In this document: in pieces, positions 1-38,004 of the stretch
Position numbering within the stretch: position 1 is the first letter of the stretch
How the letters are laid out: the number at the start of each line of letters is the position of its first letter
Origin: Candidatus Methylomirabilota bacterium
GTDB taxonomy: Bacteria; Methylomirabilota; Methylomirabilia; Methylomirabilales; Methylomirabilaceae
Reading direction: 5' to 3'
DNA length: 38,004 nt
Assembly: GCA_028870115.1 (NCBI GenBank)
Contig: JAGWQH010000066.1
Location: forward strand, 1 to 38,004
The notes under the pieces: generated by a model
Told to the model about the DNA's origin: nothing
Database searches by the model: none
Seen by the model: only the letters and a program-made list of their open reading frames with translations
Position numbers and translations under genes: made by a program

Positions 1-108
1 CTGCACCGCGGGCTCCTGCGCCGTGATCGCCGTCACCATCGGCTGGAGGCGCTTGAGCTCCCGCTCGTTTTTGGTGCCCACCACCTTCGAGACCCACTTC
101 ATGAACAT
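1..108 (-). CDS. secA: SecA N-terminus (partial; runs off the window)
   Basis: These 36 codons encode the start of the preprotein translocase ATPase SecA, the cytosolic motor that drives proteins through SecYEG. The translation starts MFMKWVSKVVGTKNERELKR and continues LQPMVTAIT, which matches the conserved opening of SecA (a short amphipathic helix, then the G(S/T)KNEREL(K/R) block). The rest of the gene lies beyond position 1. The ATG at 108 is preceded at a good distance by GAGG; the ATG a few bases upstream meets a stop at once, so it is not the start. A terminator separates it from the M23 gene upstream, so it should use its own promoter. The only doubt is the short length visible. Confidence 0.85.
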   Translation of the reverse strand, partial: MFMKWVSKVVGTKNERELKRLQPMVTAITAQEPAVQ

Positions 109-150
109 CGTGCCATCCTCTCCTTGCTGTCGGCTCGGCCTGCCACGCGG

Positions 151-179
151 ATCCTACCATAGACGCGGGAGGGCTTCAA
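151..179 (-). promoter_or_regulatory. Putative sigma-70 promoter for secA
   Basis: Read on the minus strand, TTGAAG is followed by a 17-nt spacer and TAGGAT, about 40 nt upstream of the secA ATG. It lies between the upstream terminator and secA, where a promoter is expected. Each hexamer matches four of six consensus bases, so this is only a prediction. Confidence 0.35.
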
Positions 180-249
180 TGCCGAAAGGGACGCTCGAAG
201 GCAGAAGCAAGTAGAATGATCTTAGCGGGGGGACTTTCGAATCAGTAAC

Positions 250-280
250 AAAAACCCCTAGAGGACGGTTCCCCTAAGGG
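250..280 (-). terminator. Rho-independent terminator after the M23 gene
   Basis: On the minus strand CCCUUAG pairs with CUAGGGG (one G-U pair). The stem extends inward by about three pairs to a short loop, and a run of five U follows at once (A-run at 250-254 on the plus strand). It lies about 35 nt past the M23 stop codon. Confidence 0.8.
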
Positions 281-315
281 TCTGACCCACACGCAGTAAC
301 CAAGCAATCCGAGTG

Positions 316-1281
316 CTACTCGGCCGATTCACCGCTCCCGAGATATTTTACGGTTTCCGGGTCGATGACATACTTGGTTGGATCAACAGGCACATCATTC
401 ACCTGAATCTCATAATGAAGGTGAGGCCCGGTCACGCGGCCCGTTGCCCCCACCAAGCCGATCACGTCCCCTCTTCTCACCTGCTGACCCTGAGAGACCT
501 TTTGTTGTTGTAAATGAGCGTAGAAGGTGGAGATCTTATTGCCGTGGCTCACTGAGACGACATTGCCGAAACCGCCGAGCGGTCCCGTATACGTGACGAT
601 CCCGTCGGCCGGGGCGATGACCGGCGTCCCGACGCTGTTCGAGATATCGACGCCTTCATGCATCTGTCGTTGCCCGGTGAAGGGGGAGCGGCGCTGCCCG
701 AACCCGGCCGTGAGCCACCCTTTGACCGGCCAGATCGTCGGGGTGGAGGCCAGGAGGCTCCGCTTTGCTTCAAGCGCCTGGATTAGACCCTGAAAGCTCT
801 TGTTGCGATCATTCATCTCACGGCTTAAGCGATCGAGCTCACCGCCGAGGTTATCAACCCCGATCTTTGTCGACGAGCCGCCAGGTGAGGTCTGATGAGC
901 GAGAGCCGCCACCATTAGAGCGCGCGAACTTAAGGTGTCCGCCCCGCCCACGCCAACCATCGAACTCTCCGCATTCTTCACGTCCAGCCCGGCTGCCGTC
1001 CGTAACCGGAGGTCGAACTCTCGGAGCTGGACCATTTGATTGTCGAGACGTTCAAACTTCTGCAACAGGGTGGCCTGTTCGCTCGATACTGTTCGAAGCT
1101 GACGGAGTTCCAGTAAGTGACCGGTGTGGCTTACCGTCTGATAGATAAGAAATACAAAGGCCACGCCAATGAGGCCTGCGGTGACAGTAAGCGCGCTAAA
1201 GAGGGGTTTTGTAATGTGAAACCTTCGAATCTGAGAACTGGCATCGGGAAGGACAAGGACCGTATAAAACTTCTTCGCCAT
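316..1281 (-). CDS. M23 family metallopeptidase, membrane-anchored (LytM-type)
   Basis: A 321-residue envelope protein predicted to act on, or regulate hydrolysis of, peptidoglycan. It has a basic N-terminus, one membrane segment at about residues 28-48, a coiled-coil-prone stretch at about 55-100 and again at 145-175, and a C-terminal M23 (LytM) domain at about 185-305. The zinc-site motifs are intact: H208-x3-D212 (MHEGVD) and H287-x-H289 (PHLHYE), with H256 in YAHL. An active enzyme is therefore likely, rather than a degenerate EnvC/NlpD-type activator. An AAAGGA ribosome site precedes the ATG. It has a strong promoter (1358-1387) and a terminator (250-280), so it is probably monocistronic. 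The precise peptide bond cut cannot be told from sequence. Confidence 0.88.
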   Translation of the reverse strand: MAKKFYTVLVLPDASSQIRRFHITKPLFSALTVTAGLIGVAFVFLIYQTVSHTGHLLELRQLRTVSSEQATLLQKFERLDNQMVQLREFDLRLRTAAGLDVKNAESSMVGVGGADTLSSRALMVAALAHQTSPGGSSTKIGVDNLGGELDRLSREMNDRNKSFQGLIQALEAKRSLLASTPTIWPVKGWLTAGFGQRRSPFTGQRQMHEGVDISNSVGTPVIAPADGIVTYTGPLGGFGNVVSVSHGNKISTFYAHLQQQKVSQGQQVRRGDVIGLVGATGRVTGPHLHYEIQVNDVPVDPTKYVIDPETVKYLGSGESAE

Positions 1282-1357
1282 CGAGCCGGATCCTTTCCAA
1301 GTTTATTTCGGTTACGAGCTACATATAACCGATGAGCATGGAGGGAAAAAACAGCCT

Positions 1358-1387
1358 TTTATATCAAGAACAACGGGAAGATGTCAA
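1358..1387 (-). promoter_or_regulatory. Strong sigma-70 promoter of the M23 gene
   Basis: The minus strand shows a perfect TTGACA (plus 1382-1387), an 18-nt spacer and TATAAA (plus 1358-1363), about 75 nt upstream of the M23 ATG and just after the selD stop codon. It would uncouple the M23 gene from the long operon upstream. Confidence 0.7.
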
Positions 1388-1428
1388 GCGTTTTTCGTTC
1401 TCTACGCCGGGCTCATTGTCAAATAGCG

Positions 1429-2481
1429 TTATGGCGTTACCCAGATCCGGCCGTTCGGATCTTCCACGATTTCGCCGATGAGTGTGGCGGCGGGTGTCTT
1501 ATGCTCCCGCAGGCGCTGAATCAGGGCCGTAGTCCTGTCCTTCGGCACCGCGATCAGGAGGCCACCGGAGGTCTGGGCATCGCACAGGATCAGTTGGGCC
1601 TCGTTGCGAATCCCAGGATTCCACACGATGGCCCCTTGCAGTGATTCATAGTTGCGTTTTGTCCCGCCGGGACAGATCCCCTCTTGGATCAGATCCCAGG
1701 CCTCAGGGAGAATAGGGACCTTCGAAAGCGATACCCGTGCACCAACCTCGCTGCCCGCCGTCATCTCGTGGAGGTGGCCCAGCAGCCCAAAACCCGTGAC
1801 GTCTGTGCACGCGTGAGCGCCGACCGCCACCATAGCCTCCGATGCGTCTTTATTCAGTGCTGCCATCAGAGCTACAGCAGCATTAATTGTCGGTTCCGAG
1901 GCTTTGCCGCGCTTGATAGCCGTGGTGACGATTCCAATGCCGAGCGGCTTGGTCAACACCAGATCATCCCCGATGAAGGCGGTCGAGTTCTTGAAGATCT
2001 TCGCAGGATCGATCAGCCCGGTCACGACGAGCCCATATTTTGGCTCCGGGTCGTCGATACTGTGTCCTCCGATAATCGGGGCCCCGGCCTCGCGGGCCTT
2101 GTCGGCGCCGCCACGCAGGATGTCCCCCAGGATACTCAGCGGGAGCGACCCGACTGGAAAACCAATGATATTGAGGGCGAACAGTGGTATGGCGCCCATG
2201 GCGTAGATGTCGCTCAGGGAGTTGGCGGCGGCGATCAGGCCACAGCTATACGGGTCGTCCACCACGGGCGTGATGTAGTCCACGGTCTGGACGATCGCCC
2301 GCCCGCTATCCAGTTGGTAGACGGCGGCATCATCGGAGGTTTCTGCCCCGACTAGTATTCGAGGATCGCTATATTTCGGCAGTTGGCCCAGGACCTGGGC
2401 CAGATCAGCAGGGCTGATCTTGCACGCTCAGCCCGCCCCATGCGACAAAGACGTGAGTCGAATCTGTTGAGCACTCATCAT
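1429..2481 (-). CDS. selD: Selenophosphate synthetase SelD, itself a UGA-encoded selenoprotein
   Basis: SelD makes selenophosphate from selenide and ATP, the selenium donor for tRNA-Sec and selenouridine. Ordinary translation gives only a 284-residue ORF beginning at 2283 that lacks the N-terminus. Reading the same frame up to ATG 2481 gives 350 residues, the usual family length, interrupted by one TGA at 2428-2430. That TGA is codon 18 in the context SHGAG-U-ACKIS, exactly where Cys17 of E. coli SelD (GAGCGCK) sits, and is followed by the essential lysine (K21). The rest of the PurM-like fold is intact, including YITPVVDDPYSCG and the GGHSIDDPEPKYG region. AAGGGG precedes the start; a second in-frame ATG is at 2478. 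It lies 16 nt after the PAP2 gene, so it is probably the last gene of that operon. A true nonsense mutation is very unlikely given the position. Confidence 0.9.
2402..2420 (-). promoter_or_regulatory. Candidate bacterial SECIS hairpin in selD
   Basis: Seven nt after the selD UGA, the minus strand forms a perfect 8-bp stem AGAUCAGC/GCUGAUCU with a 3-nt loop. If the top pairs open, the loop is GCCCUGC, with G first. A C-G and a G-C pair can extend the base across one A-G mismatch. Position and size fit the SelB-binding hairpins placed just downstream of bacterial Sec codons. The function is inferred. Confidence 0.6.
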
Positions 2482-2497
2482 TGAGCCCCTTAAGGCG

Positions 2498-3115
2498 TTA
2501 CTGGAAGGTTTCCGGCTCGCAGGCCGATTGGTTCTTTTTGTCACCCGATGAACTCGCATACTGGACTCCTGCAATCCGCAGAAGATGCCGGACCGCTGCG
2601 GCGCCAAGCATTCCGATCAGGACTCCCCAGAGCGCTCCGCCCAGCACATCAAGCGGATAATGCGAGCCGACATAGATTCGGGAATATCCAACGAGAGCGG
2701 CTGCAAGGAACCAGACGAACCCTGATCGCGAGTAATTATAAGAGAGAAACGTAGCCAAGGCAAACATGTTGGCGGCGTGATTGGAGGGAAAAGAGAATGA
2801 ACGGACACGCAAGCAGGCAGTCGCGTTGAGGACGCCACATGGTCTGATCCGTTGGAACAGATCCTTCAAGAGCTGGCTGGTTTCATCGGTGAGTAGAATC
2901 AGAGCGATGGCGGACACGGCTATGATGCGATCACGTTTTGGACGGAAGAGCAATACGTAACCAAGGAGGGCGGCCGCCGGGAGGGCGAAGTTCCATTTAT
3001 TGCTGACGAAGGGCATCAGGAGATCGAGGAACCGGTTCCGCAGGCTTCCGTTGATCAGGTGGAATCCAGTTTCATCCCACTCGCGCAGTCTCTCCAGCCA
3101 CGGTAGAACAGACAT
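2498..3115 (-). CDS. PAP2 family membrane phosphatase
   Basis: A 205-residue multi-pass membrane protein of the type-2 phosphatidic acid phosphatase family, which removes phosphate from lipid phosphates or pyrophosphates (phosphatidate, undecaprenyl-PP, lipid A). All three family motifs are present: KDLFQRIRP (K84, R91), SFPSNH (S111-H113) and SRIYVGSHYPLD (R146, H152, D156). Hydrophobic segments occur at about 42-58, 65-80, 115-128, 133-147 and 158-176. The hydrophilic tail is unremarkable. It follows the flippase-like gene by 15 nt and precedes selD by 16 nt. In this neighbourhood a role recycling a polyprenyl (pyro)phosphate carrier, or editing a lipid used by the two glycosyltransferases, is plausible. 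The substrate is not decided by the sequence. Confidence 0.85.
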   Translation of the reverse strand: MSVLPWLERLREWDETGFHLINGSLRNRFLDLLMPFVSNKWNFALPAAALLGYVLLFRPKRDRIIAVSAIALILLTDETSQLLKDLFQRIRPCGVLNATACLRVRSFSFPSNHAANMFALATFLSYNYSRSGFVWFLAAALVGYSRIYVGSHYPLDVLGGALWGVLIGMLGAAAVRHLLRIAGVQYASSSGDKKNQSACEPETFQ

Positions 3116-3130
3116 AGTGTGTTTCGCCGT

Positions 3131-4105
3131 TTAAGGGTCCATCTGGTGCTGCGAGTGACCGACTAGAAACACGATCCCCCCTAACCCGCTACAGAGGACC
3201 GTGACAGCGAACCAGAGTAAGGACAGGCTGAGTGCGCCCGCAGAATCCAGGCCGACCCTGGTGAAGAGGTACACGGCGCTCCCCTCCCGGAGACCTAGAC
3301 CCCCGACCGAGATTGGCAGCATCGAGATGACGCTGATCAACGGGATAAATAGGAAGAAATAGCGGAGAGGGACGGACAGGTTGAGCGCCTGTGAGATCAG
3401 GTAGAAGATCGTGATGACCAGCGACTGCAGAACCAATGAGAGCCCCAGCGCGAGCAGGAGGGCCGGTCGGTGGGTCCAATACTGTTGGACCGCTTCGTAT
3501 AGCCGATGGACCTGGTCGTGAAACCTCCCAAGACCCACGCCAAGCAGCAGTCTGAAGAACAGCGCCTGGAGTCGATCACTCAACAGTGAAGCGATAAGGG
3601 CAATCATTCCTGCCGCGGAGCCGGCCGTCAACCAGACGATAAGCGGGTCGCTCACGTAAGCATATGCGGGGATGATGGCGATGCAGGCGATGATGGCCAG
3701 CGCGGCAAAGCCGGAGAGCCGTTCCACAAGGATAGAGGCCACCGATGCCTCACGCCGTTCCGTCAGGCGTGAGATCTGATAGCCCCGAACCAGATCGCCG
3801 CCGATAGCGGTCGGCAGCATCAGGTTGAAGAACATCCCCTCCAAGTACAGCAGGATGAGGCGCCAGAACGGGAGATGGATCTTCTCAGCCTGAAGCAGAC
3901 ACCTCCAGCGTACCGTACTGAGCAACTGAGCCAGCAGATAGAGGAGAATGGATCCGAAAAAGATCGGGACGCGCAGGGAGCGGAAGAGGGTACCGAGCGC
4001 TTGCAGATCGGTCCTGGATAAGAGCAAAGCCAGCAGCGCGGCGCTCACGATGAGCTTCAGTCCAAGCCGCCAAGCCTTGGCCGCGGACCTATTGACGAAG
4101 CTCAC
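3131..4105 (-). CDS. Lysylphosphatidylglycerol synthase TM-region / flippase-like membrane protein
   Basis: A 324-residue integral membrane protein of the LPG_synthase_TM/UPF0104 family (YbhN- and AglD-like). Hallmarks are an N-terminal segment ending RWRCLLQAE, then FFNLMLPTAIGGDLVRGYQISR, and a C-terminal SVGGLGLREGSAVYLF motif, with about eight hydrophobic helices. No catalytic synthase domain is attached. In glycan loci such proteins are thought to move or support lipid-linked intermediates; the exact activity is unknown. The start is GTG at 4105, because GGAGGTGA lies eight nt upstream; this overlaps the end of the glycosyltransferase gene by 17 nt, implying translational coupling. It is best read with its neighbours as part of a lipid-linked sugar cassette. 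Confidence 0.82.
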   Translation of the reverse strand: MSFVNRSAAKAWRLGLKLIVSAALLALLLSRTDLQALGTLFRSLRVPIFFGSILLYLLAQLLSTVRWRCLLQAEKIHLPFWRLILLYLEGMFFNLMLPTAIGGDLVRGYQISRLTERREASVASILVERLSGFAALAIIACIAIIPAYAYVSDPLIVWLTAGSAAGMIALIASLLSDRLQALFFRLLLGVGLGRFHDQVHRLYEAVQQYWTHRPALLLALGLSLVLQSLVITIFYLISQALNLSVPLRYFFLFIPLISVISMLPISVGGLGLREGSAVYLFTRVGLDSAGALSLSLLWFAVTVLCSGLGGIVFLVGHSQHQMDP

Positions 4106-5072
4106 TCAAGTCACCTCCAGTCTTCACCCCATGGATCGTTCGCTGGACCATGTAGATCGGTTTGCGCTGCGTTTCGTGATAGACCCGCGCCACCATTTCA
4201 CCGAGCAGGCCCATGCCCACCAGTTGCACCCCCAGTATCAGGAGGAGGACTGCCAGCAGCAAGAGCGGTCGCCCGCCGATCGGCTGGCCCGCGAGCAGTT
4301 TAAGGCCGGCCAGATAGAGGAGCAACCCGCCGCCGCAAACTCCGACGGTCAGCCCTAACCCGCCGAAGATTTGAATCGGGGACGTGCTGAATCGGAGCAG
4401 GAATTTCACGGCGATCAGGTCCAGGAGGACCCGCACCGTTCTGAGGATGGAGTACTTCGAGCGTCCGAATCGCCTGGGACGGTGATTCGTCTTGACCTCG
4501 GCGATGGCGACTCCCATCCAACTGGCGATGGCGGGAATGAACCGATGCAACTCACCGTACAGCCGGAGATTGTCCACCACTACCCGCCGATATGCCTTCA
4601 GGGTGCATCCATAGTCGTGAAGCTTTACGCCGGTTGTCACGGAGATGAGCCAGTTCGCAAGCATCGAGGGAATCCGCCTGGAGAGGAATGGGTCCTTTCG
4701 TTCGGCCCTCCAGCCACTGACGACATCGTAGTCCTGGATCAACTCCAGTAGCCTCGGGATATCGGCCGGATCGTTCTGAAGATCCCCATCGAGGGTCACG
4801 ATCACGTCGCCCTTGGCGTGGTCAAAGCCGGCGGACAAGGCGGCGGTCTGCCCGAAGTTCCGTCGAAGCACCACCACACGCCATCTCGGGTCGTCCTTGA
4901 CGATCGCCTCAAGGGTGGCCAGCGTCCGATCTGTGCTGCCATCATCCACGGCGACCACCTCGTAGGGCTGTCCAAGACCGCCCAGAGCCTCGACGATCTC
5001 GCCATGGAGGGGCCAGACGTTCTCTTCCTCATTACAAAAGGGGATGACAATGGACAGCCACGGCGTCCGCAT
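4089..5072 (-). CDS. Family 2 glycosyltransferase, polyprenyl-phosphate type (ArnC/DPM1-like)
   Basis: A 327-residue GT2 enzyme that probably moves a sugar from a nucleotide donor to undecaprenyl phosphate on the cytoplasmic face. The N-terminal GT-A domain (about 5-225) has LSIVIPFCNEEEN, VAVDDGSTDRT (D43/D44) and the DGD metal motif at 95-97 followed by LQNDP. NFGQTAAL and the HRPRRFGRSKYS block are typical of DPM1/GtrB/ArnC relatives. Two C-terminal membrane helices (about 230-260 and 268-294) match the GtrB/ArnC architecture. The ATG directly follows the stop codon of the PMT-type gene, so the pair is surely co-translated. This suggests that this enzyme makes the lipid-linked sugar and the PMT-type enzyme uses it. 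The donor sugar is unknown. Confidence 0.87.
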   Translation of the reverse strand: MRTPWLSIVIPFCNEEENVWPLHGEIVEALGGLGQPYEVVAVDDGSTDRTLATLEAIVKDDPRWRVVVLRRNFGQTAALSAGFDHAKGDVIVTLDGDLQNDPADIPRLLELIQDYDVVSGWRAERKDPFLSRRIPSMLANWLISVTTGVKLHDYGCTLKAYRRVVVDNLRLYGELHRFIPAIASWMGVAIAEVKTNHRPRRFGRSKYSILRTVRVLLDLIAVKFLLRFSTSPIQIFGGLGLTVGVCGGGLLLYLAGLKLLAGQPIGGRPLLLLAVLLLILGVQLVGMGLLGEMVARVYHETQRKPIYMVQRTIHGVKTGGDLSELRQ

Positions 5073-6629
5073 TTAGTACCCGAGCTGCTGAGCCGGAGGG
5101 AACCCCCGGAAACCGTAACAGCGAAAGATTGACCACGAGCTAAGGGTACGCGACTGGCCGACCTTCGAGAGGTGAGTCAGTCGCTCCGGTTTCACCGTGT
5201 CGAAGGAGCGAAGAACGGCATCAGGAGGATCAGGCCGATCTGTCACGAAGATGGCGTCCCAACCCCGAACCTCGTCGGTTCCTCCCCATATGTCAAACTG
5301 GTTCATTCGCCGCCCGAGCTGGATGTTATATGTGTTCGGGTGGGCCGGCACATAGAACATCACCTCGCTGGCAACCTGATACCGGTCGCTGAAGACGAAC
5401 GTCGGTCTGCTTCGGCTCATCTCCTGATAGACTGCGCTGACCTGCGTTCCCAGTTCTGCCCATCCTCTAAGGCGCCGTGTCAGATCGAGCTTGTGAGGGA
5501 GCGGAAGGCCAACCGAGGCAAGGGCGTGCGGAAAGTGACCAATGGTGCTGACAAGGAACCCGCTTACCAACGCGCAGGCGAAAAGCGTACGACCGCGCGT
5601 CCATCGCCAGGTAGAGACACCATGGGCAGATGAGCCTGATCGCCACTTGGCGACAGCGATGACCGCAGCAACAAAAGCTGGCGCGGCCCAGTTCGCCTGT
5701 ACCTTTGTCCACAGGCTGGTGATGACGCAGACGATCAGCAGGGGTACCGAGGCGCAAAAGAGAAAAAGTGACGTGTCATCACTGCGTCGGTTAAGCCCGG
5801 TTCGTCCGACCTCCCACAGCCCGATCATGAGCACAACGAACAGTACGGGGGTGACCACACCCACCTGGGATGCTACAAACTCCCCCAGAGTCTTTGCCGG
5901 TATAACTCTCTCCTTTCCTGCTCCAAGCTGCTCCAGGAGGTGGCGAAACGAGACCAGGTCGTGCGTTGCGTTCCAATATATGACAGGGGTAAAGAGGAGG
6001 AGTCCCACACCGAGAGCGAGGTAGGGACCTGACCGCCGCATCCAGAACCGATGGTCCCGGGACAATGCAAGATACAGGAAGGTCTGTGGTACGATGGCTG
6101 CCATCGTGTATTTACTGAGCAGACCAAGGCCGAGGCCGATTCCCGCAAGGAGCCACCAGCCGTTCCCGTCCGCCGAGAGCGCGCGGTGGATCAACAATAG
6201 CGTGAGCGACCAGAAGAATACCAGCGGCGCATCGATCGTCATCAAGATTGAACCCGCCTCGGCGAGCGGCATGGCGGCGAGGAGCAGCACCGCTTCCAAG
6301 CCGGCCCATGTGGAGCGACAGAGCCGAACCGCCAACAGAAACGTGAGGAGGACGGTTCCAGTTGACAGCAGGACTGCAGGAAGCCGAATGAAGAATTCGC
6401 TGTCACCCCCCAATTGGGTAGACAGGGCGATGAGGTAGGCCACCATCGGCCCTTTACTATAGTAACTCCAGTTCAGTTGCTTCGACCAGGTCCAATAGTG
6501 CGCCTCATCGGGCGCCAGATTGAACCGGCCTGAGTTGATGAACCAAAGGTGAAAGGCGGTCACGAAAATAAGGAAGAATAGGAACAACAGCGACGCCTGC
6601 CGGCAACTCGCTGAGTACGCCCAATCCAT
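5073..6629 (-). CDS. ArnT/PMT-type membrane glycosyltransferase (family 39-like)
   Basis: A 518-residue polytopic membrane protein that should transfer a sugar from a polyprenyl-phosphate carrier to a periplasmic acceptor. The first loop carries APDEAHYWTWSKQLNWSYYS and then KGPMVAYLI, the signature of the PMT_2/ArnT group with its catalytic acidic residue (DE). About eleven hydrophobic helices follow, and then a C-terminal soluble domain from about residue 420. The open frame continues upstream through purE in another frame, but that part is a shadow. ATG 6629 is chosen because AGGGG lies nine nt upstream and the protein then starts at the expected cytoplasmic tail. It abuts the GT2 gene, which probably supplies its lipid-linked donor. 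Acceptor (lipid A, glycan or protein) unknown. Confidence 0.85.
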   Translation of the reverse strand: MDWAYSASCRQASLLFLFFLIFVTAFHLWFINSGRFNLAPDEAHYWTWSKQLNWSYYSKGPMVAYLIALSTQLGGDSEFFIRLPAVLLSTGTVLLTFLLAVRLCRSTWAGLEAVLLLAAMPLAEAGSILMTIDAPLVFFWSLTLLLIHRALSADGNGWWLLAGIGLGLGLLSKYTMAAIVPQTFLYLALSRDHRFWMRRSGPYLALGVGLLLFTPVIYWNATHDLVSFRHLLEQLGAGKERVIPAKTLGEFVASQVGVVTPVLFVVLMIGLWEVGRTGLNRRSDDTSLFLFCASVPLLIVCVITSLWTKVQANWAAPAFVAAVIAVAKWRSGSSAHGVSTWRWTRGRTLFACALVSGFLVSTIGHFPHALASVGLPLPHKLDLTRRLRGWAELGTQVSAVYQEMSRSRPTFVFSDRYQVASEVMFYVPAHPNTYNIQLGRRMNQFDIWGGTDEVRGWDAIFVTDRPDPPDAVLRSFDTVKPERLTHLSKVGQSRTLSSWSIFRCYGFRGFPPAQQLGY

Positions 6630-6669
6630 GAACGATCCCCTGGGGTATGGGGTCTGTGGCAAGGGGAGT

Positions 6670-7176
6670 TCAGGAGCGGCGCTTCTGGAGCGCGCGATCT
6701 TTTTCCTCCACTTCTGAGGCCAGAGCCTCTTTGAATGATTCCAGCTTGTGTCGGAGGGCCTCATCCGACAGCGCCAAAATCCGCGCAGCGAGGACACCGG
6801 CGTTCTTTGCCCCTGCCTCGCCGATGGCCATAGTTGCAACCGGAACACCCCCGGGCATCTGGACGACGGAAAGAAGCGCGTCCAGACCCTTGAGCGAACT
6901 CGAGGCCAGTGGCACCCCGATAACCGGCAGAGTGGTCTGGCCTGCAATGACGCCGGCGAGGTGAGCCGCTGCCCCGGCCCCGGCGATGATGACCCTGATT
7001 CCTCTCGTCTCGGCTTGCCGGACATAGTCCAGGGTCGCGTGGAGGGAACGATGGGCGGAGCTGATTTTGAGCTCGAACGGAATTCCAAACCGCTCCAGCG
7101 CCTTGGCGGTGAGTTCCATCACTGCCAGATCGGAGTCGCTGCCCATGACGATCCCAACTATCGGTTGCGTTGCCAT
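6670..7176 (-). CDS. purE: N5-carboxyaminoimidazole ribonucleotide mutase PurE (class I)
   Basis: A 168-residue enzyme of purine synthesis that converts N5-CAIR to CAIR. The class I signature is complete: IVMGSDSD (residues 9-16), SSAHR (39-43), AGAGAAAHLAGV (65-76, with the catalytic His at 72), LPVIGVP and LLSVVQMPGGVPVATMAIG. The C-terminal tail is slightly charged and ordinary. It begins 4 nt after the purD stop, so the two are co-translated. No purK is present next to it or elsewhere in the window; PurK would have to be encoded elsewhere for the bacterial two-step route. The membrane glycosyltransferase genes follow 40 nt downstream with no terminator visible. Confidence 0.95.
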   Translation of the reverse strand: MATQPIVGIVMGSDSDLAVMELTAKALERFGIPFELKISSAHRSLHATLDYVRQAETRGIRVIIAGAGAAAHLAGVIAGQTTLPVIGVPLASSSLKGLDALLSVVQMPGGVPVATMAIGEAGAKNAGVLAARILALSDEALRHKLESFKEALASEVEEKDRALQKRRS

Positions 7177-7180
7177 ATTG

Positions 7181-8458
7181 TTATGAGACTCTGGCGAGGG
7201 CGCGGCCGCCGATGTCGGTCCGGTAGTGCGCGCCCTCCCAATGGATCTTCTTCACCGCCCGGTACGTGGTGGCGATCGCCCCTTGGAGGTCTTGCCCGAG
7301 GCCGGTGACACCAAGAACCCGTCCGCCGCCGGTGAGGACTTGGTCGTTTGTACGGCTGGTTCCGGCGTGGAAGATCATGACGCCAGGCTCGGCAGCCGCT
7401 TCTTCGAGCCCGGCGATCAGGGCACCCTGTTCGTACGGGCCGGGATAGCCTTTTGAGGCCATGACCACGCAGACGCTGGCGTCCGGCTTCCAGTCGATCG
7501 TCTGGTCCCGCAGTCGGCCGTCCACGACGGCCTCCAGCAGCGGAACCAGGTCGGACTTCATTCGTAGAAGCAGCGGCTGCGCTTCGGGATCGCCGAGTCT
7601 CGCGTTGAACTCGAGCACCTTGATCTCGCCCGCGCTGATCATCAGGCCGGCATAGAGGACGCCTTTGTACGGTCGTCCTTCGGTTGCCATCCCTGTGACG
7701 GCCGGGATCATGACCCGTTCCATAATCTGCTGTTGGATCGAGTCGGTGATGACCGGCGCGGGAGAGTAGGCGCCCATGCCGCCGGTATTGGGACCCTGGT
7801 CGTCATTGAACACGCGTTTATGATCCTGGGATGATGCCAGCGGCAAGACGGTCTCTCCGTCAGTCAAGGTGTGGAAGGAGACCTCCTCTCCCTCCAGGTA
7901 CTCCTCGATTACGACCCGCTCGCCGGCGTTGCCAAAGAGACGCTCTTCCATGATCTTGTTCACCGCATCCAGCGCCTCGGACAGATCGGAACAGACGATG
8001 ACCCCCTTGCCCGCCGCCAGGCCATCGGCCTTCACGACCAGGGGGGTGCCGATCTCTCGGATGTATCGCTTGGCCTCCTCTGCCCGGTCAAATGACTGAA
8101 AGAAGCCGGTGGGGATATGGTATTTTTTCATGAAGCTCTTGGCGAAGACCTTGCTTCCCTCAACGATGGCGGCATCCTTCCGGGGTCCGAAGATACGGAG
8201 TCCGCGGCGCTCGAATTCATCTACGATGCCGAGGGTAAGGGGCAGCTCAGGCCCTACGACGGTGAGGTCGATCCGTTTTCGCTCAGCGAAATCAGCCAGG
8301 AGGCGGATGTCGGAGGCGCTGATCTGAACACATTCCGCCACATCGCTCATCCCGGCGTTTCCCGGCGCGGCCCAGACCTTCGTCACCTTCGGACTCTGGG
8401 CGATCTTCCATGCGAGGGCGTGTTCTCGACCGCCCGCGCCGATCACAAGAACCTGCAT
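7181..8458 (-). CDS. purD: Phosphoribosylamine-glycine ligase PurD
   Basis: The 425-residue ATP-grasp enzyme for the second step of purine synthesis, joining phosphoribosylamine and glycine to GAR. It opens [17 protein letters not shown], the family N-terminus, followed by an APGNAG loop. The ATP-grasp core shows [15 protein letters not shown] and the [11 protein letters not shown] strand, [20 protein letters not shown], and [13 protein letters not shown], the metal-ligand segment. The open frame could be extended 29 codons upstream, but ATG 8458 is preceded by GGAGAGGAA and gives the usual length. It lies 34 nt after purH and 4 nt before purE in the pur operon. Confidence 0.96.
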
Positions 8459-8492
8459 TGAAGTTCCTCTCCGTCTCTCCCTGGTCCCGGTC

Positions 8493-10097
8493 TCAATGGC
8501 GGAAGTGTCGAATACCGGTGAAGACCATCGCGATGCCGGCCTCATCCGCTGCTTGGATTACCTCAGCATCGCGGATCGAGCCGCCAGGCTGGATGATCGC
8601 GGTCACGCCCGCCTCAGCCGCCACGTCCACCCCGTCCCGAAACGGAAAGAAGGCGTCGGATGCGAGGACCGTTCCCTTGGTGGATGAGACGGCCTTCATG
8701 ACAGCCAGCCGGCAGGCATCGACCCGGCTCATCTGTCCGGCGCCGATCCCCACCGTAGCGCAGGTGTTTGTCAGGACGATTGCGTTGGACTTTACATGCT
8801 TAGCCACCTTCCAGGCGAACCGAAGGGCTTGCATTTCGGCATCAGTGGGCTTGCGGCGAGTTGCCACACGGAGGGGGCCGGGGTCCAGGTCGATCTGATC
8901 ACGCTCCTGCGCGAGCATCCCTCCAACGATCGGCCGCAGTTCACGGGCCGTGTGATCAGGGCGCGTCGTTGGCGGCCAAGACTCGATCAGTAAAAGCCGA
9001 AGCGCCTTCTTTTCTCGAAGGATGGCAAGCGCCGTCGCATGGTATCCCGGCGCAACAACCGCCTCCACAAAGGTGGCAGCGAGCTCCCGCGCGGTCTCAG
9101 CATCCACCGGGCGGTTGAGGCCGAGGACCCCGCCGTAGGCTGAGGTTGGATCTGCGGCCTGGGCGCGCTGATACGCCTCACTCAGCCGGGAACCGATGCC
9201 GACCCCACAGGGATTCGTGTGCTTGACAACGACCGCGACAGGCTCATCAAACTCTTTAGCCAGGGCGAAGGCTGCGTCAAGGTCCACGAGGTTGTTGAAC
9301 GAGAGTTCCTTCCCCTGAAGCTGTGTGGCCGTCGCCACAGAAGGTTCACTCGCGAGGGCGTCGCCGTACAGGGCAGCCTGCTGGTGCGGGTTCTCGCCGT
9401 AACGAAGTTGCTTCAGCCTGACCAGGCGAAGATCGAGGAGATCCGGGAACGCGAATGGACCCGCCTCACCACATTGCCCCTTCAGATACGCGGCGATCAG
9501 TGTATCGTAACGCGCCACGTGCTCGAAGGCCTTCGTCGCTAAATGCAACCGGCGGGTCCGCGATAGGCGGCCCTGTCCTTGCTGGAGTTCTGCACTGACC
9601 GCAGTGTAATCGGTCGGATCAACGACAATCGCAACATCCTCAAAATTCTTTGCAGCAGCCCGAATGAGGCTTGGGCCGCCGATATCGATCTGCTCGATGG
9701 CCTCCTCCAGCGTAGCGCCGACCTTGGAGATGGTGGCCTCGAAAGGGTACAGGTTGATGATCACAAGGTCGATAGGTGAAATGCCGAGTTCTTGCAGTTG
9801 CCGCTGGTGCTCGGGGTCGCGCCGTCGCGCCAAGATGCCGGCATGAATCCTCGGATGGAGTGTTTTGACTCGCCCGTCCAACATTTCGGGGAAGCCCGTG
9901 ATGTCGGCCACATCTACCACCGGGATATTGGCTTCACGCAGGGTGCGCGCCGTTCCCCCGGTAGAGATGATCTCGATGGACAGATTCTGTAGGGTTGATG
10001 CCAGTTCAATCAGCCCGGCCTTATCGGAGACGCTGATTAAGGCCCGCCGGACCCGCACCAACCCCTGATCGTTCGTTCGTCCGTCCGACATTGTCAT
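8493..10097 (-). CDS. purH: Bifunctional AICAR formyltransferase / IMP cyclohydrolase PurH
   Basis: A 534-residue enzyme for the last two steps of IMP synthesis. The N-terminal cyclohydrolase domain (about 15-215, MGS-like fold) has [34 protein letters not shown] and NLYPFE. The C-terminal formyltransferase domain has LRYGENPHQ and the catalytic VVKHTNPCG with K292-H293. The length matches the family. ATG 10097 overlaps the purN stop codon as ATGA, which decides the start and implies translational coupling to purN; another in-frame ATG is two codons later. Part of the run purN-purH-purD-purE. Confidence 0.96.
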
Positions 10098-10759
10098 GGA
10101 TTCATTGCTCCCCAGGCTTGCTTTCCATGTTGCTGTAGGATATCAGTCCCATGGCAGAATACCCGGCGATCGCGAACCTCCAGCCACCCTTCGGCGAAGA
10201 GTTGAATCGCCCGCGAGTAGATCTGGTGTTCGTATGTGAGGATACGAGCCGAGAGCGACTCTTCGGTATCCTCGTCCAGTACGGGGACCGCCGCCTGCAT
10301 AATGATGGGGCCGGTATCGATTCCCTCGTCCACAAAGTGAACAGTGCAGCCGGAGACTTTTGCGCCGTACCAAAGCGCCTGGCGCTGGGCGTGCAGCCCG
10401 TGGAAGGCTGGAAGGAGCGCCGGGTGAATATTCATGATCCTGTTGCGATACTCCCGAATGAAATGAGGGCTCAGTAGACGCATGAACCCGGCCAGGCAGA
10501 CCAGCCCTACATCGTGTTTGCGCAGCAGATCGATAACCGCCCCATCGAACTCTTCACGCGTGTGGTGCAGAGATGGATCGACAAAAGCTGTCTCGATTCC
10601 ATATTGGCGAGCCCGTTCGAGGGCGTGAGCCGCTGCCACGTCACTGATAACGATGGCGACGAGCGCATCGATCTTCCCGGCTTTACTGGCGTCGATGATC
10701 GCCTGTAGATTACTTCCTCGACCGGAGGCCAGCACGCCAAGTCTGAGCCGTTTCTGCAT
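10094..10759 (-). CDS. purN: Phosphoribosylglycinamide formyltransferase PurN
   Basis: A 221-residue GAR transformylase that uses 10-formyl-tetrahydrofolate in the third step of purine synthesis. It starts LRLGVLASGRGSNLQAIIDA, the PurN N-terminus. The catalytic triad region is intact: NIHPALLPAFHGLHAQ (catalytic Asn and His), then CTVHFVDEGIDTGPII with the catalytic Asp. GFMRLLSP also fits the family. It is the first gene of a minus-strand run of nine closely spaced genes ending at selD. GAGAGGGC before the ATG is a modest ribosome site. The 285-bp leader region upstream should hold the operon promoter. Confidence 0.95.
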   Translation of the reverse strand: MQKRLRLGVLASGRGSNLQAIIDASKAGKIDALVAIVISDVAAAHALERARQYGIETAFVDPSLHHTREEFDGAVIDLLRKHDVGLVCLAGFMRLLSPHFIREYRNRIMNIHPALLPAFHGLHAQRQALWYGAKVSGCTVHFVDEGIDTGPIIMQAAVPVLDEDTEESLSARILTYEHQIYSRAIQLFAEGWLEVRDRRVFCHGTDILQQHGKQAWGAMNP

Positions 10760-11044
10760 GCCCTCTCGAACCCTTATTTACCGGTATGCTGCACACGTAT
10801 CGTGTTTGGTCGCCGGTGTGCTTGGCTCAGTATTATTTTCACAGGGTAGTTTTGCCGCGGAACGACACATCAGTGGACTTCGCACACGTTACGGTGCGCT
10901 CAGAGCGATGTCCGACTCTCCACCACATGGACATCAATAGAGAATGCAACGATAGCAGAAAGGGAGGTAATGGGCAAGAGCATTATAGCGTTCAAAAATA
11001 GCGGATTGACGTGCTTACAGACGCCGTCGCCAGGTTGGAGAGGG
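10760..11044 (-). promoter_or_regulatory. Non-coding leader upstream of purN with a perfect -10 box
   Basis: This stretch has no convincing gene. On the minus strand a perfect TATAAT lies at plus 10982-10987, about 220 nt before purN, but no good -35 box sits 16-18 nt upstream of it. If used, the transcript would have a long leader. I looked for a purine riboswitch core and did not recognise one. No terminator hairpin is visible for the ankyrin gene that ends at 11045. Confidence 0.35.
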
Positions 11045-11557
11045 CTATTCCTTTGCCCCGGCTTCCTTGAGGATCTGCACGACCTCGTTCTCGCTCCTGT
11101 TATACGCGATCATCATGGCCGTGACGCCGTTGTTGGTTTTGGCATTCACATCCGCGCCCTGCGCGAGCAGTACCCGGACGACCTCGCAATGGCCTTCCTG
11201 AGACGCCCATATCAAGGCTGTTGCGCCATTATCCTGTCTGGCGTTTACATCCACGCCCTGCGCGAGCAGTACCCGGACGACATCGAGATGGCCTGCCAGA
11301 GACGCTCTCATCAAGGCCGTCCAGCCCTCGTTCGATTTGACGTGTACCCAGGCGCCCTGCGCAATCAGCGCCTCTACGACCCCGACATGGCCTCTCAGAG
11401 ACGCTCTCATCAAGGCCGTCCAGCCATACTCATCTCTGGCGTTCACATTCGCGCCCTTGGCGATCAGCGCGTGCACAGCTTCCGGGCGGCCTTCCTCGCA
11501 TGCTCTCATCAAGGCCGTTTTGCCGTGCTTGTCTGCGGCGTTCACATCATCGCTCAT
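11045..11557 (-). CDS. Ankyrin-repeat protein
   Basis: A 170-residue protein built almost wholly of ankyrin repeats, probably a protein-protein interaction module. About five repeats can be read, each with the pattern (G)xTALMRAxxxGHxxVVxxLLAxGAxVNA; examples are GKTALMRACEEGR, GWTALMRASLRGHVGVVEAL and GVTAMMIAYNRS. There is no signal peptide or extra domain. The frame stays open further upstream to 11710, but ATG 11557 has AGGAGG at ideal spacing and gives a protein that starts in the first repeat. The ATG overlaps, as ATGA, the stop of a short ankyrin-like frame just upstream (11554-11649). The gene sits outside the att repeat at 11763. Binding partner unknown. Confidence 0.8.
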   Translation of the reverse strand: MSDDVNAADKHGKTALMRACEEGRPEAVHALIAKGANVNARDEYGWTALMRASLRGHVGVVEALIAQGAWVHVKSNEGWTALMRASLAGHLDVVRVLLAQGVDVNARQDNGATALIWASQEGHCEVVRVLLAQGADVNAKTNNGVTAMMIAYNRSENEVVQILKEAGAKE

Positions 11558-11649
11558 GATCGCCCCTCCTTCGCGCCCTGCGCAATCAGCGCCTGTACGA
11601 CTTCGCCATAGCCTTCCTGAGACGCTCTCATAACCCTGGTCTTCCATCC
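11554..11649 (-). pseudogene. Broken upstream ankyrin repeat in another frame
   Basis: In a second minus-strand frame, GWKTRVMRASQEGYGEVVQ followed by ALIAQGAKEGRS reads as one clear ankyrin repeat and stops at TGA 11554, overlapping the ATG of the next gene. It lines up with the repeats of that gene and would be the preceding repeat if a frameshift or small deletion had not separated them. Upstream of it the frame carries no ankyrin character and runs into the tRNA relic at 11763. Alternatively the two frames are translated by coupling through the ATGA overlap. Confidence 0.5.
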
Positions 11650-11762
11650 CTCCCCAGAAGGCGTCAGTCGCATTGAAGAGAGCAGGCATGACGTTTCTCG
11701 GTATTGACAAGTCAACAGCAACCGGCCCCGGAGCGGAGAAGGCAGCGAATTATCGGAAACCA

Positions 11763-11807
11763 TTGGCGTCCCCAACGGGATTCGAACCCGTGTTTCGGCC
11801 TTGAAAG
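11763..11807 (-). repeat. att repeat: displaced 3' half of tRNA-Glu
   Basis: These 45 bp are identical to 20433-20477 and end in the anticodon loop; beyond 11807 the two copies diverge. The intact gene is at 20434-20510, so this is the displaced end. The repeat merges into a perfect 9-bp inverted repeat at 11798-11820 (GCCTTGAAA, GAGCG, TTTCAAGGC), which resembles paired core-binding sites of a tyrosine recombinase around the crossover. Confidence 0.8.
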
Positions 11808-11940
11808 AGCGTTTCAAGGCATTATAGCAGGAGTAAGAAGGAATGACAAGACGTGAGTTTTAGACAGTAATCTCAAGAGGTTATGCAAGATCGCAATGTG
11901 AGTGCCAGTGACAAGGAGAAAGCGCAAACGACACCCGTGA

Positions 11941-11959
11941 TAGTCACTATTTGGACACC
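11941..11959 (+). repeat. 19-bp direct repeat near the island end, copy 1
   Basis: TAGTCACTATTTGGACACC is repeated exactly at 20368-20386. Each copy lies just inside an att repeat (134 and 46 bp away). The copies could be recombinase arm sites, boundaries of a nested insertion or scars of another repeat; the sequence does not decide. Confidence 0.6.
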
Positions 11960-11992
11960 AGTCTTTTGACTAATACTCAGTCTTCTGACTAA
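11959..11992 (+). repeat. Paired 15-bp motifs CAGTCTTYTGACTAA
   Basis: Two copies with one mismatch start at 11959 and 11978 (19-nt period). Each contains the inverted pair AGTC-N4-GACT. They lie directly beside the 19-bp direct repeat and overlap the end of the 48-codon gene. Spacing by two helical turns suggests binding sites, possibly for integrase or the AlpA-like factor; this is inference. Confidence 0.4.
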
Positions 11993-12116
11993 CGGAGTCG
12001 GAAGCATTCCTATCACCCGATTGAAGGGGGGTCGTCTTGCCGATTACACGAAGCAGGAGGTCAAGCTTCCTCTCAATCCGCTGAAGCATCACTCGTATCG
12101 GTTCATCCTCTGCCAT
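11970..12116 (-). CDS. Small island protein, 48 residues
   Basis: A short hypothetical gene at the end of the minus-strand island operon. It starts MAEDEPIRVMLQRIERKLDL and has one heptad-like amphipathic helix, so it is probably a small coiled-coil protein; the tail is polar. GAGG lies about six nt before ATG 12116, and the gene begins 8 nt after the stop of the previous one, which supports translation. The open frame extends further upstream, but the ribosome site favours this start. No function is recognised. Confidence 0.45.
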   Translation of the reverse strand: MAEDEPIRVMLQRIERKLDLLLRVIGKTTPLQSGDRNASDSVSQKTEY

Positions 12117-12124
12117 CGGTCGCC

Positions 12125-12367
12125 TCAGTCCCGCCCATTGTCGGGTAGGCGGATAATGGTTTCCGCGCCCTCGGGGGGTGCGCCAAACACCCAACGCAAG
12201 GGTTGCCCACAGTCGGCACACACCGGAGAATCTCGCTCAGGCTGGCCAGCTTCCGGGGCCGGTTCGCTGCATACGTGAACATGATAAAACACCATGCTTG
12301 CAAGGTCCGGGTTCTTCCCGTGTTCCGTCTTCTCAAGTCGCTCAAGCCGTTTCTCAAAGTTGCTCAT
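12125..12367 (-). CDS. Small zinc-ribbon-like island protein, 80 residues
   Basis: A hypothetical protein that begins with a short coiled-coil helix (MSNFEKRLERLEKTEH) and carries one CADCGQP knuckle and a separate cysteine at about residue 33. Only one CxxC is present, so metal binding by a single chain is uncertain; a dimer could complete a site. It lies in a tight minus-strand series with the 82- and 48-residue genes. Similar small proteins starting with FEKRLxxLE occur in phages and islands, but no function is known to me. Confidence 0.5.
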   Translation of the reverse strand: MSNFEKRLERLEKTEHGKNPDLASMVFYHVHVCSEPAPEAGQPERDSPVCADCGQPLRWVFGAPPEGAETIIRLPDNGRD

Positions 12368-12380
12368 AACGCATCCTCCG

Positions 12381-12629
12381 TTAGGCTATTCGCTGCTTGG
12401 ATTCTAGCGCCTGTAACCGTCCCTCAAAGTCAGCCAGCTCGGACGCCTTCAAATACGCGCCTGCCATTGTCGCCAAAGCATGGGCCGCTTTGAGCTTGAT
12501 AGACGGGTCCTTATCCTCGATCAGCGTTTCGATCTGCGTCAGTGCATACCACAATCGACGCCGCAATGCCGCCAGATCGCCCGGTTTAGGGCGTCGTTTG
12601 CGCGTTGAAAGCCTTATCACGTCTACCAT
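12381..12629 (-). CDS. Hypothetical helical island protein, 82 residues
   Basis: A basic N-terminus (STRKRRPKPGD) is followed by helices rich in alanine and leucine (LAALRRRLWYALTQIETLIE, then KLKAAHALATMAGAYLKASE). The layout resembles small DNA-packaging or regulatory proteins of phages, such as terminase small-subunit-like proteins with a helical region that counts repeats, but the match is only by general look. AAAGG precedes the ATG. It is the third gene after the primase in a common transcript. Function unknown. Confidence 0.5.
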   Translation of the reverse strand: MVDVIRLSTRKRRPKPGDLAALRRRLWYALTQIETLIEDKDPSIKLKAAHALATMAGAYLKASELADFEGRLQALESKQRIA

Positions 12630-12673
12630 TTAGCCTTTACCCCCCATCTACAGCCTGCCTTGCGCCACGGTCG

Positions 12674-13060
12674 TCAACGCCTTCCTCTCAGATGCAGTTC
12701 GTCTTTCCCACAAAAAGGACACGTGCCTTTCTCCTGATACCAGCGCCTCGCCGATGCCTCCAGGGTCCGCCATGCTGCCTCTGCTCCGACTTGTTTTTCA
12801 ATCAGGTCGATCTCTCGATGAAGCGCCTTGAAGGTCTCCAGGGGGTCGGTCTCGGGTAACGTCCAGTAGGTCCGGTACAGGTCGGCCAGCGCATCGCACG
12901 CGTGAAGCAGCGCCATCACCTCCGTCTTGTGCGTACTCAATCTCGCCTTCAGTTCTGACGGGACCTGGGGCCTCCCAGTCGCTTGCAGCCTGCCATCCGG
13001 AAGAGGGGTCAGGGTGACGCCAGCCGTTCGCGCCTCTTGAATTAGCTCCGCCGCCATCAT
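12674..13060 (-). CDS. TubC N-terminal docking-domain-like protein with zinc knuckle
   Basis: A 128-residue protein. Residues about 3-50 (ELIQEARTAGVTLTPLPDGR, LQATGRPQVP, LKARLSTHKTEVMALL) match the TubC_N docking fold, which in many bacteria sits next to island or plasmid primases and not only in peptide synthetases. The C-terminus has a CPFCGKDELHLRG knuckle. The middle is helical. ATG 13060 overlaps the primase stop as ATGA, and GAGGAGG lies ten nt upstream, so this start is preferred over the GTG further up. The coupling to the primase suggests a helper role in island replication; the role itself is not known. Confidence 0.65.
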   Translation of the reverse strand: MMAAELIQEARTAGVTLTPLPDGRLQATGRPQVPSELKARLSTHKTEVMALLHACDALADLYRTYWTLPETDPLETFKALHREIDLIEKQVGAEAAWRTLEASARRWYQEKGTCPFCGKDELHLRGRR

Positions 13061-14985
13061 AGGACACACACCTCCTCGCCCGCTAAGATGGTCATCTCAT
13101 GCCTTAGATGGTCATCATTTTGAATGACCACCTTAGACGCCTTTTGGCCATCTAAGGACCAGAACCACTTCCCGCCTTCGCCAAACGTGTCACGTTTCGA
13201 GGTTGCTCCTGCATAATGTTTTGCTCTTTGGAGTGTCTTCTCGGCAATCCCTGCCTCCCGCGCCACCCGCTGAATTTGCCTTACTTCCACCGGGCCTTTC
13301 TTCAGGATCGAACGGAGGAAGTCTGCCGCATCTTCCATCGCCGACCGCTCCTCTTCGGATACCGGGGCAGCAAGCAGGGCGTCAGCACTATGAGATGAAA
13401 CCCCCTCCCACACGATGCGGGCCGTGTCGTCTATGGCAACCACACGAAACGCCAGGGACTCCGGCATACGCGCAAGATTCGTCTTAATTCCCGCCAGGAT
13501 TCGCCGCTCCTCGTTCTCCGGGTCCTTGGCTACCAGCAACGCCATCCGCGCCGCGCCGACAATCCCGATACTCCCCCCGCCGCGATAGATGCTTTGACTA
13601 CCGCCAGACTTATTCAGATGTCGGATCACAAGCACCGCGACGCCGTTCTCCTCCGCCATCTTGGCTAATGGCGCCAGGGCTTGCCTTACGTCTTGATCTC
13701 TCCAACTGTTTCGTTGACTTGGCAGGTAGGCCATCAGGGGGTCGATGAGGACGATCTTTGCCGCGACTTGTTGACATGCACAGGTTAGCGCCGCTATGTC
13801 TTCTACTGTAGGCACTCTCAGCTTCCCATCCGCACCTTTCACCCCCTGGAGCGCGACAATCTTCGCCAGGTCCGCACCGGCAACCGTGAGCCGGGGGACC
13901 ACCGTATCGGCCAGGCCGTCTTCGAGTGTCAAGATCACCGCCCCGCCTGGAAGCGACGGCGAACCGTCCGGCATTAGAGAACCATTGGACACCCGCGCCG
14001 CCAGGTCAAACGCCAGCGTCGATTTGCCAAGGCCAGGATCGCCATCCAGCACGGTCAGTTTTCCCAACGGAACCCGACCGGGCCATAGCCAGGTCACAGG
14101 TTCAGGCTGTACGTCTGCGAGTCGAATAATAACCGCATCGTTAGGTTTCTCTCGCTCTGCTCCGCCGGCCGCCGACTCTTGCCGGTCCGCTCCGCCGGTC
14201 GCCGCAAACTCCGGTCGGTCAGGCTGTTCGTAAGCGTGCGCGACGATCTTCTCGATCTCCGCGTCAGGTAGTAGAGGCTCACACTTCATCTCGTTCTCTT
14301 TGAGTAGGGCGGCGAGAATGGCGTCGGGGCTCATATTACGTGCCTTGAGGCTTCGTGCCAGCTTGTACAGTTCGGTATTTCGCTCGCCCTCGGGAATTCT
14401 CTCCGCGATGGTGAACCGCTCGCCGTTGCCGGTCGCTGTGGCGTGCCGCATCAATGCCAGGACACCCTCGGGTAGGTCAGCAATCCTAGACGGCTCCAGC
14501 ACATAATCAGGATCTTCTCGATACCGAGGGGTGGGTGGCGCGAGAGCGTAGCCTTTGACAAGGAGGTCCACGCCGCATGGTTTGACGCAGCCGCACTCTC
14601 GGGCCGTCACGATCCGGACCTTTCGGTCCACCTCATCACACTCAACGCTCGGGGGCATACGAAAGTAATCGTGAACACCATGCGGAGTGTAGACGCGAGC
14701 TGTTCGTGGCACCGACACGCCGGTGGATCGCCAGGCTTGTTCGGCATGGGGGCCGTCGAAATCCATCACCGCGAGAGTGGACGCGGGCCACAATAGCAGC
14801 GCGAGGCCGTGGGCCGGGCGCGAGAAGAGTTCCTTGACCGCGCTTTCTGTCTGACCACCATACCGCCACTGTCCCCATTCACAGAGCGGTTGCTTGTGGT
14901 CGTTGACGGGAACCACCGGCGCTCCCCACATCTGCCGGTAATCCAGCGCCGCGTCAAGCAGTGTTGTTGTCGCCGTCCCGCTCAT
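13057..14985 (-). CDS. Primase-polymerase fused to RepA/RecA-type helicase
   Basis: A 642-residue replication protein of an integrative element. The N-terminal part (about 8-190) is a bifunctional primase/polymerase domain: GAPVVPVNDHKQP, the LAVMDFDGPHA acidic motif and VYTPHGVHDYFR histidine motif. A primase C-terminal-like helical linker follows (about 195-265, ERNTELYKLARSL). The second half is a RecA-fold ATPase of the RepA/AAA_25 type with Walker A GDPGLGKST, Walker B KIVLIDPLMAYL and VLVIRHLNKSGGS. A C-terminal winged-helix region is likely at 565-620. It overlaps the AlpA-like gene upstream and the TubC-like gene downstream by ATGA junctions. It probably starts replication of the excised island. 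Confidence 0.82.
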   Translation of the reverse strand: MSGTATTTLLDAALDYRQMWGAPVVPVNDHKQPLCEWGQWRYGGQTESAVKELFSRPAHGLALLLWPASTLAVMDFDGPHAEQAWRSTGVSVPRTARVYTPHGVHDYFRMPPSVECDEVDRKVRIVTARECGCVKPCGVDLLVKGYALAPPTPRYREDPDYVLEPSRIADLPEGVLALMRHATATGNGERFTIAERIPEGERNTELYKLARSLKARNMSPDAILAALLKENEMKCEPLLPDAEIEKIVAHAYEQPDRPEFAATGGADRQESAAGGAEREKPNDAVIIRLADVQPEPVTWLWPGRVPLGKLTVLDGDPGLGKSTLAFDLAARVSNGSLMPDGSPSLPGGAVILTLEDGLADTVVPRLTVAGADLAKIVALQGVKGADGKLRVPTVEDIAALTCACQQVAAKIVLIDPLMAYLPSQRNSWRDQDVRQALAPLAKMAEENGVAVLVIRHLNKSGGSQSIYRGGGSIGIVGAARMALLVAKDPENEERRILAGIKTNLARMPESLAFRVVAIDDTARIVWEGVSSHSADALLAAPVSEEERSAMEDAADFLRSILKKGPVEVRQIQRVAREAGIAEKTLQRAKHYAGATSKRDTFGEGGKWFWSLDGQKASKVVIQNDDHLRHEMTILAGEEVCVL

Positions 14986-15158
14986 TCCCGCGCCTCAGTT
15001 CGATTGTCGGCGACGAAGCGCTCAAAATCCTCCTCCTTGACCTTCACCAGCCGGCCTAGACGCACAACCGGGATTCGCCCTTTCGCAATCCACGTGCGCC
15101 ACGTATAGCGTGATGCCCCTGAACGCTGCTCCAATTCCTCCACACTCAGTAATCGCAT
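14982..15158 (-). CDS. AlpA/excisionase-like helix-turn-helix protein (58 residues)
   Basis: A small MerR-like winged HTH protein. It starts MRLLSVEELEQRSGASRYTW and continues RTWIAKGRIPVVRLGRLVKV, the pattern of AlpA and excisionase family proteins that bind at att sites and control integrase. AAGGGG precedes ATG 15158, and its TGA overlaps the primase ATG as ATGA. It is the first gene of the minus-strand island operon and shares an intergenic region with the divergent integrase operon, so it is well placed to act as a switch between integration and excision. The gene is short but strongly supported by motif and position. Confidence 0.75.
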   Translation of the reverse strand: MRLLSVEELEQRSGASRYTWRTWIAKGRIPVVRLGRLVKVKEEDFERFVADNRTEARE

Positions 15159-15277
15159 TGCCGCCCCTTTCGTGAAAAGTTCTAGTTCGTTGTTTCGCTC
15201 GATACGAATCTACGGTTAGCGCATACAATTGTCAATAGGCTAACATAATATGATTAGCGTTATTGTAATATATACCC

Positions 15278-15306
15278 TTGACAAGTGAATGCGACTAACA
15301 TATATT
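15278..15306 (+). promoter_or_regulatory. Strong sigma-70 promoter for the zinc-finger/integrase operon
   Basis: A perfect TTGACA, a 17-nt spacer and TATATT. Transcription would begin near 15313, which rules out the upstream in-frame ATG at 15289 and supports 15337 as the start codon. The region around it (15159-15336) is markedly AT-rich and lies between divergent operons, as expected for a control region. Confidence 0.75.
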
Positions 15307-15336
15307 GAGTGCACACACGTACAAGGGGGTGGACAT

Positions 15337-16017
15337 ATGCTGAATGCACAAGAACGAATGCAGTTCGTGGTAGGCTTCGCCGGGATGGACCTTGACCGCC
15401 TCCGTCCAGGGGACTGGTCGAACCTCCGGGATGATTTCACGCGCTACCTACATGGCCAGCAGGGGGAGCAAAGCCCGGCGCACGGGCCGGTCCATTTCTC
15501 CACCTTCGAGCACCTGCCCTCGAAACCCTACACGGAGGAAGATTTCCGTCAGCTCCAGGGTGCCGTGCAGGCTATCCTGCACAACGTGGTCGACACTCGG
15601 AGGATGAGGCCAGGCCAGCAGGTTCACGCGCCTCTCACCCCCCTCCAGATCAGATGCCGCCTGCTCCCACTCGATGCCATAGGACTGAAGGGGAAAACGC
15701 ATCTCGGAGTCGATGGGCCAGCCCGGGATGTCTTCCTTTTGAGCGTCTTTTTGCTGTTCGCGTATGAGAAGACCGGGAAGATCGGCCAGTGTCCCGCCTG
15801 TCACGCGCTCTTCTTACCCGTGAAGAAGCAAGCGTACTGCTCGAAACGCTGTCAAATGCGGGTCTACATGCAGCAACGCCGCCAGCAGGAGCACGTCAAG
15901 GAGCAGCAAGCCGAGCAGGCACACGCCCGATATGCCAACACGCGCAAGCGCCAGCTTTCAGAAAAGGTCTATGTGGCTAGACGGCCACGGGCCAAGAAAG
16001 GAGGGACAACCCGATGA
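15337..16017 (+). CDS. Zinc-finger island protein upstream of the integrase
   Basis: A 226-residue protein whose C-terminal third has a treble-clef-like zinc site: CPACHALFLPVKKQAYCSKR and then CQMRVYMQQRR, with a CxxC and a YCSxRC pair. This pattern occurs in CGNR-type and similar zinc fingers. A charged, glutamine-rich helical tail follows (HVKEQQAEQAHARYANTRKR). The N-terminal half has no domain I recognise. AAGGGGGTGG precedes ATG 15337. The stop overlaps the integrase ATG, so the two are translationally coupled. A DNA-binding regulatory or recombination-accessory role is plausible. Confidence 0.7.
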   Translation: MLNAQERMQFVVGFAGMDLDRLRPGDWSNLRDDFTRYLHGQQGEQSPAHGPVHFSTFEHLPSKPYTEEDFRQLQGAVQAILHNVVDTRRMRPGQQVHAPLTPLQIRCRLLPLDAIGLKGKTHLGVDGPARDVFLLSVFLLFAYEKTGKIGQCPACHALFLPVKKQAYCSKRCQMRVYMQQRRQQEHVKEQQAEQAHARYANTRKRQLSEKVYVARRPRAKKGGTTR

Positions 16018-17069
16018 GCGTGTTCAAACGCGGGGAGTTTTGGTGGATTGACTTTTACGATGCGAATGGGGATCGCCGGAGAAAGAAGGTCTCACCCGAT
16101 AAGCGGATCGCCACCGCCACACTCCGGGATATTCAGGTCAAGATCACAAAGGGGGAATACCTGGGGCTCAAGGAAGAAAACACCAGCTTCCGTCAGTTTG
16201 CGGCGAAGTATTGGGCCGCCGTGTCACACACCTTCTCTGCTCAAGAGCAGGACCGTGCCCGACGGATTCTCGATCAGCACCTCATCCCCGCCTTCGGAGG
16301 GGATCGCCTCAGCCGGATCACCCGCCAGCAGATCGAACACTACATGGCCGAACGAGCGGGACAAGTGCAAAACTCTACTGTGAACAAAGAGCTTGTTCGT
16401 CTCAAGCATCTGCTCAATTACGCGGTGGCCTGGGGGTTGCTGAAAGCGAACCCCGCGAAGGGTGGGAAGAACGGAATCAAGCTTCTGACGGTCCCTCCCG
16501 CTAAAGCTACGTATCTTGTCCCCGAGCAGGTGGAGCGGTTGTTTGAAGCATGCGGACGGCATTCGATGGGGCTCTGGGCCATTGTCACCCTCGCCATGAA
16601 TACGGGGATGCGCCGGGGGGAAATCCTGACCCTTACGTGGGCCGATGTCGATCTTCGCGCGAAGCACGTCACACTGGTCAGAACGAAGAACAACGAGAGC
16701 CGGATCGTCCCGCTGAATGCCGATGCAACGCGGGCCGTGGAAGCCCTCCCACGGGGGGGCGATCCGTTCACCCTGGTCTTTGCAGGATGGACGGGGGCGG
16801 CGCTCACCATGGCGTTTCATCGCGCGTGCCGCCAAGCTGGGATCGCCAACTTTCGTTTCCACGATCTCCGCCACCATGCGGCAAGCTGGTTGACCATGAA
16901 GGGTGTCAATCAGCGAACGATTGAAGCAATCTGTGGGTGGAAAGATCCGAGAACTGCTCGGAGGTATCAGCATTTGAACACCGCCGCGCTCCATGAGGCG
17001 GTCGCACGCCTTGCCACGGCCTATGATATGAGGGATGCTCAGCCGGTGGCTGAGGCTCAACGGCCATAG
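16014..17069 (+). CDS. Tyrosine recombinase/integrase
   Basis: A 351-residue phage-type integrase that should catalyse insertion and excision of the island at tRNA-Glu. It has an N-terminal arm-binding-like domain (FWWIDFYDANGDRRRKKV), a core-binding SAM-like domain (about 60-150) and the catalytic domain (about 165-335). The catalytic residues are all visible: R200 (NTGMRRGE), K225 (RTKNNES), H283-x2-R286 (FHDLRHH), W309 in place of the second His (ICGWKD, common in this family) and nucleophile Y318 (RRYQHL). It overlaps the upstream zinc-finger gene by ATGA. It appears full length and functional. It lies near the middle of the att-bounded segment rather than next to an end. Confidence 0.93.
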   Translation: MSVFKRGEFWWIDFYDANGDRRRKKVSPDKRIATATLRDIQVKITKGEYLGLKEENTSFRQFAAKYWAAVSHTFSAQEQDRARRILDQHLIPAFGGDRLSRITRQQIEHYMAERAGQVQNSTVNKELVRLKHLLNYAVAWGLLKANPAKGGKNGIKLLTVPPAKATYLVPEQVERLFEACGRHSMGLWAIVTLAMNTGMRRGEILTLTWADVDLRAKHVTLVRTKNNESRIVPLNADATRAVEALPRGGDPFTLVFAGWTGAALTMAFHRACRQAGIANFRFHDLRHHAASWLTMKGVNQRTIEAICGWKDPRTARRYQHLNTAALHEAVARLATAYDMRDAQPVAEAQRP

Positions 17070-17120
17070 GCCACAACCGAGCAAGGGGGTCACGATGGAG
17101 CATAAAAAGGAGGGATAAGC

Positions 17121-17630
17121 ATGGGCCTACTCTTCCGCAAGCGGCTTCGACTCGGGAAGTTCCTGTCCCTGAACGTGAGCAAGTCGGGGCTGGGGCTCAG
17201 TGTCGGCCCTCCAGGCGCGAAGGTTTCACTCAACCCTAAGCGGGCGAGGCTGCAAGTTGGCATCCCCGGAACCGGCCTTGGCTATCGGCGGGATGTGTCC
17301 ATGCCGAAGGAGGGAGGGGAGTCATCCGCACCGACACGCCGTCATACTGGCGCTTGGCTGATTGTGGGGTCCTTGGCGCTCGCGATCCTGATCTATCTGC
17401 TCTCGGGCTGCGGGTTCGCGGCCTGGCGCGATCAAACGCTCCGTGATGTGGCCGAGGGCCGATGGCATGTGGACCCCGCTCAAGTCCCTCCGAGCGGCGC
17501 GGGACCGTCACAGACCACCGAGTTCTACGACGCCAGCGGCCGGCATGTGGGGTATGGCGTGATGAGCGACGGGGCCATGAACCTGTACGGGCTAGAGGGG
17601 AGTCGGCTCGGCTCTGGACGCAGGAAGTGA
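17121..17630 (+). CDS. DUF4236 domain membrane protein
   Basis: A 169-residue protein with an N-terminal DUF4236 domain (about 1-57): FRKRLRLGKFLSLNVSKSG, LGLSVGPPGAKVSLNP and VGIPGTGLGYRR. A single membrane helix follows at about 76-95, and then an exported or cytoplasmic tail with the pattern EFYDASGRHVGYGVMSDGAM, which resembles short repeats found in other envelope proteins. DUF4236 has no agreed function; it is common on phage and island DNA. AAGGAGG precedes the ATG. It sits 51 nt after the integrase and may be read from the same transcript. Confidence 0.75.
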   Translation: MGLLFRKRLRLGKFLSLNVSKSGLGLSVGPPGAKVSLNPKRARLQVGIPGTGLGYRRDVSMPKEGGESSAPTRRHTGAWLIVGSLALAILIYLLSGCGFAAWRDQTLRDVAEGRWHVDPAQVPPSGAGPSQTTEFYDASGRHVGYGVMSDGAMNLYGLEGSRLGSGRRK

Positions 17631-17808
17631 GCGATGCCAGAGGATATGAATAACTGCCCGAATGCGGTTTCTATATCGGCCATGACCCACTGCGATGCGT
17701 GAACTGCGGGATGTGCTTTAGGGCTGCACCGCGAGGGAAAGGTGCACGGGTCGGCCGAGTGATCTGGTGCTGGCAACCGTTAGTGTAACCAAAAGGAGGA
17801 GCTGTGCT

Positions 17809-18324
17809 ATGAGCAGACCTATTGTGATCGCAGCGGTTCTGGTGTGCGGTATGGTCGGGTTTGGTGCGTTGGCTTTTGGAGGGAGTATCACGGACCTTGA
17901 TGAGAAAAACGGGTTTCGAGATCTGAAGTGCGGCGATGCTCTTCCCGAAGGGATGCGAATGACGGAGGAGTCCGGCGATGAAAAATATTACACCCGCCAG
18001 GAAAGCCTCACCATAGGCGCGGGAACAGTCACTGAGATTGCCTATGGGTTTTATAAGGGCCAACTTGGCGCTGTCCAGATACGTACCAAGGGCCTTATAA
18101 ACAGTAATGCTGTGCAGCAGGCTTTTGAGGCGGCCTATGGACACCCAACCCAGCCGAATCGATTTCTGGAGCACTATTATTGGCTTGGCGAAAAAGTATC
18201 GCTCGCCTTCAAGCAGAATCCAGTGACCAACGATGCCCTCGCGATCATTCTGTGCAAGAGTATCCAAGAGAAGAAAAAACAGGACAATCAAATCAAGGCG
18301 CAGAAAGGAAAAGGCGATCTCTAG
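17809..18324 (+). CDS. Exported hypothetical protein, 171 residues
   Basis: The protein begins with a clear signal peptide (MSRPIVIAAVLVCGMVGFGA, then LAFGGS as the likely cleavage region). The mature part has a FRDLKCGDALPEGMRM motif and ends in a lysine-rich tail (EKKKQDNQIKAQKGKGDL). I do not recognise the family; FrdLkwG-like starts with a later helix pair occur in several small periplasmic proteins. The start at 17809 is set by AAGGAGGAG nine nt upstream; an earlier in-frame ATG at 17767 has no such site and would spoil the signal peptide. It stands in the plus-strand cargo series of the island. Positions 17631-17808 hold no gene I can support. Confidence 0.65.
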   Translation: MSRPIVIAAVLVCGMVGFGALAFGGSITDLDEKNGFRDLKCGDALPEGMRMTEESGDEKYYTRQESLTIGAGTVTEIAYGFYKGQLGAVQIRTKGLINSNAVQQAFEAAYGHPTQPNRFLEHYYWLGEKVSLAFKQNPVTNDALAIILCKSIQEKKKQDNQIKAQKGKGDL

Positions 18325-18482
18325 TGACGCTTTCGCCAGAAGATCGAGAAAGGATTTACGAAGAAGAAAAAGCCAGGAAGGAAGCCCAAGAGCGCCTTAA
18401 ACAAGAGGAAAATGAGGGACATGATTGGAGGGGGGGAAAATGTGGGGATATAGGCTCATTCTGGCTACCATGCTGTTTTTAG
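18324..18482 (+). CDS. Possible small charged protein (52 residues, GTG start)
   Basis: Starting at GTG 18324, which overlaps the stop codon of the previous gene, the frame reads TLSPEDRERIYEEEKARKEA, then QERLKQEENEGHD. This N-terminus is one I know from many small bacterial proteins (xLSPEExxRIYEEEKxRxEAxxxL) that usually go on to a membrane helix. Here the frame continues only to GGKCGDIGSFWLPCCF and ends, overlapping the first 43 nt of the next gene in another frame. It is thus either a genuine short protein or the truncated head of one that once ran into a membrane segment. Confidence 0.4.
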   Translation: MTLSPEDRERIYEEEKARKEAQERLKQEENEGHDWRGGKCGDIGSFWLPCCF

Positions 18483-18910
18483 TGTCTGCATGTGGGGTGC
18501 AATCGTATCAAGGGCAGTACGTTCCTGTGGGGGTGCCAGAATCTGGGGGTAGGCCAGCCGTGAAGATTCGTGGGGCGGAAAAGAAACAGGTGATTGATGC
18601 GCTTATCGCTGACGGGATCGCTCGCGGCTATTCAGTCCGCACAGCATCAGACTATCTGATCGTGTTAGGCCAACCAGCTCAGGGGATGGCAGCGATGGTC
18701 CTTTTTGGGACAGGCCATAGCCCGACACCAGAAACCCGCCTACTCTATTCCGTGAGTCAGATCGATGGGGGAATCCTTGTCGTGGGAACGGGTGGAATTG
18801 TGAGTAATCCAGGAACCGGACTCGAACACATGACAGATCTCACTGAGGGGCAATTCGCAATGCAAGTCCAGACGCTGTTAGACGGGATCCGTGTAAGACT
18901 GGAGAGATGA
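18440..18910 (+). CDS. Putative lipoprotein, 156 residues
   Basis: The first residues (MWGYRLILATMLFLVSACGV) form a lipoprotein signal peptide with lipobox VSAC, so the protein should be lipid-anchored after Cys18. The mature part has an alpha/beta look: KKQVIDALIADGIARGYSVR then TASDYLIVLGQPA, and a C-terminal segment with a conserved-looking ISQIDGGILVVG-type strand. No domain is recognised. ATG 18440 follows GGAGGGGGG at good spacing; an in-frame TTG at 18425 is less likely. It is the last plus-strand gene of the island cargo. Confidence 0.65.
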   Translation: MWGYRLILATMLFLVSACGVQSYQGQYVPVGVPESGGRPAVKIRGAEKKQVIDALIADGIARGYSVRTASDYLIVLGQPAQGMAAMVLFGTGHSPTPETRLLYSVSQIDGGILVVGTGGIVSNPGTGLEHMTDLTEGQFAMQVQTLLDGIRVRLER

Positions 18911-19125
18911 TCTCCCTCACCCTCACCATCTAGCTTCATCTCCAGAGCGGCATGACCCGCGTCGTGATCGGCCACAGCCTGGGCCGTGAGATTTCCGGCC
19001 CGGTAGCTGTGCTCGCCAGTGCTACCAAGATTCCCCAGCTAAGCGATCATGCGGAGGGGAAAAATTCAATGGGGGCGAAGCGAAGGGCAAGGGGGGGAGG
19101 GGGAGCGTTTGAAAAGTGACGGTAT
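18911..19125. other. Non-coding stretch between convergent genes
   Basis: No gene is supported here. A plus-strand frame starting at about 18952 reads MTRVVIGHSLGREISGP and then stops after some 50 codons; it has no ribosome site and no family match I recognise. The segment lies between the last plus-strand island gene and the hairpin that ends the pyrE transcript from the other side. Confidence 0.4.
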
Positions 19126-19159
19126 CCCCCTCCGTGTGGCCAAACGCACACGGAGGGGG
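19126..19159 (-). terminator. Strong hairpin ending the pyrE transcript (possibly bidirectional)
   Basis: A perfect 13-bp stem (CCCCCTCCGTGTG / CACACGGAGGGGG) closes an 8-nt loop, ten nt past the stop codon of the minus-strand 101-residue gene. On either strand the trailing sequence is only weakly T-rich, so it may work as a bidirectional or rho-assisted terminator between the two converging transcripts. Confidence 0.6.
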
Positions 19160-19168
19160 GCATTCCCT

Positions 19169-19474
19169 TTAAGCGTAGAGACGCTTGAACGCCAGCAGCG
19201 CGTCGTTCAGCCGGGAAAGAAAAGTTTCAGCAGGGGCGGACGCGGCATCGAAGAGGGCCAAGAGGGGGGTCTGCAGTTCGCTCATGATGCGGGTGTATCG
19301 GTCGGTTGGGATGGCTTGGGAATCGTACTCCTCGGCTAGACGGCTACAGATATACTGGAGGGCGCCGTAGAGGGCCGGATGTTCTTCGAATCTCAGATCA
19401 CAGATCGTGAAGATCTTCGTCAGATTCTCTGCGTACAGCCCATCGCAGAGTAGAAAACGGAGGTCTGCGCTCAC
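19169..19474 (-). CDS. Hypothetical protein coupled to pyrE, 101 residues
   Basis: A mostly helical protein (ENLTKIFTICDLRFEEHPAL, TFLSRLNDALLAFKRLYA) with no signal peptide or membrane segment and no family I recognise. Its GTG start at 19474 overlaps the pyrE stop as GTGA, which strongly suggests translational coupling and a real gene. A hairpin terminator follows. A link to pyrimidine salvage or to pyrE expression is possible only by association. Confidence 0.6.
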   Translation of the reverse strand: MSADLRFLLCDGLYAENLTKIFTICDLRFEEHPALYGALQYICSRLAEEYDSQAIPTDRYTRIMSELQTPLLALFDAASAPAETFLSRLNDALLAFKRLYA

Positions 19475-20082
19475 GGTGCGTCGGTGCGGGCGATCAGCTC
19501 TTTGAGCGTCAGGACGGAGGCAAAGGGTACTCCAAGCTGTTCGATCGCCTGCCGCCCGTTGGCTTCTTCGCGGTCGATGATGGCCACAGCCTTGACAACC
19601 TGTAAGCCCTCCTCTCGACTCCTGCGAATGGCGTCGATGGTTGACGCGCCACTCGTAATCACGTCGTCAACGATAATGACGCGCTCGCCTGTGCGCACAT
19701 CCCCCTCGATATACTTTCTCAACCCGTGGCGCTTGGCCTCCTTGCGGACCGCAAAGACCTTCAGGAGCGTGCTCTGGCGGTCTGCGGCATCTGAGACGGC
19801 GATGGCGACAGGGATCGCCCCGAGGACCAGTCCTCCGACCGCATCAGCCTGGCAGGTCTGCAGGTGAGTGAAGATGAGATCGCCAACGAGTCGCCGAGTT
19901 TCGGGGTAGGATAGGGCTCTCTTGCAATCGATGTAATAGGGACTCAGGATTCCGGAGGCCAACGGGTATTCGGGCGTCGCACTCACATGGAATGAGCCCG
20001 TGGTCACAAAGAGGTCCAGGAGTCGCTGTTTGGGAGAAATCAGAAGCCCGGTCATGCCTCCTGTATCTTCCGTGTTCTGCAT
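19471..20082 (-). CDS. pyrE: Orotate phosphoribosyltransferase PyrE
   Basis: A 203-residue enzyme that joins orotate and PRPP to give OMP in pyrimidine synthesis. It has the type I PRTase fold with the PRPP loop VIIVDDVITSGASTIDA, the catalytic flexible loop with FAVRKEAKRHGLRKYIEG, and the early SPYYIDCKRALSYPE block. The length is usual for the family. AGGAGGG lies nine nt before ATG 20082; an internal ATG nine codons later is less likely. It shares a transcript with the 101-residue gene. Its position between the two att repeats is unexpected for a housekeeping gene: it is either island cargo or evidence that the att pair has captured native DNA. Confidence 0.93.
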   Translation of the reverse strand: MQNTEDTGGMTGLLISPKQRLLDLFVTTGSFHVSATPEYPLASGILSPYYIDCKRALSYPETRRLVGDLIFTHLQTCQADAVGGLVLGAIPVAIAVSDAADRQSTLLKVFAVRKEAKRHGLRKYIEGDVRTGERVIIVDDVITSGASTIDAIRRSREEGLQVVKAVAIIDREEANGRQAIEQLGVPFASVLTLKELIARTDAP

Positions 20083-20145
20083 CTATCGGCCCTCCTGAAA
20101 CATCTCGTCTGAGGATACTATTCGTAGAGCCTCCAAGCCTGGCTC

Positions 20146-20175
20146 AGTATTCAGCAGCCCCCCTTCGTGTGTCAA
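20146..20175 (-). promoter_or_regulatory. Putative promoter of pyrE
   Basis: On the minus strand a perfect TTGACA (plus 20170-20175), an 18-nt spacer and AATACT, which would give a leader of about 60 nt before pyrE. No attenuator hairpin was recognised in the leader. The rest of the 20083-20433 interval holds only the direct repeat at 20368 and no supported gene. Confidence 0.5.
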
Positions 20176-20367
20176 GCGCATTGTCACCGCACCTGAGAGA
20201 AAATCGGCGACGGACGTGATCTAGGTCGTTCTGTCAGATTCCGCCGCCTGATAAGGGTGACTACACCCACACCCTGCTACCGACTCGCCCCCCCATTATG
20301 CCGAGTATCCCTGAGCAGACCCAGGGCGATTTGATGACCCGGACTTCCCCCCCACTCGGCAACGGAG

Positions 20368-20386
20368 TAGTCACTATTTGGACACC
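20368..20386 (+). repeat. 19-bp direct repeat near the island end, copy 2
   Basis: Exact copy of 11941-11959 in the same orientation, 46 bp inside the att repeat at the tRNA-Glu side. The neighbouring paired CAGTCTTYTGACTAA motifs seen beside copy 1 are not repeated here. Confidence 0.6.
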
Positions 20387-20432
20387 GAACCCTGCTATGA
20401 CGACAGAGCGTCTTGCTAACCCATTGAGTCTG

Positions 20433-20477
20433 TTGGCGTCCCCAACGGGATTCGAACCCGTGTTTCGGCCTTGAAAG
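20433..20477 (-). repeat. att repeat within intact tRNA-Glu
   Basis: These 45 bp, identical to 11763-11807, cover the tRNA from the anticodon loop through the T arm, the acceptor 3' strand and the encoded CCA, plus one base. Being inside the complete tRNA, this copy restores gene function after integration. Confidence 0.8.
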
Positions 20478-20510
20478 GGCCGCGTCCTGGGCCGGCTAGA
20501 CGATGGGGAC
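20434..20510 (-). tRNA. tRNA-Glu (anticodon UUC)
   Basis: The minus strand folds as a full cloverleaf. The acceptor is GTCCCCA with TGGGGAC, followed by a discriminator G and an encoded CCA. The anticodon stem is CGGCC/GGCCG around the loop CTTTCAA, which places TTC at positions 34-36. The T arm is ACGGG-TTCGAAT-CCCGT. The length is 77 nt. This gene is the integration target of the island to its 3' side. Confidence 0.95.
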
Positions 20511-20564
20511 ATTGAAGAAAACCGGCTCTTTATAGCATAGTTCCGGTTGCGTGGGAAGGGCTGG

Positions 20565-20945
20565 TTATAAGATTCTGTTGCGGTGGACGATCACCTCTAC
20601 CCGGCCACGGTCGTTAATGAGAAGGTTCAAGAGACCGCTGATCAGGCTTAACAGGATTGCCCCGAATACCGCAGACCAGAAGCCATGTACCTCGAACCCC
20701 TGGATCATCAGTGAGACGAGTTTCAGAAGAGCGGCGTTAAGCAGCGGGATGAACAGTCCCAGCGTTATGATCGTCAGTGGAAGCGTCAAGATCATGATCA
20801 CAGGCCGTATCACGGCGTTGACCACTCCGAGAAAAAAGGCGGCAGACAACGCAGGCAGGATCCCTCGTACCTCAATACCGGGGATGGCGGTCGATACGAT
20901 TAAGAGGGCCAGCGCATTAAGAAACAGTCGGATGAGAAATCCCAT
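20565..20945 (-). CDS. Phage-holin-family (superfamily IV) small membrane protein
   Basis: A 126-residue protein of four hydrophobic helices (about 1-20, 28-48, 53-80, 88-112), typical of the 4-TMS holin-like family also called DUF360/PF04020: MGFLIRLFLNALALLIVSTA opening, GVVNAVIRPVIMILTLPLTI in the middle, and FWSAVFGAILLSLISGLLN. Despite the family name these proteins are common chromosomal genes with no proven lytic role. GGAG precedes the ATG. It lies 20 nt after the fatty-acyl-AMP ligase gene and is probably co-transcribed. Confidence 0.85.
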   Translation of the reverse strand: MGFLIRLFLNALALLIVSTAIPGIEVRGILPALSAAFFLGVVNAVIRPVIMILTLPLTIITLGLFIPLLNAALLKLVSLMIQGFEVHGFWSAVFGAILLSLISGLLNLLINDRGRVEVIVHRNRIL

Positions 20946-20965
20946 CAGTGCTCCTCAGGGTTACT

Positions 20966-22864
20966 TCAACTGAACTCGCCGCGGAGAAATCGTTCGCGCG
21001 CATCGAGTCGCATCCGTTTGCCGCTGGTGGTCTTGCTCAGCGTTCCCGGCGCGATCAGCAGCACCTGGTCGAGAACCGTCCCGCCTGCCGGCCGATAGAC
21101 GTCATCCACTCGAGAGCGGATCTCCCTCGTCAAGGTTTCCCGGAGCGATTCATGACACTGTGGGTCGGTACACTCGACGACTGCCACCACACGCTGGGTT
21201 CCGGATCTGACGTCGGTTACGCCGAAGACAACGCTCCGACCGGGTTTGACCCCCTCAACGGTTTCTATGACCTCTTCCAGGGGGGCTGGGGCATAGTTAC
21301 GGCCACCCTTGATCACGGTCTCCTTCAGCCTGCCGGTAATGTATAGCTCTCCTGATGAGTCGATCATCCCCTCATCGCCGGTGTACAGCCACCGTTGTCC
21401 GTCTCGCTCCCGAATCACCTGTGCGGTCGCCTCCGGGTCCCCAAAATAGCCATCCATAAGGCTTGGCCCCGCAACGATTACCTCTCCAAGGCGTCCTGTC
21501 GGGAGTTGGTTGCCTTCGCCGTCAATGATTCGGATCTCAAAACCCTGGAGCGGCCGTCCCACAGACACCCATTCCTCGCCCCGCTGCCTGCAGACTTGGT
21601 AGGGTGCTGCGAGATCCGGGAAAGAGACGGCGAGCGCCATCTCGGCCAGCCCGTAAACCGGCGACAACGCTTCCCGATGGAGACCGAACTGGCCGAACTC
21701 GCGTTGGAACGCTTCCATCGCCTGCACCGTAACCGGTTCAGCGCCGTTCATCAGGATCCGGAGGTGGGAGAGGTCAAGGCGGCTCCCGTGTCCATAAGTC
21801 GGGTGTTGCTCAAACCGTCTAGGGGCAATCCGGCACATCCTCGCGAGTCGGCCGATGGCTGAGTTGTTCGCGACCGAGATTGTGGCTCTGAACTGATGGA
21901 GTGCCCACATCCAGCGGATTGGATCGCGGGTGAAATCAGTAGGCGACATGAGGTAGGCCTCCATACCAAGGGCCAAGGATCCCAGTGTGACCCCGATGAG
22001 CCCCATGTCATGGTAGAGCGGCAACCAGGACACGACTCTGTCATCAGGCCTCGGCTGAATCGCTTCCCCGAACGCCAGAATGTTGGCCATGATCGCTCGA
22101 TGGCTGAGCATCACACCTTTCTGGATGCCGGTTGACCCGGAAGTGAACTGTATTAGCGCCGTCGCGTTGCCGTCCGGGTTCGGCATCCGAAACTGAGCGG
22201 TTCCTCGCAGGAGGTCGGATGCCGCCACAAAAGCAGGCGCCTTGGAAAGAAACCTGGCGGCAGCGTGACACACGGGACCGAACTCTCGTTCGGCGATCAC
22301 CAGGGCAGGCCTGGAGGTCTGGCAGACGTGGATCTGTTGGTCCACATAACGGCTGAGACGCTGCAGCCTTTCCAATATCGTCATGAGAGGCCGACCGGCC
22401 TTCCTTCCTTGCCGCCAGCGGTGGGCGAAAGGCTGTCGTAGGAGCCGATCGATCATCCACTTGGCGGGGGCATACGTATGGGTTGCCGTCACCGCAGCCA
22501 GGGTGCGCAGCAGGGCTTTCGGGAGAAGAAGGGGTGGGTAAGTGGGAACCGCCACGGCACCCGCCAGCCAGGTACCGAACAGGGCTTGAAGGATCGGTCG
22601 CCCGGTGGGGAGCATGATGAGGACCCGGTCGCCCGGCTGAACTCCTAATTCCTGAAGGAGCGCTGCCACTCGCTCGGCTTCCTGACACAGCATATCGAAC
22701 TGAACCGGCTTATCGGAATCGGGGTCGCTGAGCAGATAGCACCAAGGCTCATCCATGCGATGTTCCGCTTGATAGCGAACGATCTCGCCGATCGTTTCCG
22801 AAACCCTGAGAGCAGCGAACGACGAGGGATCGAGAAGGCAGGGCTTTGAGGAGGACGTTGTCAT
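20966..22864 (-). CDS. Fatty-acyl-AMP ligase (FAAL-type adenylating enzyme)
   Basis: A 632-residue member of the ANL superfamily that activates a fatty acid as acyl-adenylate, normally to load an acyl carrier protein. It has the core AMP-binding motif ALIQFTSGSTGIQKGVMLSH (about residues 230-250), SWLPLYHDMGLIG, PVYGLAEMALAVSFPD, the YTGDEG motif and ITGRLKETVIKGGRNYAPAP near the C-terminus. LPLYHDMGLIG and GRNYAPxxxE are typical of FAALs rather than plain acyl-CoA ligases. ATG 22864 is chosen because the family fold starts soon after; a TTG 60 nt upstream lacks a ribosome site. No carrier protein, PKS or NRPS gene is in the window, so its partner is elsewhere. Confidence 0.88.
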   Translation of the reverse strand: MTTSSSKPCLLDPSSFAALRVSETIGEIVRYQAEHRMDEPWCYLLSDPDSDKPVQFDMLCQEAERVAALLQELGVQPGDRVLIMLPTGRPILQALFGTWLAGAVAVPTYPPLLLPKALLRTLAAVTATHTYAPAKWMIDRLLRQPFAHRWRQGRKAGRPLMTILERLQRLSRYVDQQIHVCQTSRPALVIAEREFGPVCHAAARFLSKAPAFVAASDLLRGTAQFRMPNPDGNATALIQFTSGSTGIQKGVMLSHRAIMANILAFGEAIQPRPDDRVVSWLPLYHDMGLIGVTLGSLALGMEAYLMSPTDFTRDPIRWMWALHQFRATISVANNSAIGRLARMCRIAPRRFEQHPTYGHGSRLDLSHLRILMNGAEPVTVQAMEAFQREFGQFGLHREALSPVYGLAEMALAVSFPDLAAPYQVCRQRGEEWVSVGRPLQGFEIRIIDGEGNQLPTGRLGEVIVAGPSLMDGYFGDPEATAQVIRERDGQRWLYTGDEGMIDSSGELYITGRLKETVIKGGRNYAPAPLEEVIETVEGVKPGRSVVFGVTDVRSGTQRVVAVVECTDPQCHESLRETLTREIRSRVDDVYRPAGGTVLDQVLLIAPGTLSKTTSGKRMRLDARERFLRGEFS

Positions 22865-22948
22865 GGTTACGTATCCACCCAGGGGCCAATGTGAATCCGG
22901 CGCTGACAGGTAGTTGATACCCAAGTTGAGGTTTTGAAATGAGGTTGA

Positions 22949-22962
22949 CTAAGCTTGCTTAG
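22949..22962. promoter_or_regulatory. Palindrome in the divergent promoter region
   Basis: CTAAGC-TT-GCTTAG is a perfect inverted repeat about 85 nt upstream of the FAAL start and 70 nt upstream of the divergent gene at 23034. TACTAT, a possible -10 box, lies just beside it. It looks like an operator for a dimeric repressor, but no regulator gene is adjacent. Confidence 0.35.
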
Positions 22963-23033
22963 CATACTATCCTCGGCTTGGCAAGGAATTGTCACAAGGG
23001 AACACACCATGCGACCGCATGGGAAGGGTGGTG

Positions 23034-23489
23034 ATGGTCGCGTTCGATCCTCGTGATTCGCGGCATGGTCATACGTTGACACAGGAACTTGCCGTAGTCC
23101 GAAAGATGCTTGGCCGACTTGAAGCGAAACTGCTGGAGAGCGATGCTGATCATTTTCCTAAGGAGGATGATCGGGAGCTTCGGCTTGCGCTACAGCGTAT
23201 CGGTGACGACCGGTTGACTCAACTGGCGCTGGGCTATGCCGTCTGTGTTCGGGGGCTTACTGCGCCGATGGTATCCCGCGCCTGGATGGGGGAGCTGACG
23301 AAGGACGTAGAAGAAGCCCACCGTCTCCTCTTGAGCCGCTTGGAGAGGCTGGAGTACCTGACCCGGTCTCCTGTGGGACGCCTGTGGCTGCGGCTGCAGG
23401 CCGGCCTGCGCCGGGTCTTCCGCAAGTCTTCTCATTCACAGCACTTGCCATCGGCCAGGGAAAATGGCAATCGTGGGCAGTTACTCTAA
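23034..23489 (+). CDS. Hypothetical helical protein, 151 residues
   Basis: A soluble, mainly alpha-helical protein with no family I recognise. It has heptad-like stretches (TQELAVVRKMLGRLEAKLL, KDVEEAHRLLLSRLERLEYL) and a basic C-terminal tail (RLQAGLRRVFRKSSHS). No signal peptide. ATG 23034 is preceded by GAAGGGTGG; in-frame starts at 22989 and 23019 are possible but lack such a site. It diverges from the FAAL gene and may share its control region. Confidence 0.55.
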   Translation: MVAFDPRDSRHGHTLTQELAVVRKMLGRLEAKLLESDADHFPKEDDRELRLALQRIGDDRLTQLALGYAVCVRGLTAPMVSRAWMGELTKDVEEAHRLLLSRLERLEYLTRSPVGRLWLRLQAGLRRVFRKSSHSQHLPSARENGNRGQLL

Positions 23490-23572
23490 ATCGATTATTC
23501 CAGCCGGGATAATCACCCGGAAGAAATCAAAGGGACAGAGAAACTGACCTCAGCGGGAACGACATCGGTACG

Positions 23573-24271
23573 ATGATAGGAAAACTGATCCGGTGGCTGA
23601 TCGTTTTCCCGCTGTTGGGCCTTCTACTCTATGTCGGCTACCCATTCCTCCTGAGAGCGATGGGTCGCTATCTGATGACGGAGGATCGTCTGCAAAAGGC
23701 CGAGGCAATTGCGGTCCTGGCAGGAGATGGAGGCGTCGGGCGCACGCTCGAGGCGATCAGGCTCTACCAGGACGGCTATGCGCCGAGGATCATTTTGACC
23801 AATCAGCGCTTACCAAAAGGGTACGAGGCGCTGGCACGGCTGGGCATTACCGTCCCGGAAGAGCGGAATATTCAGTGGATGGTCCTCAAGGCGATGCGGG
23901 TTCCCGCCACCGTCGTTCTCCAGGTCAGTGAGCGGGCCAATAGTACCGAAAGCGAGATGGTCTACCTCGTACGCCTGCTCAAGGAGCATCGGATAGGAAC
24001 AGTGATCCTTGTTACGGATAGATCGCACTCAACGCGGGCGAGCAAGATTCTAGCCAGAGTCTCCGGTGGGAGGATTGCGATCATCAGCCGACCCACCCGC
24101 TATGATACCTTTGATCCGGAGGGATGGTGGCGTTCTCGCGCTGACGCGAAAGAGGTTGTGTTGGAATATGGGAAGTTGCTCAACTACCTCGTGCAGTCGG
24201 CAAGCGCCGGCCTTACCGGCTGGCTGAGAGGTGGAAGTTCTCAGGTCGTTCCGGCCGAGGTCACCTTTTGA
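23573..24271 (+). CDS. DUF218/YdcF-like (ElyC/SanA family) membrane protein
   Basis: A 232-residue protein with one N-terminal membrane helix (about 5-30) and a DUF218 domain outside. The domain shows AIAVLAGDGGVGRTLEAIRL, then APRIILTNQR, ERANSTESEMVYLVRLLKE with the conserved NT(x)xE, and VILVTDRSHSTRASKI, the usual VTxxxHxxRA block. Family members (ElyC, SanA, YdcF) affect envelope and peptidoglycan precursor or carrier-lipid metabolism, but the reaction is not established. It starts 83 nt after the previous gene and is followed by the bactofilin, which fits an envelope-related group. Confidence 0.82.
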   Translation: MIGKLIRWLIVFPLLGLLLYVGYPFLLRAMGRYLMTEDRLQKAEAIAVLAGDGGVGRTLEAIRLYQDGYAPRIILTNQRLPKGYEALARLGITVPEERNIQWMVLKAMRVPATVVLQVSERANSTESEMVYLVRLLKEHRIGTVILVTDRSHSTRASKILARVSGGRIAIISRPTRYDTFDPEGWWRSRADAKEVVLEYGKLLNYLVQSASAGLTGWLRGGSSQVVPAEVTF

Positions 24272-24334
24272 CTGCCGGGCTTCCAGTTCTGATCTCTGCG
24301 AGGGGTTAAACCGTTATGGATGGAGGAACACGGC

Positions 24335-24781
24335 ATGCAAGAGAAGCGAGGGATGCTTGACACGATTTGGGGGGCGCTGGGATCGAATAGCCCGGAGCCA
24401 ACGCGACAGGCTCCAACGATGGAGATGTCGACGACTGCTTTTGTCGTCGGCGAGAAGATTCAGATTCGTGGGGATCTGACCGGCGAAGGCGACATTCAGC
24501 TTATGGGTGGGTTTCACGGGACTATTGATCTCACAGGAACGGTGATGATCGGGGAGGCGGCCCAAGTGGAGGCCGACATTGCTGCGACCAACATCATTGT
24601 TGGCGGCCACGTGAAGGGCAATCTGATCGCGAGTGGACGGGTTGATCTCCTGCCGACCGGCAGTGTGACGGGTAACGTGAAGACCGGTAGCATCGCCGCC
24701 GCAGAGGGCGCCTCCTTGAAGGGTGAGATTGAGATCAATCGCCGTCAGACGCTTAGTCAGATAGAACCAGATAGAGAATGA
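24335..24781 (+). CDS. Bactofilin (polymer-forming cytoskeletal protein)
   Basis: A 148-residue protein with a single bactofilin domain (PF04519): after a flexible N-terminus, repeated beta-helix turns appear at about 30-130, such as AFVVGEKIQIRGDLTGEGDI, MIGEAAQVEADI, IIVGGHVKGNLIASGRVDLL and VTGNVKTGSIAAAEGASLKG. Bactofilins polymerise without nucleotide on membranes and often place peptidoglycan enzymes. ATG 24335 follows GGAGG at nine nt; the in-frame ATG at 24320 has no ribosome site. It probably shares a transcript with the DUF218 gene. Confidence 0.88.
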   Translation: MQEKRGMLDTIWGALGSNSPEPTRQAPTMEMSTTAFVVGEKIQIRGDLTGEGDIQLMGGFHGTIDLTGTVMIGEAAQVEADIAATNIIVGGHVKGNLIASGRVDLLPTGSVTGNVKTGSIAAAEGASLKGEIEINRRQTLSQIEPDRE

Positions 24782-24855
24782 TCGGATCGGTTCAACCTAG
24801 CCCGAGAAGTTCGGTTGCTATTAGACCTTGCCAGCAGACGTGATGAGGAGGACCT

Positions 24856-27453
24856 ATGGCCCTTATGCGATTTGATAAATTCACCTTTAAGGCGCAGGAG
24901 GCGATCCAGCAGGCCCAGAAGCTGGCCGAGGAACGGGAGCATCAGGCGATTGACGTCGAGCACCTGTTGCTGGCGCTGGTAGATCAGGCGGAAGGGGTGG
25001 TCCAGCCGATCCTGAGAAAGGTGGGGGCCGACCCCGGCCAGGTTGCCTCACGTCTCATAGAGGAACTCAAGCGGCTTCCCAGGGTTTCCGGCTTACCTCA
25101 AGGGCAGGTCCACATCACGCCGCGTCTTGAAAAGGTGCTGAGTGCCGCGCTGTCCGAGGCGGAACGCCTGAAGGATGAGTATGTCAGCACCGAGCATCTG
25201 CTTCTGGCGATCTCCGACGCTGGCGGCGGTGGTGTCGGAAAAGTTCTGCGCGAGATTGGGATTACAAAAGATAGAATCTACGCAGCCTTGCAGGAGGTCC
25301 GCGGCAGTCAGCGCGTGACCGATCAAGCCCCGGAGCAGAAGTACCAGGCACTGGAACGGTACGCCCGCGATCTGACCGATCTCGCGAGAAAGGGAAAATT
25401 GGACCCGGTCATCGGTCGAGATGATGAGATCCGTCGAGTGGTCCAGGTCCTGGCGCGTCGGACCAAAAATAACCCGGTCCTGATCGGCGAGCCGGGCGTG
25501 GGCAAGACCGCGATCGTGGAAGGGCTGGCGCAGCGGATCGTTAATGGGGATGTGCCGGAGTCGCTGAAGAATAAGCGCGTATTGGCGCTGGATATCGGCG
25601 CACTGGTGGCCGGGAGCAAGTACCGTGGCGAGTTCGAGGACCGGCTGAAGGCGGTCCTTCGCGAGGTCACCGAGCAGGAGGGGCAGATCGTCCTCTTTAT
25701 TGACGAACTGCATACCCTCGTTGGGGCCGGCGCCGCCGAAGGGGCTATGGACGCTTCGAACATGCTCAAACCGGCGCTGGCCAGAGGTGAGCTTCGGTGC
25801 GTGGGGGCCACGACACTGGACGAGTACCGCAAGCGAGTGGAGAAGGACGCCGCCCTTGAGCGGCGCTTCCAGCCGGTCGTGGTCGGCGAGCCGTCGGTAG
25901 AGGACACCATCTCGATCCTCCGCGGGCTGAAAGAGCGGTACGAGGTACACCACGGCGTGAGGATCAAAGACTCGGCGCTGGTGGCGGCTGCTATCTTGAG
26001 TAACCGGTATATCACCGACCGGTTCCTGCCGGATAAGGCGATTGACCTGATCGATGAGGCGGCGTCTCGCCTGCGGATGGAGATCGACAGTATGCCGACG
26101 GAACTGGATGAACTCAGTCGGCGAACACGACAGATCGAGGTCGAGTACCACGCCCTGAAGAAGGAGACCGATCCGGAGTCGCAGGAACGGCTCACGCGTC
26201 TGGCAGACGAACTCGCGGAGATTCGGATTAAGGAGGAACGTCTCAAGGTCCGCTGGGAGCAGGAGAAGGGATTCATCCAGAGGATCAGAAGCCTCAAGGA
26301 GCGGATCGAGGCGGCGAAGGTGCAGGAGCAGATGGCGGAGCGGCAGGGCGATCTGGGAAAGGTCGCCGAACTTCGCTATGGCCTGGTCACGTCGCTGCAA
26401 AAGGAGCTGGAAAGCGAAAAGCGCGGTCTGGAGCAGGTCCAGCAGGGTGGCGCCATGCTCAAGGAGGAGGTGGACGAGGAAGACGTTGCTCAGGTCGTCT
26501 CCAAGTGGACCGGGGTTCCGGTCTCCAGGATGCTGGAAGGCGAGACCCAGAAGCTCCTGGCCATGGAGGAGAAGCTCAGGGAGCGAGTGGTGGGGCAGTA
26601 CGAGGCGATCAGCGCCGTGAGTGACGCGATCCGTCGCGCCCGCTCGGGGCTTCAGGATCCGAATCGGCCGATCGGCTCCTTCATCTTCCTGGGACCGACC
26701 GGCGTGGGGAAGACCGAGCTGGCCAGGGCGCTAGCTGAGTTTCTGTTCGACGACGAGCGGGCGATGGTCCGCCTGGACATGAGCGAGTACATGGAGAAGC
26801 ATACCGTTTCCCGCCTCATCGGCGCGCCGCCGGGCTACGTCGGATTCGAGGAGGGTGGACAGCTCACTGAGGCCGTCCGGCGTCGCCCATATTCCGTCCT
26901 GCTCCTGGACGAGATCGAAAAGGCCCATACCGATGTCTTCAATATCCTGCTGCAGATTCTGGATGATGGACGGCTGACCGATGGGCAGGGGCGGACCGTG
27001 GACTTCAAGAACACGATCATCATCATGACCAGCAACCTGGGCAGTCAGGTTATTCAGGAATTGGGCGGCCGAGATGATGAGGAGATGCGACGACAGGTGA
27101 TGGAAGCCGTGAGAGCCCATTTTCGGCCGGAGTTCCTGAACCGGGTGGACGAGATGCTGATCTTCCACACCCTCTCGCTGGCTCAAATCAAGCAGATTGT
27201 AGAGCTTCAGCTCAAGCGGGTGGGAAAGCGCCTTGCGGAGCGCAAACTCGATCTTGAAGTGACGGAGCCGGCTAAAGAGTTCCTGGCTAAGGAAGGGTAC
27301 GATCCGGTGTTTGGGGCGCGGCCGTTGAAGCGGGCCATTCAGCGAGTGCTACTGGACCCCTTGGCCCGCCGCCTACTTGAGCATGAGTTTGCCGAAGGCG
27401 ATACCGTGAAAGTTGATGCGGCTCGCGGTGAGTTGATCCTCAGCAAGGATTAG
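24856..27453 (+). CDS. clpB: ATP-dependent disaggregase ClpB
   Basis: The 865-residue Hsp100 chaperone that, with DnaK, pulls proteins out of aggregates. All parts are present: the N-terminal Clp domain (about 1-150, [16 protein letters not shown] and DVEHLLLAL), the first AAA+ module with GEPGVGKT at about 211, the middle coiled coil (about 405-530) that marks ClpB rather than ClpA/C, and the second AAA+ module with GPTGVGKT at about 613 and the pore-loop [11 protein letters not shown]. The C-terminal domain has [11 protein letters not shown] and [17 protein letters not shown] lies four nt before ATG 24856; another in-frame ATG is at 24865. No heat-shock promoter is evident in the short gap upstream. 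Confidence 0.97.
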
Positions 27454-27497
27454 CAGAAGCGTATTGAGTGACATGCCATCGTTGCAAAAGTTCCTCG

Positions 27498-27589
27498 TGT
27501 CATTGCGAGGCGAAGCCGAAGCAATCTCACAGTCTTTCAAGACAACAGTGGTGAGATTGCCACGCTCCTGTTGGTCGCTCGCAATGGCA
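27498..27589. repeat. Palindromic intergenic repeat (REP/MITE-like)
   Basis: The 92-bp element starts TGTCATTGCGAG and ends CTCGCAATGGCA (imperfectly complementary). Inside are perfect 10-bp arms GCAATCTCAC (27521-27530) and GTGAGATTGC (27551-27560), and a smaller hairpin GTCTT-TC-AAGAC in the loop. The ATTGCGAG...GCAATCTC pattern is a widespread class of multi-copy intergenic palindromes. It lies between clpB and the selenoprotein gene and could act as a transcript-end hairpin. Confidence 0.75.
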
Positions 27590-27615
27590 ATCTAAAGGGG
27601 AGAGGTAGGGGGCAG

Positions 27616-28410
27616 ATGGCGCCGGTTGCCTACATCGAGCAGATTGGGCGACTCTACGCGAACGAGCCGCCCTACCGGTGGACGGTTAACCTGACGAGTC
27701 CGTGGACCCCAATGGTCAAGCCGGTCCGCGAGTGTCGGATCGCCTTGATCAGCTCCGGGGGGATCTACCACAAGAGCCAGGAGCCGTTCAATCCTGTCAA
27801 GAACGATTTGACGTTTCGGGAGATCCCGAAAACAGCCGATCTGGCCGACCTGAAAATCTCGCACTATTCCAAGAACGCCAGGGACGTTAAAGACCTCAAT
27901 ACGATCTTTCCCCTCGAGCGGTTCAGGGAGTTAGGGGCTCAAGGGCGCATCGGCGAGCTGGCCTCTTTCGCCTTCACCTTCATGGGACGGATCTTCACGC
28001 GGACGCGGCTCCAGAAGGAGATGGCGCCGTATCTCATCGGACGGTTGCGGGACCTCCAGGTCGATGCGGTCTTCCTGGTCCCGGTCTGACAACTGTGCCA
28101 CCAGTCCGTGGGACTGTTCGCCCGCGCCATTGAAGAGGCCGACATTCCTACCGTCATGCTGTCTGCCGCCCTTGATATCACCTCCTCCGTCAAACCGCCC
28201 CGCGCCGTCTTCGTGAACTTTCCGCTCGGTCACCAAGCCGGTAAGCCCTTTGATCCGGAGGGGCAGACCCGAATCCTGCTCGACGCGCTGCATCTGCTCG
28301 AAACGGCGACTACTCCGGGTACCCTCGTCCAGCTTCCCTACAAGTGGGACGAAAGCGATCCGCTGGATTCATGGGAAGAGGAAGAGATGCTCCATCCTTC
28401 GCTGATGTGA
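27616..28410 (+). CDS. GrdB-like selenoprotein (UxxC), read through in-frame UGA
   Basis: Normal translation breaks this gene into two ORFs in the same frame (27571-28089 and 28108-28410). Joined across the TGA at 28087-28089 they give one 264-residue protein with DAVFLVPV-U158-QLC161-HQSVG and then LFARAIEEADIPTV. This is the site and context of the redox-active UxxC of the glycine/sarcosine/betaine reductase selenoprotein B family, whose later PRAVFVNFPLGHQAGKP segment is also present. It is far shorter than true GrdB (about 430 residues), and no GrdA or GrdE gene is near, so it is probably not glycine reductase; a thiol-redox role is a guess. ATG 27616 with GGGGAG-type sequence upstream is the likely start. 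A fitting SECIS hairpin follows the UGA. A remnant of a second copy lies at 29371. Confidence 0.85.
28102..28116 (+). promoter_or_regulatory. Candidate bacterial SECIS hairpin in the GrdB-like gene
   Basis: Twelve nt after the UGA, CAGTCC-GTG-GGACTG forms a perfect 6-bp stem with a 3-nt loop whose first base is G. The loop lies 19 nt past the Sec codon. Both spacing and the loop G fit the known pattern of SelB-recognised bacterial SECIS elements. Confidence 0.65.
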
Positions 28411-28604
28411 CCCACCTTTTTCGTCTTCTTGCACCAACGCGCGCTGCGTTGATGGGACGCGGTCCGCTAGTCCAGCTAGTCGCAACCGTAAAGGATAACT
28501 CAGGCAAGAAGCTCATTTTTATGCTGGGGAATTCTATCGTTTGCATTCCCGATATGTGGTATGAAGTAAGTGAAATGAGTGCCCGACACAAGCAGGAGTG
28601 TAGC

Positions 28605-28931
28605 GTGCCACCTGTCCTGGTAGCCTTGGACCCCGTGGTACAAGCCTTCGCGTCTGAACTGCGTGCCCGACTCCGTCACCGCATCCGCCGGATCGTACTC
28701 TTCGGATCGAGGGCCAGAGGTGAGGCTCGTGACGATTCAGACTACGATATCCTGGTGGTTGTGGACCAACGGAGTCCAGAAGTTCGCCCTCTCATCCTTG
28801 AGATTGAAACCGCATTGCTGGACGACTACGGGGCGCTGGTCGCCACAGTCCTACGTACGGAGGCGGAATGGGACCGCGCTCAAGGACTGCCGCTGGCCCG
28901 CAATGTCGCCCTGGAGGGAATAACCGTATGA
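28605..28931 (+). CDS. MNT-type nucleotidyltransferase (antitoxin of MNT/HEPN pair)
   Basis: A 108-residue minimal nucleotidyltransferase. The GSx10DxD catalytic motif is exact: G34-S35 (LFGSRARGEARDDSDYDILV) with D46 and D48. In MntA-type antitoxins this fold transfers AMP to the partner HEPN toxin and silences it. GTG 28605 is preferred because AGGAG lies six nt upstream; ATG 28575 in the same frame has only a weak site. It overlaps the HEPN gene by ATGA, with the usual two-gene order. Note that the longer frame that starts at 28344 runs through the end of the selenoprotein gene and is not real. Confidence 0.82.
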   Translation: MPPVLVALDPVVQAFASELRARLRHRIRRIVLFGSRARGEARDDSDYDILVVVDQRSPEVRPLILEIETALLDDYGALVATVLRTEAEWDRAQGLPLARNVALEGITV

Positions 28932-29317
28932 AGGCTGAACTGGCCACCCTCCTGGCCCAGGCGGAGGAGAAACTGCGAGCGGCTAAGCTGCTCTTGCAAG
29001 GGAGGGCATGGGGTGATGCCTCTTCCAGGGCCTACTACGCAGCGTTTCACGCGGTGAGCGCCGCGCTCCTGTCCAAAGAGGAGACATACTCAAGTCACGC
29101 GCAAGTGCTTGGCCGATTCAACAAAGCGTTTGTTCATCAGGGGGTGTTCCCAAAAGAGTTCACGACGTTGCTCACCCGGCTTTACGAAGACCGGCAAGCA
29201 GGCGATTACGAGACCGCCCTGGGCGTAACAGAAGAGGATGCCACACGAGACGTTGCGGATGCCCAACGCATTCTGGAGGCGGTGCGCCAGTTCCTCTCTT
29301 CCCAGGAACCGGGGTGA
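28928..29317 (+). CDS. HEPN-domain protein (toxin of MNT/HEPN pair)
   Basis: A 129-residue, fully helical HEPN protein of the UPF0332-like group. The conserved SSRAYYAAFHAVSAALL block contains R34 and H41 in the R-x6-H spacing of HEPN ribonuclease active sites. It begins at ATG 28928, which overlaps the stop of the nucleotidyltransferase gene, so the pair is translationally coupled as in known HEPN/MNT toxin-antitoxin modules. Activity as an RNase toxin is inferred from the family. The pair stands between the selenoprotein gene and a relic of its 3' end. Confidence 0.8.
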   Translation: MKAELATLLAQAEEKLRAAKLLLQGRAWGDASSRAYYAAFHAVSAALLSKEETYSSHAQVLGRFNKAFVHQGVFPKEFTTLLTRLYEDRQAGDYETALGVTEEDATRDVADAQRILEAVRQFLSSQEPG

Positions 29318-29370
29318 AGCGTTCGTTTCGCTTCTCCGGCCTATAACCCCCATGGAGCAACTAACGGAAG

Positions 29371-29465
29371 GACTCGTCTATTCAGCTTCCCTACAAGTGG
29401 GGCGAGTGCGATCCACTGGACTCGTGGGAAGAGGAAGAGATGCTTCACCCGTCGTTGTTGTAACC
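29371..29465 (+). pseudogene. 3' relic of a second GrdB-like selenoprotein gene
   Basis: The codons from 29380 read IQLPYKWGECDPLDSWEEEE and MLHPSLL, then stop. This is nearly the same as the end of the gene at 27616 (VQLPYKWDESDPLDSWEEEE, MLHPSLM). DNA similarity continues a little upstream with small indels and past the stop (acccacct). No start or body of the gene remains; the HEPN gene is directly upstream. It is therefore the tail of a lost paralogue, or a duplicate made when the toxin-antitoxin pair entered. Confidence 0.75.
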
Positions 29466-29474
29466 CACCTAGAA

Positions 29475-30350
29475 TTAGATCAGCCGGCTTCTGAGGTAGG
29501 CGCTGAGGGAATCGACGGCCGTGACGATCAGGTAGATTGCGAAAATCAAGGTCAACAGCCGGTGCTCTAAGAAGAGGCTGATGGCGATCTGGATCTGTTG
29601 GCCCAGTCCCCCGGCCCCCACGTACCCGAGGATCACCGCCTCTCGGATGTTCACCTCCCAGCGGTACAGGGTGTAGGCGACGCATTCCGGCAGAACCTGG
29701 GGGAGGATGCCGTAGAACAGAATCTGCAGTCGGCTGGCGCCGGTCGCCTGTAACGCCTCAATTGGCTGGATTTCGACGTTTTCCATCACCTCTCCAAACA
29801 GCCTCCCCAGGACGCCGCCCGTATGAATTCCCAGAGCGAGCATCCCTGGGAATGGGCCGAGGCCGATTGCGAAGACCAGGATCAGCGCCCAGACAAGATG
29901 GGGGATGGTTCGAAGGAGATTAAGAGCGGCCTTGGCACTGAGGTACAGGATGGTCCGGAGCGCTCGAGCCCACGGACGGTGCCGCTCCATCTCAAATAGC
30001 AGCCCGGTGAACATAAGATTACGACTGGAGAAAAAGACCAGGCCGAAAGCGATCACGATCGCTAGGATCGTCCCGAGAAACGACATGGCGAAGGTCTCGA
30101 GAATCCAGTAGCCGGCCTTAAGCAGGAAGTCTTTGGATAGATCAGGCGGAAAGAGCTTCTTGGTGTAGGTCAGGATCTGGACTGCACTCTCGCCGCCTAG
30201 AAGGCCGCGTAGCGAGAACTCCGTTCCCACATAGCTCCAGACTATGAGGGCGAGGAAGCCTGCCAGGAATATCAGATTGGGGGTGGAGAGAAGATCGCGC
30301 CTCTTCGCTTCCGCAAGAGCCGAGGCCTGCGTAGGAGTGTGTGCCATCAA
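29475..30350 (-). CDS. ABC transporter permease, PhnE type (second permease)
   Basis: A 291-residue inner-membrane permease with about six helices. It carries the PhnE-type EAA loop EALQATGASRLQILFYGILP and the preceding GRLFGEVMENVEIQP, with AHTPTQASALAEAKRRDLLS as cytoplasmic N-terminus. It begins at ATG 30350, overlapping the stop of the other permease by ATGA, so both are made from one message and probably form a heterodimer. It is the last gene of the importer operon and converges with the selenoprotein relic. The homologous family includes phosphonate, phosphite and proposed selenate importers; the substrate is decided by the binding protein. Confidence 0.85.
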   Translation of the reverse strand: MMAHTPTQASALAEAKRRDLLSTPNLIFLAGFLALIVWSYVGTEFSLRGLLGGESAVQILTYTKKLFPPDLSKDFLLKAGYWILETFAMSFLGTILAIVIAFGLVFFSSRNLMFTGLLFEMERHRPWARALRTILYLSAKAALNLLRTIPHLVWALILVFAIGLGPFPGMLALGIHTGGVLGRLFGEVMENVEIQPIEALQATGASRLQILFYGILPQVLPECVAYTLYRWEVNIREAVILGYVGAGGLGQQIQIAISLFLEHRLLTLIFAIYLIVTAVDSLSAYLRSRLI

Positions 30351-31234
30351 CCGCGCTCCCGGCCAAGAATCGCGCCTCTCACCCTCGCGCTCAAGGCATC
30401 AACCCCCGCCACCATCACGAACAGGATGGCGATCAGGGTGGTGACCTGGTTAAAATTAAACATCCGCATTGAGATCTCAAGCTGCTGGCCGATCCCCCCC
30501 GCACCCACGAAACCCAAAATCGCCGATGCTCGAATAGCACACTCCCAACGATACAGGGTGTAGGACACCAGATTCGGCAAGGACTGTGGCAACAGGCCAT
30601 AGAGAAGGATGGTGAGCCGCGAGGCCCCAGTCGCCTGGAGCGCTTCCAGAGGCCCAGGATTCACATGCTCCAGGATCTCCGAGTAGACCTTCCCCAGCAT
30701 TCCCGCGTAGGAGATCGCAATGGCCAGGACACCGGGGAACGGTCCCAGTCCGACGGCTCGGACAAACATGAAGGCCCACACGAATTCAGGGATGGTCCGG
30801 AATAGGCTGAGGAGCGCCCTGGCCAGCAAATATGATCCCCTGTGGAGCATTGCTCGCGGGCGAGAGCCGGCCAGCTCTCGTTCGTACAGAATGCCTTTGA
30901 AGGTGAGCGAGCTTGTGGCAAGGAGGCCAAGGGGAAAGCCGAGGACTACGGCGATGACGGTTCCCATCAGGGAGATCTGAATAGTTTCCAGGATCGGGCG
31001 ACCCAGCAGACTCAGGAAGTTCCAGGATAGGTCTGGAGGGAACATGCCCATGACGAACTTCCAGATGTTCCGGCGTCCCTCAGACTCGAAGAGCAGCAGT
31101 GGCTTCACCTGGGCAAGCTTATAGCTTCCCAGGAACGTCAGAACAAACAGGACGGAACAGACGATCTGGAAGGTAGAGAAGCGCCTAGCTGGTAAGGTGA
31201 GGCTGGCAGGAGTAGAGGGAACGTTGCTCTGCAC
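30347..31234 (-). CDS. ABC transporter permease, PhnE type (first permease)
   Basis: A 295-residue membrane permease paralogous to the next gene, with the EAA loop EALQATGASRLTILLYGLLP and GKVYSEILEHVNPGP before it. The frame is open up to ATG 31300, but that start has no ribosome site and would overlap the ATPase gene by 116 nt. GTG 31234, with GAGGAGG nine nt upstream, is preferred; the overlap is then 50 nt. Two permease genes in one operon is a frequent arrangement in this transporter family. Confidence 0.85.
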   Translation of the reverse strand: MQSNVPSTPASLTLPARRFSTFQIVCSVLFVLTFLGSYKLAQVKPLLLFESEGRRNIWKFVMGMFPPDLSWNFLSLLGRPILETIQISLMGTVIAVVLGFPLGLLATSSLTFKGILYERELAGSRPRAMLHRGSYLLARALLSLFRTIPEFVWAFMFVRAVGLGPFPGVLAIAISYAGMLGKVYSEILEHVNPGPLEALQATGASRLTILLYGLLPQSLPNLVSYTLYRWECAIRASAILGFVGAGGIGQQLEISMRMFNFNQVTTLIAILFVMVAGVDALSARVRGAILGRERG

Positions 31235-32003
31235 GGATGGGGGCCTCCTCTTCGGCTGCCTCGGTCTGACTTCCGGCGTATAGCGCTGCCAGATGGTCAT
31301 CTGTCACCGCTGGGGCGGCCAGATCGAACGACGTCTTTCCATCCTTTAGCCCGATCACTCGGGGGAAATGGGCCAGCGCCAGATCAACACTGTGGAGGTT
31401 CATGATGAGGGTTTTGCGGGTCGTCTGGCTCAGCTCGATCAGCAACTTGACGATTCCGGCGGCCAGTGCGGGATCCACTGAAGAGACCGGCTCGTCGGCC
31501 AGGATCACCTCTGGATTCTGTACCAGCAGGCGGGCAATGGCGACCCGCTGCTGCTGGCCGCCTGACAGGGTCTCGGTCCTGTCGTACAGCTTGTCGGCGA
31601 TGCCGACCTGTCTGAGCGCTGTAGAGGCGAGATTGACCTCCGTCGGTCGGATCAGGGATCGCACTGCCTGCCAGATTGGCCAAGTCCCGAGTTTGCCAGC
31701 AAGCACATTGTGAATAACCTGCAAGCGAGGGATCAGATTGTGTTGCTGGTAGATCGTTCCGATCCGGCGTCGGACCTCTCGCAACCGCCGTCCGGACAAG
31801 TGGCTGATGTCCAGTCCATCGAACGACAGGCTGCCAGAGGTTGGAGGGATCGTGAGATTCAACATCCGGAACAGGGTCGTCTTGCCGGCCCCGCTTGGGC
31901 CGATCAAGGCCACCCGCTCGCCCTGGTGGATCTTCAGATCAAGCTCGTCTACGGCGACGATCCGGCCGGCGAATACCTTGGAGACTCGATCAAGCAGATA
32001 CAT
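31185..32003 (-). CDS. ABC transporter ATP-binding protein, PhnC type
   Basis: A 272-residue ATPase that powers the importer. Walker A is GPSGAGKT (residues 35-42), the Q-loop is IYQQHNLIPRL, the signature is LSGGQQQR (146 onward) and Walker B is VILADEPVSSVDP (D170-E171). The sequence around the Q-loop is typical of PhnC. The C-terminus extends about 30 residues past the core, into the region that overlaps the first permease gene. The ATG lies 14 nt after the binding-protein gene. Confidence 0.9.
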   Translation of the reverse strand: MYLLDRVSKVFAGRIVAVDELDLKIHQGERVALIGPSGAGKTTLFRMLNLTIPPTSGSLSFDGLDISHLSGRRLREVRRRIGTIYQQHNLIPRLQVIHNVLAGKLGTWPIWQAVRSLIRPTEVNLASTALRQVGIADKLYDRTETLSGGQQQRVAIARLLVQNPEVILADEPVSSVDPALAAGIVKLLIELSQTTRKTLIMNLHSVDLALAHFPRVIGLKDGKTSFDLAAPAVTDDHLAALYAGSQTEAAEEEAPIRAEQRSLYSCQPHLTS

Positions 32004-32017
32004 GAGTTCCCATGGCG

Positions 32018-32893
32018 CTACTGAAGCAGCCCGGCGGCGATCGCTGCCTCTTCGGCCGGCTTGAACTGCTCGACCTTGACGCGGACGTATCCCTTCGTTC
32101 GCTGAAGGTCCATCAATGTTCTATCCGCGGGATTGTTATAGTTCAGCTTGGTGAAAGCAGTGGCAATCTTTTCTACGAGGGCGCTGTCCAGATCGCCCCG
32201 TACGGTCCAGACATAGTCGATGTAAGGGGGTGTCGTCCAAAAGACCTGCACCTTGTTTGGATCGACCTTCTTGGCCTGAACGAGCTTATCCCACACCGCT
32301 TCGTTTAAGGCTCCGGCGTCCACCTTTCCGCTCTCCACCCACAAGACCGTGGCGTCATGAGCCCCGCTGAAGCTGAATTTGGCGAAGTCTTTTTCTGGGT
32401 CGATGCCTTTCTGCAGCAGGAAATAGCGTGGCATGAGGTGACCTGATGTCGAGCTGACACTTCCAAACGAGAAGGTCTTGCCCTTCAAGTCAGTCAGGGC
32501 CTTGATACCGGTTTCCGGCCTGGTGATAAATTTGCTGTGAAAGCGCAGGTCCTCCTCCCGGCTCACCACCGGAATCGCATTGCCGGTCCGCCTCCGAGCT
32601 TGGACAAAGGTGAACCCACCATACCAGACCAAGTCGAGTTTCTTGGCCGCCAGGGCTTCGACGGTCGCGGCGTAGTCCACTACGGGATAATATCTGACCG
32701 GGATGCCCAGCTCTTTACTCAGATATTCAGCGAAGGGCGCGTAGATCCGCATCAACTCAGTGGGATTCTCGTCCGGGATAGCCGAAACCCGTAGCTCCTT
32801 CGGTGTTTCAGACCAGGCAGGACTGAGTAATCCGAGGCTTACCACTATAGCTACCACACTTGATAAGCCGACATAAATCCATCGACGACCCAT
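32018..32893 (-). CDS. PhnD-like periplasmic binding protein, possibly for selenate
   Basis: A 291-residue exported binding protein with an N-terminal signal peptide (about 1-28, ending SPAWSE). The mature protein begins LRVSAIPDENPTELMRIYAP and has DYAATVEALAAKKLDLVWYG then GFTFVQARRRTG, FSFGSVSSTSGHLMPRYFL and GALNEAVWDKLV. These blocks place it in the PhnD-type family. The SAIPDExPTEL and GGFTFVQAR blocks recall the subgroup annotated as putative selenate ABC transporter binding proteins rather than phosphonate PhnD. No phn lyase genes are near, while selD and a selenoprotein gene are in this window, which fits selenium uptake. The ligand remains an inference. AGGGA precedes the ATG; it is the first gene of the operon. 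Confidence 0.8.
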   Translation of the reverse strand: MGRRWIYVGLSSVVAIVVSLGLLSPAWSETPKELRVSAIPDENPTELMRIYAPFAEYLSKELGIPVRYYPVVDYAATVEALAAKKLDLVWYGGFTFVQARRRTGNAIPVVSREEDLRFHSKFITRPETGIKALTDLKGKTFSFGSVSSTSGHLMPRYFLLQKGIDPEKDFAKFSFSGAHDATVLWVESGKVDAGALNEAVWDKLVQAKKVDPNKVQVFWTTPPYIDYVWTVRGDLDSALVEKIATAFTKLNYNNPADRTLMDLQRTKGYVRVKVEQFKPAEEAAIAAGLLQ

Positions 32894-32980
32894 GGGATTC
32901 CCTATGGCTGAAGGTGCTCTCTATTATGTCAGAGAGGTATGAAACAGGGCACAATTTCTCTTTTACACTAACGGCTTATA

Positions 32981-33014
32981 TCCAATAAGTCAAATTGGAA
33001 AATCCTATTGGATT
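32981..33014 (-). promoter_or_regulatory. Inverted repeats upstream of the importer operon
   Basis: About 90 nt before the binding-protein gene, TCCAAT-N7-ATTGGA (32981-32999) is followed at once by AATCC-N4-GGATT (33001-33014). Half-sites CCAAT and AGTCAA recur in both. They look like operator sites in the AT-rich promoter region of the importer operon. No regulator can be named. Confidence 0.4.
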
Positions 33015-33105
33015 GACTCAGCGTATCGGCCTGTTGTCCTGGAGTAACCGCTCTGACTGAGTGCTGAACGCAATGTTCTGCGAACAGGGGAGATTGAGGC
33101 AGGAT

Positions 33106-33155
33106 AAGAAAAAAGAGCCTCTCCGATCTTCAGGGGGGGTCAAATCGGAGAGGCT
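33106..33155 (-). terminator. Rho-independent terminator after the glycine-zipper lipoprotein
   Basis: On the minus strand a perfect 12-bp stem (AGCCTCTCCGAT / ATCGGAGAGGCT, plus 33116-33155) is followed by CUUUUUUCUU. It lies about 40 nt past the stop at 33195 and separates this gene from the importer operon. Confidence 0.85.
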
Positions 33156-33194
33156 AGGGGAAGCGCGTCGCAAGAAGGATTCAGGATGGACGGG

Positions 33195-33434
33195 CTACTT
33201 CGTGGCCTTCTTGATATCCTCCCAAAGAGCGCCTGTCGCCGTCCCGACAGCGCCACCCACTACGGCTCCGGTGAGTGGACTGCCGGCCATGGCGCCGAAC
33301 GCCGCGCCACCGGCCGCGCCGATGGCGCCGCCGCTCAAGGCACGCTGTTGGCGCGTCGACATCCCGGCGCACCCGGTGGTCAGCGCGAGCACCAGTACAC
33401 CTAACGCAATCCGTTTAGACATTGCTCCGCTCAT
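33195..33434 (-). CDS. Glycine-zipper (YMGG-like) lipoprotein, internal start
   Basis: From ATG 33434 the frame encodes a 79-residue lipoprotein: signal peptide SKRIALGVLVLALTTGCAG with lipobox TTGC, then a glycine-zipper membrane segment (SGGAIGAAGGAAFGAMAGSP, LTGAVVGGAVGTATGALWED), like the OmpA-associated YMGG/SlyB group of outer-membrane lipoproteins. AAAGGAGG lies eight nt before the ATG, a much stronger ribosome site than expected by chance. It is followed by a clear terminator. I think this is a gene of its own that happens to lie in the frame of the receiver gene; expression as a fusion is the alternative. Confidence 0.72.
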   Translation of the reverse strand: MSGAMSKRIALGVLVLALTTGCAGMSTRQQRALSGGAIGAAGGAAFGAMAGSPLTGAVVGGAVGTATGALWEDIKKATK

Positions 33435-33866
33435 CTGGCCTGCCTCCTTTTGTCGTGTTGTCGAGACAGCACTCGCCTTTTTATTTTTGCTTTCTATTGA
33501 ACAAATATTCAAGAACTCATTGATTTTGAGAGGTTTTGGCAATAATCTCGTAATCCCGGCCCGCGCTACGATCTCAGGGTCAAGCACAGAAGAGTCGCCT
33601 GTGATAAGGATGATAGGGGTAACGGCATCGGACCTCCGGATAAAAGCAGCCGTCTCGAGGCCGGTCATTCCAGGCATCCGGTAGTCCATCAGGATGAGAT
33701 CGAAGGGACCATAGCACAAGGCATCCAAGCCGGCCAGACCGTCTTGGGCGGTCCGCACGTCGTAACCTGCCGTTTCAAGAAGGTCGGTCAGGAGTTCCCT
33801 GAAGGTTGGATCGTCATCCACGACGAGGACCTTCTGTCTTGCATCATCTAATTCTCGTGCGCCCAC
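33195..33866 (-). CDS. Response-regulator receiver domain in frame with a glycine-zipper lipoprotein
   Basis: A 223-residue frame. Residues about 10-125 are a CheY-like receiver: KVLVVDDD (acidic pocket), phosphorylation site D61 (LILMDYRMPGMTG), IILITGD and LLPKPLK with the conserved Lys. It has no output domain of the usual kind. Instead, with no stop codon between, the frame runs through a linker into a lipoprotein-like sequence with its own start and ribosome site (33434). Either the two are separate products of one frame, or a real fusion with a central membrane segment. GTG 33866 is chosen for its AAGGAG site; the frame is open to 33911. The sigma-54 regulator and kinase genes lie upstream on the same strand. 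Confidence 0.7.
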   Translation of the reverse strand: MGARELDDARQKVLVVDDDPTFRELLTDLLETAGYDVRTAQDGLAGLDALCYGPFDLILMDYRMPGMTGLETAAFIRRSDAVTPIILITGDSSVLDPEIVARAGITRLLPKPLKINEFLNICSIESKNKKASAVSTTRQKEAGQMSGAMSKRIALGVLVLALTTGCAGMSTRQQRALSGGAIGAAGGAAFGAMAGSPLTGAVVGGAVGTATGALWEDIKKATK

Positions 33867-34115
33867 TGTCTCATCTCCTTGCCTTCGCAAGAGGTAAAAG
33901 GCAAGCGGCATGCCAGGAATCCGACTTCGATCCAGAAAACGTATAATCCATATAAATACAGTGAGTTATATCTTTGTGTCTGACATACGTTCACTTCTAT
34001 CGTTTTTCGCAGGGTGTATGAACTGTGAGGTTGGCGAGTAATTTTTTCACTAGCGATGGGACAGAGGGGTGCGAAAAGGGGGGGCAGGCCAGCACAAGAG
34101 TGTAATTGTTACCGG

Positions 34116-34556
34116 TTAATGAACCGCTTTGGAAAGGTCGTCTGAAAGGACCTGGGCCTTCTGAGCTAAATTTTTCGCCTGCTGGAAGTCCTTGTTTGTA
34201 ACCGCCTCCCTGATCTGTGTGAGAAAGCTCTGGATGGTGTGGTAGGTCTCCGATTGGTCGGCCTTCAGCTTCTGCCGATCGATCGACAGCAGGGTCCGCT
34301 CGACTCCTTCGACCATAGCATGAACCTCCTCCGTCAGTCGTGTCTCGCTCTCGGCGTCTACCTGAGGCGACAAGCGTGGTGTTGGTGCCTCCGGACGCGC
34401 GGGGGCGTGGGGCGTCGCCGGACGCGCGGGGGCGTGGGGCGTCGCCGGACGCGCGGGGGCGTGGGGCGGAGGGGTTGACTTGAAGAGTGCCTCAATCTCG
34501 GCGCAGCCGGCCGCGAGAAAAAGACTCAGCAATATGACAATTGTGCGCGACGTCAT
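34116..34556 (-). CDS. Proline-rich lipoprotein with tandem PHAPARPAT repeats
   Basis: A 146-residue lipoprotein. The signal peptide (TSRTIVILLSLFLAAGCAE) ends in lipobox AAGC. The mature protein has a proline/alanine-rich spacer with nearly three copies of PHAPARPAT, and then a helical C-terminal domain (about 70-146, VHAMVEGVERTLLSIDRQKL, IREAVTNKDFQQAKNLAQKA). The spacer could let the helical part reach through the peptidoglycan. The start is ATG 34556 or GTG 34559. It lies 23 nt after the histidine kinase gene and may belong to that operon, as in envelope-stress systems. No family name is known to me. Confidence 0.7.
   Translation of the reverse strand: MTSRTIVILLSLFLAAGCAEIEALFKSTPPPHAPARPATPHAPARPATPHAPARPEAPTPRLSPQVDAESETRLTEEVHAMVEGVERTLLSIDRQKLKADQSETYHTIQSFLTQIREAVTNKDFQQAKNLAQKAQVLSDDLSKAVH
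34393..34468. repeat. 27-bp tandem repeat in the lipoprotein gene
   Basis: About 2.8 copies of a GC-rich 27-bp unit at 34393, 34420 and 34447, identical over the first two, each coding for PHAPARPAT. Being a multiple of three, copy-number change would only lengthen or shorten the spacer. Confidence 0.85.
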
Positions 34557-34579
34557 CACCGGGATGTCTGCACCCTCAC

Positions 34580-36385
34580 TTAAGCAGCAGCAAAGGAGAC
34601 CGTCATCGTGGTCCCTTGGCCCACCTTTGAGCCCACCTTAATGGTCCCTCCATGCATCTGGACGATCCGGTACACTAACGAAAGGCCGATCCCATTCCCG
34701 TCCGGCTTGGTAGTGTAGTAGAGACGGAATATTTTGTCGAGGTCTTCAGCGGGGATCCCTATTCCTTGATCGATCACGTGTGCGCGAATCACGCCGTCGA
34801 TGGCCTGGTCTGTCGCGAGGGTCACTGTGCCACCGTCAGGCATCGCCTGACACGCGTTAAGGACCAGATTAAGAAAGGCTTGCTGGAGCAACTCCGGGTC
34901 GCCATTGATCGGAGGAAGTCCGTCGTCAAGCCGAAAGGCGAATGTGATCCGACCTGCCGTCTCTTGCGCGTTAGTCGTTTGAGCGACCTTCTGGAGCAGC
35001 CCGTTCAGGTCCAGGGGCTTAAGCTGAAGCGTCTGGGGACGGACAAAACGAAGAAAGCCTTGTACGACACGATCAAGACGGTGAACCTCTCCACCGAGTA
35101 ATTCCAGGCTCTTGGCTATCTCTTTGGGGGGATCGTTCAGCTTCTGTTTCAACAGCTCCAAATGGATGATCATGGCGTTTAAAGGGTTCTTGACTTCGTG
35201 GGCCACACCTGACGTGAGCTTCCCAAGTTCCGCGAGCTTCTGGGAGTAGTCTACGAGCGACTGAATTTGTCGGAGCGGTTCAGTATTCGTAAGAATAACC
35301 ATGCCTCCGACCACGTCGCCCTGGTCCAGCACAGGATAGGCGGAGGCCAAGACATCCAGGGGAGCGTCGCGATCGCCCGGCACCTGAAGGGAGAGGTGCT
35401 TCACCGGCGAGCGTCGTCGGAAGACCTCACCCACTGCCGCTGCCAGAGGATGGGTGTCGCCCAGGATCTTTTGCAATGATTGACCGGCCGCGTTCATAAG
35501 AGGACAGGCGAGGAGAGCCTCGGCTACCGGATTGGCGAAGATGACTGCCTGCTCTCTGTTCAGCAGGATGATGGCGTCTTCGAGGCAGTGCACGATCCCT
35601 TCCAACCTGGCCTTTTCGCTCATGAGGGAGGACCGGTCCTCCTGAATCTGGCGTCCCAAGAGGTTGAGTTTTGTCGCAATCTGTCCTACCTCATCGTCGC
35701 GGATGGACGCAAAAGCCGTGTCAAACTCGCCACGCGCCATCCGATCAACTCCTTGAGCAATCTGACGTAACGGCACCACGACGAGGTTTGAGAGAGTAAA
35801 GGCGACGACCCAGGCGAGCGGGAAAGCGAGTACCGCCAGCACCAGGCTTCGCCGAACAGCGGCAGAGAGTTCTCGCCAGAGGAGGCTTCCGGCCAGCCCG
35901 AGTCGGACCGCCCCGAAAGGCCGGTCGTTAAGACTGAGCGGCAGCGTGGTCTCAAACACTTGGTGCTGGTGGGCCAATACGCCGATCTGCTGCAGAGGGT
36001 TCATCTGTAGCAACTGCTCGATTTGCTGACGTGGGAGCGCTAGGTGTCCTTCGCGGGATCGCTCGCTGTCCACCAGAATCCTGTCAGAGTGATCGGTGAT
36101 CATCGCATATACCAGGTGCGGGGAATAGCCGATGCTGGCATCGAGCAGCGCGCGAAGCTCACGGTCATGGCGCAGCGCAACCTCAGGACGGCTCCCGCGT
36201 GACCTGGCGACTGCCCGAGTGGCACCGGAGAATATCTGCTGGGCCTGAAGGGTGCCCTTTTCTGCCGCATCCTGCAGCACCAGGCGGGTTGTCGTGGAAA
36301 GGTGAACGATTGAGGCAACTGAGACGATCAGGAAGACCAGCAGGCTGATACCGAGGATTTGCTTACCCCGGATGCCGAGAGTCAT
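34580..36385 (-). CDS. Sensor histidine kinase of an NtrC-type two-component system
   Basis: A 601-residue membrane kinase. Helix 1 (about 10-30) and helix 2 (about 179-203) frame a 150-residue periplasmic sensor domain. Then come a HAMP domain (about 203-255), a PAS domain (about 256-370), HisKA with phospho-acceptor H396 (GVAHEVKNPLN) and an ATPase domain with N, G1 and G2 boxes (NLVLNACQAMPDG, VIDQGIGIPAEDLDKIF, GNGIGLSLVYRIV). The gene starts 6 nt after the stop of its regulator, so they are one operon. The signal is unknown; the downstream lipoproteins hint at the envelope. Confidence 0.92.
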   Translation of the reverse strand: MTLGIRGKQILGISLLVFLIVSVASIVHLSTTTRLVLQDAAEKGTLQAQQIFSGATRAVARSRGSRPEVALRHDRELRALLDASIGYSPHLVYAMITDHSDRILVDSERSREGHLALPRQQIEQLLQMNPLQQIGVLAHQHQVFETTLPLSLNDRPFGAVRLGLAGSLLWRELSAAVRRSLVLAVLAFPLAWVVAFTLSNLVVVPLRQIAQGVDRMARGEFDTAFASIRDDEVGQIATKLNLLGRQIQEDRSSLMSEKARLEGIVHCLEDAIILLNREQAVIFANPVAEALLACPLMNAAGQSLQKILGDTHPLAAAVGEVFRRRSPVKHLSLQVPGDRDAPLDVLASAYPVLDQGDVVGGMVILTNTEPLRQIQSLVDYSQKLAELGKLTSGVAHEVKNPLNAMIIHLELLKQKLNDPPKEIAKSLELLGGEVHRLDRVVQGFLRFVRPQTLQLKPLDLNGLLQKVAQTTNAQETAGRITFAFRLDDGLPPINGDPELLQQAFLNLVLNACQAMPDGGTVTLATDQAIDGVIRAHVIDQGIGIPAEDLDKIFRLYYTTKPDGNGIGLSLVYRIVQMHGGTIKVGSKVGQGTTMTVSFAAA

Positions 36386-36391
36386 CTGCTC

Positions 36392-37774
36392 TTATTCCCG
36401 TGCGGTCGCCGAGGAAGAAGTCTCTTCCCGATAGCGGGCCAACTTATTGTGCAGTGTCTTCAGGCTGATCCCGAGGATCTCGGCGGCCCGGGTTTTGTTC
36501 TGGTTCGTGCGTTCCAGCGTTGTGAGAATCAAGGCCTTTTCTGCAGCTTCAATGGTGATCCCGACAGGGATGTTGAGATCCGAAGTCGGCCCACGACGCT
36601 GACTGGGGAAATTGGGCGGCAGATCGGTTGAGGTGATTAAGTTTCCGTGGGCCACAAGGACGGCCCGCTCCAGCACATTCCGAAGCTCCCGGACGTTGCC
36701 GGGCCAATCGTGCTCGGTCAGGAGGGCTAGCGCGTCTGCGTCCACGCTTTGGACGGCTCTGCCGTATTTGTCATTGAACTCCTCAAGGAGCGCTCGGATA
36801 AGGAGGGGGAGGTCTTCCCGCCGCTCCCGCAAGGGGGGGAGGTGGATACTGAACACGTTCAACCGGTAGTAGAGGTCCTCGCGGATAAGGCCATCCTGGA
36901 CCGCTTGTGCCGGATCCTTATTTGTTGCGGCCACCACCCGGACATCCACGCGGATCTCTTTGCTTCCGCTCAAGCGGCGAAAGGCCCCCTCTTGGAGGAT
37001 CCGAAGGAACTTGGCCTGGGTGGAGACCTTCATCTCCGCGACCTCATCAAGAAAGATGGTCCCGCCTTCCGCCAGTTCAAAGCATCCCAGCCTCCGTTCG
37101 GTAGCGCCTGTAAAGGCCCCTTTCTCGTGACCGAAGATCTCACTCTCCAGCAGTGTCTCCGGAATAGCAGCGCAGTTGATCGGGACGAAGGGGCCGTGCT
37201 TGCGGGGAGAGAGATCGTGAATCGTCCGGGCTGCCAGCTCTTTTCCGGTGCCACTCCCTCCCCAGATCAAGACCGGCGCGGTGCTGGGCGCTGCCAATTC
37301 AAGCAGCCGGTAAACCTCCCGCATGGCTGGCGTGTCGCCAACCAGCGGGCCGAACCGGCCCAAGTGACGCACCTGGTGACGCAGTAGCCTGACCTCCTTC
37401 AACACCGCCCCGCGCTCGAGGGCTTTCTCTACAAGGACTCGGAGCCGTCCGATATCGACCGGCTTGGTAAGGTAATCGTAGGCTCCTTCTTGCATCGCTT
37501 GGACGGCGGTCTCGATGGTCCCCTGTCCGGTCAGAATGATCAGGGAGGGGAGGGTCGCATCGGTCTTGAGGGTGCGGAGGAGGGCGATGCCGTCCATCTT
37601 CGGCATGACGAGATCAGCGATAATCAGAGACGGCTGAAGTTCAGACGCCTTCTCCAGAGCCTCCTGACCGTCAGCCGCGGCAGTGACCGCGTATCCCCAG
37701 CCGGCGAGAAGCTCCTGCAGTCCCGCTCTTGAGGCAGGTTCGTCTTCTGCAATTAAGATCTTTGCTTTTGCCAT
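36392..37774 (-). CDS. Sigma-54-dependent response regulator (NtrC family)
   Basis: A 460-residue transcription activator. Receiver domain (about 4-118) with D54 (LIIADLVMPKMDG) and K104 (YLTKP); AAA+ domain (about 142-370) with Walker A GGSGTGKE (172-179) and the sigma-54-contacting GAFTGA loop (219-224), LAEGGTIFLDE Walker B; and a C-terminal Fis-type HTH (about 415-450, TRAAEILGISLKTLHNKL). All motifs needed for activating sigma-54 promoters are there. It heads the operon with the kinase. The promoter at 37821 and a pentanucleotide repeat in the leader lie just upstream. Confidence 0.95.
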   Translation of the reverse strand: MAKAKILIAEDEPASRAGLQELLAGWGYAVTAAADGQEALEKASELQPSLIIADLVMPKMDGIALLRTLKTDATLPSLIILTGQGTIETAVQAMQEGAYDYLTKPVDIGRLRVLVEKALERGAVLKEVRLLRHQVRHLGRFGPLVGDTPAMREVYRLLELAAPSTAPVLIWGGSGTGKELAARTIHDLSPRKHGPFVPINCAAIPETLLESEIFGHEKGAFTGATERRLGCFELAEGGTIFLDEVAEMKVSTQAKFLRILQEGAFRRLSGSKEIRVDVRVVAATNKDPAQAVQDGLIREDLYYRLNVFSIHLPPLRERREDLPLLIRALLEEFNDKYGRAVQSVDADALALLTEHDWPGNVRELRNVLERAVLVAHGNLITSTDLPPNFPSQRRGPTSDLNIPVGITIEAAEKALILTTLERTNQNKTRAAEILGISLKTLHNKLARYREETSSSATARE

Positions 37775-37782
37775 TGTGATCC

Positions 37783-37804
37783 TGAGATGAGATGAGATGA
37801 GATG
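37783..37804. repeat. Pentanucleotide tandem repeat in the regulator leader
   Basis: Plus strand TGAGA repeats 4.4 times (minus strand CTCAT-type units). It lies in the 5' untranslated region of the NtrC-type gene, ending nine nt before the ATG and directly beside the AGGA ribosome site. A change in copy number would alter leader structure and promoter-to-gene distance but not the reading frame. Confidence 0.85.
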
Positions 37805-37820
37805 TCTTCAACGCTACCGT

Positions 37821-37849
37821 ATCATAGGAGCTTTCGTCGATTTTGTGAA
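37821..37849 (-). promoter_or_regulatory. Sigma-70 promoter of the two-component operon
   Basis: On the minus strand TTCACA, a 17-nt spacer and TATGAT (five of six matches in each box), about 47 nt upstream of the regulator ATG. The transcript would include the pentanucleotide repeat. Confidence 0.6.
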
Positions 37850-37909
37850 GCATCGTTCATCACCGCGCTTGAAAACCTTTGCAACCCTGTGGTAATGTGC
37901 GATATCAAA

Positions 37910-38004
37910 ATGCGAAGCAGAGGCAGGCTCACAATCAGCACGCTCTTGGAACGATTCTGGATCTGGTTATTGGCGCTTTCCGTCATGATCCTGGCGAGCT
38001 GCGC
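37910..38004 (+). CDS. Lipoprotein N-terminus (partial; runs off the window)
   Basis: From ATG 37910 the frame reads MRSRGRLTISTLLERFW and then IWLLALSVMILASC up to the window end: a basic n-region, a hydrophobic core and a lipobox LASC. So a plus-strand lipoprotein gene begins here, divergent from the two-component operon. An in-frame ATG at 37895 is an alternative; neither has a good ribosome site. A weak promoter-like pair TTGAAA-N18-TAATGT lies at 37869-37898, which would leave almost no leader. The rest of the protein is beyond the window. Confidence 0.6.
   Translation, partial: MRSRGRLTISTLLERFWIWLLALSVMILASC

Follow-up and report, generated by a model that had tools for sequence, protein, structure and literature searches.

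A predicted selenocysteine-containing SelD of Candidatus Methylomirabilis and a possible two-hairpin insertion signal behind its UGA codon

Selenide, water dikinase (SelD) that itself contains selenocysteine (Sec) is well documented, as excerpts of several papers make clear (PMC4561486, PMC1794560, PMC13188914); it is among the commonest bacterial selenoproteins, and the arrangement is already well known. The idea of its autoregulation is old: Guimaraes et al. 1996, as cited in PMC8659212, pose it in their title. Sec insertion at the UGA of Escherichia coli fdhF amounts to 30–40% and needs sufficient selenium, according to an excerpt of PMC4513850. The published model of the bacterial SECIS element (bSECIS), as excerpted from PMC13188914, has a G among the first two bases of the loop, a loop of 3–9 nt, a stem of 4–16 bp, 16–37 nt from UGA to loop and a minimum free energy (MFE) of −7.5 kcal/mol or lower. 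The Methylomirabilota are already known as Sec-using, because the same paper mentions a MAG of this phylum with 63 predicted selenoprotein genes (PMC13188914). A literature search for Methylomirabilis together with selenocysteine found no paper title on selenoproteins of this genus.

Methylomirabilis is a nitrite-dependent methane oxidizer, and the selD locus described here lies in a 38,004-nt stretch of DNA (the window) that is one whole contig of a 2.81-Mb, 122-contig assembly. The locus shares with the known Sec-SelD/SPS2 genes the family (TIGR00476), the position of the catalytic Sec, a bacterial SECIS within the coding region and the presence of selA, selB and selC in the genome, and differs from them only in the organism and in a two-hairpin layout after the UGA. 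The features concerned are the following.

1429 to 2478, minus strand: selD coding sequence, predicted Sec-containing selenide, water dikinase; conserved start ATG 2478, ATG 2481 also possible
2428 to 2430, minus strand: in-frame UGA, predicted to be read as Sec (U18, counted from ATG 2481), at the catalytic position of GAG-U-ACK
2421 to 2427, minus strand: 7-nt spacer between the UGA and hairpin 1
2402 to 2420, minus strand: hairpin 1 (H1), 8 bp, loop CCU; outside the published bSECIS rules, under RNA-level selection
2385 to 2401, minus strand: hairpin 2 (H2), 7 bp, loop GUC, 33 nt from UGA to apical loop; probable SECIS core

The initial annotation had observed that the visible SelD frame lacks its N terminus and that reading the TGA as Sec restores a complete enzyme, and both observations held on translation. 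Standard translation (table 11) yields no longer frame than one of 284 residues from GTG 2283, whereas positions 2481–1429 of the minus strand, with TGA as U, give 350 residues with one read-through codon and the motif GAG-U18-ACK. The Met conserved among relatives within the genus is the second one (ATG 2478–2476), and the product is likely to start there and to have 349 residues. The protein scores 402.1 bits against TIGR00476 (cut-off 125; profile positions 1–310 of 311), and its closest named SelD records, with identities of up to 87%, come from Candidatus Methylomirabilota or Methylomirabilis. The best PDB match is 3u0o, which we take to be E. coli SelD (E 2.5e-85; residues 2–347 aligned, nearly end to end). 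This closest solved relative has the same fold family and the GAG-x-x-C-K loop but carries Cys, where the Methylomirabilis enzyme has Sec: U18 aligns on the catalytic Cys of the GAGCGCK motif of 3u0o. The catalytic Cys or Sec and the Lys at +3 are both essential in SelD, and the alignment places both in the N-terminal loop of this protein, for which the predicted activity, as a family member, is the formation of selenophosphate from selenide and ATP.

Elsewhere in the window, positions 13057–17069 encode a primase/helicase-like protein (Prim-Pol, AAA_25, PriCT_1) and a tyrosine-type phage integrase, likely an integrated element. Positions 29475–32893 hold a phosphonate-type ABC transporter with a binding protein (PF12974, 244.6 bits), an ATPase frame recognized by eye and a pair of frames for permeases, one of which was profile-tested. 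An ankyrin-repeat protein (Ank_2; 11045–11710) and a tRNA-Glu (ttc; 20434–20510) are encoded on the minus strand.

A Cys codon misread through an error of sequencing or assembly, a reading that the 122 contigs of the assembly might favor, has a negligible probability and is refuted by independent assemblies. Of 60 related genomes, our own included, 59 carry a TGA-type selD (a match with one internal TGA), among them 15 of 15 of the genus, 14 of which have the TGA independently of this assembly; this distribution rules out both an error of sequencing and decay of the copy. The sole exception (G024) is 63% complete and shows only paralogues, and in one other genome (G018) selD is split across two contigs. 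The codon itself was read in 30 identified loci, the remaining genomes being scored by their in-frame stop count. TGA was read in 28 of 29 relatives' loci (the 29th is a Cys copy), in locus L001 and in 67 of 79 further typed loci. Over the 109 of 110 selD loci that could be typed (L057 ends before the motif), Sec and Cys pair at this position among the homologues, with 96 TGA and 13 TGT or TGC codons.

Three of the Cys-type enzymes, from Nitrospirae-labelled MAGs (L030, L033, L035), are 56–57% identical to this Sec enzyme and likely reflect Sec/Cys exchange. Locus L125 (1489–3723, minus strand) has a 744-residue frame that joins an N terminus resembling, by eye, a NifS-type cysteine desulfurase to a Cys-type SelD; its genome (G028) also has a TGA-type selD and is listed with 7% contamination. 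NifS-SelD fusions are known, as excerpted from PMC4561486.

Were the UGA a real stop, the gene would be a pseudogene or would yield a shortened SelD initiated internally, for example at GTG 2283. The 284-residue frame is compatible with such a reading, which we nevertheless hold to be very improbable: the product would lack its catalytic residue and the Lys at +3, the TGA is conserved in the 59 genomes, and the codons preceding it are under purifying selection. The pN/pS ratio is 0.30 over the 17 codons before the UGA, 0.06 just after it and 0.21 over codons +18 to +180, so that purifying selection acts on both sides. Nor does the genome offer another selD, despite the presence of selA, selB and tRNA-Sec. 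The initial annotation had allowed for a second selD with Cys and decay of this copy, but selD is single; the two other matches are distant paralogues (E 7e-6 and 6e-5), and no Cys-type backup was found in the 122-contig assembly.

The search for the Sec machinery that the initial annotation had suggested recovered every component above its cut-off. The genome encodes SelA (596.2 bits, cut-off 267.9), SelB (385.8 bits, cut-off 242.25; beta-barrel and two winged-helix domains) and a tRNA-Sec (65.9, cut-off 47) for which ARAGORN gives the anticodon tca (UCA), the set expected of a bacterium that makes selenoproteins. Taken together, the conserved TGA, the single gene copy, the complete selA/selB/selC set and the purifying selection flanking the UGA strongly support the claim that this SelD is itself a selenoprotein. 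The locus is very probably a functional selD of Candidatus Methylomirabilis (NC10), its catalytic Sec inserted at UGA 2430–2428 by the organism's own SelA, SelB and tRNA-Sec; a two-hairpin signal may assist the insertion.

Another gene of this genome resembles subunit B of formylmethanofuran dehydrogenase (FwdB; contig C65, 3588–4907, minus strand, L135 and L137; TIGR03129, 527.6 bits versus 327.8) and has an in-frame UGA at the metal-ligand position (HTSSV-U-HGP), and a Cys paralogue (HTSSV-C-HAP; L134) lies on contig C103. FwdB has been described in methanogenic archaea (excerpt of PMC13188914). Copies of this type bearing TGA are present in 6 of the 15 genus genomes, one of these copies being partial and counted without reading. 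The FwdB-like Sec gene of the genus carries a single hairpin (GGU loop, about 18 nt from the UGA), so a pair of hairpins is not the general pattern in this genome; measured against synonymous versions, the FwdB hairpin shows no significant gain in stability (z +0.2 to −1.6). The one full-length FdhA that the search of the genome yielded has Cys (CARLCHSP).

Two hairpins follow the selD UGA. H1, AGATCAGC-CCT-GCTGATCT (2420–2402), begins 7 nt past the UGA and has eight Watson-Crick pairs; H2, GGCCCAG-GTC-CTGGGCC (2401–2385), which the initial annotation had left unmentioned, is perfect as well and abuts H1 without a gap. Counted from the U of UGA as 0, they occupy offsets 10–28 and 29–45. One perfect hairpin is by itself mildly unusual, since 241 of 20000 random 43-nt pieces from this window contain one of at least 7 bp. 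When the isolated region of this gene alone is folded, a competing fold pairs the UGA itself. Rfam gave no match in 2200–2600 at E up to 1; to our knowledge most bacterial SECIS elements are not covered by Rfam.

To separate RNA structure from protein demand, we compared each gene with synonymous-codon versions drawn from its own codon usage with the protein unchanged, a null that assumes codons to be independent and, clustering aside, genes to be unrelated. Over 84 distinct Sec genes the mean folding energy was −6.86 against −2.58 in the null for H1 (Z −19.8) and −10.32 (offsets 28–47) against −3.61 for H2 (Z −25.5). The 13 Cys-type genes gave no such signal at either hairpin (H1, −1.88 against −1.31, Z −1.4; H2, −0.64 against −0.72, Z +0.3), although offsets 3–50 taken as one stretch, which singles out neither hairpin, yielded Z −3.5 for them and −17.9 for the Sec genes. 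Among 35 divergent representatives (<65% identity) H1 and H2 retained Z values of −10.0 and −11.9, compared with −2.8 to +0.1 in 12 control windows of the same genes, and the single-gene 5% limit was passed by H1 in 15 and by H2 in 20 of the 35. Both hairpins are thus selected at the RNA level beyond protein demand in Sec genes and not in Cys genes.

The pairing is firmer in H2. All seven of its pairs are present in 62 of the 84 genes (6.39 of 7 kept on average, 4.39 expected from synonymous codons), its middle pair varies among G-C, C-G and U-A with the stem maintained, and its loop starts with GU in 83 of 84. H1 is found in two registers, in which the offsets of paired bases from the UGA sum to 38 or 42; 26 of 84 genes have all eight pairs of the first and 26 of 84 at least four of the second. 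Fixed pairs in one register gave Z 7.2 with a median single-gene p of 0.40, and a longest-helix test that accepts either register found at least 5 bp in 51 of 84 genes against 27.7 expected, a weaker result than that of the energy test. The predicted fold shows both hairpins in 61 of the 84 genes, H1 only in 6, H2 only in 4 and neither in 13. A set of 16 chosen genes has 91.7% of cells paired under the two-hairpin structure (H1, 84.4%; H2, 100%), versus 25–38% when the structure is slid. RNAalifold returned H2 but not H1 for 16 chosen sequences, a miss that we attribute to the two registers of H1.

The initial annotation had pointed to the perfect 8-bp hairpin just 3′ of the UGA. This hairpin, H1, is real, perfect and conserved; as the insertion signal, it falls outside the bSECIS rules. 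Its CCU loop, at 15 nt from the UGA, has no G at either of its first two positions and falls short of the 16–37 nt of the model, whereas H2 agrees with the rules for loop (GUC), spacing (33 nt) and stem (7 bp); for the energy limit of −7.5 kcal/mol, the figure available is the 84-gene mean for H2 given above, which is not the value of this gene alone. That H1 is nonetheless the SECIS element, with H2 incidental to the conserved peptide DLAQVL, would fit the position of H1 nearest the UGA and its perfect pairing in this gene, but it is improbable in view of these rules, of the near-invariant GU of the H2 loop at its distance of 33 nt, of the larger excess of H2 over the synonymous-codon null and of its recovery alone by RNAalifold. 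H2 is therefore most likely the SelB-binding SECIS core, and H1, for which loop and spacing depart from the published rules, is probably not that core.

The fdhF SECIS has an apical loop with GU and one continuous stem. The selD signal would share with this E. coli type a coding-region hairpin past the UGA and the GU in the apical loop, but its core hairpin stands 33 nt from the UGA, behind another complete hairpin. We found no description of a two-hairpin selD layout in a literature search of partly available sources, the original bSECISearch paper lying outside that search, and the layout is possibly a new element.

In the mechanism that we propose for this insertion, SelB would bind the apical GU(N) loop of H2. 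The 7-nt spacer presumably puts H1 where the mRNA enters the ribosome while the UGA occupies the A site, and one option is that H1 would hold the ribosome there; alternatively, by folding out 19 nt, it could bring H2 close enough. In the first role H1 might act like the SRE/HRE hairpins of eukaryotic SPS genes, stem-loops near the Sec UGA that disfavor termination, as excerpted from PMC4561486; those genes also have a SECIS in the 3′ UTR, and the likeness suggested here is one of function. Extended to the selD mRNAs of many phyla, a two-part Sec signal, in which H2 is a SelB core unusually far from the UGA and H1 a separate, conserved entry-site hairpin that stimulates decoding or brings H2 nearer, is a reading we advance tentatively, with our doubts slightly outweighing our confidence.

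Because the chain would end after about 17 residues without Sec-tRNA, the output of SelD would be tied both to the enzyme's own product and to the supply of selenium; no Cys-type selD that could start the loop was found in this genome. Autoregulation by selenium, which the initial annotation had proposed, would follow as a logical consequence. A further use of SelD, in supplying tRNA selenouridine, was rejected for this genome, which has no match to TIGR03167 (selenouridine synthase).

Methylomirabilis thus appears to have a complete Sec system in which the enzyme that makes selenophosphate is itself Sec-dependent, with no Cys-type copy to fall back on in this genome. If the proposed two-part signal is correct, it could tune the selenium level that is required before SelD is made, a built-in switch on the first step feeding all other selenium use. 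Were the two-hairpin layout functional, a second class of bacterial SECIS would have to be set beside the simple one-hairpin kind, and the tuning of a feedback loop through a recoded stop codon could be tested directly in selD.

Follow-up and report, generated by a model that had tools for sequence, protein, structure and literature searches.

A predicted PrdB-like selenoprotein of Methylomirabilota and its missing reductase partners

The window (the whole stretch of DNA analysed, 38,004 nucleotides) contains a gene for a PrdB-like protein (27616..28410, forward strand; 264 codons and a TGA stop) that, judging from comparative sequence data, almost certainly encodes a selenoprotein, with the in-frame TGA at 28087..28089 specifying selenocysteine 158 (Sec158). 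The protein very probably does not act as a subunit of a D-proline or glycine reductase. On balance, the whole set of observations is best explained by a stand-alone, partner-free selenol/thiol reductase or peroxidase that would use a U-x-x-C site and be recycled by dithiols.

Gene structure and decoding of the internal UGA

In the window sequence, the frame from ATG 27616 to TGA 28410 is interrupted solely by TGA 28087. The standard ORF list splits the gene into 27571..28089 and 28108..28410. The initial annotation had joined both ORFs into one 264-residue protein across the TGA, and its frame, coordinates, length and U-Q-L-C motif prove exact. The motif (Sec158 and Cys161; codons 28087..28098, forward strand) is supported by invariant alignment columns and by the AlphaFold model. 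A purine-rich stretch (gagaggtagggggcag, 27600..27615, same strand) before the ATG may represent a ribosome binding site. The intergenic region 5' of the gene (27475-27600) has the look of an inverted repeat (tcattgcgaggcgaagccgaagcaatct ... agattgccacgctcctgttggtcgctcgcaatg), possibly a dispersed one.

Homologues at E<=1e-20 are found in 67 of the 95 genomes of the phylum, with exactly one in-frame TGA in each match listed. The TGA occupies the identical site in every phylum homologue whose position was inspected, and TAA or TAG never stands there. In 80 homologues from Alpha- and Gammaproteobacteria, Sec is replaced by Cys (TGC or TGT) within the motif C-P-V-C-H-Q-T/S; the scan outside the phylum used a Cys pattern, by which Sec forms could not be found there. 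The window UGA also lines up with the TGA found in genuine PrdB genes from Terrisporobacter, Peptoclostridium, Acetoanaerobium, Enterococcus and Ligilactobacillus. The check proposed at the outset, for homologues with U or C at residue 158, thus returned Sec within the phylum and Cys in Proteobacteria, and the UGA is aligned with Cys or a known Sec, as required of a bacterial selenoprotein. Among 11 members of the genus, the median dN/dS is 0.12 before the UGA and 0.08 after it; the low value after the UGA indicates that the 3' half is a translated and constrained part of the protein.

The genome encodes tRNA-Sec (65.9 bits, cut-off 47), SelB (385.8 bits, cut-off 242) and SelA (596 bits, cut-off 268), the three components whose absence would have spoken against the initial annotation; together with selD, the set of selA, selB, selC and selD expected of a selenoprotein-producing bacterium is complete. 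The selD gene is located in the window itself (1429..2481, reverse strand) and carries its own in-frame TGA (2430-2428; Sec18 in GAG-U-ACK). With this TGA read through, it matches TIGR00476 with 402 bits versus 125, while in the standard ORF list it is truncated at 2283.

A bacterial SECIS-type hairpin, CAGUCC-GUG-GGACUG (28102..28116, forward strand), begins 12 nt past the UGA. Its stem pairs 28102-28107 with 28111-28116 around the loop GUG (28108-28110), at a UGA-to-loop spacing of 18 nt. The hairpin had been placed exactly by the initial annotation, 12 nt after the UGA and with a loop of 3 nt whose first base is G, and it is now backed by pairing and covariation far above chance. It stays within the limits of the bacterial SECIS model in the literature (loop of 3-9 nt, G in loop position 1 or 2, spacing of 16-37 nt, MFE <= -7.5; PMC13188914), with -7.7 kcal/mol for the 22-nt element; the downstream SECIS element expected of a bacterial selenoprotein gene is thus present. 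When longer flanks of the window sequence are folded by themselves, a competing structure forms and the hairpin is not the minimum-energy one, so that the evidence for the SECIS is comparative rather than thermodynamic. All six stem pairs are present in 48 of 54 distinct UGA genes, and the loop starts with G in all 54. In the same genes 97% of stem cells are paired, versus 76 +/- 2% in synonymous-codon shuffles, and stem registers slid along the sequence yield a paired fraction of <=0.64. Covariation across 20 diverse sequences scores 0.354, versus 0.086 in shuffles (0 of 500 as high); one stem pair alternates between GC, AU and CG, and the next between UA, GC, AU and UG. The Cys homologues constitute a built-in negative control, a near-identical peptide without the stem: six stem pairs occur in one of 72 distinct sequences, and most have three or four. 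An Rfam search of the window did not match the SECIS family, a result that carries little weight for such short bacterial elements.

A pseudogene, or two separate proteins divided by a true stop, would also appear as two ORFs by standard tables. This reading is scarcely credible, as the site is always TGA or Cys in the inspected homologues and never TAA or TAG, both halves evolve under purifying selection, the SECIS covaries and the selenocysteine machinery is complete; an ordinary stop was rejected on the same UGA/Cys conservation, SECIS and dN/dS.

Family assignment and reductase partners

The protein belongs to the GRDB superfamily (PF07355; 26.6 bits, gathering threshold 22). Its best NCBIfam match is PrdB (TIGR04483, 1.2e-47) with 162.4 bits, below the equivalog cut-off of 300, while the GrdB models (TIGR01917/01918 among them) score 40-42 bits (about 1e-10) against cut-offs of 65-800. 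The PrdB model is matched by 31 of 31 members of alignment A1, in which the Sec158 and Cys161 columns are invariant. These PF07355 and PrdB matches, with the alignment to known Sec sites, place the UxxC motif where GrdB and PrdB have their Sec, as had been proposed. The label GrdB-like given at that time holds for the superfamily and the Sec site, but PrdB is the closer relative by score. In the phylogenetic tree, five genuine PrdB proteins form one clade (support 99/100); the window gene falls outside it, with its congeners and same-class relatives. A wider tree contains several Sec paralogue clades within the phylum, along with a mixed Sec/Cys clade that the phylum shares with Proteobacteria.

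Searches with PF09338 (PrdA/GrdE) and for GrdA found neither in the window genome nor in 13 of 14 congeners, extending the earlier remark that GrdA and GrdE are lacking nearby. The same searches were positive elsewhere, GrdA being found in 9 of 60 relatives and PF09338 in 10 of 60, mostly near GrdB-type matches; the PF09338 search therefore works. PrdC gave partial matches only (at most 52 bits versus a cut-off of 490, in 12 genomes). Of the attributes of PrdB, then, neither PrdA in the genome, nor a PrdC partner, nor a place in the genuine-PrdB clade was found, and the GrdA and GrdE partners that go with GrdB were likewise missing. The window genome is a draft of 122 contigs from which a partner gene might have dropped out in assembly, but the congeners, including a one-contig genome, agree. 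Absence of PrdA/GrdE, of GrdA and of a PrdC above cut-off makes the pyruvoyl-dependent D-proline reductase reaction unavailable by known means. In three loci with genuine prdB (L201, L206 and L207), prdA lies two genes upstream with a small CBO2463-type gene in between; prdD and proline racemase follow in L206 and L207, and prdC too in L206. A genuine-looking Peptoclostridium prdB has no adjoining prdA, so adjacency to prdA is no absolute rule.

A superfamily match along the length of PrdB, and a Sec site in common with genuine PrdB, would also be seen in an authentic subunit of D-proline or glycine reductase whose PrdA/GrdE partner is too diverged or unassembled to be recognized. Such a role is improbable: PF09338 is absent from the window genome and from nearly the whole genus although the search works, no PrdC exceeds its cut-off, and the gene lies outside the PrdB clade with 162 bits where 300 are needed. 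D-proline reductase was accordingly ruled out by score, by absence of PF09338 and PrdC and by tree position. With the reductase partner proteins absent from the genome, a different redox role is probable, and the poorly described one suggested by the initial annotation is plausible.

Gene neighbourhood and possible function

In the mechanism proposed for D-proline reductase, D-proline is bound by the pyruvoyl group of PrdA and attacked at its alpha carbon by the selenolate of PrdB; the resulting selenoether is resolved by a cysteine of PrdB, and PrdC re-reduces PrdB (PMC3091704). A study cited therein bears the title 'Peroxidase activity of selenoprotein GrdB'. In the AlphaFold model of the window protein (pLDDT 88.1, pTM 0.89), U-Q-L-C opens a helix after a beta strand. 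A Foldseek comparison of the predicted fold with the PDB gave no match at E<=0.001, and sequence searches of the PDB yielded none or chance-like matches only, the best being a de novo design; the predicted fold therefore gives no indication of the chemistry.

According to the favoured explanation, SelB bound to the hairpin at 28102-28116 would insert Sec at UGA 28087, for which the comparative evidence is strong. The Sec158 selenolate at the start of the helix might then attack a small electrophilic or peroxidic substrate, and Cys161 might resolve the intermediate with formation of an Se-S bond. A cellular dithiol system would recycle this bond, as suggested by PrdB chemistry and the conserved UxxC; the pyruvoyl subunit PrdA/GrdE would not be needed by this protein of the PrdB/GrdB-C superfamily. 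Retention of Sec and a resolving Cys where the partner is absent points to a partner-free selenol/thiol reductase or peroxidase, and UxxC-based chemistry of either type is given slightly better than even chances.

Neighbouring genes were called with a codon-usage caller. Wherever its context in Methylomirabilis was examined, the gene comes after clpB in the same orientation (clpB at 24856..27453, forward strand, in the window) at a distance of 9-292 nt, and glyA, nrdR and hem genes usually follow (these names were assigned by eye from the sequences). Co-production with ClpB might therefore occur in Methylomirabilis, to judge from gene order alone. The adjacency to clpB is limited to the genus; outside it the gene has other neighbours, frequently CoA-transferases. 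Cys homologues in Bradyrhizobium are located near clpA/clpS-like genes (named by eye), but the opposite orientation makes this proximity probably a coincidence, and a Clp link there was rejected. In the window, an MNT-type nucleotidyltransferase and HEPN pair (28581-29317 and 29374-29475) directly follows the selenoprotein gene in place of glyA, and is succeeded by a transporter set in reverse orientation. After the pair stands a second, diverged copy of the last ~29 codons of the selenoprotein gene; a similarly doubled 3' end occurs in another genome (G010), behind a different cassette. The 3' end of the gene therefore looks like a site of recombination or insertion.

The neighbours also bear on two further readings, both of them unlikely. 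The somewhat better placed is a catabolic role in which the enzyme would strip a leaving group from a carboxylic acid or CoA-thioester, beside a CoA-transferase step. CoA-transferase family III genes adjoin several members of the clade, and of the mixed Sec/Cys clade, outside the genus; in some cases the gap is only 15-50 bp and the operon also contains acyl-CoA ligase-like or B12-binding acyl-CoA mutase-like genes. Part of the Cys homologues have the same neighbour. The relatives outside the genus have 7-45 such CoA-transferases each, however, so that chance proximity is not to be neglected, whereas the window genome and a congener (G005) possess a single one each, placed on a different contig or at a distance of 1.7 Mb; conservation of the pathway therefore does not extend to Methylomirabilis. 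The CoA-transferase link was rejected because the family is large outside the genus and the link does not hold within it. Within the mixed clade, a CoA-transferase family III gene follows the homologue in Methylomirabilota (Sec; L080-L083) and in some Alphaproteobacteria (Cys; L114, L127 and L131).

Slightly less likely still is a part in selenium or metalloid handling (as carrier, sensor, or organoarsenical or organoselenium reductase) rather than in amino-acid metabolism. The window does contain selD and an ABC transporter (29475-32893, reverse strand) with a putative selenate-type substrate-binding protein (TIGR04553, 340 bits versus 250), a PhnC-like ATPase and two PhnE-like permeases, and a sister clade of the protein occurs within arsenosugar gene sets; but 25 kb separate selD from the gene, and in the other Methylomirabilis contexts the gene has clpB on one side and mostly glyA on the other, with neither transporter nor ars genes. 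With selD, the selenoprotein gene and the transporter, the window is rich in selenium-related genes. In L193 and L195, too, PhnE-like permeases stand before a paralogue. The sister clade (L062, L063, L064, L065, L066, L070 and L072) is accompanied by ArsS, an ArsM-like methyltransferase, a mercuric-reductase-like flavoprotein and a TIGR04283 glycosyltransferase; in L062, ArsS scores 439 bits (cut-off 300) and the glycosyltransferase 272 (cut-off 182), and an ArsM-like gene is present as well. For the sister clade, this context suggests a selenol reductase role in arsenic metabolism.

Relation to known systems

Reports of 2005 and 2008 found PrdB-like UxxC selenoproteins to be plentiful in the sea (PMC1088965, PMC2398784), and a 2026 review mentions that 63 selenoproteins were predicted for one Methylomirabilota MAG (PMC13188914). 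A literature search, with most subscription journals outside its scope, returned no account of PrdA-less PrdB-like selenoproteins in Methylomirabilota; new here are a clade that lacks PrdA and is distinct from PrdB, and a sister clade with arsenosugar genes as neighbours. These clades could belong to a PrdA-independent branch of PrdB/GrdB, with several UGA-encoded paralogue clades in Methylomirabilota (arsenosugar genes adjoin one of them, CoA-transferases adjoin others), that performs an undescribed selenol-dependent reaction, neither D-proline nor glycine reduction, and the marine 'PrdB' may be misnamed members of it; the evidence leaves this generalization evenly poised. Annotation of the window gene would lead to a pseudogene label or to an inferred D-proline or glycine reduction. 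As the pyruvoyl partner is absent from nearly the whole genus, the latter inference is unsafe, perhaps likewise for the marine 'PrdB'. If the protein works alone, Methylomirabilis and its relatives possess a selenoenzyme activity awaiting a substrate. The question is open to experiment in Rhodopseudomonas and Bradyrhizobium, which are culturable and carry Cys homologues.

The 'proline reductase PrdB' of the Sargasso Sea and GOS data shares with the window protein the UxxC motif, the UGA and the likeness to PrdB, and counts among the most abundant marine selenoprotein families (PMC1088965, PMC2398784). Those reports name it a D-proline reductase, and the likeness is one of description. Closest among characterized families is PrdB (TIGR04483), also UGA-encoded, which in C. 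sticklandii has 242 aa with Sec152, as against 436 aa with Sec350 for GrdB (PMC3091704). The 264 aa and Sec158 of the window protein are thus an ordinary PrdB size, and its description as short in the initial annotation does not hold. Both proteins have UxxC followed by H and are 35-39% identical over about residues 28-244; they differ in the motif (U-G-T-C-H-R in PrdB, U-Q-L-C-H-Q-S in the window protein), in clade, in the lack of PrdA, of a prd operon and of an over-cut-off PrdC in the window genome, and in the score below the family cut-off. With GrdB/GrdF/GrdH (PF07355, TIGR01918), the alignment covers the C-terminal half of GrdB, Sec site included, whereas the N-terminal half of the ~436-aa protein is lacking, GrdA and GrdE are missing, and the NCBIfam GrdB cut-offs are not reached; a full GrdB was ruled out by score, length and absent partners. 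The Cys-containing 'glycine/sarcosine/betaine reductase selenoprotein B family protein' of Roseomonas and Haematobacter shares the superfamily and likewise has no adjoining prd or grd genes; on a Roseomonas plasmid (L202, 5971-8356) a homologue with this annotation adjoins a gene for protein adenylyltransferase SelO. The alphaproteobacterial homologues of this kind that were compared differ from the window protein in having Cys for Sec, in mostly lacking the SECIS stem and in belonging to another clade.
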